Source: an uncultured Bacteroidales bacterium (lineage in GTDB: Bacteria; Bacteroidota; Bacteroidia; Bacteroidales; Muribaculaceae). Taken from it: a DNA stretch of 64,000 nucleotides. The position numbers and the translations under genes were made by a program. The stretch is taken from NCBI GenBank assembly GCA_902777835.1, contig CACYVC010000008.1:1-64000 (forward strand). Reading direction: 5' to 3'. Under the pieces are notes generated by a model. The model did no database searches. It was not told the DNA's origin and saw only the letters and a list, made by a program, of their open reading frames with translations. Shown here one piece after another: positions 1 to 64,000 of the stretch (position 1 is its first letter; each line of letters starts with the position of its first letter).

Positions 1-39
1 ATAAAAGCATTTTTTGCATCATATTGATAATAAATGCTG

Positions 40-47
40 CAAAGATA
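40..47 (-). promoter_or_regulatory. -7 box of a gene left of the window
   Basis: Read on the minus strand this is TATCTTTG, a match to the Bacteroidetes -7 consensus TAnnTTTG. It points leftward, out of the window, so it probably drives a gene whose start lies just before base 1. No clear TTG -33 box at normal spacing was found. Confidence 0.4.
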
Positions 48-112
48 AGGATTGATCGGCTTTCTCAGAGATTTCAACACGCAAAATGACCAATAAGCCG
101 ATTTTCTATATA

Positions 113-145
113 ACAAAAAAAGCGTCCCAGGACGCTTTTTTTGTT
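113..145. terminator. Bidirectional terminator downstream of buk
   Basis: The hairpin AAGCGTC-CCAG-GACGCTT has an A-run on one side and a T-run on the other, so it can end transcription from either strand. It lies just after the leftward buk stop codon and is the natural end of the ptb-buk unit. Confidence 0.8.
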
Positions 146-162
146 ATGGAATGTTTTGATTT

Positions 163-1224
163 TTACTTGTACTCTTTGGCTTCGCGCTTGCCTTTGAGGA
201 CTGCGGCGGCGTTGCCTGCGAGGGCTCCCATCTCGTCTTCACCTGGGAAGCAGTAGGTTGGTGCTAGGAAGTCGATGCGTTTGCGAAGCTCGCTGGTGAG
301 ATAGTCGGAGTGAGCCATACCACCTGTGAGCAGGATGGCGTCGATTTTTCCGCAGAGCACAGCGCTCTGTGCAGCGATAGCCTTAGCTACGTGATAAATC
401 ATGGCGTCGAGAACCAATTTTGCCTTCTTGTCACCATTGTTGATGCGTTCCTCAATTTCCATGAGGTCGGTAGTGCCAAGATGAGCATTCAGACCACCCT
501 TGCCGGTAATCATTTTAAGAATTTCTTCCTTAGTGTATTTGCCGCTGAAGCAGAGTCTTACCAGATCGGCAGCAGGAACTGTTCCTGCGCGTTCGGGAGA
601 GAATGGACCTTCACCGTCGAGGGCGTTAGGAGCATCTACTGCCACACCCTTCTCATGGGCAGCAACAGAGATACCTCCGCCCAGGTGGCAGATGATAAGG
701 TTCATCTCCTCATATTTCTTGCCAATCTCGCGTGCGAAACGGCGTGCTATGGCGCGCTGGTTGAGTGGATGCCAGATGCTTACGCGCTCAATCTCGGGAA
801 TACCACTAATGCGGGCATAGTCGTTAAGTTCGTCAACCACAACAGGGTCGGCGATGAAGCAACGGCAGCCAGGAATTTGCTGAGCAATCTTGTGGGCGAT
901 AAGGCAACCGAGGTTGCAGGCGTGCTCGCGTGTAGCGTTGCGTGTGTCCTCGAGCATCTTCTCGTTGATTTCATACACACCACCAGGAACGGCCTTGCCA
1001 AGTCCACCACGGCCAATGACTGCCTTGAAGTTGAAATCTACGTTTGTAACCTTAATCTCGTTCATCACGAGGTTGTAGCGGAATTCAAACTGGTCTAATA
1101 CACTTTTGTATGGTGCCAGTTCTTCGGGTTTGTGACGAATAGAACGAAGCAACAGTGGAGTTTCGCCTTCATAGACGGCAAACTTAGTAGAAGTAGAACC
1201 TGGGTTGATAACTAATATACGCAT
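163..1224 (-). CDS. buk: Butyrate kinase
   Basis: A 353-residue member of the acetate and butyrate kinase (ASKHA) family, full length for Buk. It transfers phosphate from butyryl-phosphate, or a branched acyl-phosphate, to ADP, giving the free acid and ATP in the cytoplasm. The N-terminus MRILVINPGSTSTKFAVYEG holds the nucleotide-binding loop; HLGGGISVAAHEKG near residue 180 and LLTGGMAHSD near 300 are typical. The gene lies downstream of ptb on the same strand, the usual pairing. The 190 bases between them are filled with short tandem repeats that start about 20 bases before the ATG. Family assignment is secure; whether the natural substrate is butyrate, isobutyrate or another acyl group cannot be read from sequence. 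Confidence 0.95.
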   Translation of the reverse strand: MRILVINPGSTSTKFAVYEGETPLLLRSIRHKPEELAPYKSVLDQFEFRYNLVMNEIKVTNVDFNFKAVIGRGGLGKAVPGGVYEINEKMLEDTRNATREHACNLGCLIAHKIAQQIPGCRCFIADPVVVDELNDYARISGIPEIERVSIWHPLNQRAIARRFAREIGKKYEEMNLIICHLGGGISVAAHEKGVAVDAPNALDGEGPFSPERAGTVPAADLVRLCFSGKYTKEEILKMITGKGGLNAHLGTTDLMEIEERINNGDKKAKLVLDAMIYHVAKAIAAQSAVLCGKIDAILLTGGMAHSDYLTSELRKRIDFLAPTYCFPGEDEMGALAGNAAAVLKGKREAKEYK

Positions 1225-1241
1225 AATTTATAAGTGCAATT

Positions 1242-1297
1242 TTAAGTGTTAAGTGTTAAGTTTTAAGTGTTAAGTGTTAAGTTTTAAGTGTTAAGCA
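1242..1297. repeat. Heptad array, 8 units (TTAAGTG type)
   Basis: Eight consecutive 7-base units stay in perfect phase: TTAAGTG or TTAAGTT, with a last unit TTAAGCA. The array sits immediately upstream of the buk ATG, in what should be the ptb-buk intercistronic RNA. It is one of at least nine similar arrays in the window. Confidence 0.9.
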
Positions 1298-1300
1298 TTT

Positions 1301-1409
1301 AGCTGACGAGCTGACAAGCAAACAATGCAATGGTAATTGTGTGAACGTTGCTTACAATCAGTGTCTTTATCTACTGCCTTGTCAGCTTGTTCCTTGTCAG
1401 TTTGTTTCT
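1301..1409. repeat. Octad-repeat inverted element, copy A
   Basis: The left arm has 8-base units AGCTGACG, AGCTGACA and AGCAAACA (1301-1324). The right arm has units of the opposite sense beginning CTTGTCAG (1378-1409). GCTGACAAG at 1310-1318 can pair with CTTGTCAGC at 1378-1386. A related element (copy B) lies on the other side of ptb, and positions 1371-1391 are identical to 2439-2459. Confidence 0.75.
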
Positions 1410-1413
1410 TATT

Positions 1414-2319
1414 TTAGATTGCCGATGCCACAGCAAGGCTGTAGAACTTCGACTCGATGCTGTCGCCGCGAGAGGGGAGTACTACGGGCACCTTTGCGCC
1501 TTGGAGCAGGCCAGCGGTCTGTGCGTGGCAGAGTAGGGTAATGGTCTTGTAGAACACGTTGCCGCTCTCAATTTCGGGGAAGAGCACTGCGTCGGCCTCG
1601 CCGTTGATGGGCGATTCAATGCCTTTGTGGTGCATGCTCTCGTAGCACAGTGAGCATTTCAGGTCAAGAGGACCGTCAACAATGCAGTTGCCAAACTCGC
1701 CATTAGCGGCTTTCTCTTTGATTATCACATAGTCGGCAGTGCATGGGAAGTGACGCTCATCAACCTTCTCAGAGCAGTGGATGAGAGAGATTTTTGGCTC
1801 CTCGATATGGAGGGCGTGAGCGATCTTGGCTACATATTTCACTTGCTCGATGCGCTGGTCAACCGTTGGGCATGGAATTACAGCGGCGTCGGTGAAGAGC
1901 AGCAGGCGCTTCAGCTCTGGAATGTCGGCAACAGTAACGTGAGTGAGCACGTTGCCCTTGGGCAGGATGCCGGTCTCCTTGTTGAGCACTGCGCGAAGCA
2001 AGTTGTCGGTATTCAACAGACCTTTCATGAGCACGTTGGCGCGATCTTCGCGCACCTCGGTAACGGCCTTAGCGGCAGCGTCGTCACGGTCGGTTGCGTC
2101 GATGATAGAAAACTCGCTCTTAAATTTAGCGAGACGCTCATCGGCCTCAATCTCGGCGCGGCAGCCTACGAAAGTTACAGTGATAATACCAGCCTCGAGA
2201 GCTTTTAACACGGCACTGCGGGTAACATCGTCCTCAGCCCATACTACAGCCACGCGGCTTTTTGTTCCCTTACTAGCAAGATGAGCGGTAAGCTCATCAA
2301 AATTCTTGATACTTGGCAT
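1414..2319 (-). CDS. ptb: Phosphate butyryltransferase
   Basis: A 301-residue protein of the phosphate acetyl/butyryltransferase family, the usual Ptb length. It converts butyryl-CoA, or a related acyl-CoA, and phosphate to acyl-phosphate plus CoA, supplying Buk. The stretch VLMKGLLNTDNLLRAVLNKE near residues 95-115 and the C-terminal segment GNVFYKTITLLCHAQTAGLLQGAKVPVVLPSRGDS (near 255-290, quoted here only to name the conserved SRGDS end) identify it. It precedes buk and shares its strand. A TACCTTTG box lies about 180 bases upstream, so the leader carries octad element B. It lacks the DRTGG-type regulatory extensions seen in some Pta proteins. Confidence 0.93.
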   Translation of the reverse strand: MPSIKNFDELTAHLASKGTKSRVAVVWAEDDVTRSAVLKALEAGIITVTFVGCRAEIEADERLAKFKSEFSIIDATDRDDAAAKAVTEVREDRANVLMKGLLNTDNLLRAVLNKETGILPKGNVLTHVTVADIPELKRLLLFTDAAVIPCPTVDQRIEQVKYVAKIAHALHIEEPKISLIHCSEKVDERHFPCTADYVIIKEKAANGEFGNCIVDGPLDLKCSLCYESMHHKGIESPINGEADAVLFPEIESGNVFYKTITLLCHAQTAGLLQGAKVPVVLPSRGDSIESKFYSLAVASAI

Positions 2320-2353
2320 GTTGTTTTTTACTGTTTATGTTATCTGTTATTTT

Positions 2354-2477
2354 GCTAACAAGCAGACGAGCTAACAAGCAAATCAGCAAACCAACAAATG
2401 AGGCAATAGAGTATTTCGAGTGTTCGAGCGTACAATTACTACTGCCTTGTCAGCTTGTTTCTTGTCAGCTTGTTCCT
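2354..2477. repeat. Octad-repeat inverted element, copy B
   Basis: The left arm has five phased 8-base units of the GCTAACAA type (2354-2393). The right arm has opposite-sense units beginning CTTGTCAG (2446-2477). It is organised like copy A at 1301-1409, and the two copies flank ptb. It lies inside the predicted ptb leader RNA. Confidence 0.75.
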
Positions 2478-2495
2478 TGTACGCTAATTTTCGTG

Positions 2496-2503
2496 CAAAG
2501 GTA
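2496..2503 (-). promoter_or_regulatory. -7 box for ptb-buk
   Basis: On the minus strand this reads TACCTTTG, a perfect TAnnTTTG. The expected -33 position falls in a heptad array (2517-2544) instead of containing a clear TTG. Confidence 0.55.
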
Positions 2504-2516
2504 GTAAAATGTTTTC

Positions 2517-2544
2517 AGTTATCAGTTATCAGCGACCAGTTTTT
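2517..2544. repeat. Heptad array, 4 units (AGTTATC type)
   Basis: The units are AGTTATC, AGTTATC, AGCGACC and AGTTTTT, in phase. The array lies at the -33 side of the ptb promoter. Confidence 0.7.
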
Positions 2545-2902
2545 TTCATTTAGGCATAAATATTTCATGCGAAGCAGGATTTTCACTATCCGTTGGCAGA
2601 ATTAAACCCGAATCGGTCATTAGGATCTATGTGAGAACAGAATTTATTTTGAGCAGATGTGGCTTTTTGAGAGGATAAATTTATGTTGTTTTGGTTGTGT
2701 TTTGTTGTGAATGATTGTTTTATATAACTGCAACTAAGGCAATTACCTACTTTAGAAACTTAATAGAATAGCAACGTTTATGCCTTAAATCAAATTAAAA
2801 TTGCTATTGCTCATTTTTTGTCTTAAAAAAAATAATCAAAAATTCACATATTATTTGTAAATTTGCAAGTTAAACCTACAGAGCAAAAGAAAATATTAAC
2901 AT

Positions 2903-4668
2903 AATGTTACCAGCGGCGGCAGTTATGCCGACGCGGTCATTATTCCTGAAAGTGTCACTTACAACGGCACTACCTACTCCGTTACCGCTATTGGCGACCA
3001 GGCTTTTTATAATTGCTCTGGCTTGAGCGCTGTGATTATCCCGGGCTCGGTGACCTCGATAGGCAGCCAGGCCTTCAGGTATTGCAGCAACTTGACCTGT
3101 GTCACACTCCCTGCCTCAGTGACCTCAATGGGCAGCAGCGTGTTCTCGGGCTGCTCGCGCCTTCAGTCGATGCTGCTGCTTGGCACGGCGTGCGACTATT
3201 TCACCTCGGGAGCATCGAGCGTGCGCAACCTCTACCTCGCTCCGAGCGTGACCAGCATCAAGGCGATGCCAGCACCTTCAACAGCTACTCAGGCGCACTG
3301 CATGTGCCGCCCCAAACCCTCGCGCCCTATTTTGCCGCCGAGTACTGGGGCAATTTCAACTCCTTCAATGGCGATGCCGTGTGGGTTGATGATGTGGACA
3401 TTGCGTTAAGTGAAGAGTCTGTCACCATGAAAATTGGCGAGACAGGCCAACTGACTGCATCGTTTGGTCAAATTCCCACAGGAATGACAGCACAGTGGTT
3501 TACCACCAACTCTACTGTGGTTGAGGTCAGCAGCAATGGCATGCTGACAGCCAAGGCTGTTGGCGATGCCGATATTGTAGTGATATGCGGAGCTAATTTC
3601 GCCACTTGCCATGTCACGGTTGAGGATGAGACAGTGGTTATAGCGCTTGACCACACTTCGCTCACTCTCTATATGGATGATATAGCGACAATCACTCCAT
3701 CTCACACCCCAGCGATTGTCCCAGTTGAATACACCTTCACTTGCAGCGACAACGAAGTGGTCATGACGCAATGGAATAATGGCGTGATTAGGCTGCTTGC
3801 CACCAAGCCTGGCACGGCGGTAATCACAGTGGGCTCGAGCGATGGTAATGCTGTGCCCGCCACCTGTGAGGTGACCGTGAAGCGGCCTTTTGGCGACGTG
3901 AATGGTGATGGCCGCGTTACCTCGGTCGATGTCACCTGCCTCTACAACTACCTGCTCAATGGCGATGAGACCTTCGCCTCCACCAGCGACATTAACGGCG
4001 ATGGAGCTATCACTGCTGCCGACATCACAATGATTTACAACATCCTGATTGGCAACCCTCCGTCAAGCTATCACGAGTATGTTGACCTGGGTCTGCCCAG
4101 CGGCACGCTGTGGGCGACGATGAACGTTGGGGCTAACAGCCCCGAGGAGTATGGCGACTACTTCGCCTGGGGCGAGACTACTCCCAAGGATGTCTATAAC
4201 TGGAGCACCTACAAGTGGTGCATGGGCGGCTATAACATGCTGACCAAGTACTGCACAAAGAGCAGTTATGGCTACAACGGCTTTGTCGATAACAAGACCG
4301 AGCTTGCCCCCGAGGATGATGCCGCCACTGCCAACTGGGGACCGGAGTGGCGCATGCCGTCGCTTGAGCAGATTCAAGAGTTGATGGATAACTGCACCAC
4401 AGAGTGGACCACAAGAAACGGTGTGAAAGGTCACTTGTTCACGAGCAACATCAACGGCGCGTCGTTGTTCTTGCCTGCCGCTGGTAACCGGTGGGACAGT
4501 GATCTCTACTACGCTGGAGCGTACGGCTACTATTGGTCGCGTGCGCTCGATAGCGGCTACCCGGACTACGCCTACTACCTGAGCTTCGGGTCGGGCTACG
4601 TGGACTGGTACAGCTACTACCGGAACGGCGGTCAAAGCGTTCGGGCTGTCCGAGTTGTGCAGAATTAG
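2903..4668 (+). pseudogene. BspA-LRR / Ig-like / dockerin / FISUMP surface protein, frameshifted
   Basis: Coding similarity starts at about 2903 with no start codon or signal peptide in frame. Positions 2903-3262 encode BspA-type leucine-rich repeats (IGDQAFYNCSGLSAVIIPGS, then SVTSIGSQAFRYCSNL). At 3263 the frame changes, and the same kind of sequence resumes one frame over with DASTFNSYSGALHVPP. Restoring one G (aag ggc gat) would join the halves, so the simplest cause is loss of one base. The remaining frame (3265-4668) is open. It holds two bacterial Ig-like domains, a pair of EF-hand or dockerin-like repeats (VNGDGRVTSVDV and INGDGAITAADI, about 3895-4050) and a Fibrobacter succinogenes major paralogous domain (from YVDLGLPSGTLWATMNVG to the C-terminus). 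No sorting domain is visible at the end. The separately open frame can be read from an alternative start at 3013. It is either a decayed surface protein or a sequencing error in an intact one. Confidence 0.65.
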
Positions 4669-5214
4669 CACCCTTCTCCCCAAAAACACGCTAGTTGTGG
4701 TGAGATGCGCGCAGAGCGGGTTGGGGGGTAAGAACAGGCGGCTTGTGGCCGCCGCCCCCAATCCGAGCAAGTGCGAGCCCATGCCAGCAGTTTTTTCTGC
4801 TGGTCAATGAAGTAGGTTGTGTCAAAATGCAGAATCTAATGAAAACTGAAGGTGTGTCAAAAATGTGATTTAGTGCGCTTCGCGCAGAAATCTAACAAAT
4901 CATCACAAATCAAACATTATTTAATTTATGGTTTAAAGCAAATTAATTATTTGTTAGCTTTGAAAAAATATGAATGATTTCTCACGCGTAGCGTGACTTC
5001 TCTATTTTGACACACCCTCTGCCCGTAGGGTGGAGGAGTAGTGTGGTGATTACAAATTGACTGGCAGCCTTTTATTTAAAAATCAGTTGTTTTTTATTTT
5101 TGACACAGCCACTGCTTAATCTCGCAAAAAGGCATTTGCGCCACAGAACCACGAAGCACGCACTGTTTTTGTGTTCTTGTCTTCTTGTCTTCCTTTTCTG
5201 GTCAAGCGTTAGCG
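4669..5214. other. Hairpin-rich intergenic region
   Basis: No supported gene is present. The stretch contains CCAGCAG-TTTTTT-CTGCTGG (4784-4803), TGCGC-TTC-GCGCA (4874-4886), TCACGC-GTA-GCGTGA (4982-4996) and the nested inverted repeats described at 4815-5110. Confidence 0.7.
4815..5110. mobile_element. Candidate MITE or IS remnant with nested inverted repeats
   Basis: The outer ends GGTTGTGTCAAAA (4815-4827) and TTTTGACACAGCC (5098-5110) are inverted repeats, 12 of 13 matching. An inner pair, GGTGTGTCAAAA (4851-4862) and its complement (5005-5016), is perfect over 12 bases. GGCTGTGTCAAAA-like ends resemble termini of insertion sequences I have seen in Bacteroidales, but this is from memory. 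No transposase is present and I could not see a target duplication. Positions 5070-5094 recur, inverted, at 58475-58499. Confidence 0.45.
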
Positions 5215-6636
5215 TTAATTGGATTCTTCCTCGGGTTCTGGCACCCAGGCGTAGGCTCCAATGTCGATGCCATCGCGGGCGAAGCGATCTACTCCATAGA
5301 TGTCGTAGCGTGCTGCGTCGGGGCAATAGGATCGGTTTCCTCTCGCTATGGCGTCGCTGCCGTTGTGGAGACGATAGTCGAAGATGTATTCTTCTCGCTC
5401 GGTGTAGAACTTAGGATCGCCTGCCCACACACAGTTGATGAAGAATTCATCGTCCTCGCCGTTGCTCTGTAGCAGGCAGTTGCGCAGGTAGATTCCTATG
5501 TCGTTGAGTTCATTTACATTAAGATCACCAGTGTTTCCATAGAAGATGCAGTTGTCAAAGCTGCCCATGAAATGAGCTGTTGTGCCATCATCAAATTTTG
5601 TTACAAGGTTGAGGATAGGTCCCTCGATTGCCGAGAAGAGGTAGTAATTGGCAAAGGTGCAGTTGACGAAATTGAGATCTCCTCCTATGAAGTCGGCAAC
5701 AAAAATACCGGCATCGCTGAACTCGCATCCCTCAGCATCGATCCACGAATTCACGCCCAGCAAAGTGAGGAAGGTGGCATTATGCAGCACGCAGTTGAAG
5801 AGATGCAGCGAGCGCTTGCTCATGTCCTCAGAATAGACCTGCATGCCGCTGTTGCTGCCTCGCATGTTGACAAATGCCAATTCATTATTATAGCTACCAT
5901 AGTTGAAATATACTCCCTCCCATTGTCCGCTCATGATGTCGAAATTTATCTCGCCCACCACATGGTCGAGACGGTCGCCACGCAAAGTGATGGGCTCCTC
6001 TTGAGTACCCAGTGCAGTGAGTGTGCCTTTCACGAGCAATGAAGCTTTGTTGTGGAAGAGTAGGGTGGTTCCTGGGTCGAAAGTGACGTGGTTCAGTGTG
6101 TCGATAGTGAGAGTGCCATAAACAAGGTATGGCTTATTGGCAGTGAGGTGAGTGGGTTTACTCAGCGTGGTATCGTTAAGGATTATCACATCCTGCCCCC
6201 ATGCGTTGACTGTGACCTTTTGGGTGACGCCATTGGTGACAAACTCGATGTGGTCCTCAAGGAACTCTGGTTCGTCCTGATTAGTTGGGTCAAGACGGCT
6301 CTCAACGAATACAAAAATGCTGTCCTCCCCCCTAATCTCAACGTCGTGAAACTCATTGCCCTTCATTCCATCCACATTAAGGAAGAAGTGTCCTTTGCTC
6401 TCTCCTGCCACTTTAATAGAGGAGATGTTGAGCCTTTTCTTGCTCTTGTTGTAGATGAGAAACTGCTTGGTTGGTGTGCCTTGACCAGTTATCACGGTGT
6501 CGAACGCAACCGTGTCGGTCGAGAAGATGAGAATATCGTTGGAACTTGTGCTGAACTCATCGTCGATGCAACTGCTGAACGACAACACGACCAGTATTCC
6601 AATTATTGCCAGTAAAAAATGAAAATTCTTAGTCAT
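5215..6636 (-). CDS. Beta-helix-type lipoprotein
   Basis: A 473-residue exported lipoprotein: hydrophobic signal then FSSC at residues 20-23. The ATG at 6636 is chosen over upstream alternatives because it directly precedes this signal peptide and leaves 34 bases after the MBOAT stop. The middle (about 170-410) is a run of short strands typical of right-handed parallel beta-helix proteins, such as GTLTIDTLNHVTFDPGTTLL and NCTFANYYLF. The end, GIDIGAYAW, is a common closing motif of such proteins. It is the last gene of a four-gene leftward operon with two SGNH hydrolases and an MBOAT acyltransferase. It probably sits on the outer membrane and binds or modifies the same polysaccharide, but no catalytic residues are evident. 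Confidence 0.75.
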   Translation of the reverse strand: MTKNFHFLLAIIGILVVLSFSSCIDDEFSTSSNDILIFSTDTVAFDTVITGQGTPTKQFLIYNKSKKRLNISSIKVAGESKGHFFLNVDGMKGNEFHDVEIRGEDSIFVFVESRLDPTNQDEPEFLEDHIEFVTNGVTQKVTVNAWGQDVIILNDTTLSKPTHLTANKPYLVYGTLTIDTLNHVTFDPGTTLLFHNKASLLVKGTLTALGTQEEPITLRGDRLDHVVGEINFDIMSGQWEGVYFNYGSYNNELAFVNMRGSNSGMQVYSEDMSKRSLHLFNCVLHNATFLTLLGVNSWIDAEGCEFSDAGIFVADFIGGDLNFVNCTFANYYLFSAIEGPILNLVTKFDDGTTAHFMGSFDNCIFYGNTGDLNVNELNDIGIYLRNCLLQSNGEDDEFFINCVWAGDPKFYTEREEYIFDYRLHNGSDAIARGNRSYCPDAARYDIYGVDRFARDGIDIGAYAWVPEPEEESN

Positions 6637-6670
6637 ACATTTAAAACGATTTTTGACTAAGAATATTGTT

Positions 6671-8524
6671 TTAGAACTGGAAGTAGATGAATGGCTGCAT
6701 CTCGGCTGAGACAAACTGGAACACGAAGAACACAACCACTACGACTATTGCAGCAATCGCGGGTAGTGGTAGGCTTGCAAATGTGTAGCGATATTTGCGT
6801 TTCATCTTTTCAGGAATCCAGTGGATAATCATTCCTAGGACAAAGAGCAGGAACACATTGTGGTAAGCTCCAATCACATCAAAGATGTTGACGTTCCATG
6901 AGGTTCCCATCTGCTGTACCATCGATTTGGCGGTGTTCCATGCCACCTCGTTGGCAGTGGCAGGATCGAGATTAGAACCCGAGCGGAAGAAGAGTCGGGT
7001 GAAGGATATGAACACGAAAGTCACGAATATTGCCCAAGAGTTGGCAAGCCACTTAAGGTTGCGCTCGCGGGTATTGTACTTGTTGTAGAGCCAGCGTATT
7101 ATTGCGCTCACGGCGATGAAGATGGCGCACACCAGTAGCACATTCCACAATGCAGTGGGTGTGAGCCACATGAGTATTAAAAGAACCGCCACAACTATGA
7201 GCGATACCGCTACTCGCCACATAGCCGAGTTATCGCGCCAGAACTTATAGACAATCATTCCCACGCCGTTGAGTCCGCCCCAAATCACGAAATTCATACT
7301 TGCTCCGTGCCATAGACCGCCGAGTAGCATAGTAATCATCGCATTGAGGTTGGCATAGATTTTCTTGCGACGCTCGGGGTGTTTGTAGGCGGTGAAAATC
7401 ACCATTGCAGCCAAAACTAATACTCCCAATGCTACCCACCAACTGCCACTAAGCACTAGAGCGGCAAGAGTGATGACCGATATCCAGAAATAAGTGCCGA
7501 AGGTAATGTTGCGGTTGCCACCAAGGGGTATATATAGATAGGTTTGCAACCAACGCGACAGCGAGATGTGCCACCGCTTCCAGAAGTTGCTACAGTTAAG
7601 GGCTTTGTAAGGAGAGTTAAAGTTCTTGGGCAGGTGGAATCCCATGAGTAGCGACAGTCCTATAGCGATGTCGGTATATCCTGAGAAGTCGGCATAGACT
7701 TGCAACGAATACACAAATAGCGACATGAGATTCTCAAATCCCGAGAAAAGGTGTGGGTTCTCAAACACTCGGTCGATAAAGTTCATGGCAAGGTAGTCGC
7801 TAAGGACGATCTTCTTTACCAATCCATTAAGAATCCAGAATACGGCAAGACCAAACATGCGGTGGCTGATGTTGTACTTCTTGTAGAGCTGAGGAATGAA
7901 GTCGCTAGCCTTGACAATAGGTCCTGCCACGAGTTGCGGGAAGAATGTCACGTAAAAACCAAAGTCAAGAATGTTGCGCACAGGTTTGACTAGGCCTTTA
8001 TAGACATCGGCAGTATAACTGATTACCTGGAATGTGTAGAACGAAATTCCCACGGGCAGGATAATTCGGTCAACATTGAAGAAATTGGTGCCGAGTATCG
8101 AGTTTCCTGCACTGGCAGCGACATTGGTCACTGTCATTTGAAAACCGAAGATGGAGTGTACCATATCGGCAAAGAAGTAGGCATACTTAAAGTAGCACAG
8201 AATGCCGAGGTCGATGGTTACGCTCAGAGCCAGTAATGCTCGTCGCTTCCATTGCACCTTGTTGTTGTGAATGGCCTGGGCTATGAAGAAGTCGGTGCAC
8301 GTCACAAGGATTAGCAGCCCCACAAAGAGTCCGCTTGTCTTATAGTAGAACAAAAGGCTCACAAAGAATAGATAGGAGTTGCGCAGCAGCCTTCTCTTTT
8401 TAGCCAATGCGAAACCTGCAAATACTATAGCGAAGAACGCCCAAAAGTGGAACTGCGTGAATAGCAGTGGACTGTCGGGGTTAAACGAGAAGACCGATAA
8501 TATGTAATCAATAAGTTTCTGCAT
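6671..8524 (-). CDS. MBOAT family O-acyltransferase (AlgI/DltB-like)
   Basis: A 617-residue polytopic membrane protein that moves an acyl group, usually acetyl, across the inner membrane onto an extracytoplasmic polymer. Both conserved histidines are visible: WKRWHISLS (His319) and GGLWHG (His406). I use the ATG at 8524; an in-frame GTG at 8539 is possible. The start overlaps the end of the upstream SGNH gene by 17 bases, indicating translational coupling. The spacing between the two histidine motifs is long: between PLGGNR (about 338) and GGLWHG there are about 60 residues with added hydrophobic stretches, where AlgI has roughly 15. Another hydrophobic insertion follows the second histidine. 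The family is clear; the acceptor polymer is unknown. Confidence 0.88.
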   Translation of the reverse strand: MQKLIDYILSVFSFNPDSPLLFTQFHFWAFFAIVFAGFALAKKRRLLRNSYLFFVSLLFYYKTSGLFVGLLILVTCTDFFIAQAIHNNKVQWKRRALLALSVTIDLGILCYFKYAYFFADMVHSIFGFQMTVTNVAASAGNSILGTNFFNVDRIILPVGISFYTFQVISYTADVYKGLVKPVRNILDFGFYVTFFPQLVAGPIVKASDFIPQLYKKYNISHRMFGLAVFWILNGLVKKIVLSDYLAMNFIDRVFENPHLFSGFENLMSLFVYSLQVYADFSGYTDIAIGLSLLMGFHLPKNFNSPYKALNCSNFWKRWHISLSRWLQTYLYIPLGGNRNITFGTYFWISVITLAALVLSGSWWVALGVLVLAAMVIFTAYKHPERRKKIYANLNAMITMLLGGLWHGASMNFVIWGGLNGVGMIVYKFWRDNSAMWRVAVSLIVVAVLLILMWLTPTALWNVLLVCAIFIAVSAIIRWLYNKYNTRERNLKWLANSWAIFVTFVFISFTRLFFRSGSNLDPATANEVAWNTAKSMVQQMGTSWNVNIFDVIGAYHNVFLLFVLGMIIHWIPEKMKRKYRYTFASLPLPAIAAIVVVVVFFVFQFVSAEMQPFIYFQF

Positions 8525-9770
8525 TGAGGTTTCGTTCACGCCATTTTAGGTATTCTCCAATAATAGCATTATATAGTAAATCTCCTATTAATTTATAGCC
8601 TGTGCTGGTGAAATGTACATGATCGCTTTGCATCAGTCCGTTCCTTACCCATCGAGTAGAGCTACCCAGTCCTCCCATCACTTTATAAAGGTCCCACACC
8701 GAGCCGTTGTTGTCAAGTGCCAGCTCTATGAACACTTTCTCGGCAGAGCGGGTGTTGGGGTTTGCTGAGCGGTTCAAGTGGTTGTCGTTGTTGGTGATGA
8801 AAATGAACTGGCAGTCGGGATTCACGCGCTTGATGCGGTCAATCAGCTGCTGATAGTTGTTCTTGAAGCGGTCGCGGTTGAAGCTTTTGGTGTGGGCGTC
8901 GTTGATGCCTATGCCAAAGATCACCATGTCGGGTTTAGCCACGTGCAGGTCTTTCTCTAGCAGGCTGCATCTGAGCCACGACGTGGTGGCAGCTCCATTC
9001 ACGCCCGATTCCCAGTAGGCTACACCGGGCTCGTCGTTGAGTGCAATAACTCCTCTAAGTTCAAATCGGTTGCCGCTGCCCAAACCATGGAATTTCACGG
9101 TAAATGAAGTGCATCCACGTGGTAGTTCAAAGAAATAACCTGTGTCGTTGTTGCCTTCGGGGTCTTCGACAGCTGTGCTGTCAATCATGATGTAGGGCCT
9201 TACGCTGCTTGATGACGCTTTGCCAATTACCCTTATGTAGCGTGTTGTCCAGTCAATACCGTCGCTTGACGAGAGAGAAAATGTTACGCTGGCATTTGGG
9301 CTCGATGTGGTGGCAGTGATGCCGCTCAGCCCCATCTCTCGGTCAGGACTTTGCTCAATGTTTCGAGTCCTCGACCACGAGCCCGTGCCGCTTACCGAGT
9401 AGTCATGAGGACCGTTGGTATTTACCAGTTTGTAGGGAAACATGATGGTTCTGCTGCCTTTATTACCATTTACGTGCATGGCAAAATTGCGGCGAACGCG
9501 GTGACTGAAAGTGCCAGCCTGGACATGACTGCCTCCTACGTGCCAAATGTTGATAGTGCCGCGATGCCTGTTGATGATATTGTCGAGCTTGCGGAAGAAA
9601 GGCACCAACGCTGCTCGTCCTTCCTTGAAGGTGCGCAGTCCAGCTTCTTTCATATTGACACAAGAGTAGCTTGAGTCGGCGCGTGCAAAAAGACCATTGT
9701 CTTGTGCAACAGAGTTGACAAAGCCACAAAGTGCTATGATGAGTATTAATATGTATTTCGTTTTAATCAT
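8508..9770 (-). CDS. SGNH-hydrolase-like exported protein
   Basis: A 420-residue protein with a signal peptide (hydrophobic residues 7-20, then VAQ). The start at 9770 is chosen because it gives this signal and leaves five bases after the previous stop. Block I reads WHVGGSHVQAG (Ser81), with Gly where GDS families have Asp. Block III is FGIGINDAH and block V is SDHVHFTSTGY. SGNH proteins beside MBOAT transporters usually carry out or assist the periplasmic acyl transfer. It is third-last in the operon and paired with another SGNH protein directly upstream. Whether it is a transferase or an esterase cannot be told from sequence. Confidence 0.78.
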   Translation of the reverse strand: MIKTKYILILIIALCGFVNSVAQDNGLFARADSSYSCVNMKEAGLRTFKEGRAALVPFFRKLDNIINRHRGTINIWHVGGSHVQAGTFSHRVRRNFAMHVNGNKGSRTIMFPYKLVNTNGPHDYSVSGTGSWSRTRNIEQSPDREMGLSGITATTSSPNASVTFSLSSSDGIDWTTRYIRVIGKASSSSVRPYIMIDSTAVEDPEGNNDTGYFFELPRGCTSFTVKFHGLGSGNRFELRGVIALNDEPGVAYWESGVNGAATTSWLRCSLLEKDLHVAKPDMVIFGIGINDAHTKSFNRDRFKNNYQQLIDRIKRVNPDCQFIFITNNDNHLNRSANPNTRSAEKVFIELALDNNGSVWDLYKVMGGLGSSTRWVRNGLMQSDHVHFTSTGYKLIGDLLYNAIIGEYLKWRERNLNAETY

Positions 9771-9775
9771 TAAAA

Positions 9776-11167
9776 TCAATGAAAGTCTTTGGGCGTTTTT
9801 CCCTCTCGCTTGCAATAGAAGTGGTAGTACATCAAAAATGTATTGAAAAGCATATCAGCAACTTCGCTTGCGCCGTCACGTGTGAAATGCACGTAGTCTT
9901 TTCCTGCCAAACCAGCTTTTACCCATTGAATCATGGAATTGTGACCACCCATCGCATCGTATAGGTTCCAGAACGCGATGCCTGTTTCGTTGCACACCTC
10001 TTGAAGCATATTGATAGTTGGCTCAAGTTGCGGATATGTCTCTTTTTTGCCTTTTACGTTGGTTGACATGTCGGCTGGACCGATGAACAGAATCTTTGTC
10101 TCGGGTGACATGGCCTTAAACAGTATAATCTGGGCTAGAAGGCTTTCCTTGTATTTTCTCATTCGTTTTTCCGACTTAAGATAAGGCACAGAGTTTCCAC
10201 CATATTGTAAGATGAGCAGACTCACTTTGTTGCGCTTGAAGAATGGTTCTAAGGTCTTGCGGTCGGTAACGTGGGCAAACACTGTACCCGAACAGCCTCG
10301 CATGGGCACGTTATCAACCGAGATACCGTTTGTGTCGTCGAGCAGCACGGCAAATATCTCCATATTGCCATTGGCGTTAATCGACACCTTTCTTGCTGGT
10401 GAATGTAGGGTGGCGGTGAGGAATTTAACGCCTTCGGTGGTGCCGGCAGCATCGGTCATTGGAAGTGTGGTTCCGTTGGCTGTCAACGTGGCATTGCCTT
10501 TTCCGCAGCACACCATTGTTACCTTTGAGTAGGTTTTAGAGTGGGGCACATCCTCTAGATTAGAGGCTCTATAGGTGAGTTGTACCGAACCGTTAAGGTG
10601 CGCCACCTGCGACATAATGCCATAGCGGCCATTGCGCAGATGCTCGCCCATTGGGTAGGAGAAGTAGGTTGGCAGCTTGCGGCTTGCCGACTGCACAACA
10701 GTCATAGCACCAACATGTTGAATAGCGGGCACCATCCCCACGCCACTGCCACCAAAAGCGGTTTGGAATTTCTCTCTCAGTTCAGCAGAGATTCGGTCTC
10801 CCTCGAGTTGCGAGTCGCCATAGTGTAGCACGCGCATAGGCTCGCTTTTGGCATTCTCCATTGCGTCGAAAAGATCATCAAAATAGGTGATGTCGTTGCC
10901 TGGCACGTGAAAGCGAGCAGGATTTGATTCAGTAAATTTCTTGAACTCCTTGTCGTCGCTAGTGCTTGTGGCTTTAAGTTGCTGCGCTAAGAAGTCTTCT
11001 GGATTCTGTGTGCTTGGCTCGTTGGCCACAGTCAGGATTTCGTCAAGAGTAGGGAACTCATAGTGTATATTTCCAATTGTAATCCCATCTTCTGGAAAAA
11101 TGGCACACAGCACGGCAAGTGCCGCCAGCACGCCAAAGATGAAGATTACAATTTTTCTAGCTTTCAT
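9776..11167 (-). CDS. SGNH-hydrolase-like membrane-anchored protein
   Basis: A 463-residue protein with one N-terminal membrane segment (residues 6-24) and a large extracytoplasmic part. Block I is LHYGDSQLEGDR (Ser119). LLILQYGGNS fits block III and KDYVHFTRDG holds the C-terminal Asp/His pair. It is the first gene of the leftward operon, followed after five bases by a second SGNH protein, then MBOAT and the lipoprotein. The two SGNH proteins share the fold but little sequence, so they probably act on different substrates or steps. A CAAAGTAA sequence at 11216-11223 is a near match (minus strand) to the -7 box. Confidence 0.8.
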   Translation of the reverse strand: MKARKIVIFIFGVLAALAVLCAIFPEDGITIGNIHYEFPTLDEILTVANEPSTQNPEDFLAQQLKATSTSDDKEFKKFTESNPARFHVPGNDITYFDDLFDAMENAKSEPMRVLHYGDSQLEGDRISAELREKFQTAFGGSGVGMVPAIQHVGAMTVVQSASRKLPTYFSYPMGEHLRNGRYGIMSQVAHLNGSVQLTYRASNLEDVPHSKTYSKVTMVCCGKGNATLTANGTTLPMTDAAGTTEGVKFLTATLHSPARKVSINANGNMEIFAVLLDDTNGISVDNVPMRGCSGTVFAHVTDRKTLEPFFKRNKVSLLILQYGGNSVPYLKSEKRMRKYKESLLAQIILFKAMSPETKILFIGPADMSTNVKGKKETYPQLEPTINMLQEVCNETGIAFWNLYDAMGGHNSMIQWVKAGLAGKDYVHFTRDGASEVADMLFNTFLMYYHFYCKREGKTPKDFH

Positions 11168-11259
11168 TACTCTTCTTATCTGAAATTATTAATATTATAT
11201 TTTTAAAAAAGCGTGCAAAGTAACACAAAATATTTCAAATAGATGTGCCTTTCCTCCTA

Positions 11260-11286
11260 AAAACCTCGTTTATTGAGGTTTTTTAC
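11260..11286. terminator. Orphan terminator-like hairpin
   Basis: AAAACCTC (11260-11267) pairs with GAGGTTTT (11275-11282), with T-rich sequence following on the plus strand and A-rich sequence before it. No gene ends here on either strand, because both flanking operons read away from it. Confidence 0.5.
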
Positions 11287-11501
11287 CAATCTGAAGGCTC
11301 TTTTTCAAGATTTTAAATGGTTTGTGACTATGATTTGGTTCGGTGAGTGTGTAGAATATTACAGAATTTTGCTTTCTTTTTTTACACAATAGAAGATTCC
11401 TTCCTACTTCTTGAAGAATTATGTTGTGATTAATATTTGCTAATTATGTTAATCTTCCTTAATTTTAATGCTTCTAAGGGCGTTTTGGCATGGTGGTATA
11501 G

Positions 11502-11531
11502 TTGCTATTAATAAATAATGTTGTACCTTTG
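11502..11531 (+). promoter_or_regulatory. Promoter of the rplM-rpsI operon
   Basis: TTG (11502-11504), 19 bases, then TACCTTTG (11524-11531). This is an exact fit to the Bacteroidetes housekeeping promoter. Confidence 0.8.
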
Positions 11532-11642
11532 CACGCCGATTATATCCAAGATAATTTCAGCAGCGTGCCAGAGAGTGACATTTGGCCGTGTCATTGTGCG
11601 CTCTGTTGAAGATTTAATTAATTTTTAATCAGGATTTTAAAA
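11532..11642 (+). ncRNA. Possible rplM (L13) leader structure
   Basis: The leader can fold into two hairpins. One pairs GCACGC (11531-11536) with GCGTGC (11563-11568), with ATTAT/ATAAT inside. The other pairs CAGAG (11569-11573) with CTCTG (11601-11605), with TGACA/TGTCA inside. Ribosomal operons of Bacteroidia are often autoregulated through such leaders. No covariation test was possible, and the first helix begins at the promoter edge. Confidence 0.4.
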
Positions 11643-12053
11643 GTGAACACTTTAAGTTACAAGACCGTGTCTATCCGCAAGGAAGACGTACAGAAAGAAT
11701 GGGTAGTAGTACATGTGGATTGTGGTGACAATGTTATAATCATCAATGCCGATAAGGTTCAACTCACTGGTAAAAAGTGGGAAGACCGCACCTATGTTAG
11801 CTACACAGGCTATCCCGGTGGTCAGCGTTATGCAACCCCTGCCATCCTCCAAAAGAAGTCGGAGATTCATCAATCAAGGGCTCGTGGCAATCAGCGCGGC
11901 AAACACCCCTTGTTCATGCACGTGATTAAGGGCATGCTCCCCAAGAACAAACTTGGCGCTCAGATTCTGAACAATGTATATATCTACAATGGTCCAGATC
12001 ATCCCCATGAGGCTCAGCAACCTAAAGTAATTGATATCAACAAACTTAAATAA
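11643..12053 (+). CDS. rplM: 50S ribosomal protein L13, internally deleted
   Basis: L13 binds 23S rRNA early in 50S assembly. The reading frame is open (136 residues) and begins with GTG; the N-terminus MNTLSYKTVSIRKEDV matches Bacteroidales L13. After KEWVVV (residue 23) the sequence jumps directly to HVDCGDNVIIINADKV. In E. coli and Bacteroides about 28 residues lie between these blocks (DATGxxLGRL...LRGKxKxxxTP), including the helix that packs on rRNA. Further on, between LQKKSE and HVIKGMLPK, there are about 11 more residues than expected, strongly basic (HQSRARGNQRGKH). The C-terminus is normal (AQQPKVIDINKLK). rpsI follows after eight bases. Identity is certain; whether this gene is functional, mutated or misassembled is not. 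Confidence 0.9.
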   Translation: MNTLSYKTVSIRKEDVQKEWVVVHVDCGDNVIIINADKVQLTGKKWEDRTYVSYTGYPGGQRYATPAILQKKSEIHQSRARGNQRGKHPLFMHVIKGMLPKNKLGAQILNNVYIYNGPDHPHEAQQPKVIDINKLK

Positions 12054-12061
12054 TTGGAAGT

Positions 12062-12448
12062 ATGGAACAGATTAATGCAGTAGGTCGTCGTAAAGCAGCT
12101 ATCGCACGCGTGTATGTTAGCGAAGGTAATGGCGAGATCACAATCAACAAGCGTACACTTGAAGAATACTTCCCATCTCCAATTCTTCAATTCATCGTTA
12201 AACAGCCATTGAACACCATCGAGGCAACCGAGAAGTATAACATCAAGGTGAACCTCATTGGTGGTGGTTACAAGGGACAAGCCGAGGCTCTGCGTTTGGC
12301 TATCGCTCGTGCTCTGGTGAAGATCAACGCCGAGGATAAGAGCGCGCTTCGCAAGGAAGGCTTCATGACTCGCGACCCACGTGCCGTAGAGCGCAAGAAA
12401 CCTGGACAGCCCAAGGCCCGCAAGCGTTTCCAATTCAGCAAGCGTTAA
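12062..12448 (+). CDS. rpsI: 30S ribosomal protein S9
   Basis: A 128-residue S9 of normal length and layout. It starts with MEQINAVGRRKAAIARVYV and ends in the characteristic basic tail KARKRFQFSKR, whose final Arg reaches the P-site tRNA. The GGGYKGQAEALRLAIARAL block is typical. It follows rplM by eight bases, the standard L13-S9 pair. Unlike its neighbour it shows no abnormality. Confidence 0.97.
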   Translation: MEQINAVGRRKAAIARVYVSEGNGEITINKRTLEEYFPSPILQFIVKQPLNTIEATEKYNIKVNLIGGGYKGQAEALRLAIARALVKINAEDKSALRKEGFMTRDPRAVERKKPGQPKARKRFQFSKR

Positions 12449-12613
12449 TATTATTATTTTATTTCAACGCCTTGCTCTGGAAACAAAACAGAGTTTAGTA
12501 TCCAAATTGCATAGACTCTTCATGTGGCAACACATTAATATAATATAGACTCTCACATGTTGGCTACTATGCGATTGATTAAGTTGAACGTAAACAAAAC
12601 AATTTTTTAAACA
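12449..12613 (+). ncRNA. Possible rpsB (S2) leader structure
   Basis: The 165 bases before rpsB contain nested pairing. TTGCATAG (12507-12514) pairs with CTATGCGA (12567-12574), allowing one G-U pair, and CATGTG (12521-12526) pairs with CACATG (12554-12559). The 9-base word ATAGACTCT occurs twice inside (12511-12519 and 12545-12553). This suggests a structured regulatory leader for rpsB-tsf; it is untested. Confidence 0.4.
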
Positions 12614-13483
12614 ATGCAAACACCAAATTTTGACCAATTACTTGACGCTACCTGTCACTTTGGTCACCTGAAACGTAAATGGAACCCCGCCATGGCTCCC
12701 TATATCTTTATGGAGCGTAATGGCATTCACATTATTGACCTCTACAAGACTCAGGCTAAGCTTGAAGAAGCTGCCGTTGCCCTCAAGAACATTGCTAAGA
12801 GTGGTCGCAAGGTTTTGTTCGTTGCCACTAAGAAGCAAGCTAAGCAAGTCGTTGCCGACCGCGCTACTTCGGTTGGAATGCCTTACGTTGTTGAGCGCTG
12901 GCCAGGCGGTATGCTTACCAACTTCCCCACCATCCGCAAGGCTGTGAAGAAGATGGCTTCAATCGACAAGATGACTACCGATGGTACATTCGACAACATG
13001 TCGAAGCGCGAGCGCCTTCAAATCACTCGTCAGCGTGCGAAACTCGAGAAGAACCTTGGTTCTATCGCTGAGATGAAGGCTCTGCCATCTGCTCTCTTCG
13101 TTGTTGATGTGCTGAAAGAGCACATTGCTGTTGCTGAGGCTAACCGTCTTGGAATCCCCGTATTTGGCATCGTTGATACCAACAGCAATCCAGAGAACGT
13201 GGATTTCGTAATCCCCGCCAATGACGACGCTTCTAAATCAATCGACATTATCCTTAACACCGTGTGTGAGGCAATCACCGAAGGCGTAGAGGAGCGCAAG
13301 ATTGAGAAGATCGACAACAAGGACGAGGCTGCCGAGGAAGAGAACGAAGGTGCTGCCGAGGCAAAGCCCCGCCGCGAGAGAGTACGCCGCAAAGCTGCTC
13401 CTAAGGCTGAGGTAAAAGAAGAGCCTGCAGATGAAGCTCCTGCTGAGGAGCCAGCAGCTGAGGAAGAAGCTAAGGCCGAGTAA
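12614..13483 (+). CDS. rpsB: 30S ribosomal protein S2
   Basis: A 289-residue S2. The core (residues 1-225) has the expected blocks FGHLKRKWNPAMAPYIF, VERWPGGMLTNF and GIPVFGIVDTNSNPENVDFV. The last 60 residues are a low-complexity tail rich in Ala, Glu, Lys and Arg, an extension common in Bacteroidetes S2. One early position reads DATCHFGHL where many S2 proteins have AGVHFGH. tsf follows after 53 bases, the usual order. Confidence 0.97.
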   Translation: MQTPNFDQLLDATCHFGHLKRKWNPAMAPYIFMERNGIHIIDLYKTQAKLEEAAVALKNIAKSGRKVLFVATKKQAKQVVADRATSVGMPYVVERWPGGMLTNFPTIRKAVKKMASIDKMTTDGTFDNMSKRERLQITRQRAKLEKNLGSIAEMKALPSALFVVDVLKEHIAVAEANRLGIPVFGIVDTNSNPENVDFVIPANDDASKSIDIILNTVCEAITEGVEERKIEKIDNKDEAAEEENEGAAEAKPRRERVRRKAAPKAEVKEEPADEAPAEEPAAEEEAKAE

Positions 13484-13536
13484 TTCTCAAGAGTTCACTA
13501 ATTATAGGTAATAATTTTAAATTTTAAAAAACAATT

Positions 13537-14532
13537 ATGGCTGTTTCAATTAACGACATAAAGAAGTTGCGTGAGATTACCAATGCTGGTATGGTTGATT
13601 GCAAGAAGGCTCTCATTGAGGCCGAGAACGATATGGACAAGGCAGTGGAGATTATCCGCAAGCGTGGTCAGGCTATCGCTGCTAAGCGTGGCGACCGCAC
13701 TGCTGCCGAAGGTATTGCTAAGTGCAAGGTTGTAGGTAACTTTGGTGCTATCGTAGCGCTGAAGTGCGAGACCGAGCCTGTTGCTGGTACCGAGAAGTTT
13801 GTCACTCTGGCCAACCGCATTCTCGACGAGGCTGTTGCCGCTAAGGTACAGAACATCGACGAGCTCAAAAACTTCACATTCGACGGCGCTACCGTTGCTG
13901 AGCACATCACTGCTCTGAGCGGTATCACTGGCGAGAAGATGGAGCTTGGTGCTTATGAGTGCCTTGAGGCTGCTGGCATCGCTGGTTACAACCACTTCAA
14001 CAAGAAGCTCTCTACTCTCGTTGCTTTCAGCGCTCCTGTTGATGAGGAGACTGGTAAGGCTGTTGCTATGCAGGTTGCCGCTATGCGCCCTGTTGCTGCT
14101 AGCCGTGAGCAGATTCCTCAGAATGTAATCGACGAGGAGACTAGCATCGCTATTGAGAAGACCAAGAGCGAGCAAGTGCAGAAGGCTGTTGAGAACGCCT
14201 TGAAGAAGGCTGGCTTCAACCCCTACTACTGCGCTACTGAGGAGCATCAGGACGAGGCTGTTCGCAAGGGTTATATGACTCCAGAGCAGGTTGAGCAGGC
14301 TAAGAAGCTCATGGCCGATACCGCCGATGCTAAGCTCAAGAGCATGCCTGAGCAGATGATCCAGAACATCGTGAAGGGCCGCATGGAGAAGTTCTACAAG
14401 GAGAACATTCTTATGGAGCAGGAGTATGAGGCTAGCGAGGAGAAGGGCATGACTATCGCCATGTTCCTCGACAAGGCTCAAAAGGGTCTCGTTGCTACCG
14501 CTCTGAAGCGTGTAAATCTTAACGCTGACTAA
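13537..14532 (+). CDS. tsf: Elongation factor Ts, with altered TDFVA motif
   Basis: A 331-residue EF-Ts, the nucleotide-exchange factor for EF-Tu. The UBA-like N-terminus is standard (LREITNAGMVDCKKALIEAE), as are MELGAYECLEAAGIAGYNHF and MPEQMIQNIVKGRMEKFYKE. The core motif, normally TDFVAxN, reads TEPVAGT at residues 79-85. In E. coli the equivalent Asp80 and Phe81 insert into EF-Tu near the Mg2+ site and drive GDP release. Here both are replaced (Glu80, Pro81). The rest of the protein is intact and the operon is normal. A strong terminator follows. Confidence 0.95.
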   Translation: MAVSINDIKKLREITNAGMVDCKKALIEAENDMDKAVEIIRKRGQAIAAKRGDRTAAEGIAKCKVVGNFGAIVALKCETEPVAGTEKFVTLANRILDEAVAAKVQNIDELKNFTFDGATVAEHITALSGITGEKMELGAYECLEAAGIAGYNHFNKKLSTLVAFSAPVDEETGKAVAMQVAAMRPVAASREQIPQNVIDEETSIAIEKTKSEQVQKAVENALKKAGFNPYYCATEEHQDEAVRKGYMTPEQVEQAKKLMADTADAKLKSMPEQMIQNIVKGRMEKFYKENILMEQEYEASEEKGMTIAMFLDKAQKGLVATALKRVNLNAD

Positions 14533-14557
14533 TTTTTGTGGTTAAGCAATATTTTTT

Positions 14558-14596
14558 AGAGGAGTACCAGTTGTGCTGGTGCTCCTCTAATTTTTT
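14558..14596 (+). terminator. Terminator after tsf
   Basis: AGAGGAGTACCAG (14558-14570) pairs with CTGGTGCTCCTCT (14576-14588) apart from one T-G position, and TTTTTT follows at 14591-14596. Confidence 0.9.
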
Positions 14597-14622
14597 GTCA
14601 CTTAAGCGTTTTTGTCGTTTGA

Positions 14623-15204
14623 CTAATTGCTAAGCAGAGCAATTAATTGTGGCAGAATGGCTGTGTTGCCGTCATTGATTATGTTCTTGACGGGAACCGT
14701 CACCTCGCTCATCGAAGCCGATTGAGAGTTTATTCTTTCTAGTACCTTGTCTCGTGTAGTAGCGTTGCGCCGTATGACCCTTAATATGCGGGTTTCTGTT
14801 GGTGCAGTCACGTTCCACACCTCATCAACCATCGTGTGCATTCCTGCTTCAACCAATATTGCAGTCTCTACAAAGCTTTGTGACTTTTGATTAGAATAAT
14901 GCCATTTGAGGAGGTCATCTTTTACTACTGGATGAACAATGCCATTGACGGTAGCAAGAGCATCATGGTCGTTGAAGATAATTGAACTCAGTAGGGGTTT
15001 GTTAATGCTGCCATCGAGATTGTAGATGTTGTTGCCAAAGCGCTCGGTAAGTTGCTGCCTGATGATAGGGGAAGTTGTCATCAGTGTTTTTGCACGCAGG
15101 TCGCAGTCATAAACTTGGTGCCCCATATTGCTCAGTACTCTGGCAACCACACTCTTGCCGGAGCCAATACCACCTGTTATCGCTATCAATTGCCTTGCGG
15201 TCAT
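14623..15204 (-). CDS. coaE: Dephospho-CoA kinase
   Basis: A 193-residue P-loop kinase that phosphorylates the 3'-hydroxyl of dephospho-CoA, the last step of CoA synthesis. The Walker A motif is GGIGSGKS (residues 11-18); YDCDLRAK and NGIVHPVV are family blocks. It is the last gene of a leftward cluster (nusB, yajC, ybbR-like, coaE) and starts nine bases after the YbbR stop. Confidence 0.95.
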   Translation of the reverse strand: MTARQLIAITGGIGSGKSVVARVLSNMGHQVYDCDLRAKTLMTTSPIIRQQLTERFGNNIYNLDGSINKPLLSSIIFNDHDALATVNGIVHPVVKDDLLKWHYSNQKSQSFVETAILVEAGMHTMVDEVWNVTAPTETRILRVIRRNATTRDKVLERINSQSASMSEVTVPVKNIINDGNTAILPQLIALLSN

Positions 15205-15213
15205 TATTACCTT

Positions 15214-16197
15214 CTAGTATCGTTCAATCAAGTAGGTAACACTGTCGATGGGCAGTGTTACGTTGGTGTAGTTGCCTGACACTTCTCCTAGTTTTATGTT
15301 GACCTTATTATTCTTGGGGTCTATGTCGTTGTAATCAACTATGACTGTCAGGTTCACAGGGTCACGGTAGTGGCTCTGAGGCACAAGAAAAGTGACATCG
15401 ACTGAAGGAGGAAATACAAGCACCTTTACACCGTGAGGCTGGTTTCTTAATGAGATGGAGGCATTATAGTCTTTCCTAATTAATGGCTCAACTGGCACGG
15501 TGAGCTTAACTTTGTCGGGCACGATTTTTACATTGTTGATACCCTTAATCGTCACTTCTTTGGTGAATGTGGAGGTGAGATTTGCTACTTCCACTGTCGA
15601 GATGTCCACCTCGTTGACCTTGAGGAGGGTAGCTTGGTCGAGTGCATAGACGACTACAGAATCGGGATCGGTTTTTATCAAATCAGGGTTAATGACAAAT
15701 TGCTTGTCGGGTATGATATTCTCAATGTTGTCTTCCCAATTTACAGGCACCTTTTTCCCTGGTAGTGTTGTGTATTTTGATACTATGCTCTCGGGTATCA
15801 CTTTGATAATGGTGGCTTCATTGTTAATAGACCTCCTCACTTCATTAATCAGTTGATTAGGTGCGATTTCCACAGTGCTGTTCCTCTCGTTGATGTATTT
15901 GCTCAAATCGAGTTCTATGGTTGGTGCTGACTGGAAGAATGACTTCAGAAACGAAAGTCCTCGGTCTTTAACTGTTACTGTGACAGTTGAAGGCACATCA
16001 TTAATGAGGGTAACATTCTTGGGCTTGTTAACCACCACATTGATAGTGATGTCTCGGGTCATGTTGTTGTTAAACGAAAGGAGCACCCAGAATAGCGTTG
16101 CAATCACTACAAAAAATAGGAACAAGAACGTTTCCTTGCTCGACAATTTTTTGCATAGCGATGATAACCATTTGAAATGCTGCTTTAACCAACTCAT
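15214..16197 (-). CDS. YbbR-like (CdaR-type) membrane protein
   Basis: A 327-residue protein with one N-terminal membrane helix (about residues 23-42) and an extracytoplasmic part with YbbR-type beta domains (SVTVTVKDRG-like and VPVEPLIRKDYNASI). In Firmicutes the YbbR protein CdaR regulates the diadenylate cyclase CdaA; in Bacteroidetes the role is not established. It lies between yajC and coaE. No cyclase gene is nearby, so a c-di-AMP role is only a possibility. Confidence 0.8.
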   Translation of the reverse strand: MSWLKQHFKWLSSLCKKLSSKETFLFLFFVVIATLFWVLLSFNNNMTRDITINVVVNKPKNVTLINDVPSTVTVTVKDRGLSFLKSFFQSAPTIELDLSKYINERNSTVEIAPNQLINEVRRSINNEATIIKVIPESIVSKYTTLPGKKVPVNWEDNIENIIPDKQFVINPDLIKTDPDSVVVYALDQATLLKVNEVDISTVEVANLTSTFTKEVTIKGINNVKIVPDKVKLTVPVEPLIRKDYNASISLRNQPHGVKVLVFPPSVDVTFLVPQSHYRDPVNLTVIVDYNDIDPKNNKVNIKLGEVSGNYTNVTLPIDSVTYLIERY

Positions 16198-16291
16198 GAC
16201 TCAGTGGGGTAATATTGCAACAATAGTAGAGTAGTGCACATGTTGTCACTACTATACTATTGTGCTAAGTGTCTAATTGTTAGAACGTCAA

Positions 16292-16639
16292 TTAGTTTGC
16301 GTTCTTGATGTCGGCACCCGACTCAATAGCATCACCGGCCGAGGGATATACCATTGCTTTGTCGATGGTAATTTTCACGTTGTCATCGACTTGCAGAACT
16401 ATCACACTATCTTTGATTTCTTTAATCTTGCCGTGAATGCCGCCAGCGGTAATTACTTTGTCGCCCTTTTGCATGGCATCGCGGAACTTTTTGATTTCTT
16501 TCTGCTTCTTGCTTTGTGGACGAATCATGAAGAAATAGAAAATGGCTATAAGAGCAACAATCATAATGATGCCTGACCATCCTCCACCTGCTGCATCGCC
16601 CTCACCTTGTGGAGCGAATAATAAAATGTAATTTAACAT
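16292..16639 (-). CDS. yajC: Preprotein translocase accessory subunit YajC
   Basis: A 115-residue single-pass membrane protein of the Sec accessory complex with SecDF. It has a short periplasmic N-terminus, a helix at residues 23-39, then the invariant FFMIRPQSKKQKE and the cytoplasmic block GDKVITAGGIHGKI. It follows nusB by 50 bases. Confidence 0.95.
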   Translation of the reverse strand: MLNYILLFAPQGEGDAAGGGWSGIIMIVALIAIFYFFMIRPQSKKQKEIKKFRDAMQKGDKVITAGGIHGKIKEIKDSVIVLQVDDNVKITIDKAMVYPSAGDAIESGADIKNAN

Positions 16640-16689
16640 AGTAGTTTATTTTATTAATTATAAAAAAGATTTGTCTTGTCTGTGTTACA

Positions 16690-17622
16690 TCAGGGTTTCC
16701 AGATTGCACCTGAGTTTTTCAGTTCGCGAATGGCGGCATTTAGTACACCATTTACAAATGCCGAACTGCTAGGACTACTGAACGATTTTGCAATCTCGAT
16801 ATATTCGTTGAGGGTTACAGTAGTAGGAATCTTCTCAAATGTCCTGACCTCGGCAAGGGCAACAAGAAGTATCACTCGGTCGATAAGCGCTATGCGATCA
16901 CTGTCCCAGTGTCGAGAGTCAATAAACTTCTCGATAGTGGCTGTGTTCAGGTCTTCTTGGCTGAGTGTGGCAGTGAAAAGCTCTTCTCCATAATCGGCAT
17001 CTTCTTGATCCTTGAATTGTGGCATAATAGGATTCTGGTCGCCATCGTTAAAGCGCTTAATAGTCTTAATAACAAATTGCCCCATAAAGTCGAGGTCATC
17101 GCAGCTCCAGTACATCGACTGGTTCTCAAGTTCCTCGAGCAAGTCGTCATCATCTATGAGCAACCGCTTGAAAATCTGTTTCCATAAATAGCAGTCACCA
17201 TCAAGGTCGCAGTTGTCATTCTCCATGTACTCTTTATAGATATCGCTGTCTTGTATCTTATTGAGTATGAGTTTCAAGAAGATTTCATTGTCTTTCCATG
17301 ACAGTTTGTGTTCTTGGATGTAATGCTGAAATTGCTCGTTATCTCTCAGGAGTGCGACAAGCTTATTATCTACAAATTTTGTGTTAGGGTAGAGGTCCTC
17401 TCTAGTAGGCAAGAATTTGTGCTTTGCTTCGTCGAGATATCTATCTTGCAAATCGGTCAAGTCAATAATCAACTTGAGCAAATAGTTATATAGTTCATAT
17501 GATTTGTCAAAACTTTTCTGTAACTCATTTTTTGCCATATCGGGAGATTTAATACTTCGAGTTACCATGAAGTTATAAACCATCTGAACTACTTTTATTC
17601 TTATTAAAATTCTGTTAATCAT
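16690..17622 (-). CDS. nusB: Transcription antitermination factor NusB
   Basis: A 310-residue protein whose C-terminal half (from about residue 195) is the NusB fold: DRIALIDRVILLVALAEVRTFEKIP, then EYIEIAKSFSSPSSSAFVNGVL. NusB with S10 (NusE) binds boxA RNA and prevents premature termination in rRNA operons. The extra 150-residue N-terminal region is normal for Bacteroidetes NusB, as opposed to about 140 residues in E. coli. It is the first gene of the nusB-yajC-ybbR-coaE cluster. TATATTTG at 17689-17696 (minus strand) is a plausible -7 box. Confidence 0.93.
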   Translation of the reverse strand: MINRILIRIKVVQMVYNFMVTRSIKSPDMAKNELQKSFDKSYELYNYLLKLIIDLTDLQDRYLDEAKHKFLPTREDLYPNTKFVDNKLVALLRDNEQFQHYIQEHKLSWKDNEIFLKLILNKIQDSDIYKEYMENDNCDLDGDCYLWKQIFKRLLIDDDDLLEELENQSMYWSCDDLDFMGQFVIKTIKRFNDGDQNPIMPQFKDQEDADYGEELFTATLSQEDLNTATIEKFIDSRHWDSDRIALIDRVILLVALAEVRTFEKIPTTVTLNEYIEIAKSFSSPSSSAFVNGVLNAAIRELKNSGAIWKP

Positions 17623-17745
17623 AGTGCTTATGAATAATTAATTTGCTTACAAGACCTCTTGATTAGTATGAGAAGATAAAAATCACTACAAATATACGCA
17701 GTTTTTTTAAATAATAAGCTAGGAAGAGCTGTTTTTTGATTGTTT

Positions 17746-18951
17746 TCAGATCTGGGTGGAGAGACTATTATCTGTGTCTTGCTCGTCGTTATTGGTAGTG
17801 AGCTGTTGACGTATCACAGAGTTGTTGCGTTTCTTTCTCTTCTTTTTCTTCTTGTTATATAGTGGGTTTGGTGTGTGGAGCACATATTCACAGTAATAAC
17901 TGATGATAAGAGTTGTCATAGGCAATGCAATAATGAGCCCCACCAGCCCTAAGAGGTATCCCCATACCGATAGCGCCAGAAAGACGATAGCAGGCTTTAG
18001 TCCCATCTGCTGCTTCATTATCATAGGTATGAGTACTAGGTCTTGTATAAGCTGGCAGATGCAGTAGGCGGCAAAAGTCCACCCGAAAAGTGGCCAGAAT
18101 GGTTGTCCAGTATCAACCGATTGTACCAGGCATAGGAAAGCTGCAATGGGAAGTGACACTAGTTGCAGATAGGGGACCATGTTTAGCAGGCCAATGAAGA
18201 GTCCAAAAGCGACGGCCATAGGCAGTCCAATGATTGAGAACTCGATGGCAAAAATGATGCCTACAAAGAGCGATACTAGAGCTTGCCCACGGAAGTAGCG
18301 GCTCATAGTCTGCTCAACGTCGCGTATAATCTTGAATCCGATGCGGCGATATTTTGGTGGTATGGCAGCCTTGAAGCCGTGTGTAATCTTATCGTAGTCA
18401 AGCAAAATAAAGAACATGTAGAGCAGCACGAGCAAAATCGTGAATATTGACAAGATTATGCTGAATGTGCCGCCTATCACACTCCAAGTGCCACTAAGCA
18501 GGTTGTTAATCACGTTAACCCATTGCTCTTTGGTAAGGAGTTTCTGCCACTGGCTCAAGTCGATGTTTTCTCTAATGAAGTCGTGTACTGCAGCTGGTAT
18601 GTGTGGAACTTGGAAGGATGTTTTGGCATAGTGGGTTAGCATCGTGGTCATGTTGCTCACCTCATTTACCAAATATGGTATAAGAAACCATAAAGCAGTA
18701 ATTATTGCGCCTACTGCAATGATGATAGCCAGAACAGAAGCTACGGCACGGCCTTTCAGATGAAGTGTTTTTCTTATAAACTCAACGAGTGGATTAAGCA
18801 TATAGGCAAGCAGTCCACCTATCAAGAAAGGCAATAGCACATTCCTCAAATAGTTGATTACGAAAATTGCCAAGGCTATGCACACTACAGAAATAATGAG
18901 TCGAGTGACCCGGTCAAAATCATAACGTTTATTTATCTTTGAAGGTACCAT
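17746..18951 (-). CDS. AI-2E family permease
   Basis: A 401-residue polytopic membrane protein of the AI-2E transporter (UPF0118, PerM, TqsA) family. Hydrophobic stretches begin at about residue 17, and the conserved late block PLFGWTFAAYCICQLIQDLV is followed by LVLIPMIM. The cytoplasmic tail is very basic (YNKKKKKRKKRNN) and then polar. Members export small molecules or ions; the autoinducer-2 link is shown for only some. It is monocistronic with its own promoter. Confidence 0.9.
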   Translation of the reverse strand: MVPSKINKRYDFDRVTRLIISVVCIALAIFVINYLRNVLLPFLIGGLLAYMLNPLVEFIRKTLHLKGRAVASVLAIIIAVGAIITALWFLIPYLVNEVSNMTTMLTHYAKTSFQVPHIPAAVHDFIRENIDLSQWQKLLTKEQWVNVINNLLSGTWSVIGGTFSIILSIFTILLVLLYMFFILLDYDKITHGFKAAIPPKYRRIGFKIIRDVEQTMSRYFRGQALVSLFVGIIFAIEFSIIGLPMAVAFGLFIGLLNMVPYLQLVSLPIAAFLCLVQSVDTGQPFWPLFGWTFAAYCICQLIQDLVLIPMIMKQQMGLKPAIVFLALSVWGYLLGLVGLIIALPMTTLIISYYCEYVLHTPNPLYNKKKKKRKKRNNSVIRQQLTTNNDEQDTDNSLSTQI

Positions 18952-18976
18952 TTAACTCGCCTATTGTTTTATCTTG

Positions 18977-19006
18977 CAAAATTAGTGCAAGTTATGAGAA
19001 ATACAA
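18977..19006 (-). promoter_or_regulatory. Promoter of the AI-2E family permease
   Basis: On the minus strand there is a TTG (19004-19006), 19 bases, then TAATTTTG (18977-18984). Confidence 0.65.
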
Positions 19007-19121
19007 AAAGAAAAATGAAGTTTTTCGTTTTTATTTCCGAGCCTCTAGCTGATTTATCCAAAATTTGTGCTAATTGAATTAGAAATGTGTGCAGATGAGA
19101 GTATAATGTGCCAAAAATCCT

Positions 19122-19129
19122 TAACTTTG
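19122..19129 (+). promoter_or_regulatory. -7 box of the thioesterase gene
   Basis: TAACTTTG matches TAnnTTTG and lies 18 bases before the ATG at 19148. It rules out the upstream in-frame starts. Confidence 0.6.
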
Positions 19130-19147
19130 CAGAAAAAAGATGCGATT

Positions 19148-19519
19148 ATGATTGAAATTGGATTGAGGCATATTAGCCAGATGGTTGTTAGCGAAGAAGT
19201 GACAGCTCGGAGCATGGGGTCGGGCGATATGGAGGTGCTTGCCACGCCAGCGATGATGGCACTTATGGAGAATGCTGCTATGCTTGCAGTGGCGCCTCAT
19301 ATACCTGAAGAATGTACTACAGTGGGAGGACACATAGCATCATCACATCTGCGCCCTAGTAAGGTGGGCGACCGTGTAGTAGCGACTGCTACTGTGACAA
19401 AAGTGGATGGTAAGAAAATCGAATTTATGGTTGAAGCTCACTGTGGAGACATGTTGCTTGGCGAAGGTACTCACTTGCGTTTTATTGTTGACCGCAAGAA
19501 GTTTTTGGATAGACTTTAA
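19148..19519 (+). CDS. FlK-like hotdog-fold thioesterase
   Basis: A 123-residue protein of the fluoroacetyl-CoA thioesterase-like group. ATPAMMALMENAAMLAV matches the long central helix, and ECTTVGGHIASSHLRPSKVGD holds the Thr and His expected in the active site. Such enzymes cleave acyl-CoA thioesters; the physiological substrate in gut anaerobes is unknown. The start is fixed by the promoter 18 bases upstream. It converges with and overlaps by four bases the methyltransferase gene on the other strand. Confidence 0.82.
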   Translation: MIEIGLRHISQMVVSEEVTARSMGSGDMEVLATPAMMALMENAAMLAVAPHIPEECTTVGGHIASSHLRPSKVGDRVVATATVTKVDGKKIEFMVEAHCGDMLLGEGTHLRFIVDRKKFLDRL

Positions 19520-20727
19520 GCGATTTTTTCGCAAATTATTATGACTTGCTCACCGGCTGCAAGTGTTGTGGCAAAAAGATAGATGTTGCCGCCGTCTTGC
19601 ACTCGAAGACGCTGCTTTAGCGCCTCGGCGCTTAGGCGGAAATTGCGTGTTGCGACATTGAGTTGCTGATATCTCTTTGCCAATGATTTGATTTCTTTGT
19701 CTTTAAATGGAATTATCTCAACGATCCTAAACTGCCTGCCGGGAAAATCAGTGATGAGAGTGTCGCTGACCATCAAGTGAGAATTCAGGGCAATCATCGG
19801 TGTGCCAAAAGCTTGTTCAACAGCACTGTGGCAGCCAAGTTTCATTATGCTGGCATTAGGCTCGTAGAGATACCCTCCAACTTCTGGTTCAGCAGTGCGA
19901 CTTCTTGTTGGTACTTCGTTCACATGTGTTGAAAATCTCTGCCATTCGTTGCCGTCGTGGTTAAGGGCATTTAGCGTGACGACAGATGCTGAAGCTAGAA
20001 AATCGAGCTTGAAGAGCAGTTCTTTACACTCGTTCTTGACGCTCACAGCAAACACGTCGGTGAGATGCTCGCCCAAGTCGCGCATTGATTGTGTGACATC
20101 AAGCATTGGGGAGGCTTTGATATATAACCGTGAAGTGTGGTGCCTAATGAGAGGCAGCAGTTCTAATACGTTTGGCTGGCAGTCGGCAAAGCCAAACATT
20201 CGCTTGCCGTCATTGCCACGTCGCGCGGGGTCAATGAAGATGGCATCAAAATGCTTGTCATCACCAAGATGTCTGAGAAATTGTACCGAGTCATCATTCA
20301 CCACCTTTACATTGGGAGCGAGAAAGGCAAAATTGTAAGCGCCAACATCGGCTATTTCCTTGTCAAGTTCAAAGGCAGTGATAGATTGAACGCATTGCGA
20401 AATATAATAATCGTCAACACCAAGTCCCATTGTCATGTCAAGCACATGGTCATTGAATCCAAAGAGTGACGAATGAAAATGAGCTACCGTCTCATGGGTG
20501 CACTGCTCGGCACTTATTGCCTTGGGAAACAGGAATTTCTCATGTTGTAGTAGAGAGGGGATTTTGCTTCTGGTTTTGTGGCGGCATTCGATTTGCAAAA
20601 TGGCAAAACTCTTGTCGAAAGAGAGATCAGACTCATCTTTCAACAAGAGTTTATATGTGTCGGCATCACGATTGCTGGCGATGTAGAAGAACATCGCGTC
20701 ATCAACTTGATGTCCAGCAATCAGCAT
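19516..20727 (-). CDS. THUMP-like SAM-dependent methyltransferase (PG_1098 type)
   Basis: A 403-residue class I methyltransferase. A helical N-terminal region is followed by the SAM motif VLDMTMGLGVDDYYIS, the acidic ITAFELDKE, and IFIDPARRGNDGKRMF, which replaces the usual catalytic DPPY-like block with DPAR. A THUMP-like domain makes up the C-terminus (DFPGRQFRIVEIIPF, then RNFRLSAEALKQRLRV). RNA is the likely substrate but is unproven. The ATG at 20727 lies four bases after the aspS stop. An alternative start further upstream inside aspS is possible. Confidence 0.82.
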   Translation of the reverse strand: MLIAGHQVDDAMFFYIASNRDADTYKLLLKDESDLSFDKSFAILQIECRHKTRSKIPSLLQHEKFLFPKAISAEQCTHETVAHFHSSLFGFNDHVLDMTMGLGVDDYYISQCVQSITAFELDKEIADVGAYNFAFLAPNVKVVNDDSVQFLRHLGDDKHFDAIFIDPARRGNDGKRMFGFADCQPNVLELLPLIRHHTSRLYIKASPMLDVTQSMRDLGEHLTDVFAVSVKNECKELLFKLDFLASASVVTLNALNHDGNEWQRFSTHVNEVPTRSRTAEPEVGGYLYEPNASIMKLGCHSAVEQAFGTPMIALNSHLMVSDTLITDFPGRQFRIVEIIPFKDKEIKSLAKRYQQLNVATRNFRLSAEALKQRLRVQDGGNIYLFATTLAAGEQVIIICEKIA

Positions 20728-20731
20728 GTCG

Positions 20732-22507
20732 TTATTTTGTTGCGTTAACTCGCTCTTCGTCAATCTTAAGGAACAACTCTTCGAGCTGACCTGGCTCAAG
20801 CGAACTGGGAGCGTCGAGCATTACGTCGCGACCACTGTTGTTCTTGGGGAAGGCAATGCAGTCGCGGATGCTGTCGAGACCGGCCATGATTGACACAAAG
20901 CGGTCGAGACCGAATGCAAGGCCACCATGAGGTGGTGCACCATACTTAAAGGCATTCATCAAGAAGCCAAACTGTGCCTCGGCACGCTCTTGGGTGAAAC
21001 CAAGGATGCGGAACATCTTTTCTTGCAGTTCGCTGTCGTGGATACGAAGGCTGCCACCGCCCACCTCGATGCCGTTGCACACGAAGTCGTAGGCCTTAGC
21101 ACGCACACGCTCGGGATGCTCCTCGAGCAGTGGAATATCGTCGGGGTTTGGCATGGTGAATGGGTGGTGAGTTGCCATGAGACGCTGTTCCTCGTCGCTC
21201 CACTCAAAGAGTGGGAAATCGACAATCCACAGACATTCAAACTTGTTCTTGTCACGAAGACCAAGCTGGTCGCCCATCTCAAGACGCAGAGAGCAAAGTT
21301 GCACGCGCGTCTTATTGGCATTGTCGCCGCTGAGGATGAGGATGAGGTCGCCAGGTTTGGCTTCCATCTTGTCGGCAACCTTCTTCAGCTGCTCGGCATT
21401 GAAGAACTTGTCGATGCTGCTCTTGAATGTGCCGTCGGTGTTCACCTTAATATATACAAGGCCTTTTGCACCTACCTGCTGGCTCTTCACGAAGTTGGTG
21501 AGCTGGTCGAGTTGCTTGCGGCTGTAGTCTGCACAGCCAGGAGCGCAGATGCCGCCAATGTAAGCTGCATCGTTAAACACAGCAAAGTCGCTTGTGCCCC
21601 TTAGTTCATCCATCAGCTCCACGAAGGTCATGCCGAAACGTAGATCTGGCTTGTCGCTACCGTATAGGCGCATAGCGTCGTGCCAGGTCATCTGCTGCAA
21701 TTTCTCTGGCAAGTCAACACCGCGAACTTCCTTAAATAAGTGGCGAGCGAGGCCTTCAAACACTTCGATAACGTCCTCTTGATCGACAAAGCTCATCTCG
21801 CAGTCAATCTGGGTGAACTCGGGCTGACGGTCGGCACGCAAGTCCTCGTCGCGGAAGCACTTGGCAATCTGGAAATAGCGGTCGAAACCACTAACCATGA
21901 GCAACTGCTTGAGGGTTTGAGGGCTCTGAGGCAATGCATAGAACTGGCCTGGATTCATACGGCTTGGCACCACGAAGTCGCGTGCGCCCTCAGGTGTACT
22001 GCCCACCAAGATTGGGGTCTCTACCTCAATGAAGTCGCGGCTGTCGAGGAAGTTGCGAATCAAGATTGTCATGCGGTGGCGAAGCTCAAGGTTTTGACGC
22101 ACGCTGGGACGACGCAGGTCGAGATAACGATACTTCATGCGAAGGTCATCGCCACCATCGGTGTTATCTTCGATAGTAAACGGCGGAGTGGCACTTGGAC
22201 TGAGTATATTCAGCTCATTAACAATAATTTCGATGTCGCCAGTGGGCATGTTTGGATTTTTGCTCTGGCGCTCACTGACTGTACCTGAGGCCTGAATGCA
22301 GAACTCACGGCCAAGCTTGTTGGCGCGAGCACACAGCTCAGCATCAACCGACTCGTTAAACACTAATTGAGTGATGCCATATCGGTCACGAAGATCGACA
22401 AAAGTCATGCCACCCATCTTGCGAGTGCGCTGCACCCATCCTGCCAAAGTCACATTCTCGCCAGCATTGGCAAGACGCAACTCTCCACATGTTTTACTTC
22501 TGTACAT
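20732..22507 (-). CDS. aspS: Aspartyl-tRNA synthetase
   Basis: A 591-residue class IIb synthetase of the bacterial type. It has an OB-fold anticodon-binding domain (residues 1-105, [20 protein letters not shown]), motif 2 [18 protein letters not shown], a GAD insertion, and motif 3 [11 protein letters not shown] near the C-terminus. The start ATG is at 22507. TAATTTTG at 22584-22591 (minus strand) is a likely -7 box. Confidence 0.97.
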
Positions 22508-22684
22508 AATATAAATGTGTCTATTGTGTTGTTGAAAAATATTTTTCTTTTCGATAATCTCAACTTTTGTTGAAACAAACAGACAAAATTAGTAATTATT
22601 GTTCGCTTTTTCATCCTTTTCACCATAAAAAATGACTCAAACAAGAAAAAATGCCATTTTTTCGCAAAAAATCGGCAAAAAACC

Positions 22685-22714
22685 TTGCCAATACAAAAAA
22701 AAGTAGTAACTTTG
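22685..22714 (+). promoter_or_regulatory. Promoter of tRNA-Pro
   Basis: TTG (22685-22687), 19 bases, then TAACTTTG (22707-22714), 25 bases before the tRNA. Confidence 0.75.
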
Positions 22715-22739
22715 CATCGCTTTTGAAGAAATAAGCATT

Positions 22740-22814
22740 CGGGGTGTAGCGCAGTCCGGTTAGCGCGCCTGCTTTGGGAGCAGGAGGTCCCAGGTTCGAA
22801 TCCTGGTACCCCGA
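22740..22814 (+). tRNA. tRNA-Pro (anticodon TGG)
   Basis: A full cloverleaf is visible. The acceptor stem is CGGGGTG with TACCCCG, and the anticodon stem CCTGC/GCAGG flanks a loop with TGG. The T arm is CCAGG-TTCGAAT-CCTGG and the discriminator base is A. CCA is not encoded. It stands alone behind its own promoter. Confidence 0.95.
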
Positions 22815-22932
22815 CAAATTAAAATGCTGTAAATCAACTGATAATATCAGAAGATTTATGGCTTTTTTGTTTTAAAAGGTATTTGCTACTTTCGAGTTTG
22901 AGATAATAGTTGTGCTTAGATACCTTTGCTAT

Positions 22933-23265
22933 TCAGCGGTTGCGAGTTGTTCGTTTCTTGGGTTTGGGTTGGGGGAGGGCTTTGCAGGTTTCGCGCACAA
23001 GCATTGAGAGGTAGTCATGGTCGTCAACGTCGGTTATGCGGTAGTAGTCTTTTGTGCCTTCGTAGGGTGGACACATGTCTATTGTGCGGAGCATTGGTTT
23101 TACTGCTTGAGTGGGTTTTAGATAAAAGCAGTCATCACAAATGAGCCCGAATATTTTTCCGTCACAATAAATGCCGTAATCGCCAAACATTTTCTTGGCG
23201 ATTATTTCACCCGCTCCAGCGCACTGGTCAGCAACATATTGCACAAAATCTGGATTACTTGCCAT
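22933..23265 (-). CDS. TfoX N-terminal domain protein
   Basis: A 110-residue protein matching the TfoX/Sxy N-terminal domain alone (KKMFGDYGIYCDGKIFGLI is the diagnostic block near residues 25-43). Full TfoX activates competence genes in gammaproteobacteria. In Bacteroidetes short single-domain versions are common and of unknown function, so no competence role should be assumed. The tail is basic (KPKKRTTRNR). It starts four bases after the DUF169 stop and is probably co-transcribed with it. Confidence 0.85.
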   Translation of the reverse strand: MASNPDFVQYVADQCAGAGEIIAKKMFGDYGIYCDGKIFGLICDDCFYLKPTQAVKPMLRTIDMCPPYEGTKDYYRITDVDDHDYLSMLVRETCKALPQPKPKKRTTRNR

Positions 23266-23269
23266 TGCG

Positions 23270-23989
23270 TCAGCTGTCTTGATTTATTCTTTCTTTTACT
23301 ATTTTCCAAGCGTGTGAACCGCCTAGGAAGCATTCGTTGAGAGTGTCGGTCATTTTAACGAGGCGGCTCGCAGGAATGCTGAAGCCGAGTTCGTCGGCAC
23401 CGACATATGGTCTTACTGATGGGTCAAACAGACCAAGGAAACAACTGTTCCCGCCACGCATGTTTTCAGCAACAGCACTTGAGATGAGAGCGCTGCATCC
23501 TGAGCCAAAGAGCGTGAGGACTGCATCATGTTCATTGTTGTCAAAAAATGCCCATCCGCAAAGTCCTGAAAGCACATCAGGACGTGCAAAGAAAAGTAGC
23601 CCCTCAATGCTGCCAAGGCTATCCATTTTGTCAATGCGCTGAAAGTTAAAGTAACGATAACAGTTGCGTTCAACATTAACGCTCTCAACAAAAGCCATCA
23701 CATCGTCAGGAGATTGTTTGTAGCGCTCTTTTAGCGAGACAAAAGTTGGCACATATTCAGGCATATCGGTAAAGCCAAGGTAGAATTTGCCTCCACCGCA
23801 TCCTGTATTTTCTATGCATAGACTCAAAGGGTCACCTCCTCGTACTGCACGTAGCCCTTTGAAAAAGCAACCTCCAATTTTCTCACTCACTTTAACGGGC
23901 TCATCACTTCTCCAGAAAGCAATAGGCAATTCCATGTCGTCGCCAAAAGCATTGCGAAGATGCTTTATTAGTTCATTAGTGGTTATCAT
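23270..23989 (-). CDS. DUF169 family protein
   Basis: A 239-residue protein of the DUF169 (UCP) family. Conserved features include LPIAFWRSDEPV, CFFKGLRAVRGGDPLSLCIENTGCGGGKFYLGF with paired cysteines, and the late GCSALISSAVAEN. The role is unknown; the cysteines suggest metal or cluster binding, which is inference. The ATG at 23989 is chosen because a complete promoter lies immediately upstream. Confidence 0.8.
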   Translation of the reverse strand: MITTNELIKHLRNAFGDDMELPIAFWRSDEPVKVSEKIGGCFFKGLRAVRGGDPLSLCIENTGCGGGKFYLGFTDMPEYVPTFVSLKERYKQSPDDVMAFVESVNVERNCYRYFNFQRIDKMDSLGSIEGLLFFARPDVLSGLCGWAFFDNNEHDAVLTLFGSGCSALISSAVAENMRGGNSCFLGLFDPSVRPYVGADELGFSIPASRLVKMTDTLNECFLGGSHAWKIVKERINQDS

Positions 23990-24010
23990 GTTTTTTATGG
24001 TTTTATGCCC

Positions 24011-24041
24011 CAAAGATAATGCTTTTTTCTCAGTTGACCAA
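24011..24041 (-). promoter_or_regulatory. Promoter of the DUF169-TfoX unit
   Basis: On the minus strand there is a TTG (24039-24041), 20 bases, then TATCTTTG (24011-24018). Confidence 0.7.
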
Positions 24042-24056
24042 TAGTTCATTAAACAG

Positions 24057-24090
24057 AAGAAGTCCAAGGCAAATGCCCATTGGACTTCTT
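24057..24090 (-). terminator. Terminator after glmM
   Basis: AAGAAGTCCAA (24057-24067) and TTGGACTTCTT (24080-24090) form a perfect 11-base stem, followed on the minus strand by CTGTTT. It partly overlaps the -33 side of the DUF169 promoter region. Confidence 0.75.
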
Positions 24091-24148
24091 GTTATATAAA
24101 GGCCCCCTGATAACTTGTTGTTAACAGGGTTTCTTTATGGCTTAGGCA

Positions 24149-25543
24149 TTAACCTATCAGTGATTCGACGATTTTTTTCACGTCTTCGCCTAGTTGCTGT
24201 GCTTTTTCCATCGTGTGAGCTTCACTGTAGATGCGAATGATAGGCTCTGTATTGCTCTTGCGCAGGTGTGCCCATCCGTCTTCAAAGTCGATTTTCACGC
24301 CGTCGATGGTGGTTAAGTTCTCGTCTTTGTAATGCTGTTCTACAGCTTTGAGAATCTTATCCACATCCATTTCAGGAGTAAGCTGAAGCTTGGTCTTGGC
24401 GATGCTGTATTGTGGGTAGGTGGCCTTGAGTTCGCTAACCTTTTTGCCGCTATTGGCAAGCAATGTGAGGAATAGCGCCACACCAACAAGAGCGTCGCGG
24501 CCATAATGAAGTTCAGGATAGATTACTCCACCATTTCCTTCACCGCCTATCACGGCACCTGTGCGGCGCATCTCGGTTGTTACGTTAACCTCGCCTACGG
24601 CAGCTGCAGTATAGGTGCAGCCGTGAGCATTAGTGACATCACGCAAAGCACGTGACGACGAAAGGTTTGAAACAGTAGAACCAGGAGTGTTACTCAGCAC
24701 ATAGTCGGCAACAGCCACGAGAGTATATTCCTCAACGAAGAACTCGCCGTTTTCCATCACAATAGCAAGTCGGTCAACATCGGGGTCAACTACAAATCCT
24801 ACATCGGCTTTGCCTTGTTTCATAAGGTCTTGAATAGCTGTCAAATTCTCTGGGATAGGTTCTGGAGTGTGGCCGAAGTTTCCTGTTGGATCACAGAAGA
24901 GCTTTATGATATTCTCGCTTTTCACGCCCATTGACTCTAGTAATTTAGGAATCGCTACTCCGCCTATAGAGTTGACTGCATCAACAGCCACTCTGAAGTT
25001 GGCGTTCTTCACTGCTTCCACGTCAACGAGTTTCAACGCCTTAACGGCATCGATGTGGCGACGAAGATAAGTGTAGTTCTTTTGCTCACGACCCAGTTTC
25101 TCGACTGGAGCGTAGTCAAACTCTTCGGCCTCAGCAATGCGCAGCACCTCTTTGCCTTGAGCATCGTCAAGGAACTCTCCACGCTCGTTGAGCAGTTTCA
25201 GTGCGTTCCATTGCTTGGGATTATGCGAGGCGGTGATGATGATTCCTCCACAAGCCTTTTCCCACACTACAGCAAGTTCGGTGGTTGGTGTTGTAGCAAG
25301 ACCAATGTTCACCACGTCAAACCCCATGCCTGTGAGAGTGCCAACCACAATGTTTAGCACCATGCGACCTGAGAGACGCGCATCGCGTCCCACAACGATG
25401 ACGTTTGATTCGCTTGTGGAGTTGCGACGAATAAAAGTTGCGTAGGCAGTAGTGAACTTTACGATGTCGAGAGGAGACAGACCATCACCAGCAGGACCTC
25501 CAATTGTGCCTCTGATGCCTGATATGGATTTTATTAGTGACAT
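24149..25543 (-). CDS. glmM: Phosphoglucosamine mutase
   Basis: A 464-residue alpha-D-phosphohexomutase. The catalytic serine loop is IITASHNPKQWNALKLL, the Mg2+ loop is DPDVDRLAIV, the sugar loop is GGEGNGGVIYP, and the phosphate loop RKSNTEPIIRIYSEA is near the end. It converts glucosamine-6-phosphate to the 1-phosphate for peptidoglycan and LPS. The sequence also resembles phosphomannomutases, so substrate choice is by family and genome logic. It follows a DHH phosphoesterase and a DUF4827 lipoprotein; a heptad array lies directly upstream of its ATG. Confidence 0.9.
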   Translation of the reverse strand: MSLIKSISGIRGTIGGPAGDGLSPLDIVKFTTAYATFIRRNSTSESNVIVVGRDARLSGRMVLNIVVGTLTGMGFDVVNIGLATTPTTELAVVWEKACGGIIITASHNPKQWNALKLLNERGEFLDDAQGKEVLRIAEAEEFDYAPVEKLGREQKNYTYLRRHIDAVKALKLVDVEAVKNANFRVAVDAVNSIGGVAIPKLLESMGVKSENIIKLFCDPTGNFGHTPEPIPENLTAIQDLMKQGKADVGFVVDPDVDRLAIVMENGEFFVEEYTLVAVADYVLSNTPGSTVSNLSSSRALRDVTNAHGCTYTAAAVGEVNVTTEMRRTGAVIGGEGNGGVIYPELHYGRDALVGVALFLTLLANSGKKVSELKATYPQYSIAKTKLQLTPEMDVDKILKAVEQHYKDENLTTIDGVKIDFEDGWAHLRKSNTEPIIRIYSEAHTMEKAQQLGEDVKKIVESLIG

Positions 25544-25557
25544 ATTTATTTGTTTTT

Positions 25558-25592
25558 AGTTTTCAGTTCTGAGTTTTCAGCTTTTAGCTCTT
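25558..25592. repeat. Heptad array, 5 units, overlapping a stop codon
   Basis: AGTTTTC, AGTTCTG, AGTTTTC, AGCTTTT and AGCTCTT are in phase. The last unit overlaps the stop codon of the DUF4827 gene, and the first lies 15 bases before the glmM ATG. Confidence 0.8.
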
Positions 25593-26166
25593 AAATTTGA
25601 TTTCGGAAATAGCGTACATGATAGAGATAGGGTTGAACCATGCTTATCTCGCTTGCCCATCCAAATTGCGACTTGATGATGATGTTTACTTCGCTATCTA
25701 CTCCTAAGAATTTTAAAGGCAGTTGGATACCATATCCCCACTGTGCCGATGTGGTGAGTGTGTAGTTCCCATAGTTGAAATATGTGGGTGCCGCTTTCAT
25801 GTCGTTCTCATTTCCTTCACCGAGCATCTCACCGTAGGTGTACCAGTAATACAGGTTGTAGCGCATGTAACGGAAATAGATTCTTTCGGAGTTCTTTACC
25901 TTGTCGGTCTTTCGGTCGCCTGCTTTAATCACCTGCATATATACATTTCCTTCAGGGTCAATCCTATAATAAGGAGCATTAGCGCCTACTTCAAATACTG
26001 TATCGCTTGGTATATTATTCACAACCCTGCAGTTGGCAAGGTAAGCATTAGTAGCATGGCGCTCTTTTTCGAGCAACTGGGCGTAACTCTCACTGTCGCT
26101 ACACGAAGTCATTGAAACAATAGCTGCCAATGCAAAAAGAAAGAAGAACTTTTTAGTATTTCTCAT
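25591..26166 (-). CDS. DUF4827 family lipoprotein
   Basis: A 191-residue lipoprotein with signal and lipobox MTSC at residues 19-22. The mature part matches the Bacteroidales DUF4827 family, distantly FKBP-like: EVGANAPYYRIDPEGNVYMQVI, a YWYTYGEMLGEGN segment and a C-terminal VRYFRNQI. No isomerase activity is shown for the family. It starts nine bases after the DHH phosphoesterase stop. Confidence 0.82.
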   Translation of the reverse strand: MRNTKKFFFLFALAAIVSMTSCSDSESYAQLLEKERHATNAYLANCRVVNNIPSDTVFEVGANAPYYRIDPEGNVYMQVIKAGDRKTDKVKNSERIYFRYMRYNLYYWYTYGEMLGEGNENDMKAAPTYFNYGNYTLTTSAQWGYGIQLPLKFLGVDSEVNIIIKSQFGWASEISMVQPYLYHVRYFRNQI

Positions 26167-26175
26167 TTTTCTATA

Positions 26176-27192
26176 TTATTTATCGGTTTTTATTTTCTCA
26201 ACTATCTTATAAAATATCTCCACGGCCTCGTCTAGGGAGCCTTTGAACTCTCCTGCGGCAGCGTGCATGTGACCTCCTCCGCCAAAATAGGTGGCGCAAA
26301 TTGTATCGACAGCAAAATCACCCTCGCTCCGCATTGATACTTTGATGCAGTCGGGGTCCTCACGCATGAAGGTTGACCAATACACTTCTTTCACCGCAAG
26401 TGGCCGATTCACCAATCTCTCGGTGTCACCTGTCTTGTAACTGAAAGTCTCAAGATCATTGTGGTCAAGGGTAATCAGTGCTATGCTGTCATCAATGATG
26501 GTCATCTTATTGAGCAAGGCATAGCTGTGCAGCTTCAGACTGTTTAGTGGCACGGTATCCATCGCCTGCTTGTAGAGGTTGGGTTTATCGATGCCATAAC
26601 GCATGAGTTGAGCCATAATCTCGTACACCTCTGGATAAGAAGAACTCCATGAGAGATTGCCTGTGTCGGTCATTATTCCCACAAAAAGCAGTGATGCCAC
26701 TCGACGGTCAATATACTGAAGCCAGCTAGCCTCGCTTAAGATGCGATATACAACTTCGCAAGTTGATGACAGTTCTGGGAAGGAGAACATCAATGCAAAG
26801 TCTCGAGCAGGATTTAGGTGATGGTCGATAAGCACTTTCGGCGCTTTGCTTTCTTTGAGAAGAGGCGACATCTTGTCAACACGGTCGATGTTATTGTAAT
26901 CAAGGCACAAGATCAATTGCGTGTTCCTAATGATGTTGCCAGCACGCTTCTCGTTGAATGTGAAGGTGACATAATCAATTCCTTCGGTTGTGAACTCCAA
27001 CGACTGTGGTAACTGGTCGGGAATAATGACAGTGACATTCTTTCCCATTTTTTCCAAAGCAAGGCACAACCCCAAACTTGACCCAATAGCATCGCCGTCG
27101 GGTTTCTTGTGGCAGGTGATGACGATGCGTGTCACGCCTTCCAGTAGTTTCTTGAAATCATCAAGAGTTTCGGGGTTAATAATATTTATCAT
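26176..27192 (-). CDS. DHH-family phosphoesterase (NrnA-like)
   Basis: A 338-residue protein with the DHH motifs CHKKPDGDAIGSSLGL (residues 28-43), CLDYNN, VLIDHHLNP (the DHH box) and GIMTDTGNL, and the DHHA1 domain GGGGHMHAAAGEF near residue 305. NrnA-type enzymes degrade nano-RNAs and dephosphorylate pAp; c-di-AMP phosphodiesterases share the fold. The lack of membrane or PAS domains favours an NrnA-type role. It leads the operon with DUF4827 and glmM. TACCTTTG at 27224-27231 (minus strand) is the likely -7 box. Confidence 0.88.
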   Translation of the reverse strand: MINIINPETLDDFKKLLEGVTRIVITCHKKPDGDAIGSSLGLCLALEKMGKNVTVIIPDQLPQSLEFTTEGIDYVTFTFNEKRAGNIIRNTQLILCLDYNNIDRVDKMSPLLKESKAPKVLIDHHLNPARDFALMFSFPELSSTCEVVYRILSEASWLQYIDRRVASLLFVGIMTDTGNLSWSSSYPEVYEIMAQLMRYGIDKPNLYKQAMDTVPLNSLKLHSYALLNKMTIIDDSIALITLDHNDLETFSYKTGDTERLVNRPLAVKEVYWSTFMREDPDCIKVSMRSEGDFAVDTICATYFGGGGHMHAAAGEFKGSLDEAVEIFYKIVEKIKTDK

Positions 27193-27285
27193 GCCTTGTT
27201 GTCGTTTTTGACTTTCAAAGGCACAAAGGTAGGAATAAATTTCATACAGATAGCATTATGTTAGGTTTTTTTTAGAGTTATATGA

Positions 27286-27315
27286 TTGCATTAAATAAAA
27301 TAATGATTAACTTTG
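27286..27315 (+). promoter_or_regulatory. Promoter of the dsbD operon
   Basis: TTG (27286-27288), 19 bases, then TAACTTTG (27308-27315), 30 bases before the ATG. Confidence 0.75.
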
Positions 27316-27344
27316 CGCTTTGAAATCAAAAATCAATATCAGAA

Positions 27345-29387
27345 ATGCAAACTAAAAGACTTCTCAGTATTCTTATTGTGCTTACGCTATGCGCCTTTGC
27401 TGTACAAGCTCAAATGCTCAATCCGGTGAAGTGGACCAAAAGCGTGAAAATGACCGATGACAAGAATGGTATTATAACTTTCACTGCCAATATCGATAAG
27501 GGGTGGCACATGTATTCAAATGATACCCCTGATGGTGGTCCTATACCATTAAGCATTAAGTGGGATAAAAAAGAGGGCGTGAAGCTTGTTGGAGGACTCC
27601 AACACAGTAAGGCCCCTGCCACTATTGATGACGAGATGTTTGGAATGAAGGTACGTCAATGGGAGGGTACGGTCACTCTATCGCAGAAATTCACTACTAC
27701 ATCCGATAAATATAAGATAGAAGGAGAAGTCAGTTATCAAGCCTGTAGCGATCAAGGTTGCTTGCCTGGCAGTGAGTTGTTTGACTTCAGCGGCACTGTA
27801 AAAGGCAAAGAAGAAGCCAAAGAGGACGCTAAGGATGAAAAAAACGATGAAGCCGCAGTTGAAGAAGAAACCATAGAGGAGACTGCCGAGGATGAAGCTG
27901 TTATTGATTCGTTGTCAACAGTCACAGCATCTTCATCAATTGATGCCAAGAACGACCTTTGGGCACCAGTGAAGTTCAACGATAAAGAAGCCGAAGGCAC
28001 AGAGGGCAACAGCAACTCCTTGTGGTTCCTGTTCTGGACATGTTTCTTAGGTGGTTTCATCGCTCTGCTCACACCATGTGTTTGGCCCATTATTCCGCTC
28101 ACTGTGAGCTTTTTCCTAAAGAAAGGTAATAGCAAGAGTAAATCTATAAGTAGCGCTGTGACCTATGGTCTGTCGATAATCGTTATTTATGTGCTGCTTG
28201 GTCTGCTTGTCACTGCCATATTTGGCGCAAATGGCCTAAATGCCTTAGCCACCAATGCAGTGTGCAACATCATTTTCTTCTTGCTGCTGGTGCTCTTTGC
28301 CATCTCGTTCCTTGGAGCATTTGAGATAAAGCTTCCCGACTCGTGGTCGAGCAAAATGGATAGCCGCGCTGAGAAGACAACTGGTTTGTTGAGTATCTTC
28401 TTCATGGCGTTCACACTGGTGATTGTGTCGTTCTCATGTACAGGACCTATTATTGGCACTCTGCTTGTTCAGACTGCCACCAGCGGAAGTAAAATAGGTC
28501 CAATCGTGGGCATGTTTGGTTTTGCTTTGGCACTAGCAATACCATTCACTTTATTTGCGCTGTTCCCATCAGTTCTTAAGAAGCTTCCCAAATCAGGCAG
28601 CTGGCTCAACACTGTTAAGGTGGTGCTAGGTTTCCTGGAGTTGGCGCTGTCGCTCAAGTTCCTCTCGGTTGCTGACCTTGCTTATGGCTGGCACATCCTC
28701 GACCGTGAGACATTCCTTGCGTTGTGGATAGCGATATTCGGTCTTTTGGGACTATACCTGCTTGGTATGCTTCATCTCAAGAGCGATGGTGAAAAGAGGA
28801 AGCCTATAGGCGTAGTAAGGCTTATGTTAGGTATTATAACTTTGGCTTTCACTGCTTATTTGATTCCTGGTCTTTGGGGTGCTCCATTACGCACAACAAG
28901 TGCCTTTGTGCCTCCAATGTACACTCAGGACTATAATACCAACCCGGAGACCGTGAAAGAGTGGGAAGACTTTGAGGCTGGCATTGCTGCAGCAGAGAAG
29001 AATGGTAAACCCATATTCCTGGAGTTCTCAGGGTATGGCTGTGTGAACTGCAGAAAGATGGAGAGCGCTGTTATGGGTGTTGATAACGTGAAGAATGAGC
29101 TGAGCGAGAACTTCACTCATATTCGCCTCATGGTTGACGATAAGACCGAGCTTGACAAACCAATAACAATAGAGAAGGATGGAAAGGTTGTAAAGAAGAT
29201 TAGAACCGTTGGCGACAAATGGAGCTATCTGCAAGAAGTGAAATTCAACGCAAATTCCCAGCCTTATTATGTTGTGCTTAACTCTAAGGGCGAACTCATG
29301 TCAGGACCATTTGTCTATAAAGAAGACATTCAAGGGTTCCTCGACTTCTTGAAACGTGGAAAAGATAAATATGACAAGGAAAAATAA
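27345..29387 (+). CDS. dsbD: Protein-disulfide reductase DsbD
   Basis: A 680-residue protein in three parts: a signal peptide and periplasmic immunoglobulin-like domain (residues 1-160) containing YQACSDQGCLPG; an acidic linker; and an eight-helix membrane domain with the redox cysteines in LTPCVWPIIPL and FSCTGPIIGTLL. A C-terminal thioredoxin domain has CVNC (in FSGYGCVNCRKMES, about residue 564). It moves electrons from cytoplasmic thioredoxin to periplasmic thiols. The three-gene block behind it overlaps and is probably co-transcribed. Confidence 0.93.
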   Translation: MQTKRLLSILIVLTLCAFAVQAQMLNPVKWTKSVKMTDDKNGIITFTANIDKGWHMYSNDTPDGGPIPLSIKWDKKEGVKLVGGLQHSKAPATIDDEMFGMKVRQWEGTVTLSQKFTTTSDKYKIEGEVSYQACSDQGCLPGSELFDFSGTVKGKEEAKEDAKDEKNDEAAVEEETIEETAEDEAVIDSLSTVTASSSIDAKNDLWAPVKFNDKEAEGTEGNSNSLWFLFWTCFLGGFIALLTPCVWPIIPLTVSFFLKKGNSKSKSISSAVTYGLSIIVIYVLLGLLVTAIFGANGLNALATNAVCNIIFFLLLVLFAISFLGAFEIKLPDSWSSKMDSRAEKTTGLLSIFFMAFTLVIVSFSCTGPIIGTLLVQTATSGSKIGPIVGMFGFALALAIPFTLFALFPSVLKKLPKSGSWLNTVKVVLGFLELALSLKFLSVADLAYGWHILDRETFLALWIAIFGLLGLYLLGMLHLKSDGEKRKPIGVVRLMLGIITLAFTAYLIPGLWGAPLRTTSAFVPPMYTQDYNTNPETVKEWEDFEAGIAAAEKNGKPIFLEFSGYGCVNCRKMESAVMGVDNVKNELSENFTHIRLMVDDKTELDKPITIEKDGKVVKKIRTVGDKWSYLQEVKFNANSQPYYVVLNSKGELMSGPFVYKEDIQGFLDFLKRGKDKYDKEK

Positions 29388-30171
29388 CCGTGAGCAGAAA
29401 TTAGAAGCTTTTGGTAAACTTCTTGACGTGATCGACAACTTGCGTGAGAAGTGCCCGTGGGACTCGGTGCAGACCAACGAAAGCATGCGTCCCAACACCA
29501 TAGAGGAGGCAATGGAACTCGCCGAGGCCTTGCTCGGTGATGACAATAACACGATTAAAAAGGAACTTGGCGATGTGCTGCTGCATGTGCTACTCTATGC
29601 GCGCATAGGAGAGGAAAAAGGGGCCTACGACATCGCCGAAGTGTGTGATGCCCTCCGCCAGAAACTTATATATCGCCATCCTCATATTTATGGCAGTGAC
29701 AAAGTGAGTGGAGTGAAAGAGTTGCTCGAACACTGGGAGGTCATCAAAATGAAGGAGAAAGGAGGCAACAAGACCGTACTTGGTGGTGTGCCTTCTACTC
29801 TGCCGTCGCTCATCAAAGCCGAAAGGGTACAGGAGAAAGCTGCAAACGTAGGCTTTGACTGGGAAAAGAAAGAGGATGTGTGGGATAAAGTAAAGGAAGA
29901 GCTTGCCGAAGTGGAGGCCGAGCTAAAAGCTGGCAATGAGGTGAATACCGAGAAGGAATTTGGCGACCTTTTCTTTGCTATGGTAAATGCTGCAAGACTC
30001 TATGGCGTACGTCCCGACAATGCCCTTGAGAAGACTAATCTCAAGTTTATCGCTCGTTTCAATCATGTGGAGAAACGAGCAAAGGAACAAGGCAAGCGCC
30101 TCAATGAAATGACCCTTGCAGAGATGGACGAACTGTGGGATGAGGCAAAACACTTAAAGTTAGGAGAATGA
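29371..30171 (+). CDS. mazG: Nucleoside triphosphate pyrophosphohydrolase MazG
   Basis: A 266-residue two-domain MazG. The first domain has CPWDSVQTNESM and the metal-binding EEAMELAEALL then KKELGDVLLHVL. The second has EEDVWDKVKEELAEVEAEL then EKEFGDLFFAMVNAARL. It hydrolyses nucleoside triphosphates to monophosphates and pyrophosphate. The ATG at 29371 overlaps the dsbD end by 17 bases and has GGAAAA upstream, so translation is coupled. Confidence 0.94.
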   Translation: MTRKNNREQKLEAFGKLLDVIDNLREKCPWDSVQTNESMRPNTIEEAMELAEALLGDDNNTIKKELGDVLLHVLLYARIGEEKGAYDIAEVCDALRQKLIYRHPHIYGSDKVSGVKELLEHWEVIKMKEKGGNKTVLGGVPSTLPSLIKAERVQEKAANVGFDWEKKEDVWDKVKEELAEVEAELKAGNEVNTEKEFGDLFFAMVNAARLYGVRPDNALEKTNLKFIARFNHVEKRAKEQGKRLNEMTLAEMDELWDEAKHLKLGE

Positions 30172-32234
30172 AAGTCTGTGTTACCGAGAAACCCAGTGTT
30201 GCAAGAGACATAGCGCGGCTGCTTGGAGCTAACGACCGACATGAAGGCTACTTCGAGGGAAATGGCTACCAAGTGACATGGACCTTTGGCCACCTGTGCA
30301 CCCTGAAAGAGCCTAACGACTATACAGACTTGTGGAAACGGTGGAGCTTAGCTTCGTTGCCTATGATTCCGCAACGCTTTGGTATAAAGCTCATTGAAGA
30401 CGATAGCATAAAGAAACAGTTTAAGGTCATCGAAACACTTATCGCTAATGCCGACGAAGTGATTAATTGCGGTGATGCTGGTCAAGAAGGTGAGCTCATT
30501 CAGCGATGGGTGTATCAGAAAGCACGCTGCAATATACCAGTGAAGCGACTTTGGATTTCGTCGCTTACTGACGAGAGTATCCGCGAGGGGTTTCAACAAC
30601 TGCAAGATGCTTCAAATTTCGATAACCTCTATTTTGCAGGTCTTTCACGTGCCATCGGAGACTGGATTTTGGGCATGAACGCCACAAGGCTCTACACCCT
30701 CAAATATCGTAATTCCAATTCTCGCAATGTGCTGTCGATAGGTAGGGTTCAGACTCCAACCCTTGCTCTCATTGTGGCACGCCAACGCGAGATTGAGAAT
30801 TTTGTGCCTGAGGACTATTGGGAAATCAAGACTAAATATCGTGACACTATCTTTAATTCTACTAAGGGCAAGTTCAAGACTGAAGGCGCTGCAAGCGAAA
30901 TAGTTGAGAGCATCAAGGATTTTCCGCTCACAGTGACTTCTGTGGCAAAGAAGAAAGGCAAAGAGGCGCCACCGCGCCTATTTGACTTGACGAGCTTACA
31001 GGTAGAGTGTAATAAGAAATTCTCTTACAGCGCCGACGAGACGTTGCGACTCATTCAATCGCTTTATGAGAAAAAGGTTACCACTTATCCTCGTGTTGAT
31101 ACCACCTATTTGAGCGACGATATCTATCCTAAGATTTCAGGAATCATGCAAGCCATGAAGCCTTATGCTACTCTAACCCAGCCAGTTCTGGCTGGCAAAC
31201 TCCCCAAGAGCAAAAAGGTGTTTGACAACAGCAAGGTAACCGACCACCATGCTATAATTCCAACCAATGTTGACCCATCCAGTGTGTTCCTTACTCGCGA
31301 GGAGAAATTCGTCTATGACCTCGTTGCCAAGCGTTTTATAGCAGCCTTTTATCCTGACTGCGAGTTTTCTACAACAACTGTTATGGCAAGGGTCAACGAA
31401 TATGACTTCAAAGCCACTGGAAAGGAAATTCTCAAAGATGGTTGGCGAGTGATTTATAATAAGGACAAAGCGCAAGTCGTTGATTCTGATACCAAAGATA
31501 AAGATGAAGACGACAACGGCATCATGCCTACCTTTGTTGAGGGAGAGAGTGGTCCTCATAAGCCATCACTCTTGAAGAAGACTACTCAGCCCCCTAAATA
31601 TTATACCGAGGGAACTCTACTGCGCGCTATGGAGACAGCGGGCAAGTTTGTGGATGACGATGAGTTGCGTGATGCTATGAAGGAGAATGGCATTGGGCGA
31701 CCGTCAACCCGGGCGGCAATCATTGAGACTCTTCACAAGCGCCACTACATCGCCAAGCAGCGCAAGAGCCTTGTTGCTACGGCAGCAGGCATCCAGCTCA
31801 TTGATACTATAAAAGAGGAACTGCTCAAATCGGCGAAGCTCACTGGCTTGTGGGAGAATAAATTGCGTAAGATTGAGCGTGGCGAGTTCAGCGCTCAGCA
31901 GTTTATTGATGAACTCAAGGCGTTGGTCAACGAGATAGTTCTCAACGTGTTACGAGACAATTCAAGCACTATTATCAGTATGCCAAGCGACGATGAGAAA
32001 AAGAAATCGCAAAATGCCGACGGCGAGAAGAAACCACGCAAGCCACGACTTAAATCAATAGAAGAAATCGTTTGTCCTGCGTGCGGCAAGGGACACATCA
32101 TCAAGGGCCGCACGGCCTACGGATGCAGCGAGTTCCGGAACGGATGTGATATGCGTCTGCCCTTTGACACCTATCCTGCCGACCTCACTCCAGCTAAGCT
32201 CAACACCATGATTAAGAAAGCATTCAAGAAATGA
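30168..32234 (+). CDS. topB: DNA topoisomerase III
   Basis: A 688-residue type IA topoisomerase. The Toprim domain has VCVTEKPSVARDIAR and CGDAGQEGELIQRW; the catalytic tyrosine is in TTYPRVDTTYLS (about residue 310). There is one C-terminal zinc ribbon (CPACGKGH, then GCSEFRNGCDMRLPF) after a basic linker. It decatenates DNA and resolves recombination intermediates. Its ATG overlaps the mazG stop (ATGA). TopB proteins also occur on mobile elements, but the operon setting here is chromosomal. Confidence 0.94.
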   Translation: MKVCVTEKPSVARDIARLLGANDRHEGYFEGNGYQVTWTFGHLCTLKEPNDYTDLWKRWSLASLPMIPQRFGIKLIEDDSIKKQFKVIETLIANADEVINCGDAGQEGELIQRWVYQKARCNIPVKRLWISSLTDESIREGFQQLQDASNFDNLYFAGLSRAIGDWILGMNATRLYTLKYRNSNSRNVLSIGRVQTPTLALIVARQREIENFVPEDYWEIKTKYRDTIFNSTKGKFKTEGAASEIVESIKDFPLTVTSVAKKKGKEAPPRLFDLTSLQVECNKKFSYSADETLRLIQSLYEKKVTTYPRVDTTYLSDDIYPKISGIMQAMKPYATLTQPVLAGKLPKSKKVFDNSKVTDHHAIIPTNVDPSSVFLTREEKFVYDLVAKRFIAAFYPDCEFSTTTVMARVNEYDFKATGKEILKDGWRVIYNKDKAQVVDSDTKDKDEDDNGIMPTFVEGESGPHKPSLLKKTTQPPKYYTEGTLLRAMETAGKFVDDDELRDAMKENGIGRPSTRAAIIETLHKRHYIAKQRKSLVATAAGIQLIDTIKEELLKSAKLTGLWENKLRKIERGEFSAQQFIDELKALVNEIVLNVLRDNSSTIISMPSDDEKKKSQNADGEKKPRKPRLKSIEEIVCPACGKGHIIKGRTAYGCSEFRNGCDMRLPFDTYPADLTPAKLNTMIKKAFKK

Positions 32235-32431
32235 GTGATACAGTGCAGTATATAATTGTGGGCATTGTCGTTGCTGCTGCTTTTGCTCTGGCGGCACATA
32301 GCATTTACCGTGCCATCACTCACAAAAGGTCGGCCCTCAACCCCTGCGATAGCTGCAAACTCAAAGATAAGTGCAGCAAGGTGCGTGATAACTGTGAAAT
32401 TAACCAAGCAACCGAGGAGATTAAGAAATAA
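32231..32431 (+). CDS. Small Cys-rich membrane protein
   Basis: A 66-residue protein: one membrane helix (residues 7-26), then four cysteines in CDSCKLKDKC and a later Cys in RDNCEI. The layout recalls FeoB-associated Cys-rich membrane proteins, but feoB is not nearby. Its ATG overlaps the topB stop. Gene status is supported by the coupled start and coherent layout; the function is unknown, and a metal-binding role is a guess. Confidence 0.7.
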   Translation: MSDTVQYIIVGIVVAAAFALAAHSIYRAITHKRSALNPCDSCKLKDKCSKVRDNCEINQATEEIKK

Positions 32432-32459
32432 TCAAGATTCCAATTTCCAATGGAATGAA

Positions 32460-33335
32460 TTAGTCGAGAAATCGCTTCTCAAGTCCTTTGTAGTGGTCGA
32501 TGCGGCGGTCCCGGAGGAAGGGCCACCAGCGGCGCACTCGCTCAGTGCGGTCGAGGTCCACATCAATGATTTTCTCTTCCTCGTCGGTGCTTGAAGCGCA
32601 ATGCAGTATTTCCCCTTGTTGGCCAGCGATGAAGCTGCTTCCCCAGAACTCTATGCCATTGGTCTGACCGCTTGGATCAGGTTCTAGTCCCACACGATTG
32701 ACAGTTACAACTGGAATACCATTGGCAACTGCATGACCTAGCTGCACTGTCATCCAAGCGTTGAGTTGACGCATCTTTTCGTTTTCATTATCGCTGCTCT
32801 CAAAACCGATAGCTGTAGGGTAGATGAGGATATCGGCGCCTCGCAGCGCCATCAGTCGTGCTGCTTCAGGATACCATTGGTCCCAGCATACCAGCACACC
32901 GAGCCTGCCCACGCTGGTGTTGATAGGCTCAAATCCCAAGTCTCCAGGTGTGAAATAGAATTTCTCATAGTAGGCAGGATCATCGGGGATGTGCATTTTG
33001 CGGTATTTGCCAGCTATTGAGCCGTCTTTTTCAAATACAACAGCAGTGTTGTGGTACAATCCCTTAGCACGGCGTTCAAAAAGCGAAGTTACCAGCACTA
33101 CATTATTCTCTTTTGCTGCCTGTGAGTAAATCTCGGTCACGTCGCCAGGAATTGGTGTGGCAAGGTCGAAATAATTCACATTCTCCTCTTGGCAGAAATA
33201 AAGCGAGTCGTGTAGTTCTTGCATCACAATGAGCTGGGCTCCATCTTTTGCAAGGCTTGATATTTTCTCTAGCAGACGGGTGCGGTTGAGCTCCATCTCG
33301 CTGCAGTTGCGTTGTTGTATGATACCTATTTTCAT
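32460..33335 (-). CDS. aguB: N-carbamoylputrescine amidase
   Basis: A 291-residue nitrilase-superfamily amidase. The Glu-Lys-Cys triad is visible in MQELHDSLYF, YRKMHIPDDP and VCWDQWYPEAARL. It hydrolyses N-carbamoylputrescine to putrescine, CO2 and ammonia. The ATG at 33335 overlaps the aguA stop (ATGA), which decides the start over an upstream GTG. With aguA it gives a complete arginine-decarboxylase-route putrescine pathway from agmatine. Confidence 0.94.
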   Translation of the reverse strand: MKIGIIQQRNCSEMELNRTRLLEKISSLAKDGAQLIVMQELHDSLYFCQEENVNYFDLATPIPGDVTEIYSQAAKENNVVLVTSLFERRAKGLYHNTAVVFEKDGSIAGKYRKMHIPDDPAYYEKFYFTPGDLGFEPINTSVGRLGVLVCWDQWYPEAARLMALRGADILIYPTAIGFESSDNENEKMRQLNAWMTVQLGHAVANGIPVVTVNRVGLEPDPSGQTNGIEFWGSSFIAGQQGEILHCASSTDEEEKIIDVDLDRTERVRRWWPFLRDRRIDHYKGLEKRFLD

Positions 33336-34369
33336 ATTTTCAAGAATTTTTTGGGTATCTGCATAGTGATGCAATGCAGTGACCCATGTTGTTGAATTAA
33401 TGCGTTGCAGTCGATGCCCACAACGTGGCGATTGGGAAATACTTGTGATATTGTATCGAGTGCCAATTTGTCATTTTCGGGTTGATTATAAATTGGTGCA
33501 AGCACCTGCGTGTTTGTTATCAGGAAGTTGGCATAGGTGGCAGGTAGCCTCATGCCATCTTGATCATATATAGGCGCAGGGCATGGTAGTGGCACAAGCT
33601 TGAAAGGCTCACCTTGTGCGTTGGTCATTGCTTTGAGTTCTTGTTCCATGCGTTGCAGAGAGGCATATTGCTCATCAGTTTTGTCGTCACATTTCACGTA
33701 GAGAATAGTGTTGTTAGGAGCGAGGCGAGCAAGGGTGTCGATGTGTGCGTCGGTATCGTCGCCGCTCAGTTCACCGTTGTCGAGCCATAGCACTTTCTTT
33801 GCACCGAGTCTAGCCTTGAGCATTTCTTCAATTTGTTGCTTGCTCAAATGTCTGTTCCGATTGGGCGACAGCAGGCATTGGCTTGTGGTGAGTATTGTGC
33901 CCATGCCGTCGCTCTCGATTGAGCCGCCTTCAAGTACAATGTCTTGGCAACATAGGTTTTCGGCATTGAAGATGCCATTTTGGAACATCTTCATGCAGAT
34001 TAGGTTGTCGTGGCACGCAGCAAACTTCAATCCCCAAGCATTGAATTTGAAGTCGAGCATCAGTTGCTTGGTGTTGTCAATTATAGATATGGGTCCGAAG
34101 TCTCGTGCCCAAGTGTCGTTGGTGTCTATTTCTTGGTATAAGATTCTATCGTTATGATCGATGTCGCTCAGTTGTCGTCTCACGTCATCAGTGTTTGGAG
34201 CAATAACGATGAGATGCATCTCGCGCACGACGGCGCGTGCCACCTCTTTGAAGCACGCTTGTGCCTCATCAAGCATGCGTGACCAGTCGGTGCCACGATG
34301 GGGCCACGCCAGCATTATGGCGTCTTGCGGTTCCCATTCGGCAGGGATGGTTTTTAGTTCATAGTTCAT
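33332..34369 (-). CDS. aguA: Agmatine deiminase
   Basis: A 345-residue member of the guanidino-modifying superfamily. PAEWEPQDAIMLAWPH (near residue 9) and LDNGELSGDDTDAHIDTLARL are typical, and the catalytic Cys is in GSLHCITMQIP at the end. It converts agmatine to N-carbamoylputrescine. The start codon lies inside a heptad array: the first codons are made of two ATGAACT units, and a second ATG seven bases downstream would reach a stop after two codons. The real family N-terminus begins only at about residue 6, so these codons look like repeat sequence drawn into the gene. Confidence 0.95.
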   Translation of the reverse strand: MNYELKTIPAEWEPQDAIMLAWPHRGTDWSRMLDEAQACFKEVARAVVREMHLIVIAPNTDDVRRQLSDIDHNDRILYQEIDTNDTWARDFGPISIIDNTKQLMLDFKFNAWGLKFAACHDNLICMKMFQNGIFNAENLCCQDIVLEGGSIESDGMGTILTTSQCLLSPNRNRHLSKQQIEEMLKARLGAKKVLWLDNGELSGDDTDAHIDTLARLAPNNTILYVKCDDKTDEQYASLQRMEQELKAMTNAQGEPFKLVPLPCPAPIYDQDGMRLPATYANFLITNTQVLAPIYNQPENDKLALDTISQVFPNRHVVGIDCNALIQQHGSLHCITMQIPKKFLKI

Positions 34370-34522
34370 AGTTCACAGTTGAGAGTTGAGAGTTGGGAGT
34401 GTGAGGGGAGAGTTGAGAGTGAGAGTTTCCCGACCTCCGTTCCACGTTCCACCTTCCACGTTCCACGAAATCCGTTCCACGAAATCCGTTCCACGTTCCA
34501 CCTTCCACGATCCACGAAATCC
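34356..34522. repeat. Long heptad array (about 23 units) overlapping the aguA start
   Basis: Units run AGTTCAT, AGTTCAT, AGTTCAC, AGTTGAG, AGTTGAG, AGTTGGG, AGTGTGA, one 6-base unit, AGTTGAG and so on. They then pass into 12 contiguous units of GTTCCAC, CTTCCAC, GATCCAC and GAAATCC (34439-34522), all multiples of seven. It fills the whole gap between aguA and the next gene, whose stop codon begins at 34524. Confidence 0.9.
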
Positions 34523-34523
34523 G

Positions 34524-34754
34524 TTAGAATTCCTCGCTCATGCTATCCCAGAAGTCTTCTCGGTCACGCATCTGCTCATCAATGAAATCTTGATAACCTG
34601 TCTTGTATCCGTAGCCCATATCCTCACACCAAAGCTTGTAGTCTTCTTCTAGTTGTGGGTCATCGTTCATCATGTCCACAAATTCTCGTTCTACCTCTTC
34701 GGTGTTGCTGAGTTGGTCGAGCAATGCCCTCAAAATTTCGGAAATGTCGTTCAT
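34524..34754 (-). CDS. Small acidic hypothetical protein
   Basis: A 76-residue, strongly acidic protein without signal peptide or membrane segment (EREFVDMMNDDPQLEEDYKLWCEDMGYGYKTGY lies within residues 22-54; the part quoted first is the acidic helix). I do not recognise the family. It has a plausible ATG, an upstream CAAAAATA (minus-strand TATTTTTG) at 34799-34806, and a stop codon touching the heptad array. Gene status is likely but not certain. Confidence 0.55.
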   Translation of the reverse strand: MNDISEILRALLDQLSNTEEVEREFVDMMNDDPQLEEDYKLWCEDMGYGYKTGYQDFIDEQMRDREDFWDSMSEEF

Positions 34755-34903
34755 GTTTATTAATTTGATAATTAGATGGTAAATGCATTTTAGTGGCTCA
34801 AAAATACAAATAATGGTGTGTTTAGCAATAGAAAATATAGAAAACTTATTAACAAGCGATGAAATTTAGTTGTTTTTGTTGTCAAAATAACTAAAAAATG
34901 CAC

Positions 34904-34911
34904 TACTTTTG
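34904..34911 (+). promoter_or_regulatory. -7 box of the DUF4836 gene
   Basis: TACTTTTG, 22 bases before the ATG at 34934; a TTG at 34879-34881 is slightly far (22 bases). Confidence 0.5.
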
Positions 34912-34933
34912 CACGCCAACAGAAGAAATCAGT

Positions 34934-36460
34934 ATGAAGAGATTAGTTTTTTTGCTTGCTTTGTTTGCCGTTTTAATGATGGCATCATGCACTTCGACCG
35001 ACCAAAAATTGCGCTCCATGATTCCCAGCGATGCAGTGGGGGTGGTGAAGATTGATTTGCCTAGCATCCTTGATAAGGCAGGAATCAAGAACGGCGAAGA
35101 TAAGGATGCGTCGCTTGCTATTCCATCGGCTCTTAAGGATGTGATAGACCAGGCCAACGCGAATATTGATGACGACTTGAACATAATTGGCGATGTTGTT
35201 AATTATTTGCCTGAGTCGGGAATCGACATTAGTGGCAACTGCTACATCTTTTTGTCGAGAGGGGCATTACAGGTTGTGGCTTTGTTGCCTCTAGATGATG
35301 AGGACAGGGCTAAAGAGGTGGTGGGCAAGATTGCGCATGGCAAGATGAAACAGATGAGGGGTGTTGACTTCGTTTCTCATCTCGACTATGCTTTCGCTAT
35401 CTATGACGACGTGCTGATGGTAGCGCGCAAAATCAACGCGACCGACGACGAGGCTAGTGCTGCCGCCAAGCATATCTTTGACAATCCCAAGTCGAGTTTA
35501 TTAGAAAACGAAGATGTAGCCAGGGCCATCGATGCCGAGGACTGTGATATTGCTGTGTATGTCGATGCCAAAGGCGTGCCATTGTTTTTTGAGAACCTAA
35601 ATCTGGGGACCGCGATGGGCGGTTTCTCCCCGGCTGCAATTTTTGATGGCTTGGGCATCAAGGCAATGACAGCCACGGTCAATTTTGATGTCTCTAACAG
35701 GGAGGATGAGAAAGCCGAGATAGTTACCGACTTCATCTGCGCAAGCAATGGGTTGTATGGCATGTTCTACGACAAGGTCGTTGCCACTGCGGCAAGTGGA
35801 GATGGAGCCAGCGCGCTTGAAAAGCTGCCTGGCGACTTTGGCACCTATTTCTCCTTGAGGCTTAATGGCTCTGCGCTGATTAAAATGCCTGGCGTGTCTA
35901 AGGTGCTCGGGGCTCTTCCTTTGCAGGGGATTGACTGCAGCCACATCATTTCTTCGCTCGATGGCACCATTGTGTGCGGACTGGAAAAGATTGATGAGGG
36001 AGATTACAATTTTGGCATCTCGGCACAGGCAACCTCGCCCGGGGCGGTGATAGATGAGATCGTCGATTTTGCTGCACGCCATGGACAGCCGCCAGTTTTC
36101 AATGCCGACGGGGAGTATCAATACGACACCAGCGATGGCAGCAAGGCTCTGGTAATGAACAATACCAACGAGGTCGTCTATTTGAGATGTGTCAACTATG
36201 TGCCAACTAATTCGGCATCGGAGTGGATGCCCCTTGCCGACACAATGAAATCCTCTACCGCCACCCTCTTTAGGCTCGTTAGGATGGGTGACAGCCACGA
36301 AGGCAACTTGTGCTGGGGATTGCGAAACAAAACCCATGGCGAAGGATTCTACTTTACCGAGGATCCTAATGAGAATATCGTCATCTCTGCAATGAAAATC
36401 TTCTGCTGGAAAGAACCTGGTGGCATGGATGATGATGAAATTGGTTTATCCGATTATTGA
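34934..36460 (+). CDS. DUF4836 family lipoprotein
   Basis: A 508-residue lipoprotein: signal then MASC at about residues 16-19. The mature protein matches Bacteroidales DUF4836 (MIPSDAVGVVKIDLPSIL near residue 30 and repeated VDFVSHLDYAFAIYDD-type segments). These proteins are exported and of unknown function. The ATG at 34934 is chosen because it gives the lipoprotein signal and follows a -7 box. It is monocistronic and ends at a bidirectional hairpin. Confidence 0.82.
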   Translation: MKRLVFLLALFAVLMMASCTSTDQKLRSMIPSDAVGVVKIDLPSILDKAGIKNGEDKDASLAIPSALKDVIDQANANIDDDLNIIGDVVNYLPESGIDISGNCYIFLSRGALQVVALLPLDDEDRAKEVVGKIAHGKMKQMRGVDFVSHLDYAFAIYDDVLMVARKINATDDEASAAAKHIFDNPKSSLLENEDVARAIDAEDCDIAVYVDAKGVPLFFENLNLGTAMGGFSPAAIFDGLGIKAMTATVNFDVSNREDEKAEIVTDFICASNGLYGMFYDKVVATAASGDGASALEKLPGDFGTYFSLRLNGSALIKMPGVSKVLGALPLQGIDCSHIISSLDGTIVCGLEKIDEGDYNFGISAQATSPGAVIDEIVDFAARHGQPPVFNADGEYQYDTSDGSKALVMNNTNEVVYLRCVNYVPTNSASEWMPLADTMKSSTATLFRLVRMGDSHEGNLCWGLRNKTHGEGFYFTEDPNENIVISAMKIFCWKEPGGMDDDEIGLSDY

Positions 36461-36476
36461 TATCGTTATATCAAAT

Positions 36477-36506
36477 AAAAAATGTCCTTTAATAGAGGGC
36501 ATTTTT
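36477..36506. terminator. Bidirectional terminator, DUF4836 gene and murU-like gene
   Basis: AAAAAATGTCC (36477-36487) pairs with GGGCATTTTT (36497-36506), with A and T runs on either side. It lies between two converging genes. Confidence 0.75.
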
Positions 36507-37242
36507 ATTTTACCATTTCTTCGGCTTGATTTAGAGCGTCGGGCTTGCCGATGTCGAGCCAGGCGTAGGGCGTGCGCTGAACATAGCCCTTGATGATGTG
36601 GCTGTGGCAGTGGTCAACATAGAAAGGCGTTGTCGAGAACTTGGGCTGTCCCTGCGAGTAGCGCTCTAGCTCGTGAAAGATGCTAGGCGAGATGACATGG
36701 ATGCCTCCAAAAGCCATAAGGCGCATGCCGTCGCGGCAGCTGATATGTGGCGGCCGTGTCTCGCCAGTAGATTTGTTGATCCATCCCCGCAGTCGGTAGT
36801 CGCCGTCGAGCACGAAGTAGCGGCTCGTGGCGCGGTCCTTGACCAGCACAGTGGCCCATGCTCCGCTCTGCACATGGCTCTGGTACATGGCTTGTAGGTC
36901 GATGTCGGTGAGAATGTCGGCGTTGTGGACGAGAAAGGGCTCGTCGCCGTCGAGAAACTGCCTTGCCTTGAGGATGCCTCCACCGGTGTCGAGCAGCATG
37001 TCGCGCTCGTCGCTGATGTGGATATTGAGCCCGAAGTTGCCGCGTGCCTCAAGGAAGTCGATGATTTTCTGCCCAAAGTGGTGGATGTTGATGGTAATGT
37101 CGTCGAAGCCAGCCTCGGCGAGCCGGTTTATCACCCGCTCGAGCATGGTTTTGCCGCCTATCTCGACAAGAGCTTTGGGGCGGTCGTTGGTCAATGGGCG
37201 CAGCCGAGTGCCGAGCCCCGCGGCAAATATCATCGCTTTCAT
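36505..37242 (-). CDS. Sugar nucleotidyltransferase, MurU-like
   Basis: A 245-residue NTP-transferase with the signature AAGLGTRLRPLTNDRPKAL at residues 7-25, then DTGGGILKA and LVHNADILTD (metal Asp). In Pseudomonas, MurU makes UDP-MurNAc from MurNAc-1-phosphate with the kinase AmgK, bypassing MurA in wall recycling. Here it overlaps by four bases (ATGA) a gene whose N-terminal half is an AmgK-type kinase, which supports that assignment. A mannose or glucose nucleotidyltransferase remains possible. Confidence 0.78.
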   Translation of the reverse strand: MKAMIFAAGLGTRLRPLTNDRPKALVEIGGKTMLERVINRLAEAGFDDITINIHHFGQKIIDFLEARGNFGLNIHISDERDMLLDTGGGILKARQFLDGDEPFLVHNADILTDIDLQAMYQSHVQSGAWATVLVKDRATSRYFVLDGDYRLRGWINKSTGETRPPHISCRDGMRLMAFGGIHVISPSIFHELERYSQGQPKFSTTPFYVDHCHSHIIKGYVQRTPYAWLDIGKPDALNQAEEMVK

Positions 37243-38711
37243 TCCTGCACGGGGTTGAAGGTGCGGTCGTGCCCGCTCTGCTCACGGTGAGACAGCTCCA
37301 CACGCACGTTGAACTTCTTGTGGATGTGCTCAGCCAGATGCTGGGCGGCATATACCGAACGGTGCTGCCCGCCAGTGCAGCCGAAACACACCATCAGGTC
37401 GGTGAAATTGCGCTTCATGTAGCGCTCCACCGACTCATCGACCATGGCATAGACGTGAACGAGCCACTGGTCGATGGTGCTTTCCTTCTTGAGGAACTTG
37501 ATCACGTTCTCGTCCAGACCAGTGAAGGCTTTGTATTTGTCGTACTTGCCGGGGTTGTTCAATGCTCGGCAGTCAAACACGTAGCCACCGCCGTTGCCCG
37601 AGGGGTCATGGGGAATGCCCTTCTTGTAGGCGAAGCTCATTACCCTGACGGTGAGAGACTTCTCCTCGCTGGTGAAGTCCTTCATGTTGACCAGTTCATT
37701 GATTATCTCGCTCAGGTAGGGATATCGGCCAAACGAGCAGTTGGTCACAAGGCGGCGCAGGTTGGCAATGGCGGGAACTATACTGTTTTTCATGAAGTCG
37801 GGCTTCTTCTCAAAGTAGCCGCGGAAACCATAGGCACCCAGCACTTGAAGAGTGCGGAAGAGCACGAACAGCCGCAGGTTCTCTAAAAACAGTTTCTCGT
37901 CAAGGTCGGGTTTGTAGGTCTTGAGTTGTTCAAGATAGGCCTGTATGAGTTCTTTCTTCAGGTCTTCGGGATACTTGGCCCGTGATTGCCATACAAACGA
38001 GGCCACGTCGTAATAGTATGGGCCACGACGACCTCCCTGGAAGTCGATATAGGCGAGGCGGCAGTCGGCAGGATGCTCTGTATCACCAACTATCATGACA
38101 TTGCGCGACTGGAAGTCTCGGTACATAAACGTGTCACTAGGAACCGACAGCAAATCGCTTGTGAGGGTCTCGAAGTCGTTCTCTAACAGGTTCTCGTTGA
38201 AGACAACTCCAGTTGCTTTAAGGAAGCAATACTTGAAGTAGTTAAGATCCCACTTGATAGAACGCTCGTCGAAGCACTCTGCTGGATAACACTTGCTGTA
38301 GTCAAAGCCTTGAGTGCCACGAAACTGAATGTCGCACAAATCTCTCATTGTGCGTCGCAGCAGTTCTTTCTCCTCGCTGGTGAAAGCGTGAGTTATGCTG
38401 CTGCGGCGAATCTTGTTCCACAGGATATTTTCGGGTTTGCCGCCTAAATCTTCTTGGATGTAGGCCATGTGGTCGTCACTGACTCCATAGACTGTGGGAA
38501 CCGACAGCCCTTGCCACTTGAAATGGTTGGCCATATAGATGAAGGCCTCGTTTTCTTCACGAGACTCACCTATCACTCCAACGATAGATTTATCGCCTGA
38601 TAGGCGGTAGTAACGTCGGTTGGAGCCGGCCTTGTCCATTAACTTTATCTCGGTGGGCTCGCTGCCAACGCAATTATTATATAATTCTTTTAAACTCTCT
38701 ATAGGATCCAT
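37239..38711 (-). CDS. AmgK-type sugar kinase fused to RapZ C-terminal domain
   Basis: A 490-residue fusion. Residues 1-330 are an aminoglycoside-phosphotransferase fold (MYRDFQSRNVMI holds the catalytic Asp; LAYIDFQGGRRGPYYYDVAS the metal Asp), as in AmgK, which phosphorylates MurNAc or GlcNAc at C1. Residues 340-490 match the RapZ C-terminal domain, including VCFGCTGGQHRSVYAAQ and the LSHREQS end. In E. coli this RapZ domain binds glucosamine-6-phosphate and regulates GlmS through small RNAs; its P-loop domain is absent here. A MurU-like gene overlaps downstream. A minus-strand TAACTTTG lies at 38736-38743. Confidence 0.88.
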   Translation of the reverse strand: MDPIESLKELYNNCVGSEPTEIKLMDKAGSNRRYYRLSGDKSIVGVIGESREENEAFIYMANHFKWQGLSVPTVYGVSDDHMAYIQEDLGGKPENILWNKIRRSSITHAFTSEEKELLRRTMRDLCDIQFRGTQGFDYSKCYPAECFDERSIKWDLNYFKYCFLKATGVVFNENLLENDFETLTSDLLSVPSDTFMYRDFQSRNVMIVGDTEHPADCRLAYIDFQGGRRGPYYYDVASFVWQSRAKYPEDLKKELIQAYLEQLKTYKPDLDEKLFLENLRLFVLFRTLQVLGAYGFRGYFEKKPDFMKNSIVPAIANLRRLVTNCSFGRYPYLSEIINELVNMKDFTSEEKSLTVRVMSFAYKKGIPHDPSGNGGGYVFDCRALNNPGKYDKYKAFTGLDENVIKFLKKESTIDQWLVHVYAMVDESVERYMKRNFTDLMVCFGCTGGQHRSVYAAQHLAEHIHKKFNVRVELSHREQSGHDRTFNPVQE

Positions 38712-38796
38712 GTTTTACTCTTTATTATTTGCAAGCAAAGTTAGCGGTTTACTAAATACTGTTAGCAAAGTTTATTGTTAAAATAGCACAAATGGG

Positions 38797-40377
38797 CTAA
38801 AACTCGCTCGTGAAATGGAATTTTATCTTTGGGAAATCTTGCTGTGCCATCTGGAGTACATAGCCCGAATCGGCGAGGAACACGTCACGGCCCTCGGTGT
38901 CAACTGCCATGAACTGGTGCTTGCGGTGCTTGAAGGCGTCGAGGGCTTCTTGGTCATCGCTCTCAATCCAGCACGCCTTGTATAGGCTAATTGGCTCCCA
39001 TCGGCATTGAGCGTTATACTCATGCAATAAACGATACTGGATTACCTCAAACTGCAGTTGACCTACTGTTCCAATAATCTTGCGGTTATTGAACTGGTTG
39101 ACAAAGAGCTGTGCCACGCCCTCATCCATAAGCTGGGCGATGCCTTTGTTGAGCTGTTTAGTCTTCATTGGGTCGTTGTTCTCAATGTACTTGAACATCT
39201 CGGGCGAGAAGCTTGGCAGTCCTTTGAAGTGCAAGTTCTCTCCCTCGGTGAGGGTGTCGCCAATCTTGAAGATGCTGCCACTATCGGGCAGACCTATCAC
39301 ATCGCCTGGAAATGCCTCATCGACCACGTCCTTGCGCTGTGCCATGAACGCAGTAGGTGCCGAGAAACGATAGGTCTTGCCGCTGCGCACATGCAGATAG
39401 GTGGAGTTGCGGTGGAACACGCCAGAGCAAATCTTCACAAAGGCGATGCAGCTGCGGTGGTTGGGATCCATATTGGCTTGTATCTTGAACACGAAGCCGG
39501 TGAACTTCTCCTCGCTTGGCTCCACCTTTCGCTCAATTGCCTGGACTGGCTTGGGAGAAGGAGCTATCTTGATAAAGCAGTCGAGCAGCTCTTTCACGCC
39601 AAAGGTGTTGAGCGCCGAGCCGAAGAACACTGGAGCAACTTGGGCTTCGAGATAGTCGTTTACGTCGAAGTCGGGGTACACGCCTTCAACCAGTTCAATG
39701 TCTTCACGTAGTTTCTGGGCATCATCGGCACCAACCTGCTTGTCGATTTCGGGGGAGTTGATATCGTCAATCTCCACACGCTCGGTAACGTGCTGCTTAT
39801 CGGGTTTGAACAGGTCGAGGCTTTGCTCATATATATTATACACACCTTTAAAACGAGCACCTATGTTTATGGGCCATGTTAGAGGGCGAACCGAAATTTT
39901 CAGCTCTTGCTCCAGCTCATCAAGTATGTCGAATGGGTCGCGGCCCTCGCGGTCGAGTTTGTTCACGAAGATGATTACTGGCGTGTTACGCATGCGGCAC
40001 ACCTCCATCAATTTGCGGGTCTGCGTCTCAACGCCTTTTGCTACATCCACCACTATGATGACGCTATCCACTGCCGTAAGGGTGCGGTAGGTGTCTTCGG
40101 CAAAGTCCTGGTGGCCAGGGGTGTCGAGAATGTTGATTTTGTAATCGTTATAGTTGAATCCCATCACCGATGTGGCTACCGAGATGCCGCGTTGCTTCTC
40201 GATATCCATCCAGTCGCTTGTAGCGGTTTTCCTGATTTTGTTTGATTTCACAGCACCTGCCACATGAATCGCACCACCAAAAAGCAGCAGCTTTTCGGTC
40301 AAGGTTGTCTTTCCCGCATCTGGGTGCGAGATTATGGCAAAAGTGCGTCGTTTAGTTATTTCGTCGTTAAAAGCCAT
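38797..40377 (-). CDS. prfC: Peptide chain release factor 3
   Basis: A 526-residue translational GTPase that removes RF1 and RF2 after peptide release. G1 is [13 protein letters not shown], the effector region is [13 protein letters not shown]3 is DTPGHQDF and G4 is VNKLDREG. Length and C-terminus ([17 protein letters not shown]) are standard. A heptad array lies directly upstream of its ATG. Confidence 0.97.
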
Positions 40378-40381
40378 TTAT

Positions 40382-40420
40382 AGTTATCAGTTGTCAGTTA
40401 TCAGTTGTCAGTTTTGAGTT
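40382..40420. repeat. Heptad array, 5 units (AGTTATC/AGTTGTC)
   Basis: AGTTATC, AGTTGTC, AGTTATC, AGTTGTC and AGTTTTG are in phase. The array begins five bases from the prfC ATG, in its 5' leader. Confidence 0.85.
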
Positions 40421-40458
40421 AATCTTGATGTTCTATAAGAACTGGATTTTATTGTGCA

Positions 40459-41328
40459 TTATGCATTGTGCATTGAATTAATGCATTGTTCTAAGCTTTC
40501 TTCCCAGTAAGGGATTTCGATGCCTAGGGTTGCTTTTATTTTGCTCTTGTCGAGGACGCTGTAATGGGGGCGGGTAGCGGCTGTAGGGTAGTCCTTGGTC
40601 ATGCATGGCAGCACATGGCAAGTTGTGATGCCTGCAATGCGGTGGATTGCCATTGTGAAGTCATACCACGAAATTGCGCCTTCGTTGCTGAAGTGATAGA
40701 TTCCAGGATGCCACTCTTCGCAGTTGATGAATGATGCGATGACGCTTGCAAGGTCGAGGGCATTGGTTGGGGTGCCCACTTGATCGCTCACCACGCGCAG
40801 AGTCTCGCGGCTGCGGCCAAGCTCGAGCATGGTTTTTACAAAATTCTTGCCATGGGGTGAGTATAGCCATGCAGTGCGGATTATAATGCTCTCAGGAGCA
40901 ATGTCCATAATGTGGCGCTCGCCATCGGCTTTAGTCAATCCATAGACCGATGTGGGGCACATGGGATCATCCTCACGATATGGGCGACAACTGGTGCCGT
41001 CAAACACATAGTCGGTGGAGATGTGGATGAGTTTTGCTCCATGTTTGTGTGCAACTTGCGCCAGCAGAGTAGGGGCTTCCACGTTGAGCTTGGTGCAAAG
41101 TCCCACGTTGCTCTCGGCAGCGTCAACGGCGGTGTAAGCGGCACAGTTGACAATATACTCAACCTTATTGCTGACAACGCAATCTTCAATGGCAACATCA
41201 TCGGTGATGTCAAGTTCTTCTACGTCGGTGTAGATAGCGTTGACAAAGATGTCGCCTTCAAGCACCTTACGCATCTCTCGACCAAGCTGGCCCTTTGCAC
41301 CTGTGATAAGTATGTTTTTTTTATTCAT
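40459..41328 (-). CDS. rfbD: dTDP-4-dehydrorhamnose reductase
   Basis: A 289-residue extended SDR. The nucleotide loop is ITGAKGQLGREM (residues 7-18); STDYVFDG precedes the YxxxK motif in VYGLTKADGERH. It makes dTDP-L-rhamnose for surface polysaccharides. The other rfb genes are not in this window; RfbD lies beside a DUF4924 gene, with only two bases between them. Confidence 0.93.
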   Translation of the reverse strand: MNKKNILITGAKGQLGREMRKVLEGDIFVNAIYTDVEELDITDDVAIEDCVVSNKVEYIVNCAAYTAVDAAESNVGLCTKLNVEAPTLLAQVAHKHGAKLIHISTDYVFDGTSCRPYREDDPMCPTSVYGLTKADGERHIMDIAPESIIIRTAWLYSPHGKNFVKTMLELGRSRETLRVVSDQVGTPTNALDLASVIASFINCEEWHPGIYHFSNEGAISWYDFTMAIHRIAGITTCHVLPCMTKDYPTAATRPHYSVLDKSKIKATLGIEIPYWEESLEQCINSMHNA

Positions 41329-41330
41329 TT

Positions 41331-41888
41331 CTATTGTATGTCGTCTTCAAAAATTGGCTTCTCCTCATTTTTCTTGTAATAGGCAGCGAGTGTGCCTATG
41401 AAATGTGATATCTGGTTGATGGCAACCTGTGTGTCTTTTCCTATCTCCTTGCCTTGCAGCTTTAGCATAAGTGTGCCGTAGAGGGCATTGAAGCAGGTCT
41501 CTAGTTCGCCCACCTGTTGCTCTTCGGGAGTCTTGGCGCGTAATTCCACAATAAATGGCAGAGTCTTATAGAACTCGGCTCCATATTCGGGATGTTTGGG
41601 GCTCTTGAGCAACTCATTGTGCAGGTCAGTAAGACGAATGAGCACATTTTTGTTAATTTGAAGATGCCCAGTCTCTTTCTTGCCTTCATGCTGCATCATC
41701 ATGATTAGGCCTTCCCACCAGTCGATAATCTCTTTGCGGGTATTCTCGTCAACATCGTAGCGGTCGATGATGCCCGCCTTTATTTTGTCGATGTCGAGCC
41801 CAAAGGCGCGTATGATATCCTCCACCTGCCACATATAAAGCAGGTATTCAGCAATGTTCTCTTTGCGTTTGGATTGTGCTATAATCAT
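41331..41888 (-). CDS. DUF4924 family protein
   Basis: A 185-residue soluble, helical protein of the Bacteroidales DUF4924 family (SKRKENIAEYLLYMWQVEDI at residues 5-24). Function unknown. The ATG at 41888 is chosen; an alternative TTG 11 codons upstream would translate a heptad array (TINDKRQ), which looks unlike a protein sequence. It sits between a Crp-like regulator and rfbD. Confidence 0.8.
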   Translation of the reverse strand: MIIAQSKRKENIAEYLLYMWQVEDIIRAFGLDIDKIKAGIIDRYDVDENTRKEIIDWWEGLIMMMQHEGKKETGHLQINKNVLIRLTDLHNELLKSPKHPEYGAEFYKTLPFIVELRAKTPEEQQVGELETCFNALYGTLMLKLQGKEIGKDTQVAINQISHFIGTLAAYYKKNEEKPIFEDDIQ

Positions 41889-41914
41889 CTGTCGTTTATC
41901 GTTTATCGTTGACA
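41887..41914. repeat. Heptad array at the DUF4924 start
   Basis: GTTTATC, GTTTATC and GTTGACA are in phase from 41894, directly adjoining the start codon. Confidence 0.65.
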
Positions 41915-41947
41915 ACTTCAACTCTCATCTCAAAACTGCGCGAAGCG

Positions 41948-42649
41948 TTATCCAAATTTGCTGATTTGGCGCAGTTTTGCCTCATCCACAATCTTGATGC
42001 GTCGGCCATCAACTGTGATGATGCGCTCTTGGGCAAATGCCGAGAGGGTGCGTATGGCATTGCTCGTGGTCATGTTTGACAGATTAGCGATGTCCTCGCG
42101 TGCCATATAAATCTTTAGAGTTTTACCGTCTTCCTCAAAACCATAATTGTCGATGAGCAAAATCAGAGCCTCAGCAAGACGGCCACGGATGTGCTTCTGT
42201 GTGAGTGTCACAATCTTGGTGTCGCTGCCGCCAAGATTCTTCGACAACTCGTGTATGAAGAACCATGCCAGATCGCGGTTGTTATCAATCATGCTTTTCA
42301 CCAAGTCCATAGGCAATGAACCTACCGTCGATGGCTCAAATGCCGCTGCGCTTGAAACGTAGGGTTCGCGTGCAAAATAGGCTCGATAACCAAAGTACTG
42401 GATAGGGCGGTAGAGGCGCAGAATCTGCTGCCTGCCGCCAATGCCGTCCTTATAAAGTTTTACCTTGCCTTTAAGCAGGCACCACAGATACACAGGATTA
42501 TCTTTTTCGGCGTATATAATTTGGTTCTTCTTAAAGTTGTGAACCTCAAAGTTGTCGGTTATAAGGCGTTTTTCTTCCGATTTTAGCAGGCTCCATATCT
42601 CTGCCAAGTCTTCACTAATCACCTTCTCGAGAGTGCTTTTTATACTCAT
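41948..42649 (-). CDS. Crp/Fnr family transcriptional regulator
   Basis: A 233-residue regulator: a cyclic-nucleotide-binding beta-roll (KNQIIYAEKDNPVYLWCLLKGKVKLY, residues 41-66), a dimer helix, and a winged helix (REDIANLSNMTTSNAIRTLS near 185-203). No Fnr-type cysteine cluster is seen, so oxygen sensing through an iron-sulfur centre is unlikely. The effector is unknown. TAATTTTG at 42678-42685 (minus strand) is the likely -7 box. Confidence 0.9.
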   Translation of the reverse strand: MSIKSTLEKVISEDLAEIWSLLKSEEKRLITDNFEVHNFKKNQIIYAEKDNPVYLWCLLKGKVKLYKDGIGGRQQILRLYRPIQYFGYRAYFAREPYVSSAAAFEPSTVGSLPMDLVKSMIDNNRDLAWFFIHELSKNLGGSDTKIVTLTQKHIRGRLAEALILLIDNYGFEEDGKTLKIYMAREDIANLSNMTTSNAIRTLSAFAQERIITVDGRRIKIVDEAKLRQISKFG

Positions 42650-42783
42650 CTGCTAAACAATTATGCTTTAAAACATGCAAAATTAGCACTTTTTTCTGAA
42701 AAATGAACCACTAAATAGAATTTTTTAAAGACTATTAAGGACTAAATCAATATTTGGCTTATTGGCACTTGTCATTTCAAAAA

Positions 42784-42818
42784 AACTATTAACTAATAAC
42801 TGATAACTGACAACTTTT
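42784..42818. repeat. Heptad array, 5 units (AACTNAN type)
   Basis: AACTATT, AACTAAT, AACTGAT, AACTGAC and AACTTTT are in phase; this is the opposite orientation of the AGTT type. It abuts the gltX -7 box. Confidence 0.85.
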
Positions 42819-42821
42819 TAC

Positions 42822-42829
42822 TAACTTTG
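42822..42829 (+). promoter_or_regulatory. -7 box of gltX
   Basis: TAACTTTG, 38 bases before the ATG. The place of the -33 box is taken by the heptad array, as at ptb. Confidence 0.55.
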
Positions 42830-42866
42830 CAGGCGATTTTCAGAAACAATTAAATAAAGCACTATA

Positions 42867-44402
42867 ATGGATAAAAAAGTAAGGGTACGTTTTGCCCCAT
42901 CACCCACTGGCCCGCTGCACATTGGCGGCGTGAGAACTGCATTGTTTAACTATCTCTTTGCTCGCCAGAATGGCGGCTCGATGATTCTTCGCATTGAGGA
43001 CACCGACAGCAACCGCTTCGTTCCTGGTGCCGAGGAATATATCAACGAGGCATTGCAATGGCTCGGCATAGGGATTGACGAGGGCGTGTGTGAGGGAGGC
43101 AACTACGGTCCTTACAAGCAGAGCGAGCGTCGCGACATCTACCGCAAGTATGTGAAGCAATTGCTCGAAGATGGCAAGGCCTACATCGCTTTTGATACCC
43201 CTGAGGAACTCGACGCTAAGCGCAAAGAAATCGCTAATTTCCAATACGATGCGAAGACTCGTGGCATGATGCGCAATTCTCTCACATTGCCAAAAGAGGA
43301 AGTTGACCGCCTTATTGCCGCTGGCGAGAAGTATGTGGTTCGCATCCTTATTGAACCTGATCAGGAGGTTAAGGTCAACGACCTGATTCGTGGCGAGGTG
43401 ACTGTAAACAGTTCGGTGGTTGATGACAAGGTGCTCTACAAGAGTGCCGATGACCTTCCCACATATCACTTGGCAAACATCGTAGATGACCATCTGATGG
43501 AAGTCTCTCACGTTATTCGTGGCGAAGAGTGGCTGCCTAGTGCCCCATTGCACGTGCTGCTCTATGAAGCATTTGGCTGGAAAGATTCAATGCCACAGTT
43601 TGTGCACCTGCCATTGCTGCTCAAGCCCGATGGCAAGGGCAAACTTAGCAAGCGCGACGGTGACCGTTTGGGTTTCCCCGTGTTCCCACTCGAGTGGCAC
43701 GATCCCGTGAGTGGCGACATCAGCAGCGGATATCGCGAGCGTGGCTATCTACCTCAGGCTGTTGTTAATTTCCTTGCCTTGCTTGGTTGGAATCCTGGTA
43801 CTGACCAAGAGATTTTCTCAATGGACGAACTTATTAAGGAATTCTCGTTTGAGCATTGCTCGAAGAAGGGCGCGAAGTTCGACTTTGAGAAAGGCAAGTG
43901 GTTCAACCACGAGTACCTTATCAATATGGACGACGCAGCTCTTGCCGAGATTTTCAAGCCCGAGCTCGCAAAGCATGGCGTTGATGCCTCGCAGTTCAGC
44001 GACGAGTATATCACCCGTTCTGTGGGCATGATTAAGAGCCGCATCAGCTTCGTGGGCGACATTTGGGACAATGCTAAGTTCTTCTTTGTGGCTCCCACCG
44101 AGTATGCTCCCAAGGACATCAAGAAGCGATGGAAGGAGGACACTCCCGAGACCATGCGTCGCCTCATTGAAGTTATCAAAGGCATCGACGACATGACAAG
44201 TGCCAATGCCGAGGAAATCGTGTTAGGATGGATTAAGGACAACGAGCTGCACATGGGCAATGTGATGAACGCTTTCCGCCTCACTGTCGTGGGTGAATGC
44301 AAGGGCCCTCACATGTTTGACATCGCTGAGCTCATGGGCAAGGACGAAATCATTGCTCGCATTGAGCGTGGCATTGAGAATATAAAGCCTGTAGTTGAGT
44401 GA
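42867..44402 (+). CDS. gltX: Glutamyl-tRNA synthetase
   Basis: A 511-residue class I synthetase. The HIGH-type motif is [20 protein letters not shown] and the KMSKS-type motif is [20 protein letters not shown]. The length is within the family range. The outer-membrane-type protein follows after three bases. Confidence 0.97.
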
Positions 44403-44405
44403 TTC

Positions 44406-45503
44406 ATGCGCCTAAAGCTGATTGCTATATTGATTGCGTTGATGCCGGTACTCACACTAAGTTCTCAGGAGCTGGAGTGGAGTGTGGACATGAATGCAGT
44501 GTTCAAGAACACCGAGAGTGAGTATTGGGGCTCACCTAGCAACACTTATATTTTCACTCGCATTACTCCACAAATTGGTGTGTTGCTCGACAGCGCACGT
44601 CACCGCATCATGGGTGGCGTCACTTGGTATCAGCCCATGAATGACCACTTGCATGGTTATAAGGTGCTGCCGGCAATCTATTATCAATATAAGGATAATG
44701 CTAAAGGATTGGGATTTAAATTCGGTGTAATACCCAATGAACTTAATGCACATTGCCCAACTTATTTGCGTAGTGACTCAATAAATTTCGTTCAACCCAA
44801 TATTAAAGGAGCAGTTTTCACAATTGACAAGCCACATTTTTTTATGTACTCTTGGTTTGACTGGCGGCAGATACAAACGAAGAATAAACGAGAGGCATTT
44901 GATGTCACGGGGCAGTTAGGGTGGAAAACAAATAAAGAGAATAATTATTTTTCGGCATCGGCTGTCTTGCGATATAATCATTTGTCGGTAAGTAAAATGC
45001 ATTATGATGGCGAAGGGGTTGTGGATAATTTTGTGTTCTGTCCTCAACTCTTTTACGGGCACTGGTGGTCAAATACTAGTCTCTATTTTTCGGCTGGCAT
45101 GCTGATGTCGTTTGACCGTGACCGTGTTGGCGACAACAAATGGCACACTCCTGTTGGATTCTATGCCACAGCACAGGCAAGTTGGAAGTGGCTGTCATTG
45201 ACCGAGAGTTTCTATGCTGGAGATTATCAAATGCCGTTCTACGAGAAATATGGCAGTCTGCTTTATCAAGGTGATCCTTTCTATCACAACAAGATATATA
45301 GTCGTACCGACCTAGTAGCGACAATATTTCAGAAAGACTTTGTGAATCTAGAGGCACGACTAACGTTCCATGCCTCGGAGGACAAAAAAACGGCCTTCTC
45401 TCAGCAGGTGGCGGTAAGATTCTTTATCGACAATAATATTTTGAAACACCATAAGAACAAGACTAAGGGTGTTTCTAGGTTGCCTCTATCTCCACAATTT
45501 TAA
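44406..45503 (+). CDS. Predicted outer-membrane beta-barrel protein
   Basis: A 365-residue protein with a signal peptide (MRLKLIAILIALMPVLTLSS). The mature part alternates hydrophobic and polar residues in short strands rich in Tyr, Trp and Phe, as in barrels (HTPVGFYATAQASWKWLSLT, GVIPNELNAHCPTYLRSDS). I do not recognise a named family. It starts three bases after gltX and is followed 17 bases later by waaA, so it may belong to an envelope-linked operon. The function is unknown. Confidence 0.7.
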   Translation: MRLKLIAILIALMPVLTLSSQELEWSVDMNAVFKNTESEYWGSPSNTYIFTRITPQIGVLLDSARHRIMGGVTWYQPMNDHLHGYKVLPAIYYQYKDNAKGLGFKFGVIPNELNAHCPTYLRSDSINFVQPNIKGAVFTIDKPHFFMYSWFDWRQIQTKNKREAFDVTGQLGWKTNKENNYFSASAVLRYNHLSVSKMHYDGEGVVDNFVFCPQLFYGHWWSNTSLYFSAGMLMSFDRDRVGDNKWHTPVGFYATAQASWKWLSLTESFYAGDYQMPFYEKYGSLLYQGDPFYHNKIYSRTDLVATIFQKDFVNLEARLTFHASEDKKTAFSQQVAVRFFIDNNILKHHKNKTKGVSRLPLSPQF

Positions 45504-45520
45504 AACTAATCATATTTTAA

Positions 45521-46747
45521 ATGAATTTCCTATATAATATTGCGATGTCCGCTACTGCCTGGGGAATGCGCTTGGCATCACCTTGGCACCACAAAGCTAA
45601 ACTCACTGTGCAAGGCCAGAAAAGAACTATTCCATATCTGAAAGATACTCTTGATACAGATGGTGTCTACATTTGGATCCATGCGGCATCACTTGGTGAA
45701 TTTGAGCAGGGTAGGCCCTTAATAGAGAAAATCCGAGAGGAGCAGCCCGATGCTAAGATTCTGCTCTCGTTCTATTCGCCTAGTGGTTACGAGGTACGCA
45801 AGAATTACGATAAGGTCGATGCAGTGTGTTATATGCCCGTCGATACCCCACGGCGTGTTAAGGAGTTTCTTGACGTGGTGAAGCCCAAGATGGCAATCTT
45901 TGTGAAGTATGAGTTTTGGGGCAACTTCCTTGAGCAACTCAAGCAGCGCAATGTGCCCACCTATATTATTTCGTCAATCTTCAGGCCTAATCAATCATTT
46001 TTTAAACCCTGGGGCGGAATGTTCCGCAAGATGCTGAGCTGCTTCACTCACCTCTACGTACAAGATGAGGAGTCGCGTGAACTGTTGCATGGCATTGGTA
46101 TTGACAATGTTACAGTGTGTGGCGACACACGCCTCGATAGGGTGTTGCAAATCAGAGCGCAAGCCAAGGAGTTTCCTGCTATTTCACAGATGGTGGTTGG
46201 CAGCAAGAATGTGATGGTTATGGGCAGCTCGTGGCAGCCCGATGAAGACATAGTCATTCCTTATTTCAACTCGCATCCCGAGATGAAGCTCATCATCGCT
46301 CCGCATGAGTTTGACGAGAATCGTCTTGAGGCAATGATGGCGCGCATCAAGCGGCCTGTGGCGCGATATACACAACTTGAGGGAATAGATCCAGCCACGC
46401 TCGATTGCATGATAATCGACTGCTTCGGCATTCTGTCTTCTCTATATCGCTATGGCACAATCTCCTACGTGGGCGGAGGATTCGGCTCGGGTATTCACAA
46501 CGTTCCTGAGGCTGCAGTTTATGGCATACCTGTTATTTTTGGTCCTAAGCATGAGAAGTTTAGGGAAGCCGTAGAACTTAACGCTTGTGGTGGAGGCTTC
46601 GCCATAAGCGACGCCCATCAGTGCCACGAGGTTCTAGACAAATTACTTGGCGATAAGCAAGCGCTTGAGGATGCTGGCTCTGCCGCCATCAACTACATTG
46701 AGGCTCACACTGGTGCTACTCAGCAAATATATAACGATTTGTTTTAA
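45521..46747 (+). CDS. waaA: Kdo transferase (lipid A)
   Basis: A 408-residue GT30 glycosyltransferase that adds Kdo to lipid IVA. It has an N-terminal membrane anchor; IHAASLGEFEQGRPL contains the catalytic Glu. VKYEFWGNF, VMGSSWQPDED and SYVGGGFGSGIHNVPEAAVYG are family blocks. The kds genes lie 2.2 kb downstream beyond a gene on the other strand. Confidence 0.95.
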   Translation: MNFLYNIAMSATAWGMRLASPWHHKAKLTVQGQKRTIPYLKDTLDTDGVYIWIHAASLGEFEQGRPLIEKIREEQPDAKILLSFYSPSGYEVRKNYDKVDAVCYMPVDTPRRVKEFLDVVKPKMAIFVKYEFWGNFLEQLKQRNVPTYIISSIFRPNQSFFKPWGGMFRKMLSCFTHLYVQDEESRELLHGIGIDNVTVCGDTRLDRVLQIRAQAKEFPAISQMVVGSKNVMVMGSSWQPDEDIVIPYFNSHPEMKLIIAPHEFDENRLEAMMARIKRPVARYTQLEGIDPATLDCMIIDCFGILSSLYRYGTISYVGGGFGSGIHNVPEAAVYGIPVIFGPKHEKFREAVELNACGGGFAISDAHQCHEVLDKLLGDKQALEDAGSAAINYIEAHTGATQQIYNDLF

Positions 46748-46757
46748 CCTAACCTCC

Positions 46758-48737
46758 TTACTTAGCTGTTAGCTTGTTATCCTTCATGCGGACTATGTAT
46801 TGCTGAAGGATAGCTCTTATTTGCCGTTCCATAAACGGAAGTTGCTGGAATTGGCCCTTCTTGCTCAAGAGATTGTTCTTTAGCGAGAAATCCTCCTTAA
46901 ACTTATAGATTCCAATGAGCTCGTTGTTGCGGTATTCTATCATTAGGTCGTCAAGATAGTACATTGATGTGCCATCACGGTCGTTAAACACAAAGTTCAC
47001 ATAATTTGGACTATCATCAAACACGTCCTTGCCAAACGAGAAATATGGTTTCTGGTAATTGAGAAGACCAAGTATGGTTGGTGTGATGTCGGTCTGTTGC
47101 ATCAGGCGTGTGGAGTCGCATTTGATTGGAAGTTGACCACCTGGAGTGTAGAAGAAGATAGGTATCAAGAATCGTCCCATGTCATTGTTGTAGTCACTGC
47201 GATGAGAAACACCGCAATGATCGGCTGAGAAGACAAAGATTGTGTTCTCAAACCATGGCTCATTCTTCACTTGCTCGAAATATTGTCTTATCGCATAATC
47301 GGCATAGCTGATGGAGCGGTGCATTGGAATCTCTCCGCGTGTGAAGGTGTTTTCAAACTGCTCGGGTATCTTGAAAGGCTCATGGCTTGATGCGGTAAAA
47401 ACAGTGAGGAAGAATGGTTTGTCCTTTTTGGCATATTCTTTAGTATATTTGGCAAAATACTGCAGATAAGGCTCGTCGAAAATTGCCCATGTGCCATCAA
47501 AGTCATCTTTGTTGGGATACTCATCCATTCCATAATATTGTTCAAAACCAATGGAAGAGCAAAATGCTTTGAAGCCTAAGGTGCTGTTTGGGGCGCCATG
47601 GAAAAATGCAGTGTTGTATCCTTCGTCACGAAGCATTTGAGGCAACGCTTGAAGGGTGTTGTTGGAGTAGATGTAATAGCAGTAAGGGTCAATATATCGT
47701 GGAATGCCGGCAAAGCTGGCTGGCATGCAGTCAACAGAACGCGCACCATTGGCAAAGCTGTACTCAAAACAGTAGCTTTGGCTCAGTAACTCGTCGAGGA
47801 ATGGAGTATAGCCACGATAGTGCCCACCATCTTTATCTTTGTTGAAAAAACCTGTGTATTCCATTGAGAAACTCTCCATTAGGAAAACCACCACATTCAT
47901 GCGGCGCATCTCGCCTCCGCGTGGAGTGGAGTTTTTGACAGGGTTAAAGATGCCATCGAGTTCTTCTTCTTTAAAGAACTTCGGGTCTTTATATCCGCTT
48001 TTGTGTATGGTGGTTATCATGGTGAACGGTGTGTTTAGCACTATTGCTGCCTCAATAGGATGTTTACAGTAGAGCTCGGCGGAGTCTTGTCTCATGGGGT
48101 GCATCTTCCATGATAATCCACCACGCAGACCTGCAAATGTCAAGAGTAAAGCGATCAAGAAGATTCCTGTGTGGATAGGGTAGTAGAATTTGGCAGATGG
48201 GTAGTCTTCTTTAGAACGGTTTTTCTTGATGGGGTTATAATATAAGAAGATTATAGCTGCAATCATGGCGATTCCAAAGAGCCATACCTGCCAGTAGCCA
48301 GTGATGCTGTTGAGGAAAATCTTGCCGAGATTGCTCTCTCCTCCAAATTCTGAGAACATAATCCATGTTGAGCGGCGTCCTCCAAACTCAAAATATACGA
48401 TATCGGCAGCGTTGATTGCAATGCCTATAATATTGATAACTAGGAAGATGATTTTTACAATGCGCTGATATTTGATAGTGTCGCGGCATTTTAGCGGTAT
48501 AAACTGCATAATCACGCACAATACGTTAAGATAGCAAAGTGCGCTGATGTCAAATCTTAGTCCTCCTAACGACATTGTCATCATGTCGCCATAGTTTACA
48601 TCAGGAAAGAATCGAGTGTTCATGAAATAAAACACCCAACGGGTGATCATGTAAATCGCTAACATGATCAAGAAATTCACAGCCATTATAAAGCCAGGCT
48701 CTTTAATGAACTGTTTTTTATTTGGAATTAACTTCAT
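46758..48737 (-). CDS. LTA-synthase-family phosphotransferase
   Basis: A 659-residue protein with about five N-terminal membrane helices (residues 14-225) and an extracytoplasmic sulfatase-fold domain. VVVFLMESFSMEY carries the first metal-binding Glu, NGARSVDCMPA the likely Ser nucleophile, and FSADHCGVSHRSD the Asp-His metal pair. Relatives make lipoteichoic acid in Gram-positives. In Gram-negatives they transfer phosphoglycerol or phosphoethanolamine to glycans, and its place between waaA and kdsA suggests a surface-glycan target. A minus-strand TAATTTTG (48773-48780) with TTG 22 bases upstream is its likely promoter. Confidence 0.85.
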   Translation of the reverse strand: MKLIPNKKQFIKEPGFIMAVNFLIMLAIYMITRWVFYFMNTRFFPDVNYGDMMTMSLGGLRFDISALCYLNVLCVIMQFIPLKCRDTIKYQRIVKIIFLVINIIGIAINAADIVYFEFGGRRSTWIMFSEFGGESNLGKIFLNSITGYWQVWLFGIAMIAAIIFLYYNPIKKNRSKEDYPSAKFYYPIHTGIFLIALLLTFAGLRGGLSWKMHPMRQDSAELYCKHPIEAAIVLNTPFTMITTIHKSGYKDPKFFKEEELDGIFNPVKNSTPRGGEMRRMNVVVFLMESFSMEYTGFFNKDKDGGHYRGYTPFLDELLSQSYCFEYSFANGARSVDCMPASFAGIPRYIDPYCYYIYSNNTLQALPQMLRDEGYNTAFFHGAPNSTLGFKAFCSSIGFEQYYGMDEYPNKDDFDGTWAIFDEPYLQYFAKYTKEYAKKDKPFFLTVFTASSHEPFKIPEQFENTFTRGEIPMHRSISYADYAIRQYFEQVKNEPWFENTIFVFSADHCGVSHRSDYNNDMGRFLIPIFFYTPGGQLPIKCDSTRLMQQTDITPTILGLLNYQKPYFSFGKDVFDDSPNYVNFVFNDRDGTSMYYLDDLMIEYRNNELIGIYKFKEDFSLKNNLLSKKGQFQQLPFMERQIRAILQQYIVRMKDNKLTAK

Positions 48738-48772
48738 TTGTTGTGGTCAAAAAATCGTTATCAAAAGTTGTG

Positions 48773-48805
48773 CAAAATTACAATAAATATTTTTCTCTTC
48801 AGCAA
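48773..48805 (-). promoter_or_regulatory. Promoter of the LTA-synthase-family gene
   Basis: On the minus strand, TTG (48803-48805) and TAATTTTG (48773-48780), with 22 bases between. Confidence 0.45.
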
Positions 48806-48898
48806 TGTGTAAATGATTAAGTGGCGCATTTGTTAAGAATTGACATTGCCTTACTCAAAAAAAGGGGGAGAAATAGTGCTGTTGTCATTAATTATTAC

Positions 48899-48906
48899 TA
48901 AATTTG
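48899..48906 (+). promoter_or_regulatory. -7 box of the kdsA operon
   Basis: TAAATTTG, 32 bases before the kdsA ATG. No TTG lies at good spacing. Confidence 0.45.
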
Positions 48907-48937
48907 CCTGCTTTAACGAAAATTTTTGACATTCATA

Positions 48938-49729
48938 ATGACTGACAATAAGTTTAAACTACTTGCCGGACCTTGTGTTATAGAAAGCGAGAAAAATGTG
49001 ATGCATCTTGCCGAGGCACTGAAAGGCATTACTGGCAAGTATGATGTGGACTTCTTTTTTAAGGCTTCATGGGATAAGGCAAACCGCACTAAAGCAACAA
49101 ATTACCGAGGACCTGGATTGGAAGAGGGACTGCGCATACTTGAGAAAGCAAAGACAGAGGTAGGGGTGAAGATTGTCACCGATATTCATGAGCCAGACCA
49201 AGCTGAGGCTGTAGCACAGGTTGCCGATATCATTCAGATTCCTGCATTTCTGTGCCGACAGACCGATCTGCTGAAAGCTGCTGCTATGACGGGTAAGATG
49301 GTGAACATCAAGAAAGCCCAGTTCTCGAGCCCAGAAGAGATGGCCAACGTGGTAGGCAAAATGGAGCACTTTGGGTGCACTAATTTTATGCTGTGCGAAC
49401 GTGGCAACTGCTTTGGTTACAACAACTTGGTTGTTGATATGGCAGGATTGGTGAGATTGTCGCGACTTGGCTATCCTGTGCTTTTTGATGCAACGCATAG
49501 CGTTCAGATTAGCGGCGGCGGTCTCAATCACGGCAATAGCGGAAAGAGCGAGTTTGTGCCTTATCTGGCAAAAGCCGCAGTTGCGACTGGCGTGCTTTCA
49601 GGCCTCTTTATGGAGGTTCATAATGATCCTGCTAATGCACTTTGTGATGGCAGCTGCATGCTTCACATCGACAATCTCGACAATTTGCTCAGTCAGATAA
49701 TGCGAATAAGAGAAATCGCTCAAGAATAA
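48938..49729 (+). CDS. kdsA: Kdo-8-phosphate synthase
   Basis: A 263-residue DAHP-synthase-class aldolase that condenses phosphoenolpyruvate with arabinose-5-phosphate. LLAGPCVIESEKNV, FKASWDKANRTK, CERGNCFGYNNLVVDM and DATHSVQ are diagnostic. CERGN with Asn suggests the metal-independent class, but I did not check every ligand. The ATG at 48938 is chosen over an upstream TTG. It leads kdsA, manA-type, Rpe/AlsE-type, kdsC. Confidence 0.95.
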   Translation: MTDNKFKLLAGPCVIESEKNVMHLAEALKGITGKYDVDFFFKASWDKANRTKATNYRGPGLEEGLRILEKAKTEVGVKIVTDIHEPDQAEAVAQVADIIQIPAFLCRQTDLLKAAAMTGKMVNIKKAQFSSPEEMANVVGKMEHFGCTNFMLCERGNCFGYNNLVVDMAGLVRLSRLGYPVLFDATHSVQISGGGLNHGNSGKSEFVPYLAKAAVATGVLSGLFMEVHNDPANALCDGSCMLHIDNLDNLLSQIMRIREIAQE

Positions 49730-49732
49730 GAT

Positions 49733-50635
49733 ATGCTTATACTTAAGAGAATAGTTCACACCACCATTTGGGGCGGTCCAAAAATTAGCCGATTGGCAGG
49801 CGTTGAGGGCGACAGCATAGGTCATCTCTACTCACTGTATTGCCGTGAAGGAGTCTCTAATGAGATTCTGAATGGTGAATGGAAAGGCCGTTGCCTGAAT
49901 GAGGTTTTTCCGCTTTTCAAGGACAAGGTGCGCATGGCTGAGTATGAGTATTTCCCTCTTACTCTTGCCTTGACTGAAGCACAAGAGAACCTTAGCATCC
50001 AAGTTCACCCCAATGATAAAGCAGCTCAGAAACTTGAGCACCGAGCACGTGGCAAGCGAGAGTCGTGGTACTTTATTGATGCGCCCACTTCGGGCACCAT
50101 TATCAATGGATGTACGTGCCATGATAAGGAACAGGAGAGGGAGATGATTAAACAAGGCCAGTTTATGGAGATGGCCGACACTCTCGCTGTTAAGAAGGGT
50201 GACTATGTGTTTGTAGAGCCAGGCACACTTCATGCAATTACCGCTGGCAGCTTGGTGTTCGAGATTGAGGAGGGCAGTGACTTCACTTATCGCTTCTACG
50301 ACTATAATCGTGTTGATGCACAAGGCAACCCTCGCGAGCTTCATGTTGAGAAGGCAACTAGCGCACTTGACATCAATTTGAAGTCGGTGGTCAAAGCTTA
50401 TAACGGACAGGAGATTAAAGAAAAAACTTACAGTACAAAACTGATAAACAATATTAATAATTACACTAACGAAAGTGCCACGCTTGAGTGCTTCACACTC
50501 GTTAAAGGATTACTTAATGCCGATGGCATTGCAGTGTCGCCTGGTTCAACCATTTTATTGTGGCCTGGTGAATCACTCAATACCTGCCAAGTGCAACTCG
50601 CTTTCGTTTCAAAGATTAGGGAGGATAAGGTATGA
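49733..50635 (+). CDS. manA: Class I mannose-6-phosphate isomerase
   Basis: A 300-residue cupin isomerase. Zinc ligands are seen in SIQVHPND, in KRESWYFID (Glu) and in VEPGTLHAI. It interconverts mannose-6- and fructose-6-phosphate. It starts three bases after kdsA and overlaps the next gene by four, so it is expressed with Kdo-synthesis genes. No D-arabinose-5-phosphate isomerase (KdsD) is visible in the window, which makes its exact role worth asking about. Confidence 0.88.
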   Translation: MLILKRIVHTTIWGGPKISRLAGVEGDSIGHLYSLYCREGVSNEILNGEWKGRCLNEVFPLFKDKVRMAEYEYFPLTLALTEAQENLSIQVHPNDKAAQKLEHRARGKRESWYFIDAPTSGTIINGCTCHDKEQEREMIKQGQFMEMADTLAVKKGDYVFVEPGTLHAITAGSLVFEIEEGSDFTYRFYDYNRVDAQGNPRELHVEKATSALDINLKSVVKAYNGQEIKEKTYSTKLINNINNYTNESATLECFTLVKGLLNADGIAVSPGSTILLWPGESLNTCQVQLAFVSKIREDKV

Positions 50636-51285
50636 TATATTCACCATCATTAATGTGCGCCAACTTCGACAACCTCAAGGCTGAGACATTTGCGCTTGAG
50701 GCTGCAGGTGCCAACCGACTCCATCTTGATGTCATGGACGGACGATATGTCCCAAACTTTGCTATGGGACTAGGCGATGTGAAATCGGTGTGCCGCAACA
50801 CGTCACTGGTAACCGAGCTTCACATGATGATTATGGAGCCCAGTCGTTATATTAAGATGTATGCCGATGCTGGCGTTGATATAATCTATTTCCACCCCGA
50901 TAGCGACAGCCACCCATTGCAGGTGATTAAGAAGATTAGGAAAGAAGGCCGCAAGCCAGGCATAGTAATCAATCCTGAGACCACAATCGAGAGCCTTGCC
51001 GAATATTACGACTTGGTTGATAACGTGCTTCTTATGGGGGTGAAACCTGGATATGCTGGCCACATCTATCTGCCTTATGTTGAAGAAAAGATAGGGCAGC
51101 TTATTGAACTCAAAGACAAGTATAATCTTGAAATCATTATGGATGGCGCTTGTACAGTAGAGCGCATGAAGCGCTGGGTGAAGCAAGGTGTTGACGGCTT
51201 TGTGCTTGGTACATCATCGCTATTCGGGCACTTGGGAACCTACAAGGAGATTATCAACAGAATAAAGCACGAATGTGGTGAATAA
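50632..51285 (+). CDS. Ribulose-phosphate 3-epimerase family (AlsE-like)
   Basis: A 217-residue TIM-barrel epimerase. HLDVMDGRYVPNF and ELHMMIM carry the metal His and Asp residues. Some positions fit allulose-6-phosphate epimerase AlsE better than Rpe: SPSLMC at the start, VKPGYAG in place of VNPGFGG, MDGACT in place of VDGGV, and GTSSLF near the end. Substrate is uncertain. The ATG overlaps the manA-type stop; kdsC follows after four bases. Confidence 0.8.
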   Translation: MIYSPSLMCANFDNLKAETFALEAAGANRLHLDVMDGRYVPNFAMGLGDVKSVCRNTSLVTELHMMIMEPSRYIKMYADAGVDIIYFHPDSDSHPLQVIKKIRKEGRKPGIVINPETTIESLAEYYDLVDNVLLMGVKPGYAGHIYLPYVEEKIGQLIELKDKYNLEIIMDGACTVERMKRWVKQGVDGFVLGTSSLFGHLGTYKEIINRIKHECGE

Positions 51286-51289
51286 GACA

Positions 51290-51757
51290 ATGAAAATCAA
51301 GCTTCTGGTAATGGATGTTGATGGGACTCTGACCGATGGAAAAATCAATATGGGGCCCAACGGTGAGTTGTTCAAAGCCTTTGACATTAAAGATGGGTAT
51401 GCCATCAACGAGATGTTGCCTGCTCACGGCATAGTCCCTGCGATTATTACCGGGCGCATTTCAAGCATAGTAGAAAACAGGGCGCGCGAGTTGCACATTG
51501 ATGAGCTCTATCAAGGAAAACATGATAAACTCGACACCCTGCGTGAACTCATGCAAAAATATGCCTGCTCACGCGAAAACGTGGCATACATTGGCGACGA
51601 CATCCTCGATATCGTGTGTATGCGCGAATGTGGCTTGGTAGGCTGCCCTGCCGATGCCTGCCAGCAAGTGAAGGATACTGCGCAGTATGTGTGCAAGAAG
51701 AATGGCGGTGATGGCGCTGTTCGTGAGTTTATAGAGTATATACTTGAAACTGAATAA
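51290..51757 (+). CDS. kdsC: Kdo-8-phosphate phosphatase
   Basis: A 155-residue C0-type HAD phosphatase. Motif I is VMDVDGTLTDG, motif II is IITGRIS, and motif IV is IGDDILD. CxxCGLVGCPADA near the end is typical of KdsC. It yields Kdo for CMP-Kdo synthesis. The ATG at 51290 follows the epimerase stop; the upstream in-frame start would overlap it. Confidence 0.93.
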   Translation: MKIKLLVMDVDGTLTDGKINMGPNGELFKAFDIKDGYAINEMLPAHGIVPAIITGRISSIVENRARELHIDELYQGKHDKLDTLRELMQKYACSRENVAYIGDDILDIVCMRECGLVGCPADACQQVKDTAQYVCKKNGGDGAVREFIEYILETE

Positions 51758-51819
51758 CCTGCTGCAAGTAAAAAAACAGCAAAAATCGAGAATAGTCGGA
51801 AAAAAAATATGCAAAGTTC

Positions 51820-51850
51820 TTTGTCATTAAAGAAATTTGTAGTACCTTTG
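51820..51850 (+). promoter_or_regulatory. Promoter of rplS
   Basis: TTTG (51820-51823), 19 bases, then TACCTTTG (51843-51850). Confidence 0.8.
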
Positions 51851-51958
51851 CCGCGCTTTTCGCAATCTCTGGCAAGAAGTTTAGGCGTGAGTCTATTAGA
51901 GTGGCTTGTGAATATTGCGAAGTGTGATTAAAAAAACATTTAAGAAATTTCTTTTACA
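51851..51958 (+). ncRNA. Possible rplS (L19) leader structure
   Basis: TTCGCAAT (51859-51866) pairs perfectly with ATTGCGAA (51914-51921), closing a 47-base domain, about 38 bases before the ATG. An L19-binding autoregulatory leader is plausible; untested. Confidence 0.45.
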
Positions 51959-52327
51959 ATGGACTTAATTAAAGTTGCAGAACAAGCATTTGCTACAGGC
52001 AAGGAGTTGCCCGATTTTCTTCCAGGCGACACAATCACAGTAGCTTATCGCATCAAAGAGGGTAACAAAGAGCGTATTCAGCAGTACCGTGGCGTTGTCA
52101 TCAAGATCAACGGCGAGGGTGCAAAGAAGCGTTTCACCGTTCGCAAGATTAGCGACGGCATTGGTGTAGAGCGTATCTTCCCAATGGAGAGCCCCTTCAT
52201 CGATAGCATTGCTATCAACAAGTACGGTCGCGTTCGCCGCGCCAAGCTTTATTACCTTCGTGGTCTCACCGGTAAGAAAGCTCGCATCAAAGAGCGCCGT
52301 TTCGTTAAGAAGGATGCTGCTAAATAA
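51959..52327 (+). CDS. rplS: 50S ribosomal protein L19
   Basis: A 122-residue L19, full length, at the 30S-50S interface. [20 protein letters not shown], the RVERIFPxxSP-type block ([16 protein letters not shown]) and [17 protein letters not shown] are as expected. It is monocistronic with promoter, leader and terminator. Confidence 0.97.
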
Positions 52328-52359
52328 GCTTTTCCTTAAGTTGACGATTAAAGAATCAA

Positions 52360-52394
52360 AAACCGTGGCAGTTGCAACTCGCCGCGGTTTTTTG
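52360..52394 (+). terminator. Terminator after rplS
   Basis: AACCGTGG (52361-52368) pairs with CCGCGGTT (52382-52389), followed by a T run. Confidence 0.85.
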
Positions 52395-52413
52395 TTTTTT
52401 ATGGTGTTTTTTG

Positions 52414-52444
52414 TTTGAATGTTTAAATTATTTGACTACCTTTG
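52414..52444 (+). promoter_or_regulatory. Promoter of the 52.5-53.9 kb gene group
   Basis: TTTG (52414-52417), 19 bases, then TACCTTTG (52437-52444). Confidence 0.75.
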
Positions 52445-52489
52445 CGAAAAATAATCACAACATAATACGTTAACTAATCCCTAATATTT

Positions 52490-53152
52490 ATGAGACGATC
52501 AATGGATTACAAGCCCTTTTTGGCGATGATGGTTATTTTGCTGCTCTCGTGTTTTGCATCAAATGCCGTAGCGCAAAGTGGCGACGATGTAAGTTACCAA
52601 AAATATCCTTTTTTTAGCACTCTCAAAAACGCTAAAGATGGCACTCTAAAGCTTGTAATTAAAAGTGAAAAAGATTTGGAACGCGTATTTGGCCCCTCTG
52701 GATTTATTGGCCCCACGCCCAGGATAGATTTTGAGACCAGTTTCATTATCGCAGTAGTAGTGCCTGAGAATATTGCTCAGGCTACAATTGAGCCTGTATC
52801 GCTTAAGCGCAATGGCAATAAATTGGTGTTCTCTTATTGCATCGACCCGGTGAAAAAGACAAATGAGTCGCGCAGGTCTTATACTGCGATAATCGTTGAC
52901 CGCAGTCAACCTATGAAGGTTGACTTCCAAGAGGTTTCCAAGAATGGCGCTCCGCAGAATCTCCCCAATGATGTCAAGGCCCTGCGAAAGCAGGTGGAAT
53001 ATCTCACGTCGGAGAATGAGGAGTTGAAGAAAAATGTGCAAGGACTTCTCGAAGAGAATCAGAAACTAGAAGCTCAGCGTTTGTATTATATCAATACACT
53101 CAAGGAACTTGAGGCTGAGATTGAAAATTTAAAAAAGCATATTCGTCATTAA
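52490..53152 (+). CDS. Exported protein with PrcB-like domain and coiled coil
   Basis: A 220-residue protein. A signal peptide ends at about AVAQ (residue 29). Residues 45-155 resemble the PrcB C-terminal domain (LKLVIKSEKDLERVFG, then IDFETSFIIAVVVPE), a weak match by eye. Residues 165-218 are a coiled coil (YLTSENEELKKNVQGLLEEN). No function is inferred beyond periplasmic location. It leads a group with a lipoprotein and a small soluble protein. Confidence 0.65.
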   Translation: MRRSMDYKPFLAMMVILLLSCFASNAVAQSGDDVSYQKYPFFSTLKNAKDGTLKLVIKSEKDLERVFGPSGFIGPTPRIDFETSFIIAVVVPENIAQATIEPVSLKRNGNKLVFSYCIDPVKKTNESRRSYTAIIVDRSQPMKVDFQEVSKNGAPQNLPNDVKALRKQVEYLTSENEELKKNVQGLLEENQKLEAQRLYYINTLKELEAEIENLKKHIRH

Positions 53153-53172
53153 TAAAATAAATAATTAACATA

Positions 53173-53670
53173 ATGAAGAAAGTTGTATATTTTTTGACGC
53201 TTGCTGTTGCAATGTCATTAATGGCATGCAATTCAGGAAATGGCGCTTCATCTAAAAGCTCTGATGGTGAAATGATTGTGACTGAAACATCGTCTGCTAG
53301 TGTTGGTGAAGTTGCTGCCTCTGCTCAAGACGTAGAAATGGCGACTCCAGAAGCCGCTGCTATGCCAAACAATGGTAACGCTAGTGCAAATACCGCCCCC
53401 CAGCAGCCTCCAAAGGCTTCACCATTTAGTGCCGAGGATGCTGTAAAATACAAGGAAGGGATAAAGCTGGTAAAAGAGTATAGTGATGAACTGAATAAAT
53501 GCGTTGATGCAAAAATGAATGGCGGAGCTATCGATGATGCCGCTAAACAGCGCATCACTGAGATTCAGAACAAACTTACCGAACTTGAGAAGGCTGGAAA
53601 GATGAATAAACAGCTTATTGAACTCAAAAAGGTGAGTGACGATGTTTATAAGAAAGTATTAGCAAAATAA
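53173..53670 (+). CDS. Hypothetical lipoprotein
   Basis: A 165-residue lipoprotein: signal then LMAC (lipobox Cys at 19). A low-complexity Ser/Ala/Asn/Pro linker (residues 20-90) is followed by a helical domain rich in Lys and Glu (FSAEDAVKYKEGIKLVKEYS). I do not recognise the family. It starts 20 bases after the coiled-coil protein. Confidence 0.7.
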   Translation: MKKVVYFLTLAVAMSLMACNSGNGASSKSSDGEMIVTETSSASVGEVAASAQDVEMATPEAAAMPNNGNASANTAPQQPPKASPFSAEDAVKYKEGIKLVKEYSDELNKCVDAKMNGGAIDDAAKQRITEIQNKLTELEKAGKMNKQLIELKKVSDDVYKKVLAK

Positions 53671-53703
53671 ATTTTTTCTATTAACAAATAAAACTAGACT
53701 ATT

Positions 53704-53919
53704 ATGGCAGACGGAATTTTAGACAAAGCAAAAGATTTTGTTCAGGACAAAGCAGGTGATTTGTTGAAGAACCCAGAGGAGATTAAGAAGAAAGTAACTG
53801 AGGTTGGCCAAAAGATTGCTCCCGATTCACTCGATCCAAAAGTGGAGGAAGTGGTTGACAAAGCAGTAGATTTCTTAACCGACAAACTCACCAAGAAAGA
53901 CGACGCCGAGAAGAAATAA
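53704..53919 (+). CDS. Small amphipathic hypothetical protein
   Basis: A 71-residue soluble protein with repeated amphipathic helices (ILDKAKDFVQDKAGDLLKNP and VEEVVDKAVDFLTDKLTKK). It recalls stress-related CsbD or apolipoprotein-like small proteins in style only. It follows the lipoprotein gene and precedes a strong terminator. Confidence 0.65.
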   Translation: MADGILDKAKDFVQDKAGDLLKNPEEIKKKVTEVGQKIAPDSLDPKVEEVVDKAVDFLTDKLTKKDDAEKK

Positions 53920-53985
53920 CTAGGCATAAAATCGTGTTCTTGATTTCTTTTAGCTGCCGGGCTTGAAAGCTCGGAAAGATAATTG

Positions 53986-54024
53986 TGCACCTTAAAGTTG
54001 ACGGCTTAAGGTGCATATTTTTTC
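53986..54024 (+). terminator. Terminator after the small-gene group
   Basis: TGCACCTTAA (53986-53995) and TTAAGGTGCA (54006-54015) form a perfect 10-base stem, followed by TATTTTTTCT. Confidence 0.9.
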
Positions 54025-54073
54025 TATAATTGAATTTTCGTCAAAAAAATGTAAAAAAAATTGCGCTTATTTC

Positions 54074-54104
54074 TTTGTATTGCGCATATTTTAATGTATA
54101 TTTG
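54074..54104 (+). promoter_or_regulatory. Promoter of gpmI
   Basis: TTTG (54074-54077), 19 bases, then TATATTTG (54097-54104), 54 bases before the ATG. Confidence 0.75.
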
Positions 54105-54158
54105 CAGTCCACAATTTGTCAACTTAGTTAAGAGAAATAGTTAAAGGCCTATAATATA

Positions 54159-55676
54159 ATGGGAAAGAGAGCATTATTGATGATTTTAGATGGTTGGGGA
54201 ATTGGCGATAAGACCAAGAGTGATGCCATTTTCTCGACTCCAACTCCATATTGGGACTCATTGTTGGCTACATATCCTCACAGTCAGCTTCAGGCTAGCG
54301 GCGAGAATGTGGGTCTGCCCGACGGTCAGATGGGCAACAGCGAAGTGGGTCACCTGAACATTGGGGGTGGAAGGGTCGTGTATCAAGACCTCGTGAAAAT
54401 CAACAAGGCTATTCGTGACAAGTCGATATTGACCAACCCCGAGATAGTAAATGCTTTTGGCTATGCCAAAGAGACAGGCAAAGCAATCCACTTTATGGGT
54501 CTAACTAGCAACGGTGGAGTTCACAGTTCACTGGAGCATCTGTTCGCGTTGTGCGACATTGCAAAGCAGTATGAGCTTAGCGAGGTCTTTATTCACTGCT
54601 TTATGGACGGTCGTGATACCGACCCCGAGAGCGGCAAGGGTTTTGTGGCTCAGCTCGAGGAACATTGCGCTCAGAGCGCAGGTGTGGTGGCAACAGTCAC
54701 TGGTCGTTACTATGCCATGGACCGCGACAAGCGCTGGGAGCGCATCAAGCTTGCCTACGACCAGCTCGTACATGGCGAGGGTCGCAAGAGCGACAACATG
54801 GTACAGGCCATTCAGGAGAGTTATGACGAAGGCGTGACCGATGAGTTCATCAAGCCTATCGTCAACACCACAGTTGATGGCCGCATAAAGGATGGTGACG
54901 TGGTGATTTTCTTCAACTTCCGCAACGACCGCGCCAAGGAGCTTACCATTGTCCTTACTCAGCAGGATATGCCTGATCAAGGGATGACCACGATACCAAA
55001 TTTGCAGTATTATTGCATGACTCCTTACGACGCTTCGTTCACTGGCGTTCACATCCTCTTTAAGAAAGATAATGTGGATAATACACTAGCCGAATATTTG
55101 TCATCGCAAGGAAAGAAGCAATTGCACATTGCCGAGACTGAGAAATATGCTCATGTCACTTTCTTCTTCAACGGCGGACGTGAGACACCCTTTGAGGGCG
55201 AGGACCGCATCCTTGTGCCTTCACCCAAAGTTGCCACCTACGACCTCAAGCCCGAGATGAGTGCACCCGAAGTGAGAGACAAACTCGTTGAGGCGATAGG
55301 GGAGAGGAAGTATGATTTCATCGTGGTGAACTATGCCAATGGTGACATGGTGGGACACACTGGCGTATATCCCGCCATCGTTAAGGCCGTAGAGACAATT
55401 GACGTGTGTGTGCGCGACACTGTGGAGGCTGCACGTGCGGCAGGCTATGAGGTGATTATCATCGCCGACCATGGTAACTGCGACCATGCCATTAATGAGG
55501 ACGGCACGCCAAACACCGCTCACTCGCTGAACCCAGTGCCTTGCATCTATGTCACCGACAATAAGGAAGCAAAGGTCGCTGAAGGACGCCTTGCCGACGT
55601 GGCACCATCAATTCTCCAGATTATGGGACTTGAGCAGCCCGCCGAGATGACAGGAACAGGGCTGATTAAGTGTTAA
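54159..55676 (+). CDS. gpmI: Phosphoglycerate mutase, 2,3-BPG-independent
   Basis: A 505-residue alkaline-phosphatase-fold mutase of glycolysis. [11 protein letters not shown] has the first metal Asp, [19 protein letters not shown] the Ser nucleophile, and [12 protein letters not shown] plus [10 protein letters not shown] the second metal site. It is full length. The last codons and stop lie in a heptad array. Confidence 0.97.
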
Positions 55677-55700
55677 GTCGTAAGTGTTAAGAGTTAAGTA
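55666..55700. repeat. Heptad array, 5 units, overlapping the gpmI stop
   Basis: TTAAGTG, TTAAGTC, GTAAGTG, TTAAGAG and TTAAGTA are in phase. The gpmI stop TAA (55674-55676) is inside the second unit, so the last residues (IKC) come from the repeat. Confidence 0.85.
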
Positions 55701-55795
55701 AAGCCGCATGCGGCTGTGAAGATAAAAATAACAAAACGAAATATATCATTAAATACACAACACATTTTTTTCATTTCATATACTCGTTTTACTAT

Positions 55796-55883
55796 GATGG
55801 CTCGACGCAGTGAATGCATCGAGTCATCTCTTTTACACAGTGCGGTTCAGCCATCAACAGCTGAACCGCATAATTTGTTTTGC
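55796..55883. terminator. Two hairpins between converging gpmI and lon
   Basis: GATGGCTCGA (55796-55805) pairs with TCGAGTCATC (55819-55828). Then TGCGGTTCAGC (55841-55851) pairs perfectly with GCTGAACCGCA (55860-55870), followed by T-rich sequence. They probably end both converging transcripts. Confidence 0.7.
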
Positions 55884-55929
55884 ACAACCGCAAGTCTTCG
55901 ACTTGACTTAAAAACTAACTAATTATCAC

Positions 55930-58374
55930 TTAAAGCTCAATCGCGTCTTTCACTTTGTCGGGGAGGAGAGCGAAGTCGATTACCTCCTTAATTGTGTTGA
56001 CGAAGTGGAAGGTGAGTCCTTTGAGGTAGATGTCGTTGATTTCGTCAATGTCTTTCTTGTTGTCGCGGCACAGAATGATGTCGGTGATGCCTGCGCGCTT
56101 GGCAGCGAGGATTTTCTCTTTGATGCCGCCCACTGGCAGCACCTTGCCACGCAGGGTGATTTCGCCTGTCATCGCCACATGGTCACGCACTTTGCGCTGG
56201 GTGAACGATGAAACCAGCGATGTCACCATTGTCACGCCTGCCGATGGGCCATCTTTTGGGATGGCGCCCTCGGGCACGTGCACATGGACGTTGTATTTAT
56301 CGAAGAGTTCGTAGTCGATGTTAAAGAGCTGACTGTGGCTCTTGAGATATTGCAGCGCAATCATTGCGCTCTCCTTCATCACGTCGCCTAGGTTGCCAGT
56401 GAGGGTGAGTTTTTCGCCCTTGCCACGCGACAGTGCGCTCTCAATGAATAGAATCTCGCCACCCACGGCAGTCCATGCCAGACCTGTTACCACTCCAGCA
56501 AACTCGTTGCCCTCGTAGCGGTCGCTGTTGAAATCACGGGCTCCGAGAAACTCCTTCAGACTCTCCACGTCGATGCTCTTGGGATATTCGTCGCCGCTTG
56601 CTTTCTTGCGTGCCACCTTGCGCAGCACCTTGGCAATCTTCTTCTCAAGTTCACGCACACCGCTCTCGCGTGTGTAACCGTCAATGATTTCGGTGATAGT
56701 TGCCTTGGGGAAGGTGATTTCTTTCTTCTCAAAACCGTTCTCTTGCAGCTGCTTGGGCACAAGGTGCTTGCGTGCAATCTCGATTTTCTCCTCTGGGATA
56801 TAGCTGTTGATTTCAATCACCTCCATGCGGTCGAGCAAGGGTTTTGAGATAGTGCCAAGGTTGTTGGCGGTTGCGATAAACAGCACCTTTGAGAGGTCGT
56901 AATCCACGTCAAGGTAATTGTCGTGGAAGTGGCCGTTCTGTTCTGGGTCGAGCACCTCTAACAATGCCGATGCAGGGTCACCTTTGAAGTCCTGCCCCAC
57001 CTTGTCGATTTCGTCGAGCACAATCACCGGGTTGCAGCTGTTGCACTTCATCATCGCCTCGACTATGCGGCCTGGCATAGCGCCAATGTAGGTGCGACGG
57101 TGACCGCGAATCTCGGCCTCGTCGTGCAAACCGCCCAGCGAGATGCGCTCATACTTGCGATGCAGTGCCTCGGCGATGGAGCGTCCAAGTGATGTCTTGC
57201 CCACACCCGGAGGGCCATAGAGGCAGATGATAGGTGCCTTGAGGTCGCCACGCAATTTGAGTACCGAGAGATGCTCGAGGATGCGGTCTTTCACGTTCTC
57301 CAGCCCATAGTGGTCGCGATTGAGCTTTGTTTCCACCTTCTTGAGGTTGAAGTTGTCGGTGGTATATTCGTTCCACGGCAGGTTGAGCATGGTGTCGAGG
57401 TAGGCATATTGCGTAGAGTAGTCGGGAGACTGAGGGTTGAGGCGCTCAAGTTTCTTGAGTTCCTTCTCAAAGTGCTTTTGAGTGCTCTCGTCCCATTTTT
57501 TTTCTTTGGCACGGTTCTCGAGTTCGGGGATGTCGTCGTCGTTGGTGCCAAGCTCCTCCTGAATAGTGCGTATCTGTTGCTGCAGGAAGTGCTCACGTTG
57601 CTGCTGCGAGAGATCTTCGCGGGTGCGCAACTGAATGCTTGCCTTCAGGTCGATGAGCTGCGCCTCTTTACTCAGAATGCCAAAGAGGTGATAAGCGCGC
57701 TTCTTGATGTCACTCTCCTGGAGCAACATCTGTTTGTCGCGGGCCTCAAAGGGGATGTTTGTGGCGAGGAAGTGCATCAAATAGACTGGATCGTCGATGT
57801 TGGTGATGGCAAATTTCATCTCTTTGCCAGCGTCGCCCATCTTGTTGAGCATGTCGTAGGTCAACTCCTTGATAGAACTGATTATGGCCTCAAACTCGCC
57901 GTCGTTCTTCTTAGGCAATTTTTCGTTGAAGAGCGAGATGTTGCCACGCATGTAGGGTTCGCGTGTAGTGATTTCCTCCAGCACGAAGCTCGAGCGGCCG
58001 TGCAGAATCACATTGGTGGAGTCATCGGGCAGTTTAAGCACTTTGATAACCTCGGCAACGGTGCCCACTGGGTAAAGGTCGTTTTTGTCGGGATCGTCAA
58101 CATCGCTGTCAATTTGGCAAACTACTGCCAAAGGTTCACCCGTGCGCTGTGAGTCCTTAATCGCATTAAGGGATTTTGTGCGGCCCACCATCACTGGCAT
58201 TGTCATGCCTGGAAACAGCACCATATTGCGCAGGGCAAGTACTGGCACGTCTTTCAACTCCTTTTCTTTCAGAAGTTTGTCGTCGCCATTGGCATGAATC
58301 TCGGCAAAGATAGGAATGGCATGCGCGCCACCATCGTTCATTTCGTAATCTATATCTTTATTAAAATCTATCAT
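55930..58374 (-). CDS. lon: ATP-dependent protease Lon
   Basis: An 814-residue LonA. It has an N-terminal substrate domain from VPVLALRNMVLFPGMTMPVM, Walker A in GPPGVGKTSLGRS, Walker B in PVIVLDEID, and the Ser-Lys dyad in PKDGPSAGVTM and GGIKEKILAAKRAG. It degrades misfolded and regulatory proteins. The ATG at 58374 is chosen because a promoter box lies between it and the upstream in-frame start. Confidence 0.96.
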   Translation of the reverse strand: MIDFNKDIDYEMNDGGAHAIPIFAEIHANGDDKLLKEKELKDVPVLALRNMVLFPGMTMPVMVGRTKSLNAIKDSQRTGEPLAVVCQIDSDVDDPDKNDLYPVGTVAEVIKVLKLPDDSTNVILHGRSSFVLEEITTREPYMRGNISLFNEKLPKKNDGEFEAIISSIKELTYDMLNKMGDAGKEMKFAITNIDDPVYLMHFLATNIPFEARDKQMLLQESDIKKRAYHLFGILSKEAQLIDLKASIQLRTREDLSQQQREHFLQQQIRTIQEELGTNDDDIPELENRAKEKKWDESTQKHFEKELKKLERLNPQSPDYSTQYAYLDTMLNLPWNEYTTDNFNLKKVETKLNRDHYGLENVKDRILEHLSVLKLRGDLKAPIICLYGPPGVGKTSLGRSIAEALHRKYERISLGGLHDEAEIRGHRRTYIGAMPGRIVEAMMKCNSCNPVIVLDEIDKVGQDFKGDPASALLEVLDPEQNGHFHDNYLDVDYDLSKVLFIATANNLGTISKPLLDRMEVIEINSYIPEEKIEIARKHLVPKQLQENGFEKKEITFPKATITEIIDGYTRESGVRELEKKIAKVLRKVARKKASGDEYPKSIDVESLKEFLGARDFNSDRYEGNEFAGVVTGLAWTAVGGEILFIESALSRGKGEKLTLTGNLGDVMKESAMIALQYLKSHSQLFNIDYELFDKYNVHVHVPEGAIPKDGPSAGVTMVTSLVSSFTQRKVRDHVAMTGEITLRGKVLPVGGIKEKILAAKRAGITDIILCRDNKKDIDEINDIYLKGLTFHFVNTIKEVIDFALLPDKVKDAIEL

Positions 58375-58398
58375 ATAATTATTGTGTGTTTTTGATTG

Positions 58399-58427
58399 CA
58401 AAATTACTAATAATATTGTATAAGCAA
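58399..58427 (-). promoter_or_regulatory. Promoter of lon
   Basis: On the minus strand, TTG (58425-58427), 18 bases, then TAATTTTG (58399-58406). Confidence 0.65.
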
Positions 58428-58800
58428 AACTAGTGCCAGTTATCATTTATTTCTGCTTGTAGAGTGGGCAAATTAAAAACAACTGATTTTTAAATAAAAT
58501 GCTCACGCGCGCAATGCATTGAACAAGCTCAGTTTTGACTTGCTTAATCGCATTTTTCTGATTATTCTGATTTGTGTGTGGGGCGCTTTTGCCACTCTTG
58601 CCGGAGTGGAAATTAAGCACTGTGTGCTAAAATTGATGTTGCGCCCAAGGGCGCTAAAATTTTAGTGCGAAGCACCACAATAATTTTAGAGCTGCTGTAA
58701 TTGAAATAATGACAAATTATTCCTTACCCACACTATGATTAAATTTTTATTATTATATTTGCACTTTATAAATTCTTTAAAAAACTAAAACCATAATTAT
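58428..58800. other. Divergent intergenic region rich in small dyads
   Basis: No gene is seen. After the 25-base repeat (58475-58499) come CCACTC/GAGTGG (58592-58609), AGCAC/GTGCT (58616-58628), GCGCCCAAGGGCGC (58641-58654), the palindrome CTAAAATTTTAG (58654-58665) and GTGC-GAA-GCAC (58665-58675). TATATTTG at 58754-58761 is the likely -7 box of the metallopeptidase gene. Confidence 0.6.
58475..58499. repeat. 25-base dispersed repeat, copy 2
   Basis: This is identical, in inverted orientation, to 5070-5094 in the MITE-like region. It begins AAAAACAACTGATTT and is AT-rich. Confidence 0.7.
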
Positions 58801-60009
58801 ATGAGCAAACTTAATCCTAAATTAGAATTAGAGAAACAACTTGGTAAGCAGATTTATAATGCTTTGCAGGGCGAGATAGTGGAAGAGGTACTTCGTAAGA
58901 CCAAGACTTCGAGTCGCGACGCCTATTGGCGCAGCAGCATGGAGGGACATAGCCTTAGGGTGCAGAAAGAACTCTTGCCCGACTTTTATGAACTATGCCA
59001 GGATGTGAAGAAGAAACTTAAAGTAAAGGAAGAAGTCGATTTCTATATAACAGGCGACAGCGATGTCAACGCTTTCTCGTTGGCTGCCGAAGATGAAGGC
59101 GAGCACCACATCGTGAATGTGAACTCGGCGCTCTTCGACTTGATGAGCACCGATGAGCTGCGCTTTGTCATTGGTCATGAGCTGGGGCACTTGATCAACA
59201 AAGATACAGCACTGGCAAGACTCATCAACTTTGTGTTCCCACCCGAGGCGGCAGTGCCTGTGACGTTGCAGTACAAGATACGCCTGCATGAGCAGCTTGC
59301 CGAACTCGTCGCCGATCGCTATGGCTACATGGCAACCGAGAACCTGGGCGTGTGCGTGACGGCCTTCTTCAAGATGGCATCGGGTCTAGACTTGGAAAAG
59401 ATGAACGTGAGCATCGATGCCCTGATTGCCGATAACAACCGGCGCCTTGAATACTTCTTGAAAGACAAGGGCATAAGCCGCTCGTCACATCCTGTTAATC
59501 CCATCAGGGTGCAGGCTCTCAACTTGTTTGCCACTTGCCAGTCGCAAGAAGAGCTTCATAAAGGCATGGATGAACTCATCTCCATCCTTCTCAAGGTGGG
59601 TGATAGTGAGCTCGATGAGTATATGGCACGTTTCATCGCTTCGGCAGGACTCATTGTGGCAAGTAGCGATAAGAAAGTGAAAGAAGACGAGGTGAACCAA
59701 ATCATTGAGATGCTTGCCCGCCTCAAGATATTCCCTCGCAAATACCTGGAAGAGATAGCACAAGGCGATGTGGGCGCAATCTTCAACGACTCGGTGGAGA
59801 ACATCCTAAAGATTAACCCTGGCATGAGAATGGGACTGCTTGAGTATATGATTCATATTGCTCTGAGCGACAAAGTGATAGCACGCAATGAGGTTGAACT
59901 ATTGTATAATTTTGGCGCGAGCATATCGCTTAGCGAGATTGAAGTGGCGTCGGCGATTGCCGAATCAATCCAGCGCAACTATATGCCCAGCCTGGAGTCG
60001 ATTTGCTAA
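58801..60009 (+). CDS. M48-type zinc metallopeptidase with TerB-like C-terminus
   Basis: A 402-residue soluble protein without signal peptide. HELGH is at residues 126-130, and the third zinc ligand is probably Glu168 in LAELVADRYG. The last 130 residues are helical and acidic (SSDKKVKEDEVNQIIEMLAR, NEVELLYNFGASISLSEIEV) and recall TerB or tellurite-resistance-type modules. M48 peptidases are usually membrane bound, so a cytoplasmic form is less common. It is monocistronic. The substrate is unknown. Confidence 0.8.
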   Translation: MSKLNPKLELEKQLGKQIYNALQGEIVEEVLRKTKTSSRDAYWRSSMEGHSLRVQKELLPDFYELCQDVKKKLKVKEEVDFYITGDSDVNAFSLAAEDEGEHHIVNVNSALFDLMSTDELRFVIGHELGHLINKDTALARLINFVFPPEAAVPVTLQYKIRLHEQLAELVADRYGYMATENLGVCVTAFFKMASGLDLEKMNVSIDALIADNNRRLEYFLKDKGISRSSHPVNPIRVQALNLFATCQSQEELHKGMDELISILLKVGDSELDEYMARFIASAGLIVASSDKKVKEDEVNQIIEMLARLKIFPRKYLEEIAQGDVGAIFNDSVENILKINPGMRMGLLEYMIHIALSDKVIARNEVELLYNFGASISLSEIEVASAIAESIQRNYMPSLESIC

Positions 60010-60125
60010 CTCACCACTTCGCACATAACATTTAATTTTTTACACTTATTACTTATCTCTCAACTATCCCCTCAAAATTGCGTTAAGCGCGTTTTCAATA
60101 AAAAAGATTAAAAACGCCGTTATAT

Positions 60126-60156
60126 TTTGCTGTTTCGGGAAAAAGTAGTAATTTAG
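60126..60156 (+). promoter_or_regulatory. Promoter of the iorAB group
   Basis: TTTG (60126-60129), 19 bases, then TAATTTAG (60149-60156), which misses the consensus by one base. Confidence 0.5.
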
Positions 60157-60244
60157 TGCACTAATTCAAATCTTGTCCTAGAGAGGGTATAAATATTGCA
60201 AAAATTAGAATACACATAACATAAACAACAAATTTAAATATCAA

Positions 60245-61843
60245 ATGAAAACCAAACATTTGCTACTTGGCGATGAGGCCTTGGCACTTGGCGCACTGCA
60301 TGCCGGATTGAGCGGCGTGTGGGCTTATCCTGGTACCCCATCGACCGAGATTACAGAGTTTATTCAAAAGAGCGAGCAAGGCCGCGCTGGCAGCGTGCAT
60401 TGCCGTTGGAGTGCTAACGAGAAGACTGCTATGGAGGAGGCTTTGGGCATGAGTTATGCTGGCAAGCGCGCTATGGTGTGCATGAAGCATGTAGGCATGA
60501 ATGTGTGTGCCGACGCCTTCGTCAATAGTGCCGTGACAGGTGCTAATGGCGGCCTGGTTATTGTCGCTTGCGATGATCCCTCGATGCACTCATCGCAGAA
60601 CGAGCAGGACTCTCGCTTCTATGCCGACTTCGCTATGATGCCATGCTTCGAGCCCTCTTCTCAACAAGAGGCCTACGAGATGGTGCGCTGCGCGTTTGAT
60701 TACAGTGAGAAGAACCGCATCCCCGTGCTGATGCGCCTCACCACCCGCATGGCTCACTCTCGCGCTATCGTTGAGACCAGCGAGCAACTCAATCAAAACG
60801 AGATTCACTTCCCTGAGAATCCTCGTCAGTGGGTTACTCTGCCAGTGAACGCCCGCATGCGCAACGATCAGCTTGTGAAAGACATCCTCGCATTTGAGGA
60901 AGACGCTTGCACCATGGGTCAGAACCAGTATATTGATGGTCCCGACAACTCGATGGGTATCATCACTTGCGGTATCGCCTACAACTACCTCATGGAGAAC
61001 TATCCCGACGGATGCCCATTCCCAGTGCTCAAGCTCACTCAATACCCATTGCCCAAGAAGATGGTGCGCAAGATGGCTGCCGAGTGCAAGAGCATCATGG
61101 TAGTGGAAGAAGGCCAACCACTGGTTGAGAAACTGCTTCGTGGCGTACTTGAACTGCCAATAGAGGTTAAAGGTCGTCTTGATGGCACCTTGCCACGCAC
61201 TGGCGAGCTTAACCCCGACGTGCTGCGTGCTGCTCTTGGCATGGCTCCACTTGAGGCTCATGCTGCTGCAACAGTAACTGTTCCCCGTCCACCAGCATTG
61301 TGCCAGGGCTGCGGTCACCGCGACTTCTACACAGCACTCAATAATGTGCTCAAGAACTATGAGACTGCTCGCGTCTTTGCCGACATCGGCTGCTACACTC
61401 TTGGCTGGCTGGCTCCATTCCATGCCTTCCAGACCTGTGTGGAGATGGGTGCTTCGCTCACCATGTCGATTGGCGCTGCCAACGCTGGAGTACATCCTTC
61501 GGTAGCTGTGATTGGTGACTCTACATTCACTCACAGCGGCATGACAGGCTTGCTCGATGCAGTTAACGAGAAAGCCAACATCACCCTGTGCATCAGTGAT
61601 AACCTTACTACAGGTATGACTGGTGGACAAGACTCGGCCGGCACTGGTCGCCTTGAGCAGATTTGCTACGGCGTGGGTGTTGATCCAGCACACGTGCGTG
61701 TGATTGTTCCTCTTCCCAAGAACTATCCCGATATGGAGAAGGTGATTGACGAGGAAATCAACTACAAGGGTGTTTCTGTAATTATCGCTCGCCGCGAGTG
61801 CATTCAGACCGCTAAGCGTCATGCAAAGGCTAAAGCAAAATGA
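60245..61843 (+). CDS. iorA: Indolepyruvate ferredoxin oxidoreductase, alpha subunit
   Basis: A 532-residue subunit that with IorB oxidises aryl-pyruvates, and possibly other 2-oxoacids, to acyl-CoA while reducing ferredoxin. The pyrimidine domain starts LLLGDEALALGALHAGLSGV with YPGTPSTEIT. The TPP-binding domain has CQGCGHRDFY and GDSTFTHSGMTGLL, then ISDNLTTGMTGGQ. The C-terminal two-cluster ferredoxin domain of archaeal IorA is missing; the protein ends with a short basic tail. I recall this shorter form as usual in Bacteroidetes. iorB follows after 35 bases. Confidence 0.92.
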   Translation: MKTKHLLLGDEALALGALHAGLSGVWAYPGTPSTEITEFIQKSEQGRAGSVHCRWSANEKTAMEEALGMSYAGKRAMVCMKHVGMNVCADAFVNSAVTGANGGLVIVACDDPSMHSSQNEQDSRFYADFAMMPCFEPSSQQEAYEMVRCAFDYSEKNRIPVLMRLTTRMAHSRAIVETSEQLNQNEIHFPENPRQWVTLPVNARMRNDQLVKDILAFEEDACTMGQNQYIDGPDNSMGIITCGIAYNYLMENYPDGCPFPVLKLTQYPLPKKMVRKMAAECKSIMVVEEGQPLVEKLLRGVLELPIEVKGRLDGTLPRTGELNPDVLRAALGMAPLEAHAAATVTVPRPPALCQGCGHRDFYTALNNVLKNYETARVFADIGCYTLGWLAPFHAFQTCVEMGASLTMSIGAANAGVHPSVAVIGDSTFTHSGMTGLLDAVNEKANITLCISDNLTTGMTGGQDSAGTGRLEQICYGVGVDPAHVRVIVPLPKNYPDMEKVIDEEINYKGVSVIIARRECIQTAKRHAKAKAK

Positions 61844-61878
61844 TTCTATCCACATCTAACAAATAAAATTCTCAAATC

Positions 61879-62463
61879 ATGAAACAAGATATAATTCTTT
61901 GCGGTGTGGGCGGACAAGGAATCCTCTCCATTGCTACTATCATAGGTTGGGCTGCCCTGAAAGAGGGTATCTACTTGAAACAAGCCGAGGTGCATGGCAT
62001 GAGCCAGCGTGGTGGCGACGTGCAGAGCAATCTGCGTCTGTCCGACGCTCCTATCAGCAGTGACCTTATTGCTCACGGCGCTTGCGACCTCATCATCTCG
62101 CTTGAGCCAATGGAGGCTCTGCGTTATGTGCAGTATCTCAACCCAAATGGCTGGGTTATTACTAACACCACTCCTTTTGTCAACATTCCTAACTATCCTG
62201 AGATGGAGGCCGTGAATGCTGAGCTCAAGAAGCAGGGCAACGTCATTATGATCGACGTTGACGCTATTGCTAAGGAAGTTAAATCGCCACGCAGCGCCAA
62301 CATGGTGCTTCTGGGCGCCGCCGCTTCGGTTCTTGAGATGCTCAAGCCCGAGCAGCTACTTGAGGGCATCACCAATGTCTTCGCCAGCAAGGGCGATGCA
62401 ATAGTAGAAACCAACATTGCCGCCTTCAAGGCTGGTTATGAGTTTGCACAAAAGAATAAATAA
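61879..62463 (+). CDS. iorB: Indolepyruvate ferredoxin oxidoreductase, beta subunit
   Basis: A 194-residue gamma/beta domain subunit. GVGGQGILSIATIIGWAA at residues 8-25 and EVHGMSQRGGDVQSNLRL are diagnostic. Full length. It is followed by a hairpin and then the aminotransferase gene. Confidence 0.94.
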   Translation: MKQDIILCGVGGQGILSIATIIGWAALKEGIYLKQAEVHGMSQRGGDVQSNLRLSDAPISSDLIAHGACDLIISLEPMEALRYVQYLNPNGWVITNTTPFVNIPNYPEMEAVNAELKKQGNVIMIDVDAIAKEVKSPRSANMVLLGAAASVLEMLKPEQLLEGITNVFASKGDAIVETNIAAFKAGYEFAQKNK

Positions 62464-62466
62464 CAA

Positions 62467-62513
62467 GAGGACAAGGGGAGAAGATTCTCTCTCTAAACTC
62501 TTCCCCCTTCCTC
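62467..62513 (+). other. Hairpin between iorB and the aminotransferase gene
   Basis: GAGGACAAGGGGAGAAG (62467-62483) can pair imperfectly with CTTCCCCCTTCCTC (62500-62513). There is no T run, so it may be an RNA-processing or stability element and not a full terminator. Confidence 0.45.
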
Positions 62514-62538
62514 TAACCTATAAAACTATAAAACAACT

Positions 62539-63858
62539 ATGAGTTTTCCTTTAAAACAACAAGTTCTAAACGATATCATGGCCGAGCGCGACCTTACCGA
62601 CGTGTCGAGGACCACTATTCGCCAGTGTGCAGCTATCGCAGCCGAAATGGAAAAAGCGGCAGGCGAGAAGTTCTTGCGACTGGAGGTGGGAGTCCCTGGT
62701 CTGGCTCCAGGTCAAGTAGGCGTTGAGGCCCAGAAAGCTGCTCTCGACCATGGCATAGCAAGCATTTACCCCGCCATCAGCGGTCTGCCCGAGCTCAAAG
62801 AGAATGCCTCAAAATTCATCAAAGCTTTCATTGACGTGGATATTGCCCCCGAGTGCATAGTGCCCACTGTGGGCTCGATGCAGGCTGGCATGAATCTTAT
62901 GCTCGAGTGCTCACAGCTTGACCCTGAGAAAGACACTATCCTCTATGTGAATCCAGGTTTTGCGCCTCATGTGATGCAAGCTTCGGTGCAAGGCATCAAG
63001 CATGAGCAGTTCGACATATATGAGTACCGTGGCGCTAAGCTTCGCGACAAACTCGAGGAATATTGCTCTAAGGGCAACATCGTGGCAATCGTCTATTCTA
63101 ACCCCAATAACCCATCATGGGTGTGCTTGACCGACGAGGAGTTGCAGATTATTGGCGAGATGGCCAACAAATATGACATGATAGTGCTCGAGGACCATGC
63201 CTACCTCTGCATGGACTTCCGTACTGACAAGTCAGTGCCTTTTGAGCCACCTTTCCAGCCTACAGTAGCACGCTACACCGATAACTACGTCTTCATGCTT
63301 TCGGGCTCTAAGGTGTTCAGTTATGCTGGCGAGCGCATTGCTGTGGTTGGATTCAGCAACAAGCTCTTCCATCGTGAATATCCCGCCTTGCGTAAGCGCT
63401 ATGGTATTGGCCGCATGGGCGACAACTTCATCTTCACATATTTGTATGTGGCTTCGTCGGGAACTTCTCACTCGGCACAATATGCATTGTCGGCAATGAT
63501 GAAGGCTGCCGTTGAGGGCAAATATAAATTCGTCGATGAGGTGCGTGAATATGGCCGTCGTGCCAAGATTACCAAGCAGATTTTCTTGAAACATGGTTTC
63601 AATATCATCTATGATAAAGATGGTGACCAAGACCTAGCCGACGGATTCTATTACACCATTGGCTATGAGGGCATGAGCGACTCGCAGCTGCTCAACGACT
63701 TGATGCTGTGCGGTATCTCGGCTATCACGCTCAACACCACTGGTAGCAAGCAGCCAGGCATCCGTGCTTGTGTGTCGCAGCTCAACAGCGACTGGCACAT
63801 CAAGGCTCTTGATGAGCGACTGGGTATCTTTGTAGAACTACAAAAAAATAAGAAATAA
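62539..63858 (+). CDS. PLP-dependent aminotransferase (class I/II)
   Basis: A 439-residue fold-type I aminotransferase. IVYSNPNNPSWVCLTDEEL and VLEDHAYLCMDFR precede the PLP lysine in LSGSKVFSYAGERIAV. It would supply 2-oxoacids to IorAB, so aromatic amino acids are the likely substrates; this rests on position. The next gene starts within its stop codon (TAATG). Confidence 0.88.
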   Translation: MSFPLKQQVLNDIMAERDLTDVSRTTIRQCAAIAAEMEKAAGEKFLRLEVGVPGLAPGQVGVEAQKAALDHGIASIYPAISGLPELKENASKFIKAFIDVDIAPECIVPTVGSMQAGMNLMLECSQLDPEKDTILYVNPGFAPHVMQASVQGIKHEQFDIYEYRGAKLRDKLEEYCSKGNIVAIVYSNPNNPSWVCLTDEELQIIGEMANKYDMIVLEDHAYLCMDFRTDKSVPFEPPFQPTVARYTDNYVFMLSGSKVFSYAGERIAVVGFSNKLFHREYPALRKRYGIGRMGDNFIFTYLYVASSGTSHSAQYALSAMMKAAVEGKYKFVDEVREYGRRAKITKQIFLKHGFNIIYDKDGDQDLADGFYYTIGYEGMSDSQLLNDLMLCGISAITLNTTGSKQPGIRACVSQLNSDWHIKALDERLGIFVELQKNKK

Positions 63859-64000
63859 TGAATTACATGAGTGCCGACGAGACGGTTCGCCTTGTCAAGA
63901 GTGGAGACCATATCTACTGCATGGGCAGTACGGCGATTCCCGTGGTGCTGCAGAGCGCTCTGGCGCGACGTGCCAGCGAGCTGCGCGATGTGGTAGTGTA
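63858..64000 (+). CDS. Acetyl-CoA hydrolase/transferase family protein, 5' part
   Basis: Only the first 47 residues are in the window. MNYMSADETVRLVKSGDHIY, then GSTAIPVVLQSALARR, match the N-terminus of the acyl-CoA transferase family that includes 4-hydroxybutyrate and succinate CoA-transferases. It overlaps the aminotransferase stop, so it belongs to the iorAB group and may use the acyl-CoA made by IorAB. Confidence 0.75.
   Translation, partial: MNYMSADETVRLVKSGDHIYCMGSTAIPVVLQSALARRASELRDVVV

Follow-up and report, generated by a model that had tools for sequence, protein, structure and literature searches.

A gene for the ribosomal protein uL13 (rplM) in the window, by which we mean the whole 64,000-nucleotide stretch analysed, lacks 84 nt that its congeners carry. 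In this metagenome-derived genome, the loss very probably arose as an assembly (consensus) fault, and an ordinary full-length rplM is most likely what the organism itself carries. The feature is real in the sequence record, and as a biological feature it is most likely not real. The genome from which the window comes (G000, here the own genome) consists of 52 contigs with a listed completeness of 90.02%.

The rplM frame and its junction

The features on which the argument turns are the following.

11643..12053, + strand: rplM (ribosomal protein uL13) without 28 internal codons; an open frame of 136 aa with a GTG start and a terminal stop
11711..11712, + strand: deletion junction at which 84 nt of the congeners are missing (pairwise gaps against G001, G010 and G081; 28-residue gap against seven of seven relatives)
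11612..11711, + strand: left flank, identical over exactly 100 nt to G010, another species of the genus, and ending at the junction
11862..11900 (approximate, counted from the frame), + strand: extended basic loop, 13 residues longer than in uL13 of PDB 9i5t
12062..12448, + strand: rpsI (ribosomal protein uS9), a whole-domain match that keeps the gene order of the rplM-rpsI operon

The first-pass annotation, made from the letters alone, had described an L13 without a conserved 28-residue core segment, lost as an exact multiple of three, and this description holds: 84 nt, or 28 codons, are absent relative to the relatives, and the frame stays open. KEWVVV is joined directly to HVDCGDN, and the N-terminal block DAT...LGRL...LRGK...TP of intact relatives is missing from both the alignments and the profile coverage. 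The annotation was also right that there is a break, which it placed after 11714; the position is 3 nt off, as the break falls between the codons that meet at 11711/11712, ambiguous by one base in the DNA. The GTG start that it pointed out is present and is normal for the genus, being the start codon in all ten aligned L13 sequences, that of the window included.

What remains of the protein is still recognized by family models. The frame scores 73 bits against Pfam PF00572 (cut-off 23.8), covering profile positions 35-119 of 119, and 102.2 bits against NCBIfam TIGR01066 (cut-off 93.05). The nearest solved structures are the uL13 chains 9i5t_M and 7jil_J of the PDB, to which the regions outside the gap align (E 9.2e-41 for 9i5t_M). 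Set against 9i5t_M, the window protein differs in two places: it lacks the 28 residues that would stand between KEWVVV and HVDCGDN, and its loop near residue 80 is longer by 13. This loop accounts for the roughly 11 extra, mostly basic residues reported earlier; they are there (13 relative to 9i5t) but are not peculiar to the window. In this genus, the L13 loop is rich in basic residues and varies in length by species, reaching up to 13 residues more than in 9i5t_M. Since its length is equal in the close congeners G001 and G081, with shorter versions in other congeners, the extended loop is, judging from the aligned sequences, a trait of the genus.

The two sides of the junction overlap by 1 nt only, so the loss is not a simple k-mer collapse. 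Slippage through direct repeats is ruled out by the same overlap. A single base of microhomology is compatible with illegitimate recombination and so would fit a real and recent deletion of 84 nt that some cells or a strain carry and that entered the consensus although full-length rplM persists in most cells. We consider such an event unlikely. Its carriers should be unfit, since early assembly of the large subunit in vitro depends on five proteins, L13 among them (PMC6736130). A second suspected deletion, near 12459-12464, was seen against G001; of the five relatives compared there, only G001 carries the additional sequence, and in a sixth, G015, the pattern had no match.

The missing block in relatives

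A protein-level scan of the window finds the 28-residue gap against all seven L13-bearing congeners, and alignment with the L13 proteins of these sister genomes, a check proposed with the first description, shows that each of the seven keeps the segment. The genus comprises 101 genomes, the own genome included, of which 22 have no L13 match. Among the remaining 79, the match covers the whole domain in 74; the five others are the own genome, G019, G082, G008 and G021. The pattern extends to the order, where L13 is matched in 284 of 294 genomes (completeness of at least 80, own genome included). Judged by the E-value of each genome, 283 of these 284 score like full-length L13 and the own genome is the exception: the weakest of the other 283 reaches E 9.3e-38, similar to the whole-domain matches of the genus, and the own genome E 3.5e-19.

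This distribution bears on the most far-reaching reading, namely that the whole species makes a shortened, working L13 whose first strand runs directly into the second, with a ribosome that tolerates the absence of the first helix and of the loop contacting rRNA. The open frame, the in-frame deletion, scores above the Pfam and NCBIfam cut-offs, and the failure to find a second copy or a stray segment in the own genome are in keeping with it. Nevertheless, we hold it to be very unlikely. The whole domain is present in 74 of 79 genus genomes, the other four exceptions being contig ends or frameshifts; in the order, 283 of 284 genomes give scores like those of full-length genes, by E-value; and four relatives have identical amino acids throughout the block. 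In the L13 fold, the missing block would make up the final part of the first strand, the first helix and the loop that touches 23S rRNA. The strands that flank the first helix of L13 are parallel, and loss of a helix between strands so arranged would break the core fold.

Alternatively, the missing segment could be supplied from elsewhere, by a second full rplM, a split gene or repair at the RNA level. The first-pass annotation had raised a normal rplM at another place as something that would make this copy redundant, and none turned up: a profile search of the own genome, a bin only about 90% complete, gives a single L13 match and no second rplM, and a search with the missing segment for a stray copy does no better than chance (E 1.39). 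Nor does any of the 79 L13-bearing genomes of the genus show two whole copies. A second copy could lie unbinned, given a completeness of about 90%; even so, a supply from elsewhere is so improbable as to be nearly negligible.

Selection on the gene gives a further measure of how old a real loss could be. Over the shared codons, dN/dS between the window gene and G001, G010, G011 and G081 is 0.079-0.110, compared with 0.083-0.121 among those four, and the remaining codons of the window rplM are under normal constraint. In the missing 28 codons, the six pairs of the four intact relatives differ by 0 amino acids and by 4 to 7 silent changes. An old loss of this block should leave relaxed or compensating change, of which there is no sign. 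A real deletion of very recent date would give the same picture, normal constraint in the rest of the gene being what a very young change predicts, so the selection data speak only against an old deletion.

As a control for the window as a whole, we scanned 190 stop-to-stop frames with homologues in the fetched relatives, on both strands and with many frames overlapping, for gaps of at least 8 residues in hits of at least 45% identity. In the parts of the window with fetched relatives, no other gap of this size against all relatives was found wherever more than one relative was comparable. The antisense frame over rplM shows the same 28-residue gap, and frame 8511-9854 has one 9-residue gap against G081, the sole relative comparable there.

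Damage to rplM-rpsI in other assemblies and the state of the bin

Four other assemblies of the genus carry sharp, unrelated deletions in the same pair of genes.

G019 (locus L113): sharp 77-nt deletion inside L13, frameshift (pairwise alignment)
G082 (locus L133): sharp 92-nt deletion inside L13, frameshift (pairwise alignment)
G101 (locus L136): 68-nt deletion across the gene boundary, L13 and S9 fused in one 275-codon frame (pairwise alignment)
G017 (locus L014): 19-nt deletion in S9, S9 match split in two

The lengths for G019, G082 and G101 come from pairwise comparison; in the multiple alignment the gaps span 77, 104 and 81 columns. These deletions lie at different places in the two genes and are indifferent to the reading frame. 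Contig ends are also found here, within L13 in G008 and G021 and within S9 in G020 and G023. In G002 and G060, rplM and rpsI are split between two contigs, near the ends of these. In total, among the 79 L13-bearing genomes, five have a sharp rplM-rpsI deletion, the own genome included, and six have a contig end at this place. A biological reason for frameshifts in a single-copy gene such as L13 is hard to see, and such parallel frameshifting deletions point to a technical cause, which also weakens the case for a recent deletion in some cells. Partial genes as such are not peculiar to L13, since 3 of 88 matches to CoaE, used as a control in the same 101 genomes, cover less than 75% of the profile, a small difference from 5 of 79 for L13 in a comparison of profile coverage only. 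Two of these partial CoaE matches, in G072 and G113, begin within 3 nt of a contig start; the third is in G022.

Long stretches of exact sequence are shared between species around these genes. The longest exact runs between the window and G001, G010, G011 and G081 are 160 nt (ending at 12201, in rpsI), 134 nt (11509-11642, directly upstream of rplM and shared with one of the four) and, third, the 100 nt that end at 11711, at the junction; this ranking holds for the fetched pieces of the four congeners, which cover the window unequally. To the right of the junction, exact sharing is at most 14 nt with any genome compared. Three of the deletions in other assemblies also have one flank that is shared exactly, over 56 nt in G019, 54 nt in G101 and 89 nt in G017; neither flank of the G082 deletion is shared over more than 12 nt.

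The bin itself has gaps. L14 has no match in the own genome, as in two of seven congeners, and neither has 23S rRNA, with 12 of 28 candidates scored in a search that matched 10 of 14 control genomes. The own genome thus gave no 23S sequence in which to look for changes that compensate for a shortened L13. Together with these absences, an L2 match that starts 510 nt from the end of a contig makes the main cluster of ribosomal protein genes look broken in the bin; the searched rpoB domain and CoaE are whole. The absences of L14 and 23S rRNA are weak evidence for a fault of the bin.

Genes for ribosomal proteins missing from near-complete metagenome-assembled genomes (MAGs) are a documented problem, and Mise and Iwasaki 2022 (PMC9723686) trace them mainly to binning and argue against assembly failure. 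The present bin resembles the MAGs described there, being about 90% complete and without an L14 match, and 22 of 101 genus genomes have no L13 match. The difference is that the text concerns absence of whole genes, mainly through binning, whereas here a short internal stretch is lost within a contig. The position of PMC9723686 bears against a general claim of assembly failure, and its passages considered here do not address a local fault within a contig. Among the literature matches listed, PMC10523443 included, none deals by its title or the start of its abstract with internal deletions in ribosomal genes of metagenome bins.

The first-pass annotation had left two readings side by side, a rearranged essential protein or an assembly fault. 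The former is unsupported. The latter is favored because unrelated deletions and contig ends hit rplM-rpsI in other assemblies of the genus, because the left flank repeats 100 nt of another species exactly and, as weaker evidence, because L14 and 23S rRNA are unmatched in the bin. Under an assembly fault, the bin would derive from short reads of a community in which several species share stretches of 100-160 nt. The assembler may have broken at such a shared stretch in rplM-rpsI, and the flanks would then have been joined without the intervening 84 nt. Several points weigh against this account: the deletion preserves the reading frame; a long shared repeat is found to the left of the junction only, exact sharing on the right being limited to 14 nt or less; and a junction overlap of 1 nt does not allow a particular assembler step to be named. 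A length divisible by three would, under an assembly fault, be a one-in-three accident that made the case look meaningful.

Significance and neighboring features

If true, a shortened L13 would overturn the view of the L13 core as indispensable for early 50S assembly. We would give very little credence to a living bacterium whose only uL13 has neither the first helix nor the rRNA-contact loop and whose 50S subunit assembles without them. No viable bacterium without this L13 block is described, by title or the start of the abstract, among the literature matches listed, which include PMC6736130 and PMC4014445. As the assembly fault that it most likely is, the finding serves as a caution, in that sharp internal deletions can occur in ribosomal genes of bins of this genus. 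An in-frame deletion still passes the cut-offs of family models and could therefore enter marker-gene trees and annotation unnoticed.

Three features near these genes or farther along the window are of separate interest. The 134-nt identical run at 11509-11642, upstream of rplM, possibly holds a promoter and an L13 leader. Downstream, the leader of rpsB (which starts at 12614), at 12488-12613 of the window, contains a conserved, covarying hairpin in 16 aligned sequences, with 20 predicted pairs, 9 of which have both partners changed in one or more sequences. By an exact-string search, the core of this leader is present in 15 of 24 loci and absent in 9. No Rfam family matches the stretch 11200-13600 at E up to 1, and no title among the literature matches listed concerns an rpsB leader in Bacteroidetes. 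The rpsB leader of the window looks like an autoregulatory leader for S2. Finally, a short repeat at about 18965-19078 of the window has many dispersed copies in each of the four congeners searched.
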